NCBI GenBank assembly: GCA_026692735.1
Contig: JAPLOD010000705.1
Coordinates: 1 to 44,064 of the forward strand
Length of the DNA: 44,064 nucleotides
Source of the DNA: Planctomycetota bacterium
GTDB lineage: Bacteria; Planctomycetota; SZUA-567; H5-PLA8
Direction: 5' to 3'
Shown: piece by piece, positions 1 through 44,064 of the stretch
How the letters are laid out: each line of letters begins with the position of its first letter
Position numbering within the stretch: position 1 is the first letter of the stretch
Made by a program: the position numbers and the translations under genes
Notes under the pieces: generated by a model
What the model saw: only the letters and a program-made list of their open reading frames with translations
The model's database searches: none
Told to the model about the DNA's origin: nothing

Positions 1-2
1 GG

Positions 3-758
3 CCGCTGAAGAAGGCCTGGCATCCCGAGGCCGGCAAGGCGCCGTCGTTCATCCTCTGGAACGGCTCCTTCGGTTACGACGTGGCGTCGCCGTGCGTCGC
101 GCAGATGTACCGGAACCTGAAGGAGAGCGTCGCAGGGCTGTGCAAGCTGGAGGCCAGGCTCGGCGGCAAGCTCTACATCGGCTTCGAGCCCAAGCCGAAC
201 GAAGGCCACCCGGCCATGCTCATCCCGACCGTCGCCAGCGCCATCGCGTTCTGGAACAAGCTCGAGCAGGAGTTCGGCATCCCGAAGGCGAAGAAGGGCG
301 TCAACAAGGAGTTCGGGCATTCGGAGATGATCGGCCTCGACCACGTCTACGACACCGTCGAGGAGATTGACAACGGCATGATGGTCCACATGCACCTGAA
401 CAGCCAGGGCTACAACGACGGCATCATCCTCGGCGGCCCGGGCAAGTACGACATTGACCACGGCACGCGGGTGAACGGGATGAACATCGCCATCGCGCGG
501 CTCATCCAGGACGCGAAGTTCGGCCGCTGGAAGGGCCACGACATGCAGCCGCGGGCCTACGACAACAATGAGCAGGCTATTGACCGCGTCGTGCGCAGCG
601 TGCTGAGTTGGGAGGCGTGCGCCGTGGCGGCGAAAGACCTGGATGTGCAGGCGCTGGCCAAGGTCCTCGCGGCGCGCGAGACGGCGAAGGCCGAAGACAT
701 GATGCGCGGCGCGCTCGTGCAGGCGCAGCAGGCGTTCGACAAGATGTACAAAGCGTAA
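3..758 (+). CDS. xylose-isomerase-like TIM-barrel protein (5' end outside window)
   Basis: The reading frame is open from base 3 and ends in TAA. The ORF track starts it at an internal GTG (81), but in-frame codons upstream continue the protein (WHPEAGKAPSFILWNGSFGYD), so the true start lies off the left edge. The 252 visible residues look like the C-terminal part of a class I xylose isomerase-type barrel: GFEPKPNEGHP resembles the metal-ligand E-P-K-P-N-E strand, GHSEMIG the next metal or catalytic strand, HMHLNSQ and GGPGKYDID the later ligand strands, and the end is an oligomerisation-type helical tail. The expected role is aldose-ketose isomerisation of a sugar in the cytoplasm. The substrate cannot be read from the sequence; a rhamnose or other sugar isomerase is possible. 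Confidence 0.8.
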   Translation, partial: PLKKAWHPEAGKAPSFILWNGSFGYDVASPCVAQMYRNLKESVAGLCKLEARLGGKLYIGFEPKPNEGHPAMLIPTVASAIAFWNKLEQEFGIPKAKKGVNKEFGHSEMIGLDHVYDTVEEIDNGMMVHMHLNSQGYNDGIILGGPGKYDIDHGTRVNGMNIAIARLIQDAKFGRWKGHDMQPRAYDNNEQAIDRVVRSVLSWEACAVAAKDLDVQALAKVLAARETAKAEDMMRGALVQAQQAFDKMYKA

Positions 759-763
759 CGGAC

Positions 764-860
764 GATTTTGGATTTTGGATTGCGGATTGCGAATTGGCGG
801 CAGGAAATGCTGATCCGCAATCCGCATCTTTGCCACTGACCACGGACAACTGACCACTGG
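764..860. repeat. heptanucleotide-period tracts filling an intergenic gap
   Basis: From 764 the + strand reads gattttg gattttg gattgcg gattgcg. It is followed by the reverse complement of the same words (gatccgcaatccgcatc, about 811-827). At 833-860 comes a second family, read on the minus strand as gtcagtt gtccgtg gtcagtg. The period is 7 nt throughout. The element fills the whole gap between two convergent genes. Confidence 0.8.
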
Positions 861-1109
861 CTATCTTTTCTTCTGAAACATCTCCCAGTACTTCAAGACT
901 TCCTCGCGGTTGAGATAGATGCGGCCGCCGATGCGGTGTTCGGGCACCGCGCCCAGCCTGCACCACTGCAACACCGTGTGCAGGCTGACGCCGAAATACG
1001 CCGCGGCGTCTTCCGCGGTCAGGTAGAGTCTCTTGCCGTCGGCGCCGCAACGGTTCAGGTCCCGGCGGCTGAAGCGCCAGCCGGGCTCATGAGGGCGTTT
1101 CCTTGACAT
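861..1109 (-). CDS. small excisionase/MerR-type helix-turn-helix protein
   Basis: An 82-residue protein with a single HTH_17-like DNA-binding domain: LYLTAEDAAAYFGVSLHTV (about residues 28-46) is the helix-turn-helix and GGRIYLNREEVLKY (about 61-74) the wing. This matches the excisionase/helix-turn-helix family that reads a target site as a monomer or dimer. The N-terminus is basic (SRKRPHEPGWRFSRRD). No Shine-Dalgarno sequence precedes the ATG; two overlapping TACAAT boxes (complement of 1114-1124) sit 5-15 nt upstream, so the mRNA could be nearly leaderless. No integrase or phage gene is adjacent, so a regulator role is as likely as excision. The target is unknown. Confidence 0.7.
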   Translation of the reverse strand: MSRKRPHEPGWRFSRRDLNRCGADGKRLYLTAEDAAAYFGVSLHTVLQWCRLGAVPEHRIGGRIYLNREEVLKYWEMFQKKR

Positions 1110-1224
1110 GATGATTGTATTGTAACGATGGCGTCCGGCGCGTGTAGTGCCGTTTGTCCTTTGTCATCCCTCGTTGATCGTCTGCGATCGGGCCTTTGCC
1201 GTCGCGCGGGCCCGCGCCAGCCGC

Positions 1225-1920
1225 CTACTTCTTCCCGCCTTCGGCCTTGGGCTCGGCCGGTTTCCTGGGGCTGAGGCCGTCCAGCCGCGCCGCGTCTTCA
1301 GGCGCGAGCAGGTCGCGGGTCTGCTTGAGCAGCTCTTCCTCCTGATTCCTGAGCTTGGCGCGCTCTTCTCTCACCCACGCCTGCATCTTGGCCTTGGCCG
1401 CCTCGTATTCCTCGGCGGAGAGTTTCGGCAGCGACTCGGCCACCGCGGCCCGGCGTTCGACATACTCCTTGCGGAACTTCGCCTCCCGGTCGTTGGGCGT
1501 CACCCAGCGCTCGTGGCTGAATGCGAGCACTTTCCGGGCGGACTCGCGCTTGGCCTCGGGCAGCGCCGCGACGATCTTCGCTTCGTACTCGGCGCGCAGA
1601 GCCTTCGCCTCCTGTTCCCACTTGGCGGCGAGTTTCACGAGCGCCGCGTCGTAGGCGTCCTCGATCTTGCCGATCTCGGCGGCGGCTTCCGCTGGCGGCG
1701 CGTAGATGCTGACCAGGTTCGCGCTGATGCCGGCGCACTTGACCTCGCCCGCGCGGGGCAGCAGCCGCAGCCGCTCGATGGCGGCAAGCCACTCGGGATG
1801 CTCTTCGGACGACGGCGCGCGGCCCGGTTCGTCAGCTCTGCTCTTCTCCTTCGGTTCGCCGGCAAGGAGAGCGCAGCTTGTGAGCGCCACGGCCAGCAGC
1901 GCAGGGACTGCGACACGCAT
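1225..1920 (-). CDS. secreted charged alpha-helical protein, function unknown
   Basis: The 231 residues start at ATG 1920, preceded by a good AGGAGG (agcccaggaggtaccacaATG); the longer ORF from 2028 lacks this. An N-terminal signal peptide (MRVAVPALLAVALTSCALLAGEP) contains a Cys in TSCALL, so lipoprotein processing is possible but the lipobox is poor. The rest is very rich in Ala, Glu, Lys and Arg and predicted helical or coiled coil (for example EEYEAAKAKMQAWVREERAK), ending in a KPAEPKAEGGKK tail. I do not recognise a family. It is divergent from the DinG-like gene, sharing a 111-bp intergenic region. Confidence 0.65.
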   Translation of the reverse strand: MRVAVPALLAVALTSCALLAGEPKEKSRADEPGRAPSSEEHPEWLAAIERLRLLPRAGEVKCAGISANLVSIYAPPAEAAAEIGKIEDAYDAALVKLAAKWEQEAKALRAEYEAKIVAALPEAKRESARKVLAFSHERWVTPNDREAKFRKEYVERRAAVAESLPKLSAEEYEAAKAKMQAWVREERAKLRNQEEELLKQTRDLLAPEDAARLDGLSPRKPAEPKAEGGKK

Positions 1921-2031
1921 TGTGGTACCTCCTGGGCTGAACTCCCCGCAGTCTACGGCCCCATTCGCTCCCGTAAAGGCGGCTTTCGTTTCAGACGCTC
2001 TGGTGCTACAATACGGCGTAAGAGTCATCCC

Positions 2032-5000
2032 ATGCCGGCCACTGTCCTAACAGGCAACCCCGTCTTCCTCTCGCTCGTCACTACGGAACCCGGTGGCGAA
2101 GGACATATCGTGCGCCTCCTCGCCGCCTGGGGAGACGAACGGCACACGCCCCGGAGCTTTGAGCGGCTGGTGCGCGCGCCCCGCCTGACGCTCTCGCAAT
2201 CGCGCCTCACGGGCGTGACCAACACCCAACTGGACAGCGCGCCCGAGCTCGACGTCGTCCTTGAGGACCTGCTCGAATTCAGCGCGGGCGCCGACGCCTG
2301 GATTGCAGCCCACGGCGCCGCCGCGCGGACCGCGTTGCGCGCGGCCGCTGCGAGCGCCGGCTTTCCCGGGCGGCTCGGGCCGCCGGTGATCGGCGTTGAC
2401 GAGCTGGCCGCGGTGGTCTTGCCCACCGTCGGGTGGCGCGGGCTGAAGGACATACAGGCGCAGTACGCCGGGACGGACGCAACGTCCGCCGAGGAGGACG
2501 AGCATGCCCCTGCGACGACGGTCCTGCAGGAACTCTGGACGCGTCTGGAAGCTGACCTCCTCAAACTGCCGCTGCCGCTACTGGCCGAGATGAACTGGCT
2601 GCTGTCCAAGAGCGACCACCCGCTCAAGAAGCTGCTCAAGAAGGCTGAAGGCGAAGCGGTGAAGATGCAGTTCGGCGAGAGCTTCAGCAGCGGCAAGCTT
2701 TCCCTTGACAAACTGTTCAAGGACTTCTCGCCGCTCATCGCCCGGTTGCAGCCGGAAGACGAGAATCGCACGGCGGCGCTGCCCGAGCCGCCGGAGACAC
2801 CGGTCACGGCGCAGGAAGTCGCCGCTCTGCTCGGACCGCACGGTCCGCTGGCCCAGGCGCTGGACGGCTACGAAGAGCGGCCGCAGCAGATCGCGATGGC
2901 CGAGCGGGCCGCCGAAGGGTTGACGGCGGGCAGGCATCTCTTCGTCGAAGCCGGGACGGGCGTCGGCAAGAGCCTGGCGTACTTGGTGCCGGCGGTCCTG
3001 TTCGCCACACGCGCCGGCCGCCCGCTGATGATCTCGACGCACACGAAGAACCTGCAGGCGCAGCTCTTCGACAAGGACCTGCCGTTCCTGCGCCGGTATC
3101 TGGGCGTTGAATTCGAGGCGGCGCTGCTGAAAGGCCGGCCGAACTACCTCTGCCTCCGCCGGCTCATGTACACGCTCCAGGAAGCCGCGCACGAGCTCGA
3201 CGACGAAGAACGCGGCAGCATGCTGCCGATCATGACCTGGGCCACGCAGACCGAGACCGGCGACGTGAGCGAACTCGCGGCGTTCGCGCCCGAAAAGGAT
3301 TACGAGCTCTGGGATCGCCTCTACACCGTTGGCGACGAATGCCTGAAACGCAACTGCCCGTTCTACAACCGGTGCTTCGTGTACAAAGCCCGCGCACTCG
3401 CGCGCTTGGCCGACGTCGTGGTCCTCAACCACGCGCTGGTCTTTGCGGAACTGAGCCTGGAGGCGGGCACGCTGCCCGCGTACCACGAGATTGTCTTCGA
3501 CGAAGCGCACAAGCTGGAGGACGTGGCCACCGATCACCTGGCCGCGGAAGTCACCCCGCGGCGGGTCTACAAGATACTGAACCGCCTCTTCCGGACCACT
3601 CCCGGCAGCGCGGCGGGAAAGGGCCTGCTGCCCACGCTCCTGGCCAACATCGAGCAGGCGCGCAGCGAGTTCCCGGGGCCGTTGGTGGATTCGATCCGCG
3701 AGCATATTTTGGGCGCCATGCAGGCCGTGCAGCCCGCGTACGAGGGCTCGGACTTCTTCTTCAGCGTCCTGCGGGAATGGACCGAAGCGCCCGCGCGCGG
3801 CGCCGACGAGGGAGTCGTGCCTGCGTTCGTGCCGCAGGAGCGCGGGCGCGGGGGCGTGACGCTGCAGCTCGACGCAGATGCGGCCGGGGGCGAGGAGGGC
3901 ATGGCGGGAGGATTCGGCAGACCGCCCCACGCTCGCAGGAAGCGCCGCGGGAGCGCGAACGACGACCGCAAGCGGTTCTCGGCGCTGACCCTGCGCGCGG
4001 ATGAAGTGGAGGCTTTCAAGCAGGGCAAGGAGGCGGCCATTGCACGCCTGGGGCTGCTGCGGCAGTCCCTGGAACGGCTCGAGGAGGACTTCAAGGAGGT
4101 CCGTAAACGCGCGGTGCCGCGGGCGCGGGAGCTGACGCAGGAGACCAACGCCCAGAACGCGTTCCTGAGCGAGCTCATCCACGACATCGAGTTCGTGACC
4201 AAAGGAGACGAACCCAACTACGTCTACTGGTGCGAACGCTTCGGGCGCCGCGCGCTGCGCGCCGTCGCCGCGCCGCTCGACGTCTCCGGCCTGCTCTACG
4301 ACCAGCTCTATTCCAGAAAGCGTTCCATCATCCTGACCTCGGCGACGCTCTCCGTCCGCGATCCGGACGCCGGAGAGGCATCCGGCCTGGCGCCGCTGCC
4401 GGGCTGGAAGACGCTGAAGAGCGGCACGCCGCTGCCGCTCGCGCCGCCGGCGGAGGCCCCGTCCGTCCCGGAAGGTGACGGCGGGGAGCAGCAGCCGCAC
4501 CCCAAGAGCTTCGAGTTCCTGAAGAACCGCCTCGGTCTGTCGCTGTGCGCGGCCGGCACACTCGACGAGCTGCTGCTGGGCAGCCCGTTCGACTACGCGC
4601 GGCAATGCCGGTTCTACGTGCCCACCTTCCTGCCCGAGCCCGGCGTGCGCGAGAAGGATTTCAACGCCGCCTTCACGGCGATGCTGGCCGAGCTTGTCAT
4701 CGCCACCGGCGGCCGAACCATGGCCTTGTACACGTCCTACGCGGCGCTGGAAGAGAGCACGCGGATGCTGCGCAAGGCGCTGGCGAGCGAAGGCATCGAG
4801 GTGCTGGCGCAAGGACAGGACGGCTCCCGCGAGGCGCTGCTGGCGCGGCTGCAGGCGGGGGGCCGGACCGTGCTGCTGGGCACAGCCAGTTTCTGGGAAG
4901 GGGTGGACGTGCGCGGCGCGGCGCTCTCGCTGCTCGTCATCGTGAAGCTGCCGTTCGCCGTCTTCACCGATCCGATAGTGCAGGGCCGCTGCGAGCTGCT

Positions 5001-5241
5001 GGAGGCCGCGGGCAAGGACTCGTTCCTGCACTTCAGCGTTCCGCAGGCGATTCTGCGGTTGCGCCAGGGGTTTGGGCGGCTTATTCGTTCCAAGACGGAC
5101 CGAGGAGTGGTGGTCCTGGCCGACAAGCGTGTGCTGACCAAACGCTACGGGCCGGCGTTCCTCCGCGCTCTCCCCGCGCGGCCGTGCACCATGACCAGTC
5201 AGGAGGCCCTGGTGCGGGCGGTGAGCGAGTTCCTGCGATGA
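2032..5241 (+). CDS. dinG: DinG-family ATP-dependent Fe-S helicase with degenerate exonuclease-like N-terminus
   Basis: The 1,069-residue superfamily 2 helicase of the DinG/XPD type is expected to unwind DNA 5' to 3' in repair of damaged or R-loop DNA. Visible motifs: Walker A GTGVGKS (about 308-314); four candidate Fe-S cysteines at C374 (NYLC), C437, C442 and C448 (ECLKRNCPFYNRC); DEAH at 490-493; SATL at 770-773; and the C-terminal helicase motifs SFWEGVDVRG and QGFGRLIRS. The first 200 residues align in layout with the DnaQ-like exonuclease of longer DinG proteins (TGVTNTQLDSAPELDVVLEDLLEF, IAAHGAAART, GVDELAAVVLPTVG), but the D-x-E and H-N-x-x-F-D residues are missing, so this domain is probably inactive. 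A charged insert lies around residues 590-690. The ORF track starts at 1147; ATG 2032 is preferred because upstream residues are antisense to the secreted protein and TACAAT at 2007-2012 could be its -10. Confidence 0.9.
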   Translation: MPATVLTGNPVFLSLVTTEPGGEGHIVRLLAAWGDERHTPRSFERLVRAPRLTLSQSRLTGVTNTQLDSAPELDVVLEDLLEFSAGADAWIAAHGAAARTALRAAAASAGFPGRLGPPVIGVDELAAVVLPTVGWRGLKDIQAQYAGTDATSAEEDEHAPATTVLQELWTRLEADLLKLPLPLLAEMNWLLSKSDHPLKKLLKKAEGEAVKMQFGESFSSGKLSLDKLFKDFSPLIARLQPEDENRTAALPEPPETPVTAQEVAALLGPHGPLAQALDGYEERPQQIAMAERAAEGLTAGRHLFVEAGTGVGKSLAYLVPAVLFATRAGRPLMISTHTKNLQAQLFDKDLPFLRRYLGVEFEAALLKGRPNYLCLRRLMYTLQEAAHELDDEERGSMLPIMTWATQTETGDVSELAAFAPEKDYELWDRLYTVGDECLKRNCPFYNRCFVYKARALARLADVVVLNHALVFAELSLEAGTLPAYHEIVFDEAHKLEDVATDHLAAEVTPRRVYKILNRLFRTTPGSAAGKGLLPTLLANIEQARSEFPGPLVDSIREHILGAMQAVQPAYEGSDFFFSVLREWTEAPARGADEGVVPAFVPQERGRGGVTLQLDADAAGGEEGMAGGFGRPPHARRKRRGSANDDRKRFSALTLRADEVEAFKQGKEAAIARLGLLRQSLERLEEDFKEVRKRAVPRARELTQETNAQNAFLSELIHDIEFVTKGDEPNYVYWCERFGRRALRAVAAPLDVSGLLYDQLYSRKRSIILTSATLSVRDPDAGEASGLAPLPGWKTLKSGTPLPLAPPAEAPSVPEGDGGEQQPHPKSFEFLKNRLGLSLCAAGTLDELLLGSPFDYARQCRFYVPTFLPEPGVREKDFNAAFTAMLAELVIATGGRTMALYTSYAALEESTRMLRKALASEGIEVLAQGQDGSREALLARLQAGGRTVLLGTASFWEGVDVRGAALSLLVIVKLPFAVFTDPIVQGRCELLEAAGKDSFLHFSVPQAILRLRQGFGRLIRSKTDRGVVVLADKRVLTKRYGPAFLRALPARPCTMTSQEALVRAVSEFLR

Positions 5242-5329
5242 TCCCAACCCAGGAACGGGGCAAGACAGTTGCCGTATCGGATGCCGTAGACTACATTGAA
5301 CGGAGGCCCGTACATTGGAGCGATAACGG

Positions 5330-6442
5330 GTGATTGACATCTCGGCATTGAAGGCGCTCAGCAGGGAGACGAAGGCGCTCATCCTCGTCAGCGAGTTTGA
5401 GGCGCGGCGGATGCCCTTGTTCCAACTGCGCGCCGTGCTCGATACGATCGTCCGCGACGACGAAGAGAAGAAGACGATCGTGGACATGGTGGAGAACGAC
5501 CTGCGGGCCACGGGGTATCCCCCCGAACAGATTGCCGCCTTCCTCAGCGACCTGCTCACCATCGCCCCGCCCAAGCCCATCACGCATGAGGGCGCCATCC
5601 TGACGACCCGCAAGCTGCGTTCGCCCTTCGCGCTGGGGTTTGAGGGTCCCCCTCCTCCCGATGTCCCAACGCAGCCGGCCGAGCAAGAGGCGCACAAGCT
5701 GCTGCGCGGCGCCACCTTGGGCCCCGGCTTCCTGCGGAGCGGGGCGCTGTCAGGGTCAGCGCCACCGGAACATGCGGCCGGCAGGCCGCACAGCGCCCAG
5801 GTGCCGCCCGCGCCCCATGCGCCGCCGGCGAAGCCGACGGCTCCACCCTTGACCGGAAGCGGGCCGCAACGGCGCAACTCGTTCGTCTTTGAGCCCGGCG
5901 CCAGACCGTCGGCGCCCCCGGGGGCCGTCCCCCCGCCAGCGCCGCCCCCACCACCCGCGCAGCTTCCCTCAGCGCCCGTCCCCGACATGCTCCTGCCCGC
6001 CGGCACCAAGTCACTGTTGCGCCACGAGATCTTGTTCGGCAAGCCCGCGCTTGGCGCCGGGCTGGCCGGCAAGCCGCTGATTCTCATCGCCGATGACGAC
6101 AAGCGCACGCGCATGGTCTTCCGGTTGCGCCTCGAGGACGCCGGCTTCGCGACGGTGGAATGCGGCAGCGGCGACGACGCCTGGGCGCGGATTCAGCAGG
6201 GCGGCCTGGCTCTGGCCGTGCTCGACATGAAAATGCCGGGCCTGCACGGCCTGGAAGTGCTCGCCAACATCGCCGACAAGCAGCTCGCCCTGCCCGTCGT
6301 CATCTGCTCGGCCTACGACCAATTGCAGGATGAATATGTCGTGAAGACCTACCCCAAACTGCGCTACCTCGTCAAGCCCATTGCGCCCGAGGTGCTGGTC
6401 AGCACCATCAGGGAACTGCTGGCGGCGCCCGCCAAGGCCTGA
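5330..6442 (+). CDS. single-domain response regulator with N-terminal helical module and Pro-rich linker
   Basis: The 370 residues begin at GTG 5330, with GGAG nine bases upstream. Residues 1-75 form a helical segment of unknown family (DTIVRDDEEKKTIVDMVEND). Residues about 100-225 are a low-complexity Pro/Ala linker. Residues 248-370 are a receiver domain with the acidic pocket D255-D257 (LILIADDDK), phospho-acceptor D299 (AVLDMKMPG), the conserved Ser of VICSAYD and K349 (YLVKPI). There is no DNA-binding or enzymatic output domain; the receiver sits at the C-terminus, opposite to the usual order. It starts 88 nt after the helicase gene on the same strand and could be cotranscribed. A signalling adaptor role is inferred; no histidine kinase is in the window. 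Confidence 0.85.
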   Translation: MIDISALKALSRETKALILVSEFEARRMPLFQLRAVLDTIVRDDEEKKTIVDMVENDLRATGYPPEQIAAFLSDLLTIAPPKPITHEGAILTTRKLRSPFALGFEGPPPPDVPTQPAEQEAHKLLRGATLGPGFLRSGALSGSAPPEHAAGRPHSAQVPPAPHAPPAKPTAPPLTGSGPQRRNSFVFEPGARPSAPPGAVPPPAPPPPPAQLPSAPVPDMLLPAGTKSLLRHEILFGKPALGAGLAGKPLILIADDDKRTRMVFRLRLEDAGFATVECGSGDDAWARIQQGGLALAVLDMKMPGLHGLEVLANIADKQLALPVVICSAYDQLQDEYVVKTYPKLRYLVKPIAPEVLVSTIRELLAAPAKA

Positions 6443-6446
6443 GGGG

Positions 6447-7616
6447 CTACGTCGGGCGGAAGCTGGTGGAGAAGTCCATCGTCTGCCCCGAGGCGGTCTT
6501 CTTGAACTTCGAGCTCTTGATGCGCTCCTGCAGCTTGGCCAGGAACAGGTCCTCGTTGATCGGCAGCTCAACCCACGAATCCGTCCAGGCAGATAGGAGC
6601 ATGGCGTTGGAAATCTCCAGGCTGCGGATGCCCTCCTCGCCGGGAATGATCGGCTTCCCGCCTTTCAGGATCGCATTCACGAAGCCCCGCGTCACGGTAA
6701 CATGGTTGCCCCCGCTGCCCCCGGGCGGGACCTCGCACGTCCAGCATTCCGGCGTGGCAAAGGCCTGCGTGCTCTCGCGCGTGTACTGCGCGACTGAGAC
6801 GCGCGTGCGGCAGAACTTGAGGATGTTGCTGTTGTCGAAGGTCAGCTTGCCGCGGTCGCCGGACAGTTCAAAGCGGTAGGTGCCGGGCGCCTCGCCCGTC
6901 GTCGTCACGAACAGGCCCGTCGCGCCGTTGGCGTATTCGACGTACGCCGTCACGTCGTCCTCGACCTCGATGTTGTGGTGCTTGCCGAAACCGCAGAAGG
7001 CGCGCACGCGCTTGGGCAAACCCGACGTCCATTGCCAGATGTCCAGACTGTGCGGGCACTGGTTGATGAGCACGCCGCCGCCTTCGCCGCCCCACGTCGC
7101 GCGCCACGTGCCGGAGTCGTAGTAGCACTGCGAGCGGAACCAGTCGGTGCAGAAGAAGACGCTGCGCCGCAGCTCGCCCAGTTCGCCCGAACCGACGAGG
7201 TCGCGGATCTTCTGGTACGCGGGCGTGGTGCGCATCTGGAACATGATGCCGAAGACCTTGCCGCTCTTGGCCGCCGCCTCGTTCATCTCGCGGACCTGCT
7301 TGGTGTAGACGCCCGCGGGCTTCTCGGTCAGGACGTGCAGGCCGTTCTGAAAGGCCTTGATCGCCAGCGGCGGATGGAAGTAGTGCGGCGTGGCGATCAG
7401 CACCGCGTCCACGGCCTTGGCCGCGAAGAACGCGTCGGCGTTGTCGAAGACCTGGAACTTCTCGCCGAACTTCTCTTTCGCAACCTTGAGCCGCGCGGGG
7501 TCCACGTCGCAGGCGGCAACCAACTCGGCGTTGGGCACTTCGCTCTTGCCGAGGTAATCCCCGTGAGCGGCTCCCATGCCGCCGAACCCGATGATCCCGA
7601 ACCGAACCTTGTCCAT
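6447..7616 (-). CDS. Gfo/Idh/MocA-family NAD(P)-dependent oxidoreductase
   Basis: A 389-residue dehydrogenase of the glucose-fructose oxidoreductase family. Seen: Rossmann fold glycine motif GIIGFGGMGAAH (7-18), the acidic ribose-binding residue in ACDVD, the EKPAG motif (98-102) carrying the catalytic Lys, and a C-terminal beta-sheet domain with GGVLINQCPHSLDIWQW, typical of the substrate lobe. ATG 7616 is chosen because AAGGAG lies 8 bases upstream; the ORF track extension (to 7991) reads across the intergenic region. It likely oxidises or epimerises a sugar or inositol in the cytoplasm; the substrate is unknown. It converges with the receiver gene with a 4-nt gap. Confidence 0.9.
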   Translation of the reverse strand: MDKVRFGIIGFGGMGAAHGDYLGKSEVPNAELVAACDVDPARLKVAKEKFGEKFQVFDNADAFFAAKAVDAVLIATPHYFHPPLAIKAFQNGLHVLTEKPAGVYTKQVREMNEAAAKSGKVFGIMFQMRTTPAYQKIRDLVGSGELGELRRSVFFCTDWFRSQCYYDSGTWRATWGGEGGGVLINQCPHSLDIWQWTSGLPKRVRAFCGFGKHHNIEVEDDVTAYVEYANGATGLFVTTTGEAPGTYRFELSGDRGKLTFDNSNILKFCRTRVSVAQYTRESTQAFATPECWTCEVPPGGSGGNHVTVTRGFVNAILKGGKPIIPGEEGIRSLEISNAMLLSAWTDSWVELPINEDLFLAKLQERIKSSKFKKTASGQTMDFSTSFRPT

Positions 7617-7751
7617 GGGTGCGCTCCTTAAGCTTGCCGTGTCGCGTGACGTGTGGAGCGGTAAGGATAGCAGAAAGCCGGCGCGCTGCGAGCGAATCCG
7701 TGGCGTGCTCGGGCAGCCGGGCAACCGCTGCTGGCTGTTGGGCGCTCCCCG

Positions 7752-7779
7752 TTGACATCCCCCAGGACCGGCATACCAT
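7752..7779 (+). promoter_or_regulatory. putative sigma70-type promoter of the orphan antitoxin gene
   Basis: TTGACA (7752-7757), a 16-nt spacer, then TACCAT (7774-7779), 66 nt upstream of the antitoxin ATG. The -35 is perfect consensus; the -10 matches 4 of 6. Confidence 0.45.
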
Positions 7780-7844
7780 TGAACGTGGTAAGCTTCTGTA
7801 CCGCCGGCGGCAAAGGCAGTACGCGTCGAAAGAGGAGAAGCACA

Positions 7845-8066
7845 ATGCCTGCGACCTTTGAGCCTGGCCGGATGACCATCGCCGAGAAACTCCGAGCAAT
7901 GGAAGCGCTGTGGGAGGACTTGTGCCGGGACGCCGAAGCCAGCCTTGCGCCGCCGGCCTGGCATCGTCGGATCCTGGAAGCACGCGCGCACGCTGTCCGG
8001 CGAGGCAAGGACAAGCCGGTTGAGTGGGAGACCGCCAAGAAGAGAATCCGCAAGGCGGTGTCATGA
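7845..8066 (+). CDS. addiction-module antitoxin (TIGR02574-type), orphan
   Basis: The 73 residues start at ATG 7845 behind a clear AGAGGAGAAG ribosome site; the ORF track start at 7752 is the promoter -35 box read as codons. MTIAEKLRAMEALWEDL and RRILEARAHAVRRGKDKPVEWETAKKRIR match the putative addiction-module component family, which normally neutralises a RelE/ParE toxin encoded immediately downstream with overlapping codons. Here the TGA overlaps an ATG (8063, ATGA), but that downstream frame stops after five codons and a URO-D-family gene on the other strand ends 57 nt away, so no toxin gene remains. A complete pair of the same type lies at 29994-30508. Confidence 0.75.
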   Translation: MPATFEPGRMTIAEKLRAMEALWEDLCRDAEASLAPPAWHRRILEARAHAVRRGKDKPVEWETAKKRIRKAVS

Positions 8067-8123
8067 AGCTTTCGACATGAGATCGAAGACGCGGCCGCAG
8101 ATGGCGCGGGCGAGGGCTTCTCA
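8063..8123 (+). pseudogene. possible vestige of a RelE/ParE toxin start
   Basis: ATG 8063 overlaps the antitoxin stop as expected for a translationally coupled toxin, but reads ATG AAG CTT TCG ACA TGA. If the frame slips after the third codon, the next residues are R-H-E-I-E-D-A-A, reminiscent of the H-P-E-x-E-D start of ParE-like toxins. The rest is absent. The evidence is thin and rests on position. Confidence 0.25.
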
Positions 8124-9125
8124 GGCTCCGCATCCGACCGCCGCGCACAGCGCCTTCAGGTTCGCCTTGGGTGTGTTGACGGGGATCTCGCACCCCGCGC
8201 CGGCCATATAGGGGTTGCCTACCGTCTTGTAGATTCTCCGAACCGCGGCTTTGATCTTCGCGGGCGTGCTGTCCTGCACGTCCGCGACAGGGTTCAGGTT
8301 CCCCACCAGGGCCGTGCGCGCCGGCAGGATCTTTCGCGCCGCGGCGATATCCACCTGCCAGTCCAGGTCCACGATCTCGCAGCCGAGTTTCGCGATGCCA
8401 GGGAGGAGGTGGTTGATCCTGCCGCAGATGTGCAGCCGCACGATCCCGCCGCGCGCATGGATGCCGTCAACCAGGCGTTTCTCGCGCGGCCAGATCAGTT
8501 TCTCGTAAAGCTGCGGCGACACCTGGCTGGCGATGGCGTCGCCGATGCCGATGGTGTCCGCGCCGGCTTCGAGCTGCGCCGCGGCGAACGCGATGCCGGC
8601 CTCGACGCAGATGTCCATCAACGTGCAGCAGTAGCCGGGCTCGTCCATCAGGTCCATCAGGAAATTGCCGGGCGTGCGCAGCGTGGACATTTCCGCGGCC
8701 GGGCCTTCGACCCAGCCCAGTATCGAATACTTGTGGAAGGCGAACTTCCTGTACGCTTCAACGGCGCGCACTCGGTCCAGCATACGGGCTGACTTGTGAG
8801 GATCGGGCTTCTTCAGCAGGGCGAGGTCCTTCGCATCCTGCAGCGGCGCGTGCGGGCAGCGCGGCACGCCGTCTGTGACGTACTTGATCTTGGCCCCGAA
8901 GCCCTGCGTCTCGCGGAACGGATCGGAGATCGTGCTCACCTGGTCGAAGCCGAAGTGCTCGGCGCACTCCCGGTTGGACTTCACCAGCACGCGGTAATCC
9001 GATGCGAACGCGCCGTAGTTCGACCCGATGAACTTCGCGGCATACGCCATCAGGATCGGCAGGCGCGGCAGGACGTCCACCTTCTGGCCCTTCAGCACGC
9101 CCATGTAGCGTTCAAAGCTGTTCAT
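8121..9125 (-). CDS. uroporphyrinogen decarboxylase-fold protein (MtaA/CmuA-like methyltransferase type)
   Basis: The 334 residues start at ATG 9125 with GGGAG just upstream; the longer ORF includes a heptamer tract. The URO-D barrel is evident, with GADTIGIGDAIASQVSP and GGIVRLHICGRINHLL; H232-x-C234 plus the later Cys in AGAGCEIPVNTPKANL form the zinc-site pattern of corrinoid/thiol methyltransferases (MtaA, CmuA) rather than the haem enzyme, which lacks it. It probably moves a methyl group from a corrinoid or methylated substrate to a thiol. It stands alone: no corrinoid protein gene is next to it. A second, diverged member is at 32128-33378. Confidence 0.8.
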   Translation of the reverse strand: MNSFERYMGVLKGQKVDVLPRLPILMAYAAKFIGSNYGAFASDYRVLVKSNRECAEHFGFDQVSTISDPFRETQGFGAKIKYVTDGVPRCPHAPLQDAKDLALLKKPDPHKSARMLDRVRAVEAYRKFAFHKYSILGWVEGPAAEMSTLRTPGNFLMDLMDEPGYCCTLMDICVEAGIAFAAAQLEAGADTIGIGDAIASQVSPQLYEKLIWPREKRLVDGIHARGGIVRLHICGRINHLLPGIAKLGCEIVDLDWQVDIAAARKILPARTALVGNLNPVADVQDSTPAKIKAAVRRIYKTVGNPYMAGAGCEIPVNTPKANLKALCAAVGCGA

Positions 9126-9199
9126 GGCACGCTCCCTGGTTGGGTTCGATGTGCGGCGTAGTCTAGCGTGCCGGGCGACGCGTGACGAGTGCCGAGCGC

Positions 9200-9234
9200 G
9201 CCGATTGCGGATTGCGGATTTCGGAATGCGGATT
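9200..9234. repeat. heptamer tract, gcggatt family
   Basis: Units gccgatt gcggatt gcggatt tcggaat gcggatt in the divergent region between the URO-D-like gene and the beta-helix gene. Same words as at 764, 19545 and 36032. Confidence 0.85.
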
Positions 9235-9297
9235 ACAGATGAGGCGGCTTCGACGAATGGAAGCAACGCGTTCGTCCGACCCGCGGAGGGAGGAACC

Positions 9298-10608
9298 ATG
9301 AGAGCCCATGCGTCTGTAGTGTGTGCCGCGGTGCTGGTCTGTGCTGCGTTAGCTCGGGCCGGCGAAGAGGGCGGACCCGCAACGGAGGGTGCCAAGATGA
9401 CACACTGGAACGTCCGCGATTTCGGAGCGAAAGGCGATGGCGCGACGGACGACACGGCGGCGTTCCAGGGCGCCTTGGACGCCGCTCGCAAAGGGGGCGG
9501 CGGCATCGTGTTCGCGCCCGCGGGGAAGTACCTCTTCAAGGGCAACCTGAAGGTGCCAAGCGCTGTCACGCTCGAAGGCACGTTCCGTTCCGTGCCCGCT
9601 CACAACGGCATCCGCGACAAGGGCCTGCCCAAGCCCGGCGACGATGGCACGACGCTGCTTGTGACGGCCGGCAGAGGCCAGGAGACTGGCGAGCCGTTCC
9701 TGAGCCTGACGACGAACAGCACCGTCAAGGGCCTCGTCATCTACTATCCGGATCAGGACCCGAAGGCCACGCCGGTGGCCTATCCGTGGGCGATCGCCAT
9801 GCGCGGGAAGAACCCGGCGGTGCTGGATGTCGAGTTGCTCAACCCGTACCAGGGCATTGATGCGACGGAGAACGAGCGCCACAACATCCGCAACGTCCAC
9901 GGCCAGCCGCTGCGGCGCGGGATCGTCGTGGACCAGGTCTACGACATCGGACGCATCGAAGACGTGCACTTCAACCCGTGGTGGTCGTGCTCCGAAGCCG
10001 TCGTGAAGTTCATGGTCACCGAAGGCGAGGCGTTCATCCTCGGCAAGACGGACTGGGAGTACATGGTCAACTGCTTCAGCATCATCTACAAGACGGGCTT
10101 CCGCTTCACGCAGTTCAAGCATGGGCCGGGCAACGTGGACCTGACGCAGTGCGGCCACGACATCGCGCCCTGCGTCGTGCGCGTGGAACATTCCCAGCCG
10201 CACGCCGGCATCGCGTTCAACAACTGCCAGATGATGGGCACCGTGGAAGTCCTGCCGACCAACGAGGGGCCGGTGAAGTTCAGCAACTGCGGCTTCTGGG
10301 GCGTCTCTCCCGGCGATTTCCAGAACCCGGGCACGACGTCCACGGCCATCCTCGCTGGCTCGGGTCACGTGACCTTCAACGGCTGCCATTTCACGTGGTG
10401 GGACAAGAAGAATGAGAACGCGCCGTGCATCCGCGCCAGATGCGAAGGGCTGACGGTCATGGCCTGTGACTTCATGGACCCCAAGCCGCAACTGGAGATT
10501 GATGCCGCCGTCAAAGCCTGCATCATCGTCGGCAACCGTTTCCGCCACGGCGCGAAGATCGCGAACAAGGCCGAAGGGGCGCAGATCGGGTTGAACGTGG
10601 AAAAGTGA
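9298..10608 (+). CDS. secreted right-handed beta-helix protein (pectate lyase superfamily)
   Basis: The 436 residues start at ATG 9298, preceded by GGAGGGAGGAA. The signal peptide MRAHASVVCAAVLVCAALARA is followed by the N-terminal cap motif of Pectate_lyase_3 proteins: VRDFGAKGDGATDDTAAFQGALDAA, then GGGGIVFAPAGKYLFKGNLKVP. The remainder has beta-helix rungs with Asn and His ladders (VTFNGCHF, IAFNNCQMMG). Such proteins bind or cleave polysaccharides outside the cytoplasm. No catalytic triad can be assigned, so it may be a binding or structural protein rather than a lyase. The gene lies upstream of hisF, but the gap holds a repeat and no operon is implied. Confidence 0.85.
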   Translation: MRAHASVVCAAVLVCAALARAGEEGGPATEGAKMTHWNVRDFGAKGDGATDDTAAFQGALDAARKGGGGIVFAPAGKYLFKGNLKVPSAVTLEGTFRSVPAHNGIRDKGLPKPGDDGTTLLVTAGRGQETGEPFLSLTTNSTVKGLVIYYPDQDPKATPVAYPWAIAMRGKNPAVLDVELLNPYQGIDATENERHNIRNVHGQPLRRGIVVDQVYDIGRIEDVHFNPWWSCSEAVVKFMVTEGEAFILGKTDWEYMVNCFSIIYKTGFRFTQFKHGPGNVDLTQCGHDIAPCVVRVEHSQPHAGIAFNNCQMMGTVEVLPTNEGPVKFSNCGFWGVSPGDFQNPGTTSTAILAGSGHVTFNGCHFTWWDKKNENAPCIRARCEGLTVMACDFMDPKPQLEIDAAVKACIIVGNRFRHGAKIANKAEGAQIGLNVEK

Positions 10609-10623
10609 GGCAAGGCGGCATCG

Positions 10624-10687
10624 CGTCTCGGTCTCTCGAGATGGCTGTGGCTTGTCTGGGATTTGGCGGTTGGCGCGCGGGATTTGC
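10624..10687. repeat. degenerate heptamer tract between beta-helix gene and hisF
   Basis: Read from about 10624 the sequence shows a weak 7-nt period, clearest in ggatttg gcggttg gcgcgcg ggatttg (10659-10686). It is much decayed compared with the other tracts. Confidence 0.5.
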
Positions 10688-10740
10688 CCGCTAAGGTAGA
10701 GCCGTTCTTCTCGGCCAGGAATGGCATCAAGGGGGAACTC

Positions 10741-11505
10741 ATGAACTACTGTCGCATCATCCCGTGTCTGGACGTCAAGCACGGCCGCCTGGTCAAGGGC
10801 GTGAACTTCGTCAATATCAAGGACGTCGGCGACCCGGCGGAGAACGGCGCGGCCTACAGCGCCGCCGGCGCGGATGAACTGGTCTTCCTGGACATCACAG
10901 CGACCATCGAGGGGCGCACGACGATGATTGAGGCGGTCAAGCGCACCGTCCAGCGCATCAACATCCCGCTCACCGTCGGCGGCGGCATCGGCAGCATCGC
11001 CGACATGCAGGCCCTCTTCGACGTGGGTGTCTCGAAAGTCTCGGTGAACACGGCGGCGGTGAAGCGTCCGGAACTGGTGAAGGAAGCCGCCGCGAAGTTC
11101 GGGAGCGGGAAGATCACCGTCGCGATTGACACGCGCAAGAACGCCAAGATGCCGTCGGGCTTCGAAGTCGTCGTCCGCGGCGGGACCGCAGGCGCGGGGA
11201 TTGACGCCGTGGAGTGGGCCAGGAAGGTCGAGGTGCTTGGCGCCGGCGCAATTCTGCCGACGAGCATGGACACCGACGGCACGCTGTCCGGCTACGATAT
11301 CCCGATGACGCGCGCCATCGCGGACGCCGTGAAGGTGCCCGTGATCGCGTCGGGCGGCGCGGGCACGCTGGAGCATCTCTATGCGGCGGTGACGGAAGGC
11401 CACGCGGACGCGGTGCTGGTGGCGTCAATCGCGCACTTCGGCACGTTCACCATCCGGCAGATGAAAGAGTACCTGCAGGGCAAGGGCATCCCCGTGCGGC
11501 TGTAG
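10741..11505 (+). CDS. hisF: imidazole glycerol phosphate synthase, cyclase subunit HisF
   Basis: A 254-residue (beta/alpha)8 barrel of standard length. HisF cyclises PRFAR with ammonia from HisH to give imidazole glycerol phosphate and AICAR, linking histidine and purine synthesis. Catalytic aspartates are in place: D11 (IPCLDV) and D130 (AIDTRK). Phosphate-binding loops TVGGGIG and IASGGAGT and the C-terminal GKGIPVRL are typical. ATG 10741 follows AAGGGGGAA. No other his gene is nearby, so histidine genes seem dispersed in this genome; HisH must be encoded elsewhere. Confidence 0.97.
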   Translation: MNYCRIIPCLDVKHGRLVKGVNFVNIKDVGDPAENGAAYSAAGADELVFLDITATIEGRTTMIEAVKRTVQRINIPLTVGGGIGSIADMQALFDVGVSKVSVNTAAVKRPELVKEAAAKFGSGKITVAIDTRKNAKMPSGFEVVVRGGTAGAGIDAVEWARKVEVLGAGAILPTSMDTDGTLSGYDIPMTRAIADAVKVPVIASGGAGTLEHLYAAVTEGHADAVLVASIAHFGTFTIRQMKEYLQGKGIPVRL

Positions 11506-11517
11506 GCTGGCGCAGCG

Positions 11518-12345
11518 TCACAGTCCCACGCCGACATTGAGCGCGAACGGGACGGTCACCTTCTTCATGTCCGTCCAGTAGGTGATCACGATCCGGGCCG
11601 CGTCGGCCTTCGCCTTCAAGTTGTACTCCCAGGTGATCGTGACATTGTTCATGAAGCCCATACGCGACGTGGACCCGCGCCGGCCTTCTATCTTCTTGCC
11701 GGCGGCGTCTTGGAACTGGATGTCCGCGACGCTGCTGAGGTCCTGTTTGGCTTCCAGCGTGATGCAAAACGCCGCCTCGTCGCCACCCCATTCAGGCTTG
11801 CCAACCTTCGTGATAGTGAACGGGATCGGGCCGGCCGCGACCTTCGTGTCAGCCTTGAGCGCCACGTTCTCCGCAGCGAAGTCCTTCTTCTGGGTAGCGA
11901 TCTGGAAGACGAGTTCGCCTGCCACGGCCAGCTTGGTGGCTCCCTGCGCCGGCACGCCGGGCGCGCGCACGTCGGTCGTGCACTGCTTGCCGTCCTCGCT
12001 GAAGTTGGGCATCATCTCAAAACCCGCCTTGTCGGACATGAAGCGGCCCTTGCCGTCGGACTTCGTGAGGTCCTTGCCCTTGTCGTCCGCGAACGACGTC
12101 ACCTTGCTTGCGTCCCTGTCGAAGGATACCAGGCCGCCTTGAGGCACCGTCACGAGGAGCGCCAGCGTGGTGCCGGAAAACCAGTTGAAGGCGCGCAGCT
12201 TGTCATTGCCGCCCGGAGATGGCTTGACGATGCGCAGGCCCTGAGCCTCGACCGTCGCTCCCGCCGGGCCGCTCTCGCCCGCCGCGATCCCCCATGTGTT
12301 CAGACCGGCCAGCGCCAGTAACGTTGCGAAGAGCTGTGCCCGCAT
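11518..12345 (-). CDS. secreted beta-rich protein, function unknown
   Basis: The 275 residues start at ATG 12345 with GGGAGGGT upstream. The signal peptide (MRAQLFATLLALAGLNTWGIAAGE) is followed by an all-beta-looking protein: VPQGGLVSFDRDASKVTSFADDKGKDL, then an immunoglobulin-like C-terminal half (FTITKVGKPEWGGDEAAFCI, NNVTITWEYNLKAKADAARIVITYW). I do not recognise a family. It is convergent with hisF (12-nt gap) and monocistronic in appearance. The periplasm or cell surface is its likely site. Confidence 0.75.
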   Translation of the reverse strand: MRAQLFATLLALAGLNTWGIAAGESGPAGATVEAQGLRIVKPSPGGNDKLRAFNWFSGTTLALLVTVPQGGLVSFDRDASKVTSFADDKGKDLTKSDGKGRFMSDKAGFEMMPNFSEDGKQCTTDVRAPGVPAQGATKLAVAGELVFQIATQKKDFAAENVALKADTKVAAGPIPFTITKVGKPEWGGDEAAFCITLEAKQDLSSVADIQFQDAAGKKIEGRRGSTSRMGFMNNVTITWEYNLKAKADAARIVITYWTDMKKVTVPFALNVGVGL

Positions 12346-12420
12346 GTGCTCACCCTCCCTTGCCGACGACCGAGTCTCAGAACGATGAGTTCAGGCTGAA
12401 GGTTACAGACTGCAGGCCCG

Positions 12421-12455
12421 TTGCCAAGAGCCGATAGCCAAGAGCCAAGAGCCGC
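12421..12455. repeat. heptamer tract, gagccaa family
   Basis: Units ttgccaa gagccga tagccaa gagccaa gagccgc between two divergent genes. It is the reverse complement of the tcttggc tract inside the methyltransferase gene at 16732. Confidence 0.85.
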
Positions 12456-12532
12456 CACTCCGCACTTCCAAACACCCGCGACTCAGTGTACACAGTTCTG
12501 CGGATCGTCCCGTTCAACCAAGGAGGCCCGCC

Positions 12533-13357
12533 ATGCGCATTATTGATCCGCACGTCCACATGTACAGCCGCACCACCGATGACTACGAGACGATGATTCT
12601 GCACGGCATCGAATGCGTGGTGGAGCCCTCCTTCTGGATCGGCAACGACCGCAAGTACGCCGGCACGTTCTTCGACTACTTCAACCACATGAGCGAATGG
12701 GAACCCAACAACCGCGCGCCCAAGCGTGGGATGAAGCATTTCTGCATGATCTCGGTCAACCCCAAGGAAGCCGAGCAACTGGAGATGGCGCGGGAGGTCA
12801 TCGCCGGGATGATGCCGTTCCTCGACCGCCCGACAGTGGTCGGCATCGGCGAGGTCGGCTTCAACAACATCACGAAGAACGAGGAGACCATCCTGCGCGA
12901 GCAACTGCAGATCGCCAAGGACCGCGCTCTGCCCGTGATCGTGCACACGCCGCACAACAACAAGCTTGAAGGCACGCTCCGCATCATCGCCATCTGCAAG
13001 GAAATGGGGATGAAGCCCGAGCTGATTGACATTGACCACAATACCGAAGAGACCATCCAGCACGCCCTCGACGGCGGCTTCTACGCCGGCATCACCATGT
13101 ACCCGCGGACCAAGTGCACGCCGCAGCGCGCCCGCGACATGGTGGAACGCTTCGGCATTGAACGGGTGCTGCTCAATAGCTCCGCCGACTGGGAGACCTC
13201 CGATCCGCTGGCCATGCCCAAGGCCGCGCACCTGATGCTGCAGACCGGCTTCTCGCGCAGGCAGGTCCGCCGCGTGGTGTGGGAGACGCCCTATGAGTTC
13301 CTCTCGCAGTCGCCGAAGTTCAAGGCCGTGATGGAACCAATCTACAAGGACGTGTGA
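12533..13357 (+). CDS. TatD-family metal-dependent hydrolase, EboB-like
   Basis: A 274-residue amidohydrolase-type barrel. Metal ligands are visible as H-x-H (DPHVHM, residues 5-10), Glu in GIGEVGFN, His in VIVHTPHNNK, His in IDIDHNTEE and Asp in NSSADWETSDPLAMPK. The start MRIIDPHVHMYSRTTDDYETM and FFDYFNHM closely resemble EboB of the cyanobacterial/eukaryotic-alga ebo clusters as I remember them. ATG 12533 follows AAGGAGG. The next gene (DUF362 ferredoxin) starts 19 nt after its stop, so the two form an operon. Other ebo genes (EboA, C, D, E) are not in the window, so a role in ebo-type chemistry is uncertain. Confidence 0.8.
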   Translation: MRIIDPHVHMYSRTTDDYETMILHGIECVVEPSFWIGNDRKYAGTFFDYFNHMSEWEPNNRAPKRGMKHFCMISVNPKEAEQLEMAREVIAGMMPFLDRPTVVGIGEVGFNNITKNEETILREQLQIAKDRALPVIVHTPHNNKLEGTLRIIAICKEMGMKPELIDIDHNTEETIQHALDGGFYAGITMYPRTKCTPQRARDMVERFGIERVLLNSSADWETSDPLAMPKAAHLMLQTGFSRRQVRRVVWETPYEFLSQSPKFKAVMEPIYKDV

Positions 13358-13376
13358 TCGCCGGAAAGGAGACCCG

Positions 13377-14474
13377 ATTCCCGCAGAACTGCTCTTCGCC
13401 CGCTACCAACCCGTAGACCTCGAACCGAAGAACTCCATCGGCGCCAAATGGACTCGGATGCTCGACAAGCTGCCCCTGAAGTCCATCGTCGAGAAGAAAC
13501 GCACGGCCATCAAGCTGCACCTCGGCGGCGGCACCGGCTTCACCACCGTGCATCCCTTCTTCGTGCGCAAGCTGGTCGAGAAGGTGAAGGCCGCGGGCGC
13601 GCGGGGAGTCTTCGTCACCGACACGCCCTGGGCCGTCTTCAGCGCTCACGAGCGCGGCTACAGTTCCGAGACGATCGGCTGCCCGCTGGTCGCGGCGACA
13701 GGTTCCGCGGACAAGTACTTCTACACGAAGCCGATCAAGCCGCCCTTCAAGGCGCTCAAGGAAGTCGAGCTTGCCGGCGAGATCGTGGATGCGGAGGCGC
13801 TGCTTGACGTCTCGCACGTCAAGGGGCACGGCGCCTGCGGCTTCGGCGGCGCGTCGAAGAACCTTTCCATGGGCTGCGTCAGCGGGCGCACGCGCGGCGT
13901 GATTCACTCATTGGAGGGCGGCCTGGACTGGAACCGCCGCAAGTGCACGCACTGCGGCAAGTGCGTGCGCAACTGCCCCAACAAGGCGATGTCGTTCAAC
14001 CAGAAGCGCGAGCTCAACATCTTCTTCCACAACTGCAAGCTCTGCCAGCACTGTTCGCTCATCTGCCCGCACAAGGCCATCCGCATCCTCGGCGGCGCGT
14101 ACCGCGACTTCCAGCACGGCATGGCGCTGGCGACGGCGAAGGTCCTGGAAGGCTTTGAGAAGAAGCACCGGCTCTTCATCAACTTCCTGACGAACATCAC
14201 GGTTTACTGCGACTGCTGGGGGATGAGCGGCCCGGCGATCGTGCCGGATATCGGCATTCTCGCGGGGCAGGACATCTGCGCCATTGAGCAGGCTTCGCTG
14301 GACATGATCCGGACCGAAGACCTCATCCCCGGCACGCTGCCCAAGGGCTGGAAGCTGCGCGGCCACGGCCACCTCTTCGCGCGCATCCACAGCAAGGACC
14401 CGCTCGTGGTGTTGGAGTTCCTCGAGAAGCTCAAGCAGGGCTCGCGGAAGTACAAGGTGACAGAGGTCATGTGA
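13377..14474 (+). CDS. DUF362 protein with two [4Fe-4S] motifs; probable ATT start
   Basis: The ORF track begins at ATG 13458, but the frame is open upstream and the family's usual N-terminus is there: after the initiator come P-A-E-L-L-F-A-R-Y-Q, matching the common DUF362 opening M-P-A-x-V-x-F. The initiator codon would be ATT at 13377, with AAGGAG at 13366-13371 ending 5 nt before it; the ATG 13458 has no such site. From ATT the protein has 365 residues: DUF362 fold (AIKLHLGGGTGFTTVHPFF, DVSHVKGHGACGFGGASKN), then ferredoxin clusters C190-x2-C193-x2-C196-x3-C200 and C220-x2-C223-x2-C226-x3-C230, then a C-terminal lobe. It is likely an electron-transfer or metal-cluster protein working with the TatD-like hydrolase upstream. 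Confidence 0.85.
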   Translation: MPAELLFARYQPVDLEPKNSIGAKWTRMLDKLPLKSIVEKKRTAIKLHLGGGTGFTTVHPFFVRKLVEKVKAAGARGVFVTDTPWAVFSAHERGYSSETIGCPLVAATGSADKYFYTKPIKPPFKALKEVELAGEIVDAEALLDVSHVKGHGACGFGGASKNLSMGCVSGRTRGVIHSLEGGLDWNRRKCTHCGKCVRNCPNKAMSFNQKRELNIFFHNCKLCQHCSLICPHKAIRILGGAYRDFQHGMALATAKVLEGFEKKHRLFINFLTNITVYCDCWGMSGPAIVPDIGILAGQDICAIEQASLDMIRTEDLIPGTLPKGWKLRGHGHLFARIHSKDPLVVLEFLEKLKQGSRKYKVTEVM

Positions 14475-14964
14475 TTCGCGGCGCAGTCTTGCGCGCCGTC
14501 GACCTCGCGAGCGTCGCCTCGACGATCACCCCGGCGGCGACCACGACCGCCGTTCCGCACACGAGCGTCGTAAGCATCGAGCAGGACCAGTCGCGCGGCC
14601 ACAGCCATGGCATGGCGGGCAGGCCCAGCAGCATGACAAGGGATGCCATGATCCCCGCGGCAGGCAGTCTTCGCCGCAGCCCCCACTCGCGCCTCACGCA
14701 GCGTTCCGACAGAACGGCGATGTCGAAGAGGATCGCGCACCAGTAGACGGCGTTGCGCGCCAAGTCATGGCCGTTCCATCTGATGGGCGCGTCGGTGAAA
14801 CGCCGGTCTGGAAGGACCAGCCACATCAGCGGCCAGCCGTACTCGTCGTAGTAGTCGGTGAGTTCCCGCAGGTTCAGCCCCAGCAGCACGCCCGCCGCCA
14901 GCATGACGGCAATGGCCGTCACCAATGAGTACTGAAGTGGCCGATGGGTCCGCAGTTCCTCCAT
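14467..14964 (-). CDS. four-helix membrane protein, planctomycete-type N-terminal segment
   Basis: The 165 residues start at ATG 14964 (TTG 14973 is possible); no ribosome site is evident. Hydrophobic segments: SLVTAIAVMLAAGVLLGLN, NAVYWCAILFDIAVL, ASLVMLLGLPAMPWLW and LTTLVCGTAVVVAAGVIV. The N-terminus RPLQYSLVTAI...LLGLN...YGWP matches that of the membrane protein at 28939-29910 (RPWLQFHLSTAL...LLWLN...YGWP), so the two are paralogues over that region. Its 3' end overlaps the convergent DUF362 gene by 8 nt. The function is unknown. Confidence 0.65.
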   Translation of the reverse strand: MEELRTHRPLQYSLVTAIAVMLAAGVLLGLNLRELTDYYDEYGWPLMWLVLPDRRFTDAPIRWNGHDLARNAVYWCAILFDIAVLSERCVRREWGLRRRLPAAGIMASLVMLLGLPAMPWLWPRDWSCSMLTTLVCGTAVVVAAGVIVEATLARSTARKTAPRIT

Positions 14965-15009
14965 ACCAGACAATACGGTGCGGCAAGCCTTACGGTTCTG
15001 TCTTCACGC

Positions 15010-15783
15010 TCACTCGCTGGGCGTCCAGATCTTGTTATCGGGGTTGAACTCGGTCATCTTCTCGACGATCGCATGCGTCTCCGCGCCCAGGTCCGCCTCG
15101 AAGATAGTACCGTTGTTGTTGACCATGAAACACTTCTTCCCCGTCTTGCCGTATTCCGCGGGATAGGCGATCAGCGCATAGCCGAGCGTCATGTGGCCGT
15201 TCGCGATATAGTCTCTGGCGCCGCCGGTTGCCGCCGCGCCCTGCTTGGTCAGAATCTTGAAGCAATAGCCGGCCTTGGGCGTCGCTTTGCCGGGATTGCC
15301 TTCCGCGTTGGCGAAGGACTTGTCAATGAGCGCAAGGTCATTGGCACCCGCCTTCTGCTCCAACAGACTGTTGTCTCCTTTGAGGGCCTGCGAATATTCC
15401 AGGACGCCGTCGCCGTCGTAGTCGGTGCGGTGGTAGATCTCCTGTGCTTCGGCGTATGCCTTGCACGAGGCCGCCGCGGCCGATTCGTTGGCTGCCATTC
15501 GTGGCTTCGCCATGGCCGGGTTCTGGAGCAACTTGGCCTGGAACTGCTGGTCAATGCCCTGCAGCGCCGCAATGACCTCGGGGCTCTTGTCCGCACGCAT
15601 GCCGCCCAGGCCAACCAGCATGTCAACGAAGAGCGGCGTCAGTTCGGTGACCGCCGCCGCGCGAGCTTTGGCGTCCTCGGCCTTGAGTTCGGCCAGTTTC
15701 TTGCGTACGTCGGCATCCTCCAGCGTCCAGCCGGAAACGGCCAGTGTCAGCGACGCAACCATGATCCACGCGGACAGCTTCAT
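15010..15783 (-). CDS. secreted DUF2950 protein
   Basis: The 257 residues start at ATG 15783 with GGAGG upstream; a signal peptide (MKLSAWIMVASLTLAVSG) follows. The C-terminal half has the DUF2950 hallmarks: GYCFKILTKQGAAATGGARDY, GHMTLGYALIAYPAEYG, CFMVNNNGTIFEADLG. A Ca-binding-like YDGDGVLEYSQAL loop lies in the middle. The family is exported and of unknown biochemical role. The N-terminal region has a helical stretch of HEAT-like look (DVRKKLAELKAEDAKARAAAVTELTPLF). The gene stands alone between convergent or divergent neighbours. Confidence 0.85.
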   Translation of the reverse strand: MKLSAWIMVASLTLAVSGWTLEDADVRKKLAELKAEDAKARAAAVTELTPLFVDMLVGLGGMRADKSPEVIAALQGIDQQFQAKLLQNPAMAKPRMAANESAAAASCKAYAEAQEIYHRTDYDGDGVLEYSQALKGDNSLLEQKAGANDLALIDKSFANAEGNPGKATPKAGYCFKILTKQGAAATGGARDYIANGHMTLGYALIAYPAEYGKTGKKCFMVNNNGTIFEADLGAETHAIVEKMTEFNPDNKIWTPSE

Positions 15784-15888
15784 CGTTCTGCCTCCGGGAA
15801 AGGGGAAATGCTCCAAAAGGACGCCTGCCACGGTATCGCGCACAACGCGGCTGTAAAGAACCGGATGGAAACGCCGGGCTCCGGGCGC

Positions 15889-16209
15889 TCAGTGGCGGCC
15901 ATGCCTCTTGAACCCGATCCGGCCCCGCGGCGGCTTGGGCGGAGCCATCAGTTGCCGGATGGCATCAAAGACCACTTTGAACTGAGAGTCGTATCTCTGT
16001 TCCATCTCGTCGAGTTTGCGGGCGAGGTCCTGGTGCGTTGCCAGGATATGCCTCAAGCGGATGAATGCACGTACCACCTGCACACTGGCTTGCACGGCGG
16101 CAGGGCTATTGAGCACACTGGCAAGCATCACGGCACCGTGCTCGGTAAACGCGTGTGGGCGATAACGGACGTTGCGTTTGTATGCGGTCACAAATTGTGA
16201 CCGCATCAT
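15889..16209 (-). pseudogene. 5'-truncated ORF6N-domain protein
   Basis: The 106 residues match only the C-terminal part of ORF6N proteins: SQFVTAYKRNVRYRPHAFTEHGAVMLASVLNS, then RAFIRLRHILATHQDLARKL, then the QFKVVFDAIRQLM and P-x-x-R-G-R-I-G-F tail. The usual N-terminal 60-80 residues (the DNA-binding ORF6N core with LYGVETK-like sequence) are missing: two codons before the ATG pair is a TAA. ORF6N genes are phage/plasmid-borne accessory genes, so this is probably a decayed remnant of transfer. It sits 43 nt downstream of the methyltransferase stop. Confidence 0.7.
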
Positions 16210-16252
16210 CCGTTACCTGCCGCTGCCCCGCGTGACATCATAGCCAGCGCTC

Positions 16253-17263
16253 TCAGGCTCCAGCTTTCTTTCTTCCCAGGAAGTAGAACGCCGCCGCAGC
16301 CATGTGCGCCTTCCTGGAGCGGCATGCAATGTAATCGAGGAACTTGACCGGCCACAGGACCCAGCCGGCCACGCAGCGGACACAGTTGAAGAGGTAGAAG
16401 TTCGAGAAGACCGAGGCTTTGAGCGTCGGCACGATGGCGACAAACGCGCTGCACGGCCCGCCGCACACGCCGGCATCAAGTTCGTCAAAGCCGCGCAGAG
16501 CATGGCGCAGGCCGTCGAGCGTCCAGCGCCAGCGGTCGAGCGGGTCGGGATGGGTCGGGAAGAGGAAGGGCACGGTGACGTAGACATGCCCGCCGGGCTT
16601 GACCACGCGCGCGATCTCGTCCAGACATGTGTGCGCATCGGCCACATGTTCGAGCACGCTGGTGCAGATGACGCCATCCACGGAAGCGTCAGCGAAGGGC
16701 AGGCGGTGCATGTCGGCGAGGAGGAGTGTGCTCTTGGCTCTTGGCTGTTGGCTGTTGGCTCTTGGCTCTTGGTTTCCGGCGCCTGTGTGCTCAATTTTGC
16801 ATTTTTCATTTTGTATGTTGAATTGTGGAAGCACGAGATCCACGTTGACGACATGTTCGCCCCACGCGGTGTCTTTGGAGCCAAGGTTGAGCACCAGGCC
16901 GCCGGCCATCGCTTCCTTCACGCGCGCGGTGCGGCGGCGGGCGCCCGGATCGCAGATGGGATTGGGCGGCAGCAAGGCGCGGAAGAAACGGCTCCCCCGC
17001 ACGGCCTGGTGAGCGTCGTGGAAAGCGGCGAGACTCGCCTGGATCTCCGTCGCGCGGCTGGGCGGCCAGAGCCTGGGGACGCCGTTCTGGATAGGGAACG
17101 TGGCCGCACAGGCCGCGCAGCGCAGGGAGGTGGCAGCTTCCGCCCCGCAATCCGGCGGAATGCGAGACAAAGGCCTTCGGCAATCAGGACAGACGAGGAG
17201 ACTTTCGATTATGGCCCGACGGCCCGCTGGCTCAGCCTGTGCCTCTTGGGTTCCACCCGCCAC
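16253..17263 (-). CDS. Trm112-like zinc ribbon plus class I SAM methyltransferase, with repeat-derived insert
   Basis: The 336 residues comprise an N-terminal zinc ribbon (LLVCPDCRRPL ... LRCAACAATFPIQNGVPRL, CxxC twice) followed by a methyltransferase type 11 domain: LVLNLGSKDTAWGEHVVNVD (motif I and acidic loop), ADMHRLPFADASVDGVICTSVLEHV (motifs II-III), LDEIARVVKPGGHVYVTVPF. Between NVDLVLP and ADMHRLPF lies an unusual insert of about 36 residues (including GNQEPRANSQQPRAKS) encoded by two heptamer tracts. The only canonical in-frame start is GTG 17263, itself inside another heptamer tract. The substrate is unknown; neighbours give no pathway. The insert lies in a surface loop position, so the fold may survive. 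Confidence 0.8.
   Translation of the reverse strand: MAGGTQEAQAEPAGRRAIIESLLVCPDCRRPLSRIPPDCGAEAATSLRCAACAATFPIQNGVPRLWPPSRATEIQASLAAFHDAHQAVRGSRFFRALLPPNPICDPGARRRTARVKEAMAGGLVLNLGSKDTAWGEHVVNVDLVLPQFNIQNEKCKIEHTGAGNQEPRANSQQPRAKSTLLLADMHRLPFADASVDGVICTSVLEHVADAHTCLDEIARVVKPGGHVYVTVPFLFPTHPDPLDRWRWTLDGLRHALRGFDELDAGVCGGPCSAFVAIVPTLKASVFSNFYLFNCVRCVAGWVLWPVKFLDYIACRSRKAHMAAAAFYFLGRKKAGA
16732..16773. repeat. heptamer tract inside methyltransferase CDS, tcttggc family
   Basis: Six exact-phase units: tcttggc tcttggc tgttggc tgttggc tcttggc tcttggt. On the coding strand it is translated as repeats of the type QEPRANS/QQPRAKS. Confidence 0.95.
16794..16823. repeat. AT-rich heptamer tract inside methyltransferase CDS
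   Basis: Units attttgc atttttc attttgt atgttga. The AT-rich words stand out strongly from the GC-rich gene around them. They are translated on the minus strand as FNIQNEKCKIE. Confidence 0.9.
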
Positions 17264-17281
17264 TCGTCACCCGCCACTCGT
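17253..17281. repeat. heptamer tract, gagtggc family
   Basis: On the minus strand: gagtggc gggtgac gagtggc gggtgga. The GTG used as start of the methyltransferase falls in this tract. Same family as 28870-28911. Confidence 0.85.
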
Positions 17282-17285
17282 TGTG

Positions 17286-17306
17286 GGGCAGGCGCCTCGC
17301 CTGCCC
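17286..17306. repeat. perfect 9-bp GC hairpin
   Basis: GGGCAGGCG - CCT - CGCCTGCCC. It belongs with the hairpins at 27427, 33399 and 34512; no T-run follows on either strand. Confidence 0.8.
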
Positions 17307-17355
17307 GCAGCAGGGACGGCTGCACCGCAAGCGCACCCGCCACCCGCGCCGCGCG

Positions 17356-19422
17356 TCAGAACTTCTCTTCGTTCGCCGTCCTGTTGCCGTTCACGCGCAC
17401 GACGGTAGTGCGGTTCACGCGCCGCTTGTCAGGGGAAACGGGCGGCGTCTCCAGCGAGCCGCGCTGCGGATGAAGGACGAAGGGAACATCCTGCTCGACC
17501 AGCCTGAACGTTCCCGTGGACGGCTGGCCTTCTTCCTGCTTCCAGTCGCCGCTGAAGCGCAAGTGCCACTTGCCCTGCACGAAGGCTCTGACCGTGATCT
17601 CGGACACATTGACGTCACGCTTGTGGCTGGCGGTCAGGGAGGGGCTGGCCACGCCCAGATCGCTGGTGAGGCCGGCGTGCACGAGCGAACCAGAGGTCAG
17701 CGTGAAGTCCTTAAGGGTGGTCGTCTCCCAGCGCAGGTCGGGGCTGAACTGCACTTCCGCCCGGCCACGCAACGCCACGTCCTGCAGCTCCCACGGCGTG
17801 CGCGTGCCGAAGAGGCTGTACAGCGCCTGCCAGAGCGGGCCGAAGTCGCCCGCGCCGCTGACCGGCGCCGGCTCGCCCCCGTAAACGAGCGTCCCGCCCT
17901 CGTCGAGGCAGACGGGATCGAGGTGCAGCTTGCGGCCGTCGGTGAAGCGTCCCTTCGCGTACATGTGGCCGGAAATGTCGCGCATGCCCGGCGGCAGCCA
18001 TTCGGGCCAGGGGAAGTGCCTGGCGTCGCTCTCCACCTGAAACTCGATCTTCGCCCGCTGGCCTGCTTCGTCCGGCGGCGGCAGGCTGGTGGCATCCAGG
18101 TAATCGGTGACGCGCGAGGCGAAACGCCAGAGCGGCTGGCGCGCGCCGGTCCTGGCGCCGTCGCGCTCCGCCAGCGGCGCCGGCGCCGCCAGGCGCGGTT
18201 CGAGCAGCAACTGGTACGTGCGGCTCTTGTCCGCATTGTGTTCGACATGCGTCTCGAAACTGAGCTCCTTGCCGAGGAACCCGCGCAGCAGGATCCGCTG
18301 CGGGCGGTTCTCGGCATCGGTTTCGACGGAGCCTTTGAGGGATTCCACCGGCGGAAAGACCTGCTGCTGCCGCGTGCCCGTGAACGCGCTGCCGGGCCCT
18401 TCGTCGCAGGCGAAGTTCAGCCGGCCATCGGACATGTGGAACGCCACGCGCCCGCTCGCGCCGCTCTTGATGGTGTCCACCTGCATCCAGCGCGGCCAGA
18501 GGTTCTCGCCGGCGCCCAGCAGTTTGTCGAGCCAGACGGGGAGCGCCTGCTCGGCGGCTCCGCCGGCCTTGGGCAGCCGGAACTCCAGGTTCCTGTAACC
18601 GACCTCGCCGTCACAGACGAACTTGCGCAAAGCGGTCGCCGGCTGCACCGCCAGCCGCAGCGCCGTGACCGTGCCTTCCGCGCCCAGGTCGCCGCTGAAC
18701 AAGGCCCGCACCAGAAGGCCGACGGGGTCCAACTGGTCGGCCGCGGCGAAGGGATTGCCTGCCTTAATGGCGCGCGTGTTGATCTGGATCTCGTCGCCGG
18801 TGAAGACCCAGCGGCCGTCCTAGAGGGTCTCGAGTTGGAAGTTGAACGGGCGGCCGTCGAGTTCGCGGAGGCTGAACGTGCCGCGCGGCGGCTCATTGCC
18901 GCTGCCGCGCCGCAGTTCGCCGCTGCAACCGCTGAGCTTGAGCGGCCCGACGACGCCGATCTTGATATCGAGGTTGCAGTCCACGAAGCGGATAGGCGGG
19001 ATCTGGTCGTAGCGCAGCGACTGCAGCTTGCCAGTCTGCAGGAAGCCTTCGCTGACGGCGATGGCCGTGTCCGGCATGCCCCTGATCGTGATGCTCTGCA
19101 CCGCCGGCGGCCACGGCAGCAGGTCCATCTTGACGGTCATCTCCCTGGCCAGCAGCCCGGAGAAACTGGCGATGGGGTTCTTCTTCGGCCAGGAGAAGGA
19201 ATTGTGCCGCAGGTTGGTGACCACCATTTCGCCGGTCTTCCAGCGGAAGCTGATGGTGTCGAACTGCGCGCGCCCGGTCTGCAGGTGGGCGAGTTCGCGC
19301 CGAAGGAGTTCTTCGCCGCCGCCGGACTGGATGTAGCCGGCGAAGGCGGCGAGGACGCTGGCGATCCCCGCCAGGAACATCGCCAGGCCCTGCCAGGCGT
19401 GAACATAGTAGCGAATGGTCAT
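17356..19422 (-). pseudogene. AsmA-like envelope protein gene interrupted by in-frame TAG
   Basis: The two ORFs 18820-19443 and 17356-18732 are in the same frame and separated only by TAG at 18820-18822; the bases between read in frame as DGRWVFTGDEIQINTRAIKAGN and lead straight into DPVGLLVRALFSGDLG. Read through, it is one protein of about 688 residues: N-terminal TM helix (WQGLAMFLAGIASVLAAFAGYI), then repeated beta-strand segments of the AsmA/DUF3971 kind (FDTISFRWKTGEMVVTNLRHN, RFVDCNLDIKIGVVGPLKLSG). Such proteins span the envelope and help lipid or outer-membrane homeostasis. ATG 19422 has AGGA seven bases upstream. One GAG-to-TAG or CAG-to-TAG change explains the stop; it could also be a sequencing or assembly error. 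Confidence 0.75.
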
Positions 19423-19440
19423 CCGCCAATCCTGCAGTGT

Positions 19441-19500
19441 CACAGGTTTCTGGTTCCGCCGCCGGACCTGACCGGAAACTCGAAACCGAAAACCAATCCG
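19441..19500. repeat. heptamer tracts in opposite orientation
   Basis: aggtttc tggttcc on one side and ctcgaaa ccgaaaa cc on the other form a loose inverted repeat just upstream of the AsmA-like gene. Same words as 20151-20244. Confidence 0.6.
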
Positions 19501-19544
19501 CCGGGCATTGTGCCTTTTGCCGGGGCAGATGCAAGGGCAGCCTC

Positions 19545-19567
19545 ATTGCGGATTGCGGATTGGGGCA
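19545..19567. repeat. short heptamer tract, attgcgg family
   Basis: attgcgg attgcgg attgggg in the 263-bp gap between the AsmA-like gene and the zinc-ribbon bactofilin gene. The remainder of that gap holds only repeats. Confidence 0.75.
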
Positions 19568-19581
19568 TTGCCGAGCGAAAG

Positions 19582-19660
19582 AACCACGAAGCACACGAAG
19601 AACACAAAGGGGATTATTCATCATGGCTTTTATCTTCGCGTCCTTCGTGATCTTCGTGGT
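19582..19660. repeat. inverted 9-nt-period tract (cacgaagaa / ttcgtggtc)
   Basis: The left arm has accacgaagcacacgaag; the right arm, 40 nt later, has cttcgtgatcttcgtggt. Each arm has a period near 9 nt and the arms are complementary, so a hairpin is possible. The short ATG ORF inside is not a gene. Confidence 0.7.
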
Positions 19661-19685
19661 AAAGGGATCGGACGGAGGAACCTAT

Positions 19686-20141
19686 TCAGTAATCCTTGAC
19701 GCGGCCGGCGAGTTCCTTGGGAGGTTCGACCATGACACAGCCGTTGGCCGGGACGACTTCGATATAGCCCTTCAGAGCGGCGCCGTCTTCAACGCGGAGC
19801 ACGCGGGCTTTCAGCTTGCCCACCAACTGCGCGCCCGCGGCGATACGGGCCGTGTCATAGACGAGCGTGTCGCCCTTCAGGGAGCCCTTCAGAGTCAGGT
19901 TGGAGACCACCACGCGCTTCTGCACGACCAGCGCGCCCTTCTTCTCGATAGTCAGCGCGCCGCAGGTTTCCAGGGACACCGTCGCGGAATACTGTGTGAT
20001 CTTCTGGTCGGTGACTCTGATGGTGACATTGCAGTGGCGGCACACCACCGACTGCGCCGCCGGGCTTACCTCCTGGGCGGCGCTGCAATTCGGGCAGCGG
20101 ATGAGCCGCGGCCCGCTCTCTTTGCGGCCGAACAAAGCCAT
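19686..20141 (-). CDS. bactofilin-like protein with N-terminal zinc ribbon
   Basis: The 151 residues start at ATG 20141 with AGGAA upstream. An N-terminal zinc ribbon (IRCPNCSAAQ ... VVCRHCNVTI, residues about 15-41) precedes a bactofilin-type right-handed beta-helix with repeated short strands (GALTIEKKGALVVQKRVVVSNLTLKGSLKGD, GAQLVGKLKARVLRVEDGAALKGYIEV). Bactofilins polymerise without nucleotide and act as scaffolds for cell shape or envelope machinery. The zinc ribbon is an extra domain compared with simple bactofilins. It is followed 264 nt downstream by the AsmA-like gene and preceded by a second bactofilin, suggesting a local envelope set, although repeats separate all three. Confidence 0.85.
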   Translation of the reverse strand: MALFGRKESGPRLIRCPNCSAAQEVSPAAQSVVCRHCNVTIRVTDQKITQYSATVSLETCGALTIEKKGALVVQKRVVVSNLTLKGSLKGDTLVYDTARIAAGAQLVGKLKARVLRVEDGAALKGYIEVVPANGCVMVEPPKELAGRVKDY

Positions 20142-20150
20142 AGCACGTTC

Positions 20151-20244
20151 CTGGTTTCTGGTCTCTGGTTTCTGGTTCAGTACCGGCCCACCGGCACAAC
20201 GCCGCCCGCAGAACCAGAAACTGAAAACCAGAAACCAGAAACCA
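20151..20244. repeat. long inverted heptamer repeat between the two bactofilin genes
   Basis: Left arm ctggttt ctggtct ctggttt ctggttc (20151-20178); right arm gaaccag aaactga aaaccag aaaccag (20211-20244). The arms are complementary and enclose a 32-nt loop. The element fills nearly the whole 108-nt gap. Transcribed, it could form a long imperfect stem. Confidence 0.9.
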
Positions 20245-20249
20245 TCAGT

Positions 20250-20711
20250 TTAGTGCCTGCCGTTGCCGGCCAGGACCGGGATGGCCATGCGGGAGGCGAC
20301 CGCGGCCGGCAGGCCTTCCCTGGCGTGCGGCGTGACGCCCTTGATGGCATCCGGCCCGACGTTGACCTTGCCCACGAAGGTCGCGCCTTCGATGACGACG
20401 AGCTTGATGGCGGTCAGGTCGCCGCTGACGTTGCCGGTGGCTTCCAGCGTCACGCGGTCGGTGGCGGTGATGTTGCCCTTGACCCGGCCTTCAACCAGCA
20501 CCGCGCCGCCGTTGACCTCGGCGTTAAGCTGTCCGCTCTTGCCGACGTGGACCTTGCCCTTGGTGGTGACGGCGCCATCAATCTGGCCGTCCACGCGCAG
20601 TCCTTTCTCCACGGTGATCTCACCCTTGATCACCACATCATTGCCGATAACCGTTGCACATTCGGCCCCGACCACATGGTCCACCATGATAGAGCCTCCC
20701 GCTGCCTTCAT
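20250..20711 (-). CDS. bactofilin (polymer-forming cytoskeletal protein)
   Basis: The 153 residues start at ATG 20711 with GGGAGGA upstream. The core is a textbook bactofilin domain: TVIGNDVVIKGEITVEKGLRVDGQIDGAV, TTKGKVHVGKSGQLNAEVNGGAVLVEGRVKGNITA, then TLEATGNVSGDLTAIKLVVIEGATFVGKV. It assembles filaments by end-to-end packing of beta-helices. The C-terminal 35 residues are disordered-looking. It is probably coexpressed with the zinc-ribbon paralogue that follows, although a hairpin-forming repeat lies between them. Confidence 0.93.
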   Translation of the reverse strand: MKAAGGSIMVDHVVGAECATVIGNDVVIKGEITVEKGLRVDGQIDGAVTTKGKVHVGKSGQLNAEVNGGAVLVEGRVKGNITATDRVTLEATGNVSGDLTAIKLVVIEGATFVGKVNVGPDAIKGVTPHAREGLPAAVASRMAIPVLAGNGRH

Positions 20712-20902
20712 GCAGCTTGTCCTCCCCCACTGAATTGTTGACGTTGTGGTCCAAGACAGCCTGGACCGACGGCTAGTGGATTATCGGCAATGCGGGGCAG
20801 CGCCTTGAGGGAAATTGCGGGCGTTTTTCAGGACAGGAAAGACGGGCGGCGCGCGGAGGCACGGACGGGCGAACAGCCGCCCGTCCGTGGCACCCGAGGC
20901 CC

Positions 20903-21706
20903 TCACACCAGGAACTGGCCGATGTACTTCTTCGTCAACAGGAGCAGCTTCTCGCGCATGACGCCGCGGGACCAGACCGGGCCGTGGGGTTCGATGGAGA
21001 GCCAGCCGTCGTAGTTGTGCTCATACAGGAACGCCATCACCTTGCCCCATTCGATGTCGCCCATCCCGGCTGCCGGCTGCGAGACGAGGTGGCCGTCCTT
21101 ATAGAGGTGCTCCTTGATGTGCACGTAGCCGATCTTGTGGCCGTAGCGCTGGACGACGGCAAGGTAATCGTCGCCGTGATGGCGCCAGTTGGCCGGATCG
21201 AACTTGATCTTCAGGTCGGGCACGTGTTCCCAGACGCGCTCGTAGGCTTCGAGACTGTCGAGGAAGCTCGCGCCGTGGACCGCGTAGAACGCGGGCTTGA
21301 GTCCGGCCTTCCGGATGCGCTTGAGAATCGGCGTGAAGACTTTGACGAACTCGGTCACCTTCCGTCCGATGGGTTCGCCGGGGATGTCGCCGGCGCCGGT
21401 GACGAGGACCTCGGCGCGGAGCGTCTTGGCGAAACCAATGGCGCGGTCGAGCATGGCATGGGCTTCCTTGCGCTCCTTGGCATCGGGCGAGAGATGGTTC
21501 CAGCCCCAGATGCCGAACATGCAGGCGCGGACGCCGTGCTTCTTGTGGATGGCGGCCATCTGGTTCACTGTGTCGGCGGTCAGGTCCCTGAAGCCGCCCC
21601 AGTAGTTGTACTCAAGGCCTTCAAAGCCGTGTTCTTTGGCGAAGCGCGAGTCGTTCTCGACGCTGGGCAGATCGTTGTCACCAATGAAGGCGAGTTTCAT
21701 GGGCAT
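20903..21706 (-). CDS. sugar phosphate isomerase/epimerase-like TIM barrel (AP_endonuc_2 family)
   Basis: The 267 residues start at ATG 21706 with AAAAAGGAGAA upstream. Strand motifs of the xylose-isomerase-like family are in order: MKLAFIGDND, GFEGLEYNYW (metal Glu), AEVLVTGAGD, FYAVHGASF, LKIKFDPANWRHHGDD (metal Asp), GYVHIKEHL (metal His) and WLSIEPHGP (metal Glu). The family covers sugar and inositol isomerases and epimerases acting with divalent metal in the cytoplasm. The specific substrate is unknown. The next gene on this strand is the heparinase-like gene at 21794, upstream, so degradation of an extracellular sugar polymer followed by isomerisation is plausible. Confidence 0.88.
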   Translation of the reverse strand: MPMKLAFIGDNDLPSVENDSRFAKEHGFEGLEYNYWGGFRDLTADTVNQMAAIHKKHGVRACMFGIWGWNHLSPDAKERKEAHAMLDRAIGFAKTLRAEVLVTGAGDIPGEPIGRKVTEFVKVFTPILKRIRKAGLKPAFYAVHGASFLDSLEAYERVWEHVPDLKIKFDPANWRHHGDDYLAVVQRYGHKIGYVHIKEHLYKDGHLVSQPAAGMGDIEWGKVMAFLYEHNYDGWLSIEPHGPVWSRGVMREKLLLLTKKYIGQFLV

Positions 21707-21793
21707 GGCGTTCTCCTTTTTGAGTGTGGCTATAGACTATAGCCGCTGCCGCGCGGGGCGCCAGTGACGCGCGAACTTCTCGCGCGCTGGAGG

Positions 21794-24343
21794 TTATCTC
21801 GGCCCGGCCAGGTTCTTTAGCGTTGCCGTCCCGCCGGGGCCGGAAATCTTGCCGCCCACGGCGGCCGTCTGGAACGTGATGGTCGTCGCGCCGACGGTGA
21901 CGGTGATCTCGCTGCCGGTCTTCACCGTCGCGCGCGGGACGGAAGCGACGGAGGCATCCGTGGCGGTGAGGACGTGCAGGAAGAAGTCCACGTCGGAGGG
22001 CGCGGAGGGCGAGACTTCGATGCGGCATTCGGGCACAGGGCCGCTCGCGTTGCCGGCCGGCGGAAAGCTCTGGCCGCCGTACGCGTAGAGTTCCGCGCCC
22101 GAGCAGAGCTTGACCTGCGGCTTCTCGGGCAGAAGAGTCTGGATGAAGAGCCGCCCCTTGCCGTTGGTGACGGTCAGCTCCGGCGCCGTGCCTGTGGGCG
22201 GCTTCATGGCCTGCAAGAGCCAGGTCTTCTTGAGGTTCGGGTTCTTGCTCTTCACGCGGTCGAAGATGACAAAGGTGCCCGGCCGCAGGAAGACAATCTG
22301 GCGCGTGAAGGCGTCGAGTTTCTGGGGCGCATAGGCGCGCGTGCAATCGCCCGCGGCGTACATCCACGCGCCCGCGTCCTCATAGGCCAGCATCTCGCCG
22401 ATGTCGAGCAGCTTGCGGTTCTTCTGCCACGCGGCCACGTCCGCCACGCCGCCGTTGTGGCCGACGGGCGTGTTCAGCCACGGGTACGCCTGGCCGCCGT
22501 CGTTGGCGGCCTTGGGACACGCGCGGATGCCGTCGGGGAACTTCTCCGCCGGATCGTAGACCAGCATGGTGTTGTGGGCGATCGAACGGATGTAGTAGTT
22601 GCAGCAGTGGTTCGAGTTGAACGAGTCGTACACGCCGCCGTCGCCCGCGAGCTGTTCATGCCGGTAGATGAGGAAGTGGCCCACGTCGAGGTGCTGGTGC
22701 GCGGTGAACCGCGGACCGCACTTGAAGAAGAAGTACGTCGCGTCCGCGTCCCAGGAACTGCGCGCGTGCACGTAGCCCGGCCCGGGACTGAAGTGCGACA
22801 GCTTGAATTCTTTCAGGTTGCCCTTGGGCACGGTCGGGTCGTTCCAGAGGAAGTTCATGTAGGCGTACTGCGGTATCGAATTCGTCGGCACGAGATGGTT
22901 GTACGCGCTGGCCGCCTGGTGCGCCGGGTCGTTGCGGTAGTAATCCACCAGGATGCGCCGCGCAGCGAGGATCTTCTCGGAGAACCCGCCGTAGGTCCCG
23001 TAGCCGCCGTCGCCCATCGGGATGGGGCAGTTGACTTCATGAGGCTGCCCGCCGGGGAACATCTCGAACATGCTGGCGATCGCGCGATGGCTGAAGAACT
23101 TCGGCGCCAGAGCGTAGTAGTCCACGCCTTCGCACGCGCGGGCAACTTCACAGAAGACCAGCCATTCGTAGAGCCAGTAATGGACGTAGTGGCCTTCGGC
23201 CCAGCCGCCGCCGTCGCCGGCCATTTCGAGAGCGGGCACGGCGCGGGCACGGACATCGTCCTCGAGCTTCTTCAGGATATCGGCGGCGCGCGGGTTCTCA
23301 TACATCGTCGCGTAGCAGGCCAGGCCGATGCCCCAGTTCTTGTAGCCGTAGAAGCCGTTGTGGAAGACGTGCGTCTCCGAATCAACGTTCGAGTCCACGG
23401 TCTTGTTCATGTACTCATGGAACTTCGCGCGCTGCTCCGGCGTCCAGGCTTCATAGCACAGGTCGTACACGAGCGCGCACAGAGCCAGGTCGCCACCGAA
23501 CGGCACGTGGCCCGTCTTGATGGGGCCGTTGACGTAGTTCATCGCCAGAGCCACAGCCTTGGTGGCGAGCGCCGCGTCGTTCTTGACTGCCGACACCAGC
23601 GCCAGCGACGGCATCTTCAGAGAGTCGTCGAGCTCGCTGTTCGCCATCTCCTCCACCTTCTTGAACGCCGCCGCGCGCGCCGTCGCCAGGCCCTGCAGGT
23701 ACGCTTTGCTGCCAAACAAGCGCGGGTGTTCTTTGGGCACGGGGTGCCGCGCGCCGGCGGCCGGGGCCACGACCGTCTCCGGCTTCGCGGCCGTTTGCGT
23801 CTTGGAATCGGGCGGCGGCGTGGCCGGCGCGGCGGCTGGACGCGGTTTGGGCTTCTCGCCCAGATCCAGCTTCTTGCGCCAGGAGTCGTATTCGGCTTGC
23901 GCGGAGATGTCGCGCTGGTTGGCCTTCTCGATGAATGCGGCGGCGGCTTCCGGCGCTCCATCTGCGGCCAGCAGCGCTGCGGCGAGGCCGGCGGCCTTGC
24001 CGTCAGGAGCGGCACCGGTCTCGCTCAAGACCCGCAAGGCGCCGGCAAGCTGGCGGTTGTCAATGCTCTTCCATTTCAGGTCCAGGACCATGCCGCCACT
24101 GTCCGCCCGGAGCGTCTCTTTGGCCGCGTCCGCGCCGCGGAACGTGACCCTCTCAACGTTCTTCCCCGTGGGCCACGGCACGTCCTTCAGCGGACTCCTG
24201 GCGAGTCCCTGCGCGAGATGCTCGAAGCACGCGTTGCGCAGTTCGGTCAGCGCGGCGTCAGGCGCAGCAGCTCCGGCACGTCCTGGCGCGAGCGACAGGC
24301 AGAGGACCGATACGGCAACGAGAAGGCGGACGGGCCGGCGCAT
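21794..24343 (-). CDS. secreted heparinase II/III-like polysaccharide lyase family protein
   Basis: The 849 residues start with a signal peptide (MRRPVRLLVAVSVLCLSLAPGRAGAA). Residues about 25-160 are a helical domain of unknown kind, then a Pro/Ala linker (PKPRPAAAPATPPP). From HPVPKEHPRLFGSKAYLQ onward it follows the alginate-lyase/heparinase architecture: an alpha/alpha toroid (NWGIGLACYATMYENP, GGWAEGHYVHYWLYEW) and then the beta-sandwich with PRFTAHQHLDVGHFLIYRHEQLAGDGGVYDSF, whose H-x-H region is the usual catalytic/metal area. It probably depolymerises acidic polysaccharide outside the inner membrane. Glycosaminoglycan, alginate or another uronate cannot be told apart. The N-terminal extension before the toroid is atypically long. 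Confidence 0.85.
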   Translation of the reverse strand: MRRPVRLLVAVSVLCLSLAPGRAGAAAPDAALTELRNACFEHLAQGLARSPLKDVPWPTGKNVERVTFRGADAAKETLRADSGGMVLDLKWKSIDNRQLAGALRVLSETGAAPDGKAAGLAAALLAADGAPEAAAAFIEKANQRDISAQAEYDSWRKKLDLGEKPKPRPAAAPATPPPDSKTQTAAKPETVVAPAAGARHPVPKEHPRLFGSKAYLQGLATARAAAFKKVEEMANSELDDSLKMPSLALVSAVKNDAALATKAVALAMNYVNGPIKTGHVPFGGDLALCALVYDLCYEAWTPEQRAKFHEYMNKTVDSNVDSETHVFHNGFYGYKNWGIGLACYATMYENPRAADILKKLEDDVRARAVPALEMAGDGGGWAEGHYVHYWLYEWLVFCEVARACEGVDYYALAPKFFSHRAIASMFEMFPGGQPHEVNCPIPMGDGGYGTYGGFSEKILAARRILVDYYRNDPAHQAASAYNHLVPTNSIPQYAYMNFLWNDPTVPKGNLKEFKLSHFSPGPGYVHARSSWDADATYFFFKCGPRFTAHQHLDVGHFLIYRHEQLAGDGGVYDSFNSNHCCNYYIRSIAHNTMLVYDPAEKFPDGIRACPKAANDGGQAYPWLNTPVGHNGGVADVAAWQKNRKLLDIGEMLAYEDAGAWMYAAGDCTRAYAPQKLDAFTRQIVFLRPGTFVIFDRVKSKNPNLKKTWLLQAMKPPTGTAPELTVTNGKGRLFIQTLLPEKPQVKLCSGAELYAYGGQSFPPAGNASGPVPECRIEVSPSAPSDVDFFLHVLTATDASVASVPRATVKTGSEITVTVGATTITFQTAAVGGKISGPGGTATLKNLAGPR

Positions 24344-24391
24344 GGGGAGGAATCGTACTGCTCATACGGGGGAGACACAAGGGGCCGGCGT

Positions 24392-24742
24392 TCAGGATGC
24401 GGCGGTCAGTTTTGCCAGGCTCTTCTGGTTGAGGAGGTCCATGCCGCCAAGGGTGACGGTGCATGGGAAGACGGTTTCCACGAGCGGGACGGCGGCCAGA
24501 TCCAGGCGCCGCGTATCCACGAACATCTCGCGCGCGCACTCCTCCAGTCCCCAGCGCTCCAGCGCGGCGATGACGATGTTGGGAAGCGGGATGCTTTTTT
24601 CGATGACGGGCTTGCTGACCAGAATCGCGGCACTGAGCTTGAAGGGCTTGCCGTCAGAGCTGACGCAATGCAGCAGCAACCGGAAGCCGGTGGTGAGGCC
24701 CTTGGGGGTCTGGTCGTCAAGCTTCTGGATGGTGAGTGTCAT
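24392..24742 (-). CDS. small hypothetical protein
   Basis: The 116 residues start at ATG 24742, with GGAGG about ten bases upstream; the ORF track start at 24760 precedes the site. Compact alpha/beta-looking soluble sequence (GFRLLLHCVSSDGKPFKLSAAILVSKPVIEKSIPLPNIVIAALERWG, CAREMFVDTRRLDLAAVPLVET). No signal peptide and no recognised motif. It ends 49 nt before the heparinase-like gene starts on the same strand. Confidence 0.6.
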   Translation of the reverse strand: MTLTIQKLDDQTPKGLTTGFRLLLHCVSSDGKPFKLSAAILVSKPVIEKSIPLPNIVIAALERWGLEECAREMFVDTRRLDLAAVPLVETVFPCTVTLGGMDLLNQKSLAKLTAAS

Positions 24743-24876
24743 CGCGGGAGCCCTCCTCACTCATAATCAACGCGGCGCAGGGGGGAATGTCAAGCGGCTC
24801 TGGGGGACGAACGCGGCGTCGGGACGGGGCAGTTGTTCGCCTGAACTGCGCTCCGGAAAGGCAATTGCTGTGGTCT

Positions 24877-24906
24877 GTCACCGAATTTTGTGTCACCGGA
24901 TTTTGG
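24877..24906. repeat. 15-nt tandem direct repeat at edge of the low-GC cassette
   Basis: GTCACCGAATTTTGT followed directly by GTCACCGGATTTTGG (2 mismatches in 15). The second copy overlaps the last codons and stop of the HEPN-like gene. It could mark an insertion boundary; no matching copy was found at the other edge. Confidence 0.65.
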
Positions 24907-25354
24907 GCGGGGATGAGACACCGTGAACTGTCTGAAGATCCCGCTGCACGACTGTTGCCAAGTTCAGTACCCCATACTTCTGGAGTTCATCTCGGAGGTC
25001 CGTTGCGTTTCCATACTCGTCTTCTGCCTTGACTTGGGAAATGGCTGAAGCAAGGTGGTAATCGGCCTTTACTCGCGCCAATCTGAGGTTCTCCAACGCT
25101 TCCCCCAGTTCCTGTATTTTGGCGTCGCTTGAGCCCTTCAGGACCATCGGCAGCTTCTCATGAACGAGGTGATCTTTCTTCCGAGCCAACGAGACACTCT
25201 GAAGTAGTATGAGCGGCATCGTCTTCAGGAATTCCTCGCCTATCATCCAGTAGACCGCGTAGTACGATCGGCTGATAGACGACCGCCAGTCTGCTTCTCG
25301 TATGCCATTCCGCCAAAGGTCTTCCGCAGTATGCAGAAACTCGAGCGGCTGCAT
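24893..25354 (-). CDS. HEPN-like protein (third gene of accessory cassette)
   Basis: A 153-residue all-helical protein. RSSISRSYYAVYWMIGEEFL (about 24-43) is the characteristic HEPN helix (S/A-I-x-R-A-Y-Y-A-V), and LENLRLARVKADYHLASAI in the C-terminal half has the R-x5-H spacing (RVKADYH) that fits the HEPN Rx4-6H ribonuclease motif. HEPN proteins are often toxins, RNases of defence systems, or scaffolds. Here it is the last of three tightly spaced genes (12 nt after the preceding one). Catalysis is not proven by the motif; the UPF0332-like group it resembles includes inactive members. Confidence 0.7.
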   Translation of the reverse strand: MQPLEFLHTAEDLWRNGIREADWRSSISRSYYAVYWMIGEEFLKTMPLILLQSVSLARKKDHLVHEKLPMVLKGSSDAKIQELGEALENLRLARVKADYHLASAISQVKAEDEYGNATDLRDELQKYGVLNLATVVQRDLQTVHGVSSPPKIR

Positions 25355-25366
25355 GGGCCACGAGCC

Positions 25367-26095
25367 TCAGAGATCGCGCAACACTCCGACCAACGGGTAG
25401 ATTCTTGAACCTGATGACCGAAGCGGGGCAAAGAAGTCCTGTGTGGCGCGCCTGAACGCCTGGCGGTCCATGCCACATCTGACGGTGAACACGATTCTCT
25501 CGCCGCCCTCGCCCTCGTCCTCGGGACTGGTGATAAGCTCGACTGTGACCATCTCGGGGTTGTTGAAAGCCTTGACGAGTTGATCCTTGACCTGCGTGAA
25601 TTCATCCTCCAGCCCTTGGCGTTTCACGAAATCTTCCGCCTCGGAAGCGACATCAAATGTCGTCTGCGGGCTGGTTGAGAGCCACGACCCAAGAAGTCGG
25701 AGGGCCGCATCCAGATCAGCCTGTGGTGCCTGAAATGCCTCGGTGACCCAAAAACGCACCGCCAAAGATGGTTCCGCCTGGATTTCCCGACTGGCCCACG
25801 TTAGCGGCCAACTCGCCGGAATGTGAACTTGCTGCTCAGCCCAGCTTGCCTTGATCGGTTCGTTAACATTCCTCCTTGCCGCCAGGCGGGCCTCTGGGGC
25901 GCCCTGCTCGATCAGCACTTCGGTTGAACTCGCGGTGGTTCTGCTGCCCAAATGCGAAGGGATATCGGTTGGCGATGGAATCTTCTGAAAGCCAGCGTAT
26001 GCCCAATACTGCACGTCCGCCTGTTCTTTCGGCGTCCGCGGGGGCCGCGCGCGGGTAATATCCGAATGTCTTGGCAGCGCCACAGTATCTAACAT
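25367..26095 (-). CDS. unrecognised protein (second gene of accessory cassette)
   Basis: The 242 residues start at ATG 26095, 3 nt after the stop of the upstream gene. There is no signal peptide or TM helix. The first 80 residues are Pro/Arg/Thr-rich and look disordered (ITRARPPRTPKEQADVQYWAYAGFQKIPSPTDIPSHLG); the middle has LIEQGAPEARLAARRNVNEP; the C-terminal half is alpha/beta (LDAALRLLGSWLSTSPQTTFDVASEAEDFV, VTVELITSPEDEGEGGERIVFTVRCGMDRQAF). I know no family for it. Its position between two cassette genes suggests a shared job. Confidence 0.7.
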   Translation of the reverse strand: MLDTVALPRHSDITRARPPRTPKEQADVQYWAYAGFQKIPSPTDIPSHLGSRTTASSTEVLIEQGAPEARLAARRNVNEPIKASWAEQQVHIPASWPLTWASREIQAEPSLAVRFWVTEAFQAPQADLDAALRLLGSWLSTSPQTTFDVASEAEDFVKRQGLEDEFTQVKDQLVKAFNNPEMVTVELITSPEDEGEGGERIVFTVRCGMDRQAFRRATQDFFAPLRSSGSRIYPLVGVLRDL

Positions 26096-26098
26096 GGA

Positions 26099-26752
26099 TC
26101 AGGTTCCTAAGCCCAGAACGGCGTTGATGCGCTCGCGGACTACCTGATAGTTATCGGCAAAACGGGAAAGGATCTCGACGGCTCTCTCCAGCTTCTTATC
26201 CGTGGGCAGGTCATAATTGCAGTTGGCGTTCACCAGCACGCCAGAACGTTCTTTCTGGTCCCCGCGCTTGACTGTACCGGCATCAACACGAAGGCGGAGA
26301 GCCCCGCCGACGAGGTCAAATAAGAACCTCAAGCCAATCGCCTTTGGGGCAAATCTTCCCTGCCACGAGTCATCCGGTTTCAGGAAGCGCTCTAGAAGCC
26401 GTCGTTCCGCCGATTCCGACGGAACGAACGCAGTGAAGTTGATGCCGACGGCCGTGTACCTCACGTGGGGTAACTCTGTGATGTATTTTGCGGCAATCTG
26501 GGGCGCTGGAGATTTTTCCGGTTGATCCCCTGGCTTGTTGTCTATCACCTGAAGTCTGCCGATCTCGACGGACATAATGAAGTCCTGACCGTTGTATTTC
26601 ACAACCGCGACGGGCGGTGTGCAGATGACTTCCGACGCCTTCCACTCCTTCGGAACGATGCTGCGGCTCTCAAGGAAGGCCGGATGCAGGATTGTCGGGT
26701 TGTGCCCTTCAGCGGCTACCACCGCAGAGGCGTTCAGGAATTCCAGTCCCAT
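26099..26752 (-). CDS. unrecognised protein (first gene of accessory cassette)
   Basis: The 217 residues start at ATG 26752. Sequence landmarks: MGLEFLNASAVVAAEGHNPTILHPAFL, VICTPPVAVVKYNGQDFIMSVEIGRLQVID, YITELPHVRYTAVGINFTAFVPS, GLRFLFDLVGGALRLRVDAGTV and VLVNANCNYDLPTDKKLERAVEILSRF. The arrangement (a 'this ligand's best basis' strand followed by P-H-V-R-Y-T-A-V-G-I-N) recalls sporadic proteins of the TIGR04255 kind in layout only; I do not assign it. GC is visibly lower than in flanking genes and it heads a three-gene operon with its own promoter-like boxes 12 nt upstream of the ATG. Confidence 0.7.
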   Translation of the reverse strand: MGLEFLNASAVVAAEGHNPTILHPAFLESRSIVPKEWKASEVICTPPVAVVKYNGQDFIMSVEIGRLQVIDNKPGDQPEKSPAPQIAAKYITELPHVRYTAVGINFTAFVPSESAERRLLERFLKPDDSWQGRFAPKAIGLRFLFDLVGGALRLRVDAGTVKRGDQKERSGVLVNANCNYDLPTDKKLERAVEILSRFADNYQVVRERINAVLGLGT

Positions 26753-26763
26753 GATGACAGTCT

Positions 26764-26791
26764 ACTATAGAAGGCGGCCGAAGTCATTCAA
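26764..26791 (-). promoter_or_regulatory. putative promoter of the three-gene cassette, near-leaderless
   Basis: On the minus strand TTGAAT (26791-26786), 16-nt spacer, TATAGT (26769-26764). The -10 lies 11 nt before the ATG, so transcription would start close to the start codon; no Shine-Dalgarno is present, which fits a leaderless mRNA. Confidence 0.45.
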
Positions 26792-26883
26792 GGCGCATTC
26801 TTGCTGCTGGTTTTCGGTTGCGGGGTGGGGCGGTGTGTGGTAGGGTTGTGTTTGGGTCGTTTCGACACATATACAGCTCGGCT

Positions 26884-26898
26884 CGTCTCGACGAGACG
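26884..26898. repeat. perfect palindrome CGTCTCG-A-CGAGACG
   Basis: Seven-base arms around a single A; no T-run follows. It could be an operator or a hairpin. Its GAGAC core resembles the GAGAC hairpins nearby. Confidence 0.7.
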
Positions 26899-26925
26899 AC
26901 GGGCGAAACCGGGCCGGCCCATCGC

Positions 26926-26962
26926 GGGTTTCAGGTTACAAGTTTCATGTTACAGGTTAACG
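26926..26962. repeat. heptamer tract, aggttac/aagtttc family
   Basis: Units gggtttc aggttac aagtttc atgttac aggttaa, alternating two words. A second copy of the family is at 27321-27351. Confidence 0.85.
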
Positions 26963-27003
26963 GCACGGGATGCTTGTGAGCCCGCGCTCGTTACGGTGAG
27001 CAG

Positions 27004-27037
27004 GCAGGATGCCTGCGCTACAGCCGGCTCTGAGCCG
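27004..27037. repeat. two adjacent short GC hairpins
   Basis: GCAGG-ATG-CCTGC (27004-27016), followed by gcta, and CGGCTC-T-GAGCCG (27025-27037). Same class as 27427-27492. Confidence 0.6.
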
Positions 27038-27287
27038 CGACCGTGAGGGAGCGGTTCCCGGACCGCTTGCTAACGCGCGCGGCTCGAAACAGCGCCGGCG
27101 GTACAAACATAGCATGGGCTGCCAGGCCATGAGGGGACTCGCGCGTGTGACACGAGTTCCTGACGACGTGCTACGGCGTATTTCGCGGGGGCGCTGCAGG
27201 GGAAGTGTTGCCATGCCACGAACAGCGAGAAGGCGGGTGGGGAATGCACGAAGCACATGATGTGCAGTCCTGGACAGCAAAAACGAA

Positions 27288-27317
27288 CCGCCAAGACGCC
27301 AAGAACGCCAAGAAAAG
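27288..27317. repeat. 9-nt-period tract cgccaagaa
   Basis: ccgccaaga cgccaagaa cgccaagaa. It gives the false ORF peptide LGVLGVL on the minus strand. Confidence 0.8.
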
Positions 27318-27320
27318 AAA

Positions 27321-27351
27321 TGGTTACAGGTTTCAAGTTACAGGTTTCAGC
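27321..27351. repeat. heptamer tract, ggttaca/ggtttca family
   Basis: tggttac aggtttc aagttac aggtttc ag. Same words as 26926-26962. Confidence 0.85.
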
Positions 27352-27426
27352 GCCACGCGAGGAACAGCACGATGTGCGTTTCTGGACACAGGGGGCGAAG
27401 GGGAACACGGAAGAGCGGCGGGGATG

Positions 27427-27492
27427 ACGCGGGCGAGACGCCCGCGCTACAGCCGGCAAGATGCCGGTGGTACAATGCCAGCGAGACGCCGG
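27427..27492. repeat. cluster of three GC hairpins upstream of argG
   Basis: CGCGGGCG-AGA-CGCCCGCG then ctac (27427-27449); CCGGC-AAGAT-GCCGG then tggtac (27452-27472); GCCAGCG-AGA-CGCCGGC with one mismatch (27476-27492). The AGA or A-x-GAT loops and the CTAC-like 3' flank recur in the hairpins at 33399-33450. Confidence 0.75.
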
Positions 27493-27586
27493 CGGCACAG
27501 CGAGTGCGGTATCGCACTTGAAATCCGGCCTGTCGTGCCGCATGGTTTCCACCTTCGGCATTCAGGGGATAAGGAGCAGACGAGCC

Positions 27587-28873
27587 ATGCCTAAGACGAG
27601 CACTAAACCAGCCAAGGCGAAGATTGCGTGCGCGACTGCACTGCGGGACAAGCCCGCAGTGGCACAGGCCGGCAAAGGCGAAAAGGTGATCCTGCTCTAT
27701 TCCGGCGGGCTGGACACCAGCGTCATCGTGCGCTGGCTCGCGGACAAGGGCTACCAGGTCATCTGCGTGACGATTGACGTGGGCCAGCAGGAAAGCCTGG
27801 ACCTCGAAAAGAAGGCCCTGGGCAGCGGAGCCGCCAAGTTCTTTGTGCGCGACATCACGGAAGAATTCGTCCGCGACGGCGTCTTCCAGTGCATCCGCGC
27901 CGAAGCGAAGTACGAGGGGCGCTACCTGCTGGGCACGTCCATCGCCCGCCCGTTCATGATCAAGGCCATCGTGGACGTGGCCAAGGCCGAAGGCGCCACG
28001 TATATCGCTCACGGCGCGACCGGCAAAGGCAACGACCAGTGCCGCTTCGAACTGGCCGCATACGCGCTGCTGCCCGGCGTGAAGCTGATCGTCCCGTGGC
28101 GTGACGCCGAATTCCGCGCTCTGATCCCCGGCCGCAAGGAGGCCATTGACTACGCCGCCAAGCACGGCATCCCCGTCGCGGCGAGCGTCTCCAAGCCGTG
28201 GTCCACCGACCCGAATCTGGCGCACCGCAGCCATGAGGCCGGCGAGCTCGAAGACCCCTGGTACAAGCCGCGCGATGAAATGTTCCAGCTTGTAACCCCG
28301 CCGCAGAAAGCTCCGGACAAGACGGAGGCACTCGAGGTCGAGTTCGAGCGCGGCTATCCCGTGGGCGTCAACGGCAAGCGGCTCAAGCCGGCGAAACTGC
28401 TCGAGACGCTCAACGTCATCGCCGGCCGCAACGGCGTGGGCGTGTGCGACATGGTCGAGAACCGCTTCGTGGGCATGAAGAGCCGCGGCGTGTATGAGTC
28501 GCCCGGCGCGACGGTACTCTACGAATGCCACCGCGACCTGGAAGGGCTGACGCTGGACCGCGAAGTGATGCGCATCCGCGACAGCCTGATCCCGAAGTAC
28601 GCGGAACTGGTGTACTACGGCTACTGGTTCCATCCGGCCAAGGAATGCCTCGACGTCTTCATCAACGAGACGCAGAAGAACGTGACCGGCGTGGTGCGCT
28701 GCGAACTCTATAAGGGCTCTATCCGCATCACCGGCCGCAAGTCGCCGTTCAGCCTGTACGATGCGAACATCGCCACGATGGAAGCGGGCGGGTCGTATAA
28801 CCAGGACGACGCGTCAGGATTCCTGCGCATCGTCGGGCTGCCGACACGCGTGATGGCGAACCTGAAGAAGTGA
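27587..28873 (+). CDS. argG: argininosuccinate synthase
   Basis: The 428-residue enzyme couples citrulline and aspartate with ATP to argininosuccinate in arginine synthesis. The ATP pyrophosphatase P-loop is YSGGLDTS (38-45). Other signatures: GTSIARPFMIKAIVDVAKAEGATYIAHGATGKGNDQ, YAAKHGIPVAASVSKPWSTDPNL, VENRFVGMKSRGVYESPGATVLY and TGRKSPFSLYD. ATG 27587 has AAGGAG ten bases upstream. Compared with a usual 400-residue enzyme there is an extra N-terminal tail of about 30 residues (MPKTSTKPAKAKIACATALR), low in complexity. No arg neighbours. The stop lies inside a heptamer tract. Confidence 0.97.
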   Translation: MPKTSTKPAKAKIACATALRDKPAVAQAGKGEKVILLYSGGLDTSVIVRWLADKGYQVICVTIDVGQQESLDLEKKALGSGAAKFFVRDITEEFVRDGVFQCIRAEAKYEGRYLLGTSIARPFMIKAIVDVAKAEGATYIAHGATGKGNDQCRFELAAYALLPGVKLIVPWRDAEFRALIPGRKEAIDYAAKHGIPVAASVSKPWSTDPNLAHRSHEAGELEDPWYKPRDEMFQLVTPPQKAPDKTEALEVEFERGYPVGVNGKRLKPAKLLETLNVIAGRNGVGVCDMVENRFVGMKSRGVYESPGATVLYECHRDLEGLTLDREVMRIRDSLIPKYAELVYYGYWFHPAKECLDVFINETQKNVTGVVRCELYKGSIRITGRKSPFSLYDANIATMEAGGSYNQDDASGFLRIVGLPTRVMANLKK

Positions 28874-28911
28874 CGAGTGGCGAGTGACGGGTGGCGAGTG
28901 GCGAGTGACGA
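28870..28911. repeat. heptamer tract overlapping the argG stop codon
   Basis: Six units: gtgacga gtggcga gtgacgg gtggcga gtggcga gtgacga. The TGA of argG (28871-28873) is part of the first unit. Confidence 0.9.
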
Positions 28912-28938
28912 ACGCATCCATCCGAGCGGCTGTCTCGC

Positions 28939-29910
28939 TTAACGCCCTGGCACGCGGAAGGACTCTATCTCTTCCACGACGAGTTCGACTGCGCCGGTGT
29001 TCGGGTTCCGCCAGGTCCGGCAGATGTAGCTGTGGCCTTCGGGGCCGCGCAGTTCCTTTGTCCCGTCGGGCCGAACATGAACGCATTCCGGCGGCGGAAC
29101 CATGTACGGCCACTGGCCAGGCGACAGCGGCTCGCAGAGGTACTTGTAGAGTCTCTGTCCAGTGCTGACGTGCAGCGAGCTCTCCGGCGGATAGCAGCCA
29201 TAGTCAGCATTGTACCGCGCCAGCGCGGCTTCGATACAACTGAGGGCAGTGTGACGCGGAAACTGCCGACTGCTCCGCATGCCGGCAAGGCCGCGGCACA
29301 CAACGAGCGCGAACAGAAAGAGTAGCAGCAGCCCCAGACCGAGGGCTTTGATGGTTTCCCTTCGCAACCGCCGCAGGACCTCGCACACGAAGGTCACCGC
29401 AAGGGCCACCACGAAGGTCAGCGCTATCCAACTCAGCATTCTGGCCACCAAGGGCGGGCCAAGGTTCTCAAGGAAGTACCAATGCAGCGGTTCGGCGCGG
29501 TTCCAAGACAGGCAGGCAAGAACACACACGACTTCAGCCATACGAGTTGCCAGCCCGAGGCGCCACTTGCCGCCGCGAAGCCGGTGCTCGCACGCCGCGC
29601 CAACGGCGACCAGCAACAGGACCGCGACGAACACATCCAGCGCCAGCCAGGACCAGTCGTCCTGCGTGGCCTTGAGGTAGTAACGGTCAGCCGCCTGATC
29701 GAGATACGTGAAGTCGTAGCTGAACACATGGAACGGCCAGCCGTAGAGGCGGTGCTCATGCAAACCGATGTTCAGCCAGAGCAGCGCGGCCGCGACGAAC
29801 ACCAGCACGAGCGCCGTGGACAGATGGAACTGCAGCCACGGGCGGTTGGCCGTCGGCGCGGGAACTGGCGATGATGGTTCCAGCGGTATTGGTGCGTCGC
29901 CGTCGCCCAT
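28939..29910 (-). CDS. membrane protein with C-terminal pseudopilin-like domain
   Basis: The 323 residues have a Pro-rich start, then RPWLQFHLSTALVLVFVAAALLWLN (first TM, about 23-47) and YGWP at 56-59, shared with the protein at 14467. Further hydrophobic segments are WLALDVFVAVLLLVAVGAA, VVCVLACLSW, MLSWIALTFVVALAVTFVCEVL and LGLGLLLLFLFALVVCRG. The C-terminal 90 residues (IEAALARYNADYGCYPPES, LYKYLCEPLSPGQWPYM, HSYICRTWRNPNTG) look like the globular part of a type II secretion pseudopilin (GspG-like) without its own prepilin peptidase site. Its role is unknown; it could be a membrane-anchored surface protein. It follows the antitoxin-toxin pair on the same strand (83-nt gap). Confidence 0.7.
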   Translation of the reverse strand: MGDGDAPIPLEPSSPVPAPTANRPWLQFHLSTALVLVFVAAALLWLNIGLHEHRLYGWPFHVFSYDFTYLDQAADRYYLKATQDDWSWLALDVFVAVLLLVAVGAACEHRLRGGKWRLGLATRMAEVVCVLACLSWNRAEPLHWYFLENLGPPLVARMLSWIALTFVVALAVTFVCEVLRRLRRETIKALGLGLLLLFLFALVVCRGLAGMRSSRQFPRHTALSCIEAALARYNADYGCYPPESSLHVSTGQRLYKYLCEPLSPGQWPYMVPPPECVHVRPDGTKELRGPEGHSYICRTWRNPNTGAVELVVEEIESFRVPGR

Positions 29911-29993
29911 AGTTATCGCCCGTGCGGTACGGACGGGAGGCTATCACTTCGGAAAGGATGCGCAAAGCCATCACGCACTCGATCGCCACGCAG

Positions 29994-30287
29994 CTATATC
30001 CGCTCCTTCCAATAGTCCGGGTGTTGGTGCAGATGCATTATCGCCAGAACACGGACCGCCTCAGGATAGACTCGGTAAATGATGCCGTATGGAAAGTGCC
30101 TCAACTGGCGCCGCCGGTACTTACCTTCAAGTGCCGGCCATGCTTCAGGATGCTGCCGGATGTCGGCGATGGCCCGGTCGAAATCCTCCAGGAAGCGTTG
30201 ACCAAGACCCTCACGTCGCTGCTCGAAATAGACCGCCGCCGTGATAGCCTCCGGCTGAGCGTCCGGATGGTAGATTACCTCACGCAT
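29994..30287 (-). CDS. RelE/ParE-superfamily toxin
   Basis: The 97-residue protein of the plasmid-stabilisation type (MREVIYHPDAQPEAITAAVYFEQRREGLGQRFLEDFDRAI ... KYRRRQLRHFPYGIIYRVYPEAVRVLAIMHLHQHPDYW). Family members either cut mRNA on the ribosome (RelE) or poison gyrase (ParE); the HPDYW ending and the YHPDA start are typical of the group paired with TIGR02574-like antitoxins. Its ATG lies 13 nt inside the end of the antitoxin gene, so translation is coupled. No truncation is visible. Confidence 0.88.
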   Translation of the reverse strand: MREVIYHPDAQPEAITAAVYFEQRREGLGQRFLEDFDRAIADIRQHPEAWPALEGKYRRRQLRHFPYGIIYRVYPEAVRVLAIMHLHQHPDYWKERI

Positions 30288-30508
30288 CGCAGCGCCGCTC
30301 GAGCCGCCTTCATAACCTCTGTGTGCGTCTTACAGGCCACGCGGCCTTTGGAAATCTCATCGTCGCGTCTCTTGGCCAATTCAACCCAAGCCTTCTCGTT
30401 GGCGTCGGCTGAGCCTTCGTCCAAACTGTCCAGAAGCAAGTCCGCAAGCAGCGCCCGCGAGCGCACCGGGAGCTTAAGAGCCATGATGCTGATTTCCTTT
30501 ACGCTCAT
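30275..30508 (-). CDS. addiction-module antitoxin (TIGR02574-type)
   Basis: The 77 residues start at ATG 30508 behind a strong AAGGAGGA site; the ORF track start at 30562 is upstream of it. Helical N-terminus MSVKEISIMALKLPVRSRALLADLLLDSLDE, then EKAWVELAKRRDDEISKGRV, typical of the antitoxin that binds and neutralises the neighbouring RelE/ParE toxin and usually autorepresses the operon. A TACAAT box (complement of 30561-30566) may be the -10. It is a relative of the orphan antitoxin at 7845-8066. Confidence 0.87.
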   Translation of the reverse strand: MSVKEISIMALKLPVRSRALLADLLLDSLDEGSADANEKAWVELAKRRDDEISKGRVACKTHTEVMKAARAALRCVR

Positions 30509-30706
30509 GTGATCGTGTTCCTCCTTCGATCGGTGCATACCCCTTCGCCACCATGCATCCATTGTACCCCTGCCTTGCCCTTCTGCTCCGGCCTTTTCGC
30601 CCGATTCCCCTCAAGCCTCGGGAATCGTGGTCACTCTAAAGGAAAAGGGCATTGCGCCGTGTGCGCTTGCCGTGCCAAAGCCAGCGCCGCGCGCAGAGAC
30701 GCCGAG

Positions 30707-32101
30707 CTACTCCTTCTCTTTGGCGGGCTTCTTGTCGTCGAGCGCACCTTCGTTGTCATAGGGCTGCGTCGTGAGAGCGGCTTTGTCGCCGAACTGTTTC
30801 TGCATCTTCGCCATCAGGTTCAGCATCTCTTTGACTTTGGCTTCGTGGTCCGGCTTGCCGGCCAGGTCGCTCAACTCGTCCGGATCGTTCTGCAGATCGA
30901 AGAGCTGCGAGCGGTTGATGTTGGTGTAGCGGATCAGCTTCCAGCGCTTGTCGCGCACGGAACGCTGCGGCCCGTAACTGTTGAACATGTAGTCGCGGAC
31001 TTTTTCGGTCTTGCCCCGGATGACCGGCAGCAGGCTCTTGCCGTCGAGATTGCCGGGGGGCTCAATGCCGCAGTACTCGCAGACAGTGGGGAAGATGTCG
31101 TAGAGGTACGCGAAGGCGTCGGTCTGGCCCTTGGGGATGCCCGGGCCGCAGACGATCAACGGCACGTGCATGCCGCCGTTCTCGAAGAGATTCTGCTTGC
31201 CCATCAGGCCGTGGTCGCCCAGTGAGAGGCCGTTGTCCGAGGCGAAGACGAGCAGCGTGTTGTCGGACTGGCCGGATTCCTTGAGCGCGTCCAGCACGCG
31301 CCCGATCTGTTCATCGGTATACGTGATGGACGCATAGTAGCGCGCCAGCCGGGCCTGAACGCTCTCGGGCGTGCGCGGCCAGGGGATGGTGAATTCGTCC
31401 CTGACGCTGGTGCCGCCGTGATCGAAGGGCGGCGCGGCGAGGAAACGCGGGGACAGTTGGATGTCCTGCGGCTTGTACATGTCGTAGAAGCGCTGCGGCG
31501 CGGGCTGCGGGTCGTGAGGCGTGGCATAGGCCAGGTAGAGGAAAAAAGGCTTCTTGCCCGCGTTGTCGCGGATGAACTCAATGCCATTGTCGGTGTGTTC
31601 CTTCGTGCAGCCGACGGAACGCTTCAGCATGATGTTCTTGTCGAACTGCTTGGTGATGTGGTTAGGGACGTTGCTGTTCTTGCCGCTGCGCAGCGTGACG
31701 TAACCGTTCTCCTTCATGACCAACGGGAAAGTGTTCTTGGGGCCCTTCTTGTCGTCGTCCTTGGCATCCTTGCCGCCTTTGGCGCCTTTGGGCTCGGGCA
31801 TGCGGCTCAAACACAGGCCCGACAGGATCATCGTCCGGCTGGGCAGGCAGACGGCAGCGGTGTTGGCGCCCATGCAGTAGGTGTTGTGAAAGACAAAGCC
31901 CCGCTCGACCAGCTTGTCAATGTTCGGGGTCCTGACCTGCTTGTTGCCGAGAGCGGCGATGGAGTCGGGCCGCTGATCGTCGGTCAGGAGGAAGACGACG
32001 TTGGGCCGCTTGCGGCCGGCTTCCTCCGCCCGGGCCGCGCACGTTTGCACGAGCGCCAGCAACAGCGCCAGAAGAAACAGTGGAGTCGAGTGAGTCAACA
32101 C
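30707..32101 (-). CDS. secreted sulfatase (type I, Cys-type formylglycine)
   Basis: The 464 residues start at GTG 32101, with AGGAG nine bases upstream; the longer ORF overlaps the preceding gene. Signal peptide MLTHSTPLFLLALLLALVQTCAARA. Active site C85-L-P-S-R (the C-x-P-S-R motif matured to formylglycine by a dedicated enzyme), metal-binding NVVFLLTDDQRPD (D41, D42), and later ASDNGLSLGDHGLMGKQN with metal Asp/Asn. It removes sulfate esters, here probably from sugars, outside the inner membrane. It is the last gene of a five-gene minus-strand operon with the sugar ABC transporter. A Lys/Asp-rich insert (GAKGGKDAKDDDKKGPK) lies at about residue 104-120. Confidence 0.93.
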   Translation of the reverse strand: MLTHSTPLFLLALLLALVQTCAARAEEAGRKRPNVVFLLTDDQRPDSIAALGNKQVRTPNIDKLVERGFVFHNTYCMGANTAAVCLPSRTMILSGLCLSRMPEPKGAKGGKDAKDDDKKGPKNTFPLVMKENGYVTLRSGKNSNVPNHITKQFDKNIMLKRSVGCTKEHTDNGIEFIRDNAGKKPFFLYLAYATPHDPQPAPQRFYDMYKPQDIQLSPRFLAAPPFDHGGTSVRDEFTIPWPRTPESVQARLARYYASITYTDEQIGRVLDALKESGQSDNTLLVFASDNGLSLGDHGLMGKQNLFENGGMHVPLIVCGPGIPKGQTDAFAYLYDIFPTVCEYCGIEPPGNLDGKSLLPVIRGKTEKVRDYMFNSYGPQRSVRDKRWKLIRYTNINRSQLFDLQNDPDELSDLAGKPDHEAKVKEMLNLMAKMQKQFGDKAALTTQPYDNEGALDDKKPAKEKE

Positions 32102-32127
32102 GTGTGGGTTCTCCTGCGTGAGCGACC

Positions 32128-33378
32128 TTACCCAGCGCGATGCACGGCTTCGATCATGGCGACGATGTTCTTCACGGGCGTCCTGGCCTGGACGTTGTGG
32201 ACCGCGTTGAAGATGAAGCCGCCGTGTTTCGAGAAGATCCGGCAGCGTTCCAGAACCTGCTTGCGTACCTGGTCCGGCGTGCCGAACGGCAGGACGCGCT
32301 GCGTGTCCACGCCGCCGCCCCAGAAGACCAGGTCTTTGCCGTACTTGCGCTTCAACGTCGCCGCGTCCATGCCGGCCGCGGAACACTGCACGGGGTTCAG
32401 AATGTCGAAGCCGGCGTCAATCAGGCCGGGGATGATCGTTCCAACCGCGCCGCACGAATGCTTGAACGTCTTCCACGTCGTGTGCTTGTGAATCCAGCCG
32501 GTGATCTGCTTGTAGTAAGGAAGGTAGAGTTCCCTGAACGTCTGCACGGAGCAGAAGGTGGAATTCTGCGTGCCGAAGTCCGTGCCGCAGACGAACACGG
32601 CGTCGAGACTGTTGCCGACAGCAGCGTGGATGCGCGCCAGGTTCGCGAGGCCGTATTCGCACTGTTTGGCAAAGACCTTGTGGATGTAGTCCCGGCGCGC
32701 CGCAGTGGAGATATACCACTCGGCGATGTCGCGAATGCCTTTGGGGTGTTTCAGGAACGGGGCGGGGACAAGCGCAATGTCGCCGAACGCCAAGCCGCCG
32801 ATCGTGGCGATGACGCCCCGCCCTTTCGATGCCGCGACGTTCACGCCCTTGGCGAACTGCGCGAGGTCTTCATCGGAGATCGGGCCGAACTCTTCAAGAT
32901 TGTCTTCCGGGTTGAGCTTGCTCTCGTCCAAGGGTGGTTGGCGGATGATGGTGTCGAAAAAGAAGCCGTCCTTCGGCATGCGGCCGCTGGGCGGAGCGCT
33001 GGTGTCGCCCTGCGGGTAGATCAGCGTGTCGCCGCTGGCATCAACCGTGGTCCTGAAGTCGCGCGGGACGAACACTTCCAGGCCGTCGTACATCCGCCAC
33101 GTCTTCCAGCCTTCGTTGGTGAAGCCGAAGAGTGTCTTCCAGGGGAAGACGGCTTCCACGTCAATGCCCATCGCCGCCTTGAGATCATCGTCAACCCAGC
33201 CGAGCATCTGGTAGGGCTCGTGGACCATCACCGGCCGCTTCTCGAGGCCGTAGTAAGCGCGCAGCGCCGCGACACAGCTCACGTGCATGCCCGATGTCGC
33301 TGTGCCGCCGAAATCCACGGGGATCCGCGGCGTGGACTTGTGGTTCAACGCGGCCGCAACCGTTGCTCGACTCGTCAT
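32128..33378 (-). CDS. URO-D-fold methyltransferase-like protein (MtaA/CmuA-like), sugar operon member
   Basis: The 416 residues start at ATG 33378 with GGAGGAA upstream. URO-D fold: LNHKSTPRIPVDFGG at the start, then CEYGLANLARIHAAVGNSLDAVFVCGTDFGTQNSTF, TTWKTFKHSCGAVGTIIPGLIDAGFDILNPVQ (the H-x-C of the zinc-type site) and KDLVFWGGGVDTQRVLPFGT. A zinc-thiol methyltransferase acting on a corrinoid or a methylated substrate is more likely than haem synthesis. It lies between the ABC permease and a sulfatase, 26 nt from the latter, so it may act on the imported sugar, for instance removing an O-methyl group. That role is inference. Confidence 0.83.
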   Translation of the reverse strand: MTSRATVAAALNHKSTPRIPVDFGGTATSGMHVSCVAALRAYYGLEKRPVMVHEPYQMLGWVDDDLKAAMGIDVEAVFPWKTLFGFTNEGWKTWRMYDGLEVFVPRDFRTTVDASGDTLIYPQGDTSAPPSGRMPKDGFFFDTIIRQPPLDESKLNPEDNLEEFGPISDEDLAQFAKGVNVAASKGRGVIATIGGLAFGDIALVPAPFLKHPKGIRDIAEWYISTAARRDYIHKVFAKQCEYGLANLARIHAAVGNSLDAVFVCGTDFGTQNSTFCSVQTFRELYLPYYKQITGWIHKHTTWKTFKHSCGAVGTIIPGLIDAGFDILNPVQCSAAGMDAATLKRKYGKDLVFWGGGVDTQRVLPFGTPDQVRKQVLERCRIFSKHGGFIFNAVHNVQARTPVKNIVAMIEAVHRAG

Positions 33379-33398
33379 AGGTGTTCCTCCGCCGATCA

Positions 33399-33450
33399 CA
33401 TGGGCAGGATGCCCATGCTACTACGGACATGGGCGAGACGCCCATGCTAC
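33399..33450. repeat. tandem hairpins between permease and methyltransferase genes
   Basis: CATGGGC-AGGAT-GCCCATG then ctac (33399-33421), and CATGGGCG-AGA-CGCCCATG then ctac (33428-33450). Both stems share the same sequence; loops differ. The pair occupies the operon junction. Confidence 0.85.
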
Positions 33451-33455
33451 GGGTC

Positions 33456-34481
33456 TCAGACCAGGCGCTGGCGGCGCTTGCCCAAGGTGTCAATCAGCAC
33501 CGCGATGAGCAGCGTGGCGCCGATCACCAGTTGCGTCCAGTACACGTTCACGCCCAGCAGCGTCAGCGACCCGACGATGATGGCCATCAGGAGCGAGCCG
33601 AGGAACGAGCCCAGCACCGTGCCTTCGCCCCCTTGCAGGCTCGCCCCGCCGATGATCACAGCCGAGATCACACGCAGCTCCAGGCCCGTGCCGCTGGTGA
33701 CGCTCGCCGACCCGAAGCGCGCGGTCATCACCACGCCGGCCAGAGCGGCCAGGAACCCCGTGAGCGCGTAGTTGAAAATCTTCAGGCGGTCCACCGCGAT
33801 GCCCGACAGGATCGCCGCCTTCTCGTTCCCGCCGAGGTAGTAATTCTGCCGGAAGAAGCGGCTCTTGCGCAGCAGCAGATCCCCGATGACGACCAGCACG
33901 GCCGCGATCAGGATGGGGTACTGGATGCCGATCATCTGGCCCTGGTAGACGAAGAGCGGGATGTGCCACTGGCCGATGACAGTGAAGGACTCGGGCAGCC
34001 CCGAGATGTTCTTCCCTCCCGTGACCACCAGCAGCGCGCCCCGCACCACGCTCATCATCCCCAGCGTGGTGATGAACGGGTTGATCCCGATCTTGGCGAT
34101 GATCACGCCGTTGATCAGGCCGATCAGGACGCCGAGCGCCAGTCCCGCGGCGACCGCCACGGGCACCGGCGCGCCCGCAACCAGGCACATCGCCGTCACG
34201 GCGCCGGTGAACGCGACGGTGGAGCCGACGGAGAGGTCGAAGCCGCCGGAGACCAGGAGGATCGTCATGCCGATGGCCACGATGGATTCGACCGACAGCC
34301 CCAGCAACATGGCCAGAACGTTCCCGGGCGTCCGGAAATCCTTCGAGGCGCACGACATGGCGGCGGCCGCCACGAGGATCACGACGACGATCATGAATTC
34401 CCGGAACTGGGTCAGCCGCCAGGCCCAGCACATGCCGTCCGGCTGGGCACGCCCTTCGTTTTTTCGCTCTGGTTCGTTCAT
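33456..34481 (-). CDS. ribose-type sugar ABC transporter permease
   Basis: A 341-residue RbsC-family permease with about eight to ten TM helices. Family motifs: NVLAMLLGLSVESIVAIGMTILLVSGGFDLSVGSTVAFTG, GLINGVIIAKIGINPFITTLGMMSVVRG, YYLGGNEKAAILSGI, and the ExxAAxxxG-like coupling loop VISAVIIGGASLQGGEGTVLGSFLG that contacts the ATPase. ATG 34481 is chosen; the upstream ORF start (34517) lies in the hairpin region. It pairs with the ATPase 51 nt upstream and the binding lipoprotein before that. Ribose, galactofuranose, autoinducer or another pyranose are all possible substrates. Confidence 0.92.
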   Translation of the reverse strand: MNEPERKNEGRAQPDGMCWAWRLTQFREFMIVVVILVAAAAMSCASKDFRTPGNVLAMLLGLSVESIVAIGMTILLVSGGFDLSVGSTVAFTGAVTAMCLVAGAPVPVAVAAGLALGVLIGLINGVIIAKIGINPFITTLGMMSVVRGALLVVTGGKNISGLPESFTVIGQWHIPLFVYQGQMIGIQYPILIAAVLVVIGDLLLRKSRFFRQNYYLGGNEKAAILSGIAVDRLKIFNYALTGFLAALAGVVMTARFGSASVTSGTGLELRVISAVIIGGASLQGGEGTVLGSFLGSLLMAIIVGSLTLLGVNVYWTQLVIGATLLIAVLIDTLGKRRQRLV

Positions 34482-34511
34482 ATCAATTCCATTCGGTGCC
34501 GGCGGCACGGT

Positions 34512-34533
34512 GGGCAAGCTGGAAAGCTTGCCC
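34512..34533. repeat. 9-bp hairpin with GGAA tetraloop
   Basis: GGGCAAGCT-GGAA-AGCTTGCCC followed by ctacag. It sits between ATPase and permease genes and includes the last base of the ATPase stop. A GNRA-type loop (GGAA) on the + strand; on the transcript it is UUCC. Confidence 0.8.
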
Positions 34534-36110
34534 TACAGAACCACACCGGTTGCCGCAGCGATGATCTTCTCTTCCGTGGCCTGCTCGTTAACGAATTCCG
34601 CCACGAGCCGGCCGTTGCGCATCACCAGAATCCGGTCGCTCAGCCCCAGGATCTCCTGCAGATCGGACGAAATCATGATGATGCCCACGCCCGTCGCCGC
34701 CAGTTCGCGCAGCAGGCGGTAGATCTCGCTGCGCGCGCCCACGTCCACGCCGCGCGTGGGCTCGTCCACGATCAGCACGTGCGGCTCAATCCCGACCCAC
34801 ATGGCCAGCAGCACCTTCTGCTGATTGCCGCCGGAGAGCGTCGCGGCCTGCTGCCGAATGCCGGTGCAGACGATGTTGAACTTCCCGCGGCTGGCGTCCG
34901 CGAAGGCGCTCAACGCAGCCTCGTCAATCAGGCCCGCCTGCCCGGCGAAGCGCGGCAGACTCGGCGCGGCGCAGTTGTCGCGGATGGTCATGCGCAGGAA
35001 CAGGCCCTGGAGCTTGCGGTCTTCGGTCTGGTAGCCGATGCGGTGGCGGATCGCTTCCCGCGGGCTGCGGACGCGCACGCGTTCGCCCCGCAGGTAGAGC
35101 GCGCCCCTGTCGAGTGGCTCAACGCCGAAGATGGCGCGCCCCAGTTCGGTGCGCCCTGCGCCCACGAGCCCCGCCAGACCCAGAATCTCGCCTTCACGCA
35201 GCGCGAAGCTCACACCGGCGAAGTCCTCGCCGCGGCCGGCGTTTTCGGCGCGGAAACACACCTCGCCGACGGGCGACTCGCGGCGCCCATAGACGTTCTG
35301 CAGTTCGCGCCCCACCATTTTGCGGACGAGCACATCCTCGGTGACGGCGCTCACGTCGCAGGTGTCAACGTACTGCCCGTCGCGCATCACGGTGACGCGG
35401 TCGGCAATCTGAAAAATCTCCTGCAGATGGTGCGAGATGTAGATGAATGCCGTGCCTCCCTGCTTCAGGCGCCGGATGTTCTCAAAGAGCAACCGTGTCT
35501 CGATCGCGGTGAGCGACGAGGTCGGCTCGTCGAGGATGACCACGGCGGGCCGCAGGGAGAGCGCCTTGAGAATCTCAACCACCTGCTGCTGCGCGACGGA
35601 GAGGTTCTTGAGGAGCGCGGTGGGCCGGACATCGAGCTCGAACAGTTGCAGGAGTTGCTCCGTGTCCGCGTACAGGCGCCGCCAGTCAATCAGGTCCGCC
35701 GTGCTCACGGGCTGACGGTTGGCAAAGATGTTCTCGGCCACGGTCAGATTGGGGACGAGGCTCAGTTCCTGGAAGACCACGCCGATGCCATGCCGAGCCG
35801 CCTGGTGCGGGTTGGCGAACCTCACCGCACGGCCGTCGAGCAGCATGGCGCCTTCGTCCGGCTGGAAGACGCCGGCGACGATGTTCATGAGCGTGCTCTT
35901 GCCCGCGCCGTTTTCGCCGACCAGCGCGTGGACTTCACCGCGCCGCAGCTCGAAGCGCGCTTTGTCGAGCGCGCGGACGCCGGGGAAGGTCTTGACCACG
36001 TCACGAAGCTCAAGGACCACGCCACCCGTCTGCGGATCGCGGATTGCGGATTGCGGATTGGCTTCAATCACCCGTCGCACCTCGCCGGTCGCAGCGCTCT
36101 CTCCGCTCAC
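34533..36110 (-). CDS. ribose-type sugar ABC transporter ATPase with repeat-derived N-terminus
   Basis: The 525-residue RbsA-type protein has two ATPase halves: first GENGAGKST, the unusual LSVAQQQVVEI signature and LDEPTSSL; second half with degenerate Walker A (LAGLVGAGRTEL), LSGGNQQKV signature and VDEPTRGVDVG. It powers import of a sugar with the permease. GTG 36110 overlaps the upstream TGA by four bases (GTGA), the usual coupled start. The first 30 residues include EANPQSAIRDPQTGG, encoded by a four-unit heptamer tract (36032-36061), before the family's normal opening VVLELRDVVKTFPGV. Alternative downstream starts lack a ribosome site. Confidence 0.93.
   Translation of the reverse strand: MSGESAATGEVRRVIEANPQSAIRDPQTGGVVLELRDVVKTFPGVRALDKARFELRRGEVHALVGENGAGKSTLMNIVAGVFQPDEGAMLLDGRAVRFANPHQAARHGIGVVFQELSLVPNLTVAENIFANRQPVSTADLIDWRRLYADTEQLLQLFELDVRPTALLKNLSVAQQQVVEILKALSLRPAVVILDEPTSSLTAIETRLLFENIRRLKQGGTAFIYISHHLQEIFQIADRVTVMRDGQYVDTCDVSAVTEDVLVRKMVGRELQNVYGRRESPVGEVCFRAENAGRGEDFAGVSFALREGEILGLAGLVGAGRTELGRAIFGVEPLDRGALYLRGERVRVRSPREAIRHRIGYQTEDRKLQGLFLRMTIRDNCAAPSLPRFAGQAGLIDEAALSAFADASRGKFNIVCTGIRQQAATLSGGNQQKVLLAMWVGIEPHVLIVDEPTRGVDVGARSEIYRLLRELAATGVGIIMISSDLQEILGLSDRILVMRNGRLVAEFVNEQATEEKIIAAATGVVL
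36032..36061. repeat. heptamer tract inside ABC ATPase CDS, gcggatt family
   Basis: gcggatc gcggatt gcggatt gcggatt. On the coding strand it reads N-P-Q-S-A-I-R-D-P-Q, a 7-residue repeat. Confidence 0.93.
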
Positions 36111-37111
36111 TTCCGCAGGAAGTACTGGTAGTTGCTTTCGTCAACAATGATCACGCCGGTGTCCACGACCGTAGGAACGCCGGCCACTCCCGCTTTGGCG
36201 TTGTTGCTGGTGATGGGCACCGGGTTGTTCTTCAGGTTGTAGAGAATCTGGGTCGCATAGAGCGGCATCAGCGCCGTCTGCTGGGCGACGGAGGCGGAGA
36301 TCACACCCTCCTTGATCAAGTACAGGACCTCGTTGCCGCGGTCCATGGCCACGATCTTCACCTTGCCCACTTTCCTGGCCTCGCGCACCGCGGTAGCCGC
36401 GCCCGTGCCGCCGGCTGCCTCAACGCACGCGATGCCGGCCAGATCGGGGAACTTCTGCAGCAGGCTGGCTGCCGCCTGGGCCGCGATGGTGGGATCGGAT
36501 TGGGTGTCGGCAGTCTGCTCGAGCTTGATGTCAGGGCATTCCGACAACGCCTTCTTGTACCCGGCGATGCGCTCCTCGAGGTTGGACTGCCCCGGCTTGG
36601 TCATCAGCGCGACGCTGCCTTTGGCGCCGATCAAGGCCGCCAGCTTCCTGCCGCCCTGGTAGCCGGCCTGGAAGTTGCCCGTGCCGACAAAGGCAACGCG
36701 CTTGGAGCCTGGCAGGTCGGCGTCAACAGTGACGACGGGTATGCCGGCATCCGCCGCCTTGTTCACGATGGCGTTGAGGGAGGGCTCAAAGCCGACCACG
36801 ACGATCCCGCACGGTTTCCTGGCAATGACCTGCTCGAACATCGTCACCATCGCGCCCATGTCGTAGTCAGGCGGACCGACGTACTCCGTCTTGACGCCGA
36901 GCGCTTCGCCCGCCAGCTTCATGCCGAGCTGGTGGTCGTAGAAGTAGTCCAGCGCGCCTAGCGCGGAGACTTCGACATAAAGCTGCTGCGAGGTGTCCTT
37001 GCCGGTCGGCTTGGGCTGCGCGGCCTCCTGACCACACCCGGCGGCAAACAGCAGGCCGAGAACCAAGGCCAGGGAGCGATGAGCCAACGGCCGACAGCGT
37101 GTCGTCTTCAT
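36107..37111 (-). CDS. sugar ABC transporter substrate-binding lipoprotein
   Basis: The 334-residue protein starts at ATG 37111, with AAGGAG seven bases upstream, and a lipoprotein signal peptide ending in LLFAAGCG (lipobox, Cys lipidated). Peripla_BP_4 fold: GIVVVGFEPSLNAIVNKAADAGIPVVTVDADLPGS, FVGTGNFQAGYQGGRKLAAL, GIACVEAAGGTGAATAVREARK, VKIVAMDRGNEVLYLIKEGVISASVAQQ and VDTGVIIVDESNY. It captures a monosaccharide in the periplasm for the ABC importer encoded by the next two genes. The sugar is not identifiable. First gene of the operon; a promoter with a palindrome over its -10 lies upstream. Confidence 0.95.
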   Translation of the reverse strand: MKTTRCRPLAHRSLALVLGLLFAAGCGQEAAQPKPTGKDTSQQLYVEVSALGALDYFYDHQLGMKLAGEALGVKTEYVGPPDYDMGAMVTMFEQVIARKPCGIVVVGFEPSLNAIVNKAADAGIPVVTVDADLPGSKRVAFVGTGNFQAGYQGGRKLAALIGAKGSVALMTKPGQSNLEERIAGYKKALSECPDIKLEQTADTQSDPTIAAQAAASLLQKFPDLAGIACVEAAGGTGAATAVREARKVGKVKIVAMDRGNEVLYLIKEGVISASVAQQTALMPLYATQILYNLKNNPVPITSNNAKAGVAGVPTVVDTGVIIVDESNYQYFLRK

Positions 37112-37149
37112 CCGCGTTCTCCTTGTGACTCGAGCGTCCGAGGCGTATC

Positions 37150-37178
37150 TGTATACAGCCGTTCGCGCCGCGAGGCAA
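37150..37178 (-). promoter_or_regulatory. putative promoter and operator of the sugar operon
   Basis: On the minus strand TTGCCT (37178-37173), 17-nt spacer, TATACA (37155-37150), 38 nt upstream of the lipoprotein ATG. The perfect palindrome CTGTATACAG (37149-37158) covers the -10, as an operator would. No regulator gene is adjacent. Confidence 0.4.
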
Positions 37179-37344
37179 ACGCCACACGGCGCGATGGCCG
37201 CGGCTCGGCAGCAGGTAAAGCGAGGTATCGTCTGTGTGAAGGGCGATGCGCGCCACTCGTCTATTAGGATAAGCTTAAGCGCATTCACGGAAAATCGGCG
37301 CCCCGCATTGAAGCGCGTGCGCGCACAGCTAGAGTAGCGTGAGC

Positions 37345-40300
37345 ATGCAACAGTTCGTGCTGACAGGCTCCCAGGGATCGTTCACAGTGCCGTCCGGCGA
37401 GAGCCGGATCGGCAGTGACGCGGCGTGTCAGATATGCCTCCACGGCGAGGGGCTTCTGCCCATCCACGCGTACCTGAGCACCGACGGCGAGAAACTGCTG
37501 ATCCGCCCGGCGAGCGCCGCCGGCTCGTCCTCCGAGTCCGTGGCCGGCTTCGTGGCCGTGAACGGGGAGCCGCTGACGGGGCCGGCGACGCTGGTGGCCG
37601 GCGTTGAGGTGTCCATCGGCAGCGTGAAACTGCGGCTGGCGGCCAGCCGCGTGCGGACGGCGCTGTGGAACCGCCGCTGGTTCCGGCGGCTGGCCTGGAG
37701 CATGGGCGTGCTGGCACTGCTCGTGGCGGTCGCCTACGCGGTGCTGATGTGGGTCATTCTGGATGAGCGGTGGCTGAAAGAATGGCTGGCCAAGGGCGTG
37801 ACCGAGCACCTGCTGCGCGACGAGACGGAGATCGGCTCGATCCGCGTCAAACCGTTCGAAGGCAGCATCACCATCGAGAACATCAAGATCAAGGATCGGG
37901 ACAATTTCTCGGGCAGCCAGCGGCCTTTCGTTGCCGTCCCCAAGGCGGCCATCAATCTCGAGGTCTGGCCGTGGCTGCGAAGCTGGGGCCGCGAGTACAG
38001 GAACCTCCGGATCGTCGTGTCCAACCCCGAGATCAACATCGAACGCTCCAAGACGGACGGCGCGCTGAACATCCGGGATATCGTCAAGAAATACTCGCAG
38101 GGGCAGCCGAGCCTTGACCTGGGGCTGGTGCAACTGGACGCGCGCCTGGAGGTGAAGGGCGCCAAAATCGTCCTCCACGACTACTACACGAATCTCGACA
38201 GCAGCCTGGAGGACATCAACATCGAGCTCCGCCAGCCCGGTGCGGGGCAGCCGCTCGAGATCAAGACCTGCGAAATGCGGATCGCCACCGCCGCGCCCGC
38301 GCCCCAGGGCGCTCTGAAGCTGACCGGCGAGGTCAACCTGCTGGACGCCTCGGCCGTGATTGACAGCGCCACAATCAGCTCCAAGGGCCTGCACGCAGAA
38401 CTGACCGACTTCGACCTGGCGCGCTTCTTCGAGCACCTGGGGTATGCGTGGGCGCCGCATGGCATGGACATCAAAGTGGTCCTGGGCAAACCGATCAGCG
38501 GCAAGGCGGATGCGGTGGTCAAAGACATCCACACCGTGTGGCTGGGCGGGGCGGTCCGGAGCGCGAGCCTGCTGTCCATCAGGGAAGAGGGCCGGCCGCC
38601 GATGGGCAACATACCCATGGGGCTGACGTTCGACCTGAATTTCAGCGACAGCGCACGCGGGTTCCTGCCGGACAAGATGAACATCGGCCTGCTCTGCGGC
38701 GCCGACCTCAACAACCCGTACCTGGTCTTCGGCGCGGCGGGCAGGCTGAACCCCGGCGGCACCAGCGAATATACCGTCAACCTCGAGTGCAGCCTGCAGG
38801 ACCTGCTGGGCACCGATATCGGCCGGCGCCTGGGACTGGACGGGCGCCTCGGCGGGCGCCTGCAGGGCACAGCTAAACTCCGCGGCCTGAGCGACGGCGC
38901 CTGGAAGATTGACGCCAAAATGGAGAGCGGCGACGCCTATGCCATGGTCGCGCATCCGACCGACCCGTCCAAGCCGCCCGTGCGCCAGCCGCTGCCTCTG
39001 GACTTCCAGTACCACGCCAGCGCGCAGCCAAGCGCGAGCGGCGGGATCTCGGAGCTGGAGGTGACCGGCTTCAAGATCAGCGCGCCGTCCTTCGAGGCCT
39101 GCAGCGAGGTGCCGGGCCAGATCAAGGGCCTGGACCGCAAAGGCGCGCTCGATGCGCACGCGAAGTTCACGCTGAAAGTGAAAGGCCGCGAGTTCTGGCG
39201 GGATTTCAAGCCGATCCTGGTGCTGTTCGGTTTCACGCAGCCGATCGAGGAGGTGCTTGATCTCGAAGTGACGCTCGTCGGCCGCAACGATCGCGTCGAG
39301 ATGGCCGCCAAAGGCAAAGCGGCCAGGCAGTGGCATGCCGATCCCGCACCGGTCAGACTGCAGACATATGTGGAGTACAACAGAAAGGCGGCCACGGCGC
39401 GAACGCCGGCCTACGCGCCGCCATACCTGTCGCTGATGCTGGAAGTCAACGCCGAGGAAGCCAAGCCGCTGCGGGTGCGCGTTGACGCGCAGTGCCAGCG
39501 TAGCGACCGCGCCGAGATCGTGGCGCTCGAAACCTACGCGCCGAACGACAAGGACCGCCAGACGCCGCTGCCGGGCCTGACGATCCAGTCGGACATCGTC
39601 GCGCTGCGCGAGCGCTTTCAACCGTACATCGAAGGGTACCTGGCCAGCCATGATAAGTTCTACAAGACGGAGGCCAACGGGTGGCTGAAGCGCTACCGCG
39701 ACACGACGGTGACCGGCGAACTCGAAGAGGCCGGCCGCCTGGTTATCGAGCGCATGCTCGACCCGAAAAGCCTCGTGGCGGACCAGGTGCGGTTCGACCT
39801 GAACATCGCGGCCAAGAGCCTGGACACCAGGATGCCGCATCCTCCCTCGCTCACGGGCGCTGCGCCGCCGGAGAAAGCGGCGGCGGAGCCGTGGAACTGG
39901 AAAGAGGATGTCGTGCATCTCGGGCTGCGCGGCGCGTATGCCCAGCGCTTGAGCGACAACAAGGAGGAGCCGGATACCGAGAAACTGGGCATCGAGTACC
40001 TCGACGTCAGAGGCTCCATCGGCGCGTTCCGCCTCACACTGAACGACCTGGACCTGTTCAAACTGTCCCATCTCCGCGGCCTGGCCAACCAGACCTGGAC
40101 CGACTGCCTGGCGGAGCTGACCGTCGCGGGACAGCTCGACCCGCCGGCCTGCCAGTTGGCCCGCTCGCTGCACGTGCTGCAGCCTGACAACCCGCTCTCC
40201 GGCACGCTGGCGCTGCAGATCGGCTTCAACCGCCAGAAGGACGCGCTGAACCTGCAGCGATTCGAGTTCCGGCAGACCGAGCAGAAACAGAACCTGCTCG

Positions 40301-42957
40301 CGAATCTCGACATGACGGGGGCCCTGGTGCGGGTGCGCGAGCTGTCGTCCCGGCTGTTCCCCGCCGGCGACGACACGCCCTTCAGCGAGCAGGTGGCGAC
40401 GTTCCTGCAGGACGCCGGCCCGGCCGCGCTGCTGGACCACCTGGGCGACGAACTGACGATCAACGCCGCGCAGCTTGAGACCGGGCCGTTCCTGGTGTGG
40501 CTGTGCAAAGACTACAAGAGCGGCGCGCGCAAGCCGCCGCCGCTCCTCGCCGGACTCCTGGCGAACGACTGGCTGCCGGAAGGGACCTGGAAGGCGACCG
40601 GCGTGAAGCTGGCACGCAAGGGCGAGCCGCGGGAACGCAAGTGGAGCCTGGTGGGCGGACTGCGGACCGATTTCACGTGCTACGGCCCGCCGCGTGAGCC
40701 GGGCGCGCCGCGAACCGGCGTGTTCTCGCTGAGCCACGACTGGGCGCTGCAGGTGGGGCTGTCCGTGGACCAGAACAGCAACTTCGGCCTGCAGGGGAAC
40801 GTGCTCCTGGACAAGGCGTTCATCGCGGCGTCGTTCCCGAACCTGAGGTACGAGTACAAGAAGCCCGCCGCGGAGCCGTGCGAGGTCGCCCTGGCCGACT
40901 GCTGGTACTCACACGGCCGCAAGCCGCTGGCACACATCGGCAAGCTGACGGTCTCGGGCAAGCCCGTGGGCCTCGAGCTCAAGGAGCTCGACGTGGACTA
41001 CACCCGCGGGCCGGCGGGCAGCTTCCAGCTTGGGGAAGCGATCATCGCGGGCGGCCCGCTGCCGTGCGTGGTGAGCATCACCAAGCTCGAGCCCGACGCA
41101 GACATGCTCAACGCCCGCGTCAGCGCGCCCACCGCGGACATGGCGTACCTGAGCAGCCTGCTGAATCTGCCGCCGGCGCTGAGCGCCACGGGAACACTGC
41201 GGGACCTCAACGTCTCCTACAAGGGCAGCATTGCCGGTTTGCGGGCGCAACTGGAGAGCGACACTGCCGCGCTGGCCCAGCGTCTGAAACTGGAGCCCAC
41301 CGATCCGCGCCTGAACGGCCTCAACCCGCAGACAGATGCGCTCGTTGTGGATGCCAGCGCCCAGGACGTGCGGCTCAAAGCGTCCGCGCAAGCCGACACC
41401 GGCGCGGAACTGCGCCTGAGCGGCAAGCTGCGCCTGACCGCGCGGGACCTGACCGGCAAGCAGGACCAGGAGCGCAGGAACTTCAGCGTGGAACTGGCGC
41501 ACCAGACGCCGCAGGGCACGCTCAAACAGACGTTCACCACCCCTGCCCTGCAGATCGCCTCCGCGGACGCGCGCCTGAACCTGGCGCGTGCCTTCCGCGC
41601 GCCGGGCGTGCCGCTGAGCATCCAGGGCGACGTGGAGTTCAGCAGCGGCCTCAATCCTGCGACCTGGCTGGCGGGCCTCGAGGTCCTTGCCGCGGCTCGC
41701 AGCGCCACGCTGGCGCCCGCTCCCGCCCCCGCTGATGAGTACCGGCTTGCCGCGCTGGAGAAACTGGAGGTGAGCGGCTCGGCAAAGGTGCCGCAGTGCC
41801 TGGTCAACGGCGAGAAGCTCCCGGCCATGGATGCCCGGCAGCTCACGTTCAAGAACCTGAAGTGCAGCGTGCCGCAGCTCACGACGGAGCTGTACGGCGG
41901 GAAGCTCGCGCTGCCCGATTCGGACTTCGATCTGACGAAAGCCGTAGCCACGCGGACGGGCGAGATGGCCAGCCTGAAGGGCGTGGCGTTCCGGCTGCGG
42001 CCGGAGCTGACCGACGCGGACCTGGCGCAGATGCTGGGGGATGTCGCGCCCGGAACCCTCGGCTACAGCGTCAGCGGGCGCGTGAGCGCGCGGGGCAACC
42101 TGGACGGAACGGACTTCAGCGGCATGGACCGCCACACGTGGGACGGGGCCATCAAGTTCAAGGTGACGGGCCTGACCGTGAAGCCGCCGCGCCGGACGGA
42201 AGCAGCGCCCGCCGCCGTGCCGCCGTGGACGCTGCCGTTCGCGGGCTTGGGCCAGCAACTGCTCGGAGCCTTCCTGACGACGGCCAATACCGCCTCGGCC
42301 TGCGTGCTTGACCTCGTGAAGGACCTCCCGGTCGTTGAGGCGCTCAAACCCCTCAACGGCTGGGCGCTGGCGCTGCAGACGTACCTGGCGCGGGCGTTCG
42401 GCGTGGAAGTGGAGCAGTTGGAGTTTGAGCCGGTCACGCCGACGGTGATGGTCACCAAGGGCTTCGCGATCGTAGACCGCTGCCAGCTCATCGGCCGCGG
42501 CAAGTGCGAGGGCCTGGACCTGGAGATTGCCAGCCTGAAGGTGAACCTGGCCGAGAAAACGTTCGCCGATGAAGTGCGCATCTACCCCGTGGCGCTGCCT
42601 AAGTCGGCCAGAGCCGCTCTGAACCTGGACAAGTGGCCGGCGGCCGTGCAGCAGGACTACTTGCGCGACATGCGCGATGGGAAGATCGCCCTGCGCGTGC
42701 AAGGGCCGGTGGCGGCTCCGACGATCAGATTCCCGTGGGCCACGGTGCGCTCATACGGGCGGCGGGCGCTCTTCGGGGAGGCCAGCATCAGCGACCTGGA
42801 CGGGCTGGAGAAAGCGCGCCAGCATCTGCTCACCACTTGGGGCCGGACGCCGCAGGAGCTGGCCGCCGCCGCGGCCACGGGCGACCGCATGGGCGCGGGG
42901 CTGCCCAGCACCGCTCAGGCAACCAAGGACCGTGAGACGGTCCTCGACCATGAGTGA
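37345..42957 (+). CDS. giant FHA-TM-AsmA/DUF748-like envelope protein
   Basis: The 1,870 residues start at ATG 37345 (GTG 37339 in the track is an alternative; no strong ribosome site). N-terminal FHA-like domain (SRIGSDAACQICLHGEGLLPIHAYL, about 20-45, to residue ~95), then a basic stretch and one TM helix (SMGVLALLVAVAYAVLMWVI, about 118-137), then some 1,700 residues of AsmA/TamB-like repeating beta segments (IGSIRVKPFEGSITIENIKIKDRDN, GLVQLDARLEVKGAKIVLHD, LNVSYKGSIAGLRAQLESD), ending in DRETVLDHE. The topology puts FHA in the cytoplasm and the repeats in the periplasm, as in lipid-bridge proteins. FHA reads phosphothreonine, so phospho-control of envelope transport is inferred. It is followed without a gap by a PpiC-like chaperone. 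Confidence 0.85.
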   Translation: MQQFVLTGSQGSFTVPSGESRIGSDAACQICLHGEGLLPIHAYLSTDGEKLLIRPASAAGSSSESVAGFVAVNGEPLTGPATLVAGVEVSIGSVKLRLAASRVRTALWNRRWFRRLAWSMGVLALLVAVAYAVLMWVILDERWLKEWLAKGVTEHLLRDETEIGSIRVKPFEGSITIENIKIKDRDNFSGSQRPFVAVPKAAINLEVWPWLRSWGREYRNLRIVVSNPEINIERSKTDGALNIRDIVKKYSQGQPSLDLGLVQLDARLEVKGAKIVLHDYYTNLDSSLEDINIELRQPGAGQPLEIKTCEMRIATAAPAPQGALKLTGEVNLLDASAVIDSATISSKGLHAELTDFDLARFFEHLGYAWAPHGMDIKVVLGKPISGKADAVVKDIHTVWLGGAVRSASLLSIREEGRPPMGNIPMGLTFDLNFSDSARGFLPDKMNIGLLCGADLNNPYLVFGAAGRLNPGGTSEYTVNLECSLQDLLGTDIGRRLGLDGRLGGRLQGTAKLRGLSDGAWKIDAKMESGDAYAMVAHPTDPSKPPVRQPLPLDFQYHASAQPSASGGISELEVTGFKISAPSFEACSEVPGQIKGLDRKGALDAHAKFTLKVKGREFWRDFKPILVLFGFTQPIEEVLDLEVTLVGRNDRVEMAAKGKAARQWHADPAPVRLQTYVEYNRKAATARTPAYAPPYLSLMLEVNAEEAKPLRVRVDAQCQRSDRAEIVALETYAPNDKDRQTPLPGLTIQSDIVALRERFQPYIEGYLASHDKFYKTEANGWLKRYRDTTVTGELEEAGRLVIERMLDPKSLVADQVRFDLNIAAKSLDTRMPHPPSLTGAAPPEKAAAEPWNWKEDVVHLGLRGAYAQRLSDNKEEPDTEKLGIEYLDVRGSIGAFRLTLNDLDLFKLSHLRGLANQTWTDCLAELTVAGQLDPPACQLARSLHVLQPDNPLSGTLALQIGFNRQKDALNLQRFEFRQTEQKQNLLANLDMTGALVRVRELSSRLFPAGDDTPFSEQVATFLQDAGPAALLDHLGDELTINAAQLETGPFLVWLCKDYKSGARKPPPLLAGLLANDWLPEGTWKATGVKLARKGEPRERKWSLVGGLRTDFTCYGPPREPGAPRTGVFSLSHDWALQVGLSVDQNSNFGLQGNVLLDKAFIAASFPNLRYEYKKPAAEPCEVALADCWYSHGRKPLAHIGKLTVSGKPVGLELKELDVDYTRGPAGSFQLGEAIIAGGPLPCVVSITKLEPDADMLNARVSAPTADMAYLSSLLNLPPALSATGTLRDLNVSYKGSIAGLRAQLESDTAALAQRLKLEPTDPRLNGLNPQTDALVVDASAQDVRLKASAQADTGAELRLSGKLRLTARDLTGKQDQERRNFSVELAHQTPQGTLKQTFTTPALQIASADARLNLARAFRAPGVPLSIQGDVEFSSGLNPATWLAGLEVLAAARSATLAPAPAPADEYRLAALEKLEVSGSAKVPQCLVNGEKLPAMDARQLTFKNLKCSVPQLTTELYGGKLALPDSDFDLTKAVATRTGEMASLKGVAFRLRPELTDADLAQMLGDVAPGTLGYSVSGRVSARGNLDGTDFSGMDRHTWDGAIKFKVTGLTVKPPRRTEAAPAAVPPWTLPFAGLGQQLLGAFLTTANTASACVLDLVKDLPVVEALKPLNGWALALQTYLARAFGVEVEQLEFEPVTPTVMVTKGFAIVDRCQLIGRGKCEGLDLEIASLKVNLAEKTFADEVRIYPVALPKSARAALNLDKWPAAVQQDYLRDMRDGKIALRVQGPVAAPTIRFPWATVRSYGRRALFGEASISDLDGLEKARQHLLTTWGRTPQELAAAAATGDRMGAGLPSTAQATKDRETVLDHE

Positions 42958-44064
42958 TGGGGGACGGGTTTCGGGTATCGGGTGTCGGGTATCGGGTTCC
43001 GGGTTCCGGGTCCCGGCTTCGGGATTTGAGCCTTGGGCTTTGGGATTTGGGGCTTGGGATCTGGGATTTGGGACTTGGGATTTCCCATTTCCTCGCTGGT
43101 CTGTGGGTGCTGTGGCTCATCTGTGGTTCCGCTACGGCCGCCGCGGAGACGGAGGGGCCAAGCCCGACGTTCAACGCGCCTGCGGTGAAGGTCAACACGC
43201 AGGTCGTCAGCATCCGCGAAGTCGAGACGGTGTTCTCGGACAGCCACGTGCTGATCCAGGACAGACTCGGACGAGGCGAACTCAAGCCGGCCGGCCTGGG
43301 CCCCGCCATCCGCGCGGCGTGGAAAGACGCGCTCGAAACCGCCACGCAGGACAAGATCATGGACCAGCGCGCCGACAAGCGGCGTAAGGACATCATCAAG
43401 TACTACCTCGCACGCGCCGGAGGCGACTACGGCGGCGACCGGGCGCTGGAGTTCTTCAAACGCGAGGAGGCCGACTGCGTCCGGCGCCTGCGGAGGGAAC
43501 TGATCGCGGCGGCCGGCGGCGAGGCCGAACTGCGCGCGGCGCTGAAACGGCGCGGGCAAACCATGCAGGAGTGGGAAGCCGGGCTGACGCGTGAACTGTT
43601 CCGGCGCGACGTCCTGGCGCTCGAACTGGGCCCCATCGTCCCTTCGCCCGCCGCGACGCGGGCGTTCTACGACAAACACCCGGAGCTGTTCAAGCAGCCC
43701 GATGCCTGGCGGCTGCGGCGGATACGCATCGCCAAGGACAGGTTCAAGACGCCCGAGGTCGCGCTGGCCGCGGCGAAGATGGTGCGCGAGAAAGCGTCGG
43801 GCGGCGCGGACTTCGCGGAACTGGCGGCGAAAGTGAGCGACGACCCGGAGTTTGCGTCGCAAGGCGGGGTGCTGACGCGCGACGGCAAGAGCGACCTGCC
43901 GACGGGGAACTTCCCCCGTGAGGAACGGATCGCGGAGAACCTTAAGGACGGCGGCGTCGCCGACCCCGTGGATGCCGGCGACTGGTACGTGATCGTGCAG
44001 CGCGTCGCGTATCAGCCTATGTGCATGCGGAGCTTTGAGCAGGCGGGCGAGCGCGCCGAAGCTC
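42957..44064 (+). CDS. PpiC/SurA-like periplasmic peptidyl-prolyl isomerase (3' end outside window), repeat-derived N-terminus
   Basis: The frame is open from ATG 42957 to the window edge; it was missed by the ORF track because no stop is present. The ATG overlaps the previous stop (TGATG). The first 41 residues are encoded by a 17-unit heptamer tract (RVSGVGYRVPGS, LGLWDLGLGIWDLGLG), followed by a signal-peptide core (SHFLAGLWVLWLICGSATAAAE), so the natural initiator might be a TTG or ATT near 43068-43080 instead. The mature part: SurA-like helical N-domain (VVSIREVETVFSDSHVLIQD), then the parvulin domain from WRLRRIRIAKDRF, KASGGADFAELAAKVSDDPEFASQGGVL, VADPVDAGDWYVIVQRV. It probably folds outer-membrane or surface proteins. 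Confidence 0.82.
   Translation, partial: MGDGFRVSGVGYRVPGSGSRLRDLSLGLWDLGLGIWDLGLGISHFLAGLWVLWLICGSATAAAETEGPSPTFNAPAVKVNTQVVSIREVETVFSDSHVLIQDRLGRGELKPAGLGPAIRAAWKDALETATQDKIMDQRADKRRKDIIKYYLARAGGDYGGDRALEFFKREEADCVRRLRRELIAAAGGEAELRAALKRRGQTMQEWEAGLTRELFRRDVLALELGPIVPSPAATRAFYDKHPELFKQPDAWRLRRIRIAKDRFKTPEVALAAAKMVREKASGGADFAELAAKVSDDPEFASQGGVLTRDGKSDLPTGNFPREERIAENLKDGGVADPVDAGDWYVIVQRVAYQPMCMRSFEQAGERAEA
42966..43084. repeat. 17-unit heptamer tract at the start of the PpiC gene
   Basis: Seventeen 7-mers in perfect phase, shifting gradually from gggtatc through gggttcc and ggcttcg to ggatttg. No stop occurs in the coding frame. It is the longest tract of the window. Confidence 0.95.

Follow-up and report, generated by a model that had tools for sequence, protein, structure and literature searches.

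Tripartite toxin-antitoxin modules include the TAC systems, whose antitoxin has an extension that is bound by a chaperone (PMC5105189). In CmdTAC, the capsid protein of a phage pulls the chaperone off, followed by degradation of the antitoxin and release of the toxin (PMC11618068). HEPN toxins occur beside a partner protein in HEPN-MNT (type VII) modules. In AF0298-like HEPN proteins the histidine of the HEPN motif is lost while the arginine is kept, and an upstream histidine provides an alternative active site (PMC3710099). The cassette analyzed here consists of three genes, designated A, B and C. It resembles TAC systems (Mtb HigBA1-SecB-TA, CmdTAC) in its gene number, in a third protein that accompanies different toxin-antitoxin pairs and in an extended antitoxin. 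In contrast to TAC, the third protein A has no SecB match, the extension is N-terminal rather than C-terminal (ChAD), and far more toxin families are found in modules headed by A or by the family TIGR04255. As in HEPN-MNT, a HEPN protein adjoins a partner; however, Pfam gave no nucleotidyltransferase match to B, and with no MNT in B an HEPN-MNT module was rejected.

The cassette is located on the minus strand of the window, the whole stretch of 44,064 nucleotides of planctomycetal DNA that was analyzed. Its features are as follows:

26099..26752, minus strand: gene A, ORF of 217 aa, the constant "head" protein of the module
25367..26095, minus strand: gene B, ORF of 242 aa
25655..26095, minus strand: N-terminal extension of B (approximately residues 1-147), hypervariable, putative contact with A
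25367..25654, minus strand: C-terminal, antitoxin-like domain of B (approximately residues 148-242)
24893..25354, minus strand: gene C, HEPN protein of 153 aa, predicted toxin
26791-26764, minus strand: promoter-like hexamers TTGAAT-16-TATAGT just 5' of A, not significant
24876..24905, no strand assigned: 15-nt tandem repeat (TRF score 53; 2.0 copies, 93%)

The initial annotation described three tightly spaced genes with a GC content below that of the flanks, and both statements were borne out. The genes are separated by 3 nt (A-B) and 12 nt (B-C), and the GC content of the trio is 56.9% compared to 65.1% in the rest of the window. None of 1925 equal-sized windows outside the trio had a GC content as low, and GC3 of the trio genes is 0.63-0.67 versus 0.77-0.93 in neighboring genes. 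The promoter assigned to the cassette is not supported: the hexamers exist, yet one match in the real sequence compares with 0.6 expected from shuffles, which is chance level. The tandem repeat reported at one edge is present, but comprises only two copies, overlaps the 3' end of C and is trivial. A gene-poor stretch (~830 bp) with dispersed short repeats GTTTCAGGTTACA and GACGCCGGCGGTACA (window 26920-27510) lies between A and argG. In an empty-site comparison, the gene neighbors of the window were not syntenic in the relatives examined.

Two of the products had been annotated as lying outside known families; indeed, neither A nor B matched any family in Pfam, NCBIfam, PADLOC or PHROG. The A family has no name. 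Searches with A identified relatives in the window's own phylum and on cyanobacterial plasmids. An alignment-based search of approximately 85,000 species genomes identified A homologues at 74 loci in Planctomycetota, Nitrospirota, Acidobacteriota, Myxococcota, Pseudomonadota and other groups. When the same trio was sought in other genomes, it was found to recur. With cyanobacteria and a group of Nitrospirota left out, 53 of 59 A loci carry a B-C cassette of two closely spaced genes behind A, as scored by a fixed rule. Among control ORFs of 200-400 aa from the same loci only 6 of 103 were followed by such a cassette (Fisher p 7e-29). The gene order is A, then B, then C, mostly overlapping or a few bases apart. 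No B-C cassette was present behind any of the 17 cyanobacterial A genes or the seven of the Nitrospirota group, suggesting that A has another role there. On cyanobacterial plasmids, a solitary A-family gene lies directly 5' of a gene of very large size that encodes CARDB or Ig domains.

The gene in the C position is exchanged between loci. A HEPN gene follows A at 17 non-redundant loci. Elsewhere, Pfam identified PIN, HNH, metallo-beta-lactamase and retropepsin-like aspartyl protease products in this position, and several families without a name were labeled by motif ("SVNW", "SVDR", "QGD", "QTCD"), in addition to HEAT-like pairs. The retropepsin-like protease (Pfam RVP, E 7e-7; locus L096) would be an unusual toxin. 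Clusters of B follow clusters of C, with one B cluster common to SVNW and SVDR. On the A tree, all C labels together require 18 changes, compared to a minimum of 12 and a mean of 33 after shuffling. HEPN alone requires six, and branches with good support impose at least three of these. The window's A falls into a clade of six (SH-aLRT 99) whose other members are four with QGD and one with a HEAT-type C. This scatter of C labels over the A tree indicates that A and the toxin module have recombined. The initial proposal is partly supported. The trio is a toxin-antitoxin-like accessory system that includes a HEPN protein, and it recurs elsewhere, but the system is not HEPN-specific: A is the constant component and C is interchangeable.

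The product of C in the window scores poorly against Pfam HEPN (E 0.006, short of the cut-off), a Thermus relative passes this model (27.4 bits versus a cut-off of 22), and C also matches phrog_5176 (E 4e-14), which carries no functional annotation. The initial annotation had pointed to a HEPN helix and an R-x5-H motif. The helix S-I-S-R-S-Y-Y exists and is conserved. The window's C does have R-x5-H, yet the histidine of this motif, H100, is kept in only 2 of 17 relatives. Residues R24, R29, Y31, H65, L87, R94, D98 and Y99 are invariant, R94 and H65 being found in 17 of 17. Judged by its sequence, C is an AF0298/UPF0332-like HEPN protein (Pfam HEPN, PF05168): the arginine is kept (R94), the histidine of Rx4-6H is absent and a conserved histidine lies upstream (H65). 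Because C shows this AF0298-like state, RNase activity via an alternative site formed by H65 and R94 is plausible by analogy. In contrast to AF0298/UPF0332-type proteins, C has B rather than a minimal nucleotidyltransferase as its partner and sits in a three-gene module. A housekeeping HEPN protein was considered and rejected, as the occurrence is sporadic and A is missing from the other six genomes that belong to the window's family. At one locus two HEPN genes of the C family are arranged in tandem, and the genome to which this locus belongs (G186) has six copies.

Comparison of six B classes revealed a protein of two parts. Identity is approximately 0.1-0.2 in the N-terminal bins (0.42 in one bin) and 0.2-0.66 in the C-terminal bins; thus, a conserved, antitoxin-like C-terminal part of about 95 aa is preceded by a hypervariable extension. 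Head-associated B proteins comprise 177-279 aa. In four HEPN pairs that lack a head gene the partners are only 103-112 aa long, the start of one having been chosen by hand within a longer frame. These headless partners align solely with the C-terminal part of B (E 1e-11 to 1e-14 for the closer classes, 2e-4 for one pair), and residues 147-223 of the window's B match a short partner of 103 aa with E 7e-4. A further partner of 94 aa (E 1e-38) was set aside, since it adjoins a truncated HEPN gene and may be decayed. Since headless partners consist of the C-terminal domain only, the B extension accompanies the head. An extension missing from two-gene relatives is a TAC-like feature, although it is N-terminal, unlike ChAD. 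The extensions are not strongly hydrophobic; a hydrophobic 13-mer was found in 11 of 45. From their architecture and co-inheritance, B and C would form a type II toxin-antitoxin pair in which B is predicted to neutralize C. Comparative genomics reveals a conserved operon with an interchangeable C, a B matched to C and a B extension in head-associated modules.

A second protein family, TIGR04255 (NCBIfam sporadTIGR04255), is the first gene of the same kind of three-gene operon. It was detected in 58 of 343 Planctomycetota genomes, and the window's own genome harbors three copies, followed by QTCD, HEAT-type and QGD products in the C position. The C clusters SVNW, QGD, QTCD and PIN, as well as HEPN in Thermus, are common to A and TIGR04255 operons, and further C products in TIGR04255 operons are MazF/PemK, PIN and zeta; a HicA-like product matched weakly (E 0.03). 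When the short-antitoxin comparison was extended to the SVNW toxin, 294 genomes yielded just two loci, both located on a contig where, by coordinates, a TIGR04255 gene lies close upstream. On the Thermus brockianus plasmid pTB1, TIGR04255 is followed by a B protein with a HEPN-type antitoxin tail and then by an unannotated HEPN gene (L206:4309-4701). A Vibrio parahaemolyticus plasmid encodes TIGR04255, a hypothetical protein and a zeta toxin (L207:158-2105).

The structures of both head proteins were modeled with AF2. The A model (pLDDT 96.5) displays a curved sheet that is well ordered and accompanied by helices, and no residues of evident catalytic function; the most conserved columns of the family are N18, P19, L27, G103 and N105. 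For TIGR04255, a protein encoded in the window's own genome was modeled (pLDDT 94.2). The two models, compared by the order of their secondary-structure elements, show an identical series of 14 (E H E E E E H E H E E E H H). Their fold neighbors are likewise shared and comprise McsB/guanido-kinase, AdoMetDC and TBP chains; the best ones, McsB/arginine kinase catalytic domains, reach Z 8.6 for A and 8.0 for TIGR04255, a range that may be chance. Pfam gave no SecB match to A, and SecB is missing from the fold-neighbor lists, which cannot exclude SecB kinship; the reading of A as a SecB chaperone was set aside. TIGR04255 thus resembles A as an operon head, in its C families, in its order of elements and in its fold neighbors. 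The NCBIfam model of TIGR04255, which requires more than 30 bits for membership, did not match A at E<=10, and the profiles of the two families are collinear with only weak similarity (hhalign E 0.003, probability 10%). We take A and TIGR04255 to be putative distant relatives, and A is not filed as a TIGR04255 member.

We consider it somewhat probable that the trio is a tripartite toxin-antitoxin module in which A controls B through the B extension. C would be a HEPN toxin that arrests the cell once released, and the last ~95 residues of B would neutralize it. The hypervariable N-terminal extension of B would serve as a handle for A, a putative TIGR04255-like binding protein that would hold and stabilize B. 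Withdrawal of A, either through titration by a product of phage or stress or through loss of the DNA, would then cause B to fail and C to be freed. We infer each of these steps, namely toxicity of C, neutralization by B, contact between A and the extension, and the trigger. The main rival is direct sensing by A within a standing, inactive A-B-C complex, with B as a mere bridge and a phage or stress ligand on A activating C without degradation of the antitoxin. A single head type paired with many effectors through a variable connector would suit a sensor, as would the ordered curved sheet predicted for A. However, the C-terminal domain of B occurs alone with HEPN in two-gene pairs, for which direct neutralization is the simpler explanation, and we regard sensing in a standing complex as rather unlikely. 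An ordinary two-gene HEPN toxin-antitoxin pair, with A as an unrelated co-transcribed gene, has the existence of headless HEPN pairs in its favor. It is already contradicted by the 53 of 59 loci, from many phyla and with many toxin families, in which A precedes the cassette, and is very improbable.

Two further readings assign A a different activity. A might be a transcriptional autorepressor that replaces the usual DNA-binding domain of type II antitoxins, leaving B and C as a plain pair. In most B proteins a DNA-binding domain is not recognized, and the fold neighbors of A include TBP chains. A proteins are nevertheless acidic for the most part (their net charge averages -5.3 and is positive in 5 of 61; the window's A +2), which makes a DNA-binding repressor less likely; the mean net charge of TIGR04255 is -2.4. 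Some B proteins in TIGR04255 operons moreover seem to carry an HTH of their own, as read from the sequence, and a repressor leaves the long B extension unexplained. We consider autorepression improbable. Even less credible is an enzymatic A with a guanido-kinase-like fold, which would control toxicity by modifying C or B in the way that MNT acts on HEPN in type VII systems. The McsB/arginine kinase domains are its best fold neighbors, but the Z-scores lie within the chance range, and conserved charged residues that could form a catalytic set do not stand out in A; such an enzyme seems highly unlikely. Control of B by A through the extension remains the reading that we prefer.

A constant head together with an antitoxin and an exchanged toxin is apparently an undescribed kind of module that is widespread in bacteria. 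A search of mainly open-access literature on tripartite toxin-antitoxin systems returned TAC and HipBST and nothing like an A-headed module. No mention of TIGR04255 was found in open-access papers, and a prior description is possible. What we rate as new is a third component that is unrelated to that of TAC and unusually promiscuous, within a known tripartite toxin-antitoxin architecture. A and TIGR04255 may even constitute one head superfamily that places HEPN, PIN, MazF, zeta, HNH, metallo-beta-lactamase, retropepsin-like and unnamed toxins under a common trigger, e.g. phage; we hold this idea tentatively, as somewhat less than probable. If true, the superfamily would represent a class of third-component toxin-antitoxin systems unrelated to SecB, with a toxin range beyond the known TAC families. 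Should the head act as a sensor or chaperone, a single fold could account for the way in which unrelated toxins share a common trigger. The model offers a testable role for TIGR04255 and for the unnamed A family, predicts many toxin-antitoxin modules that two-gene searches misread or miss, and the C position supplies several unnamed toxin candidates.

The initial annotation suggested looking for proximity to defense genes. Such enrichment is weak: the surroundings of 45 loci contain a few restriction-modification genes and otherwise mostly housekeeping genes. A search for phage homologues of A by tblastn gave nothing significant; a microvirus match (E 2) lies antisense to genes that are annotated there and was dropped. 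Scanning IMG/VR for A alone gave no match, and scanning it for HEPN yielded two viral contigs with A-B-HEPN. Foldseek comparison of A with predicted viral proteins returned one good match, A0A515MGR4 (E 1.5e-9, TM 0.65). A P2-like Vibrio phage (L012:3214-4408) and a group of IMG/VR contigs (L108-L118) encode a C-family HEPN protein together with a partner of ~260 aa and no A. The N-terminal part of this partner has a TPR-like look, and it is perhaps another type of head.
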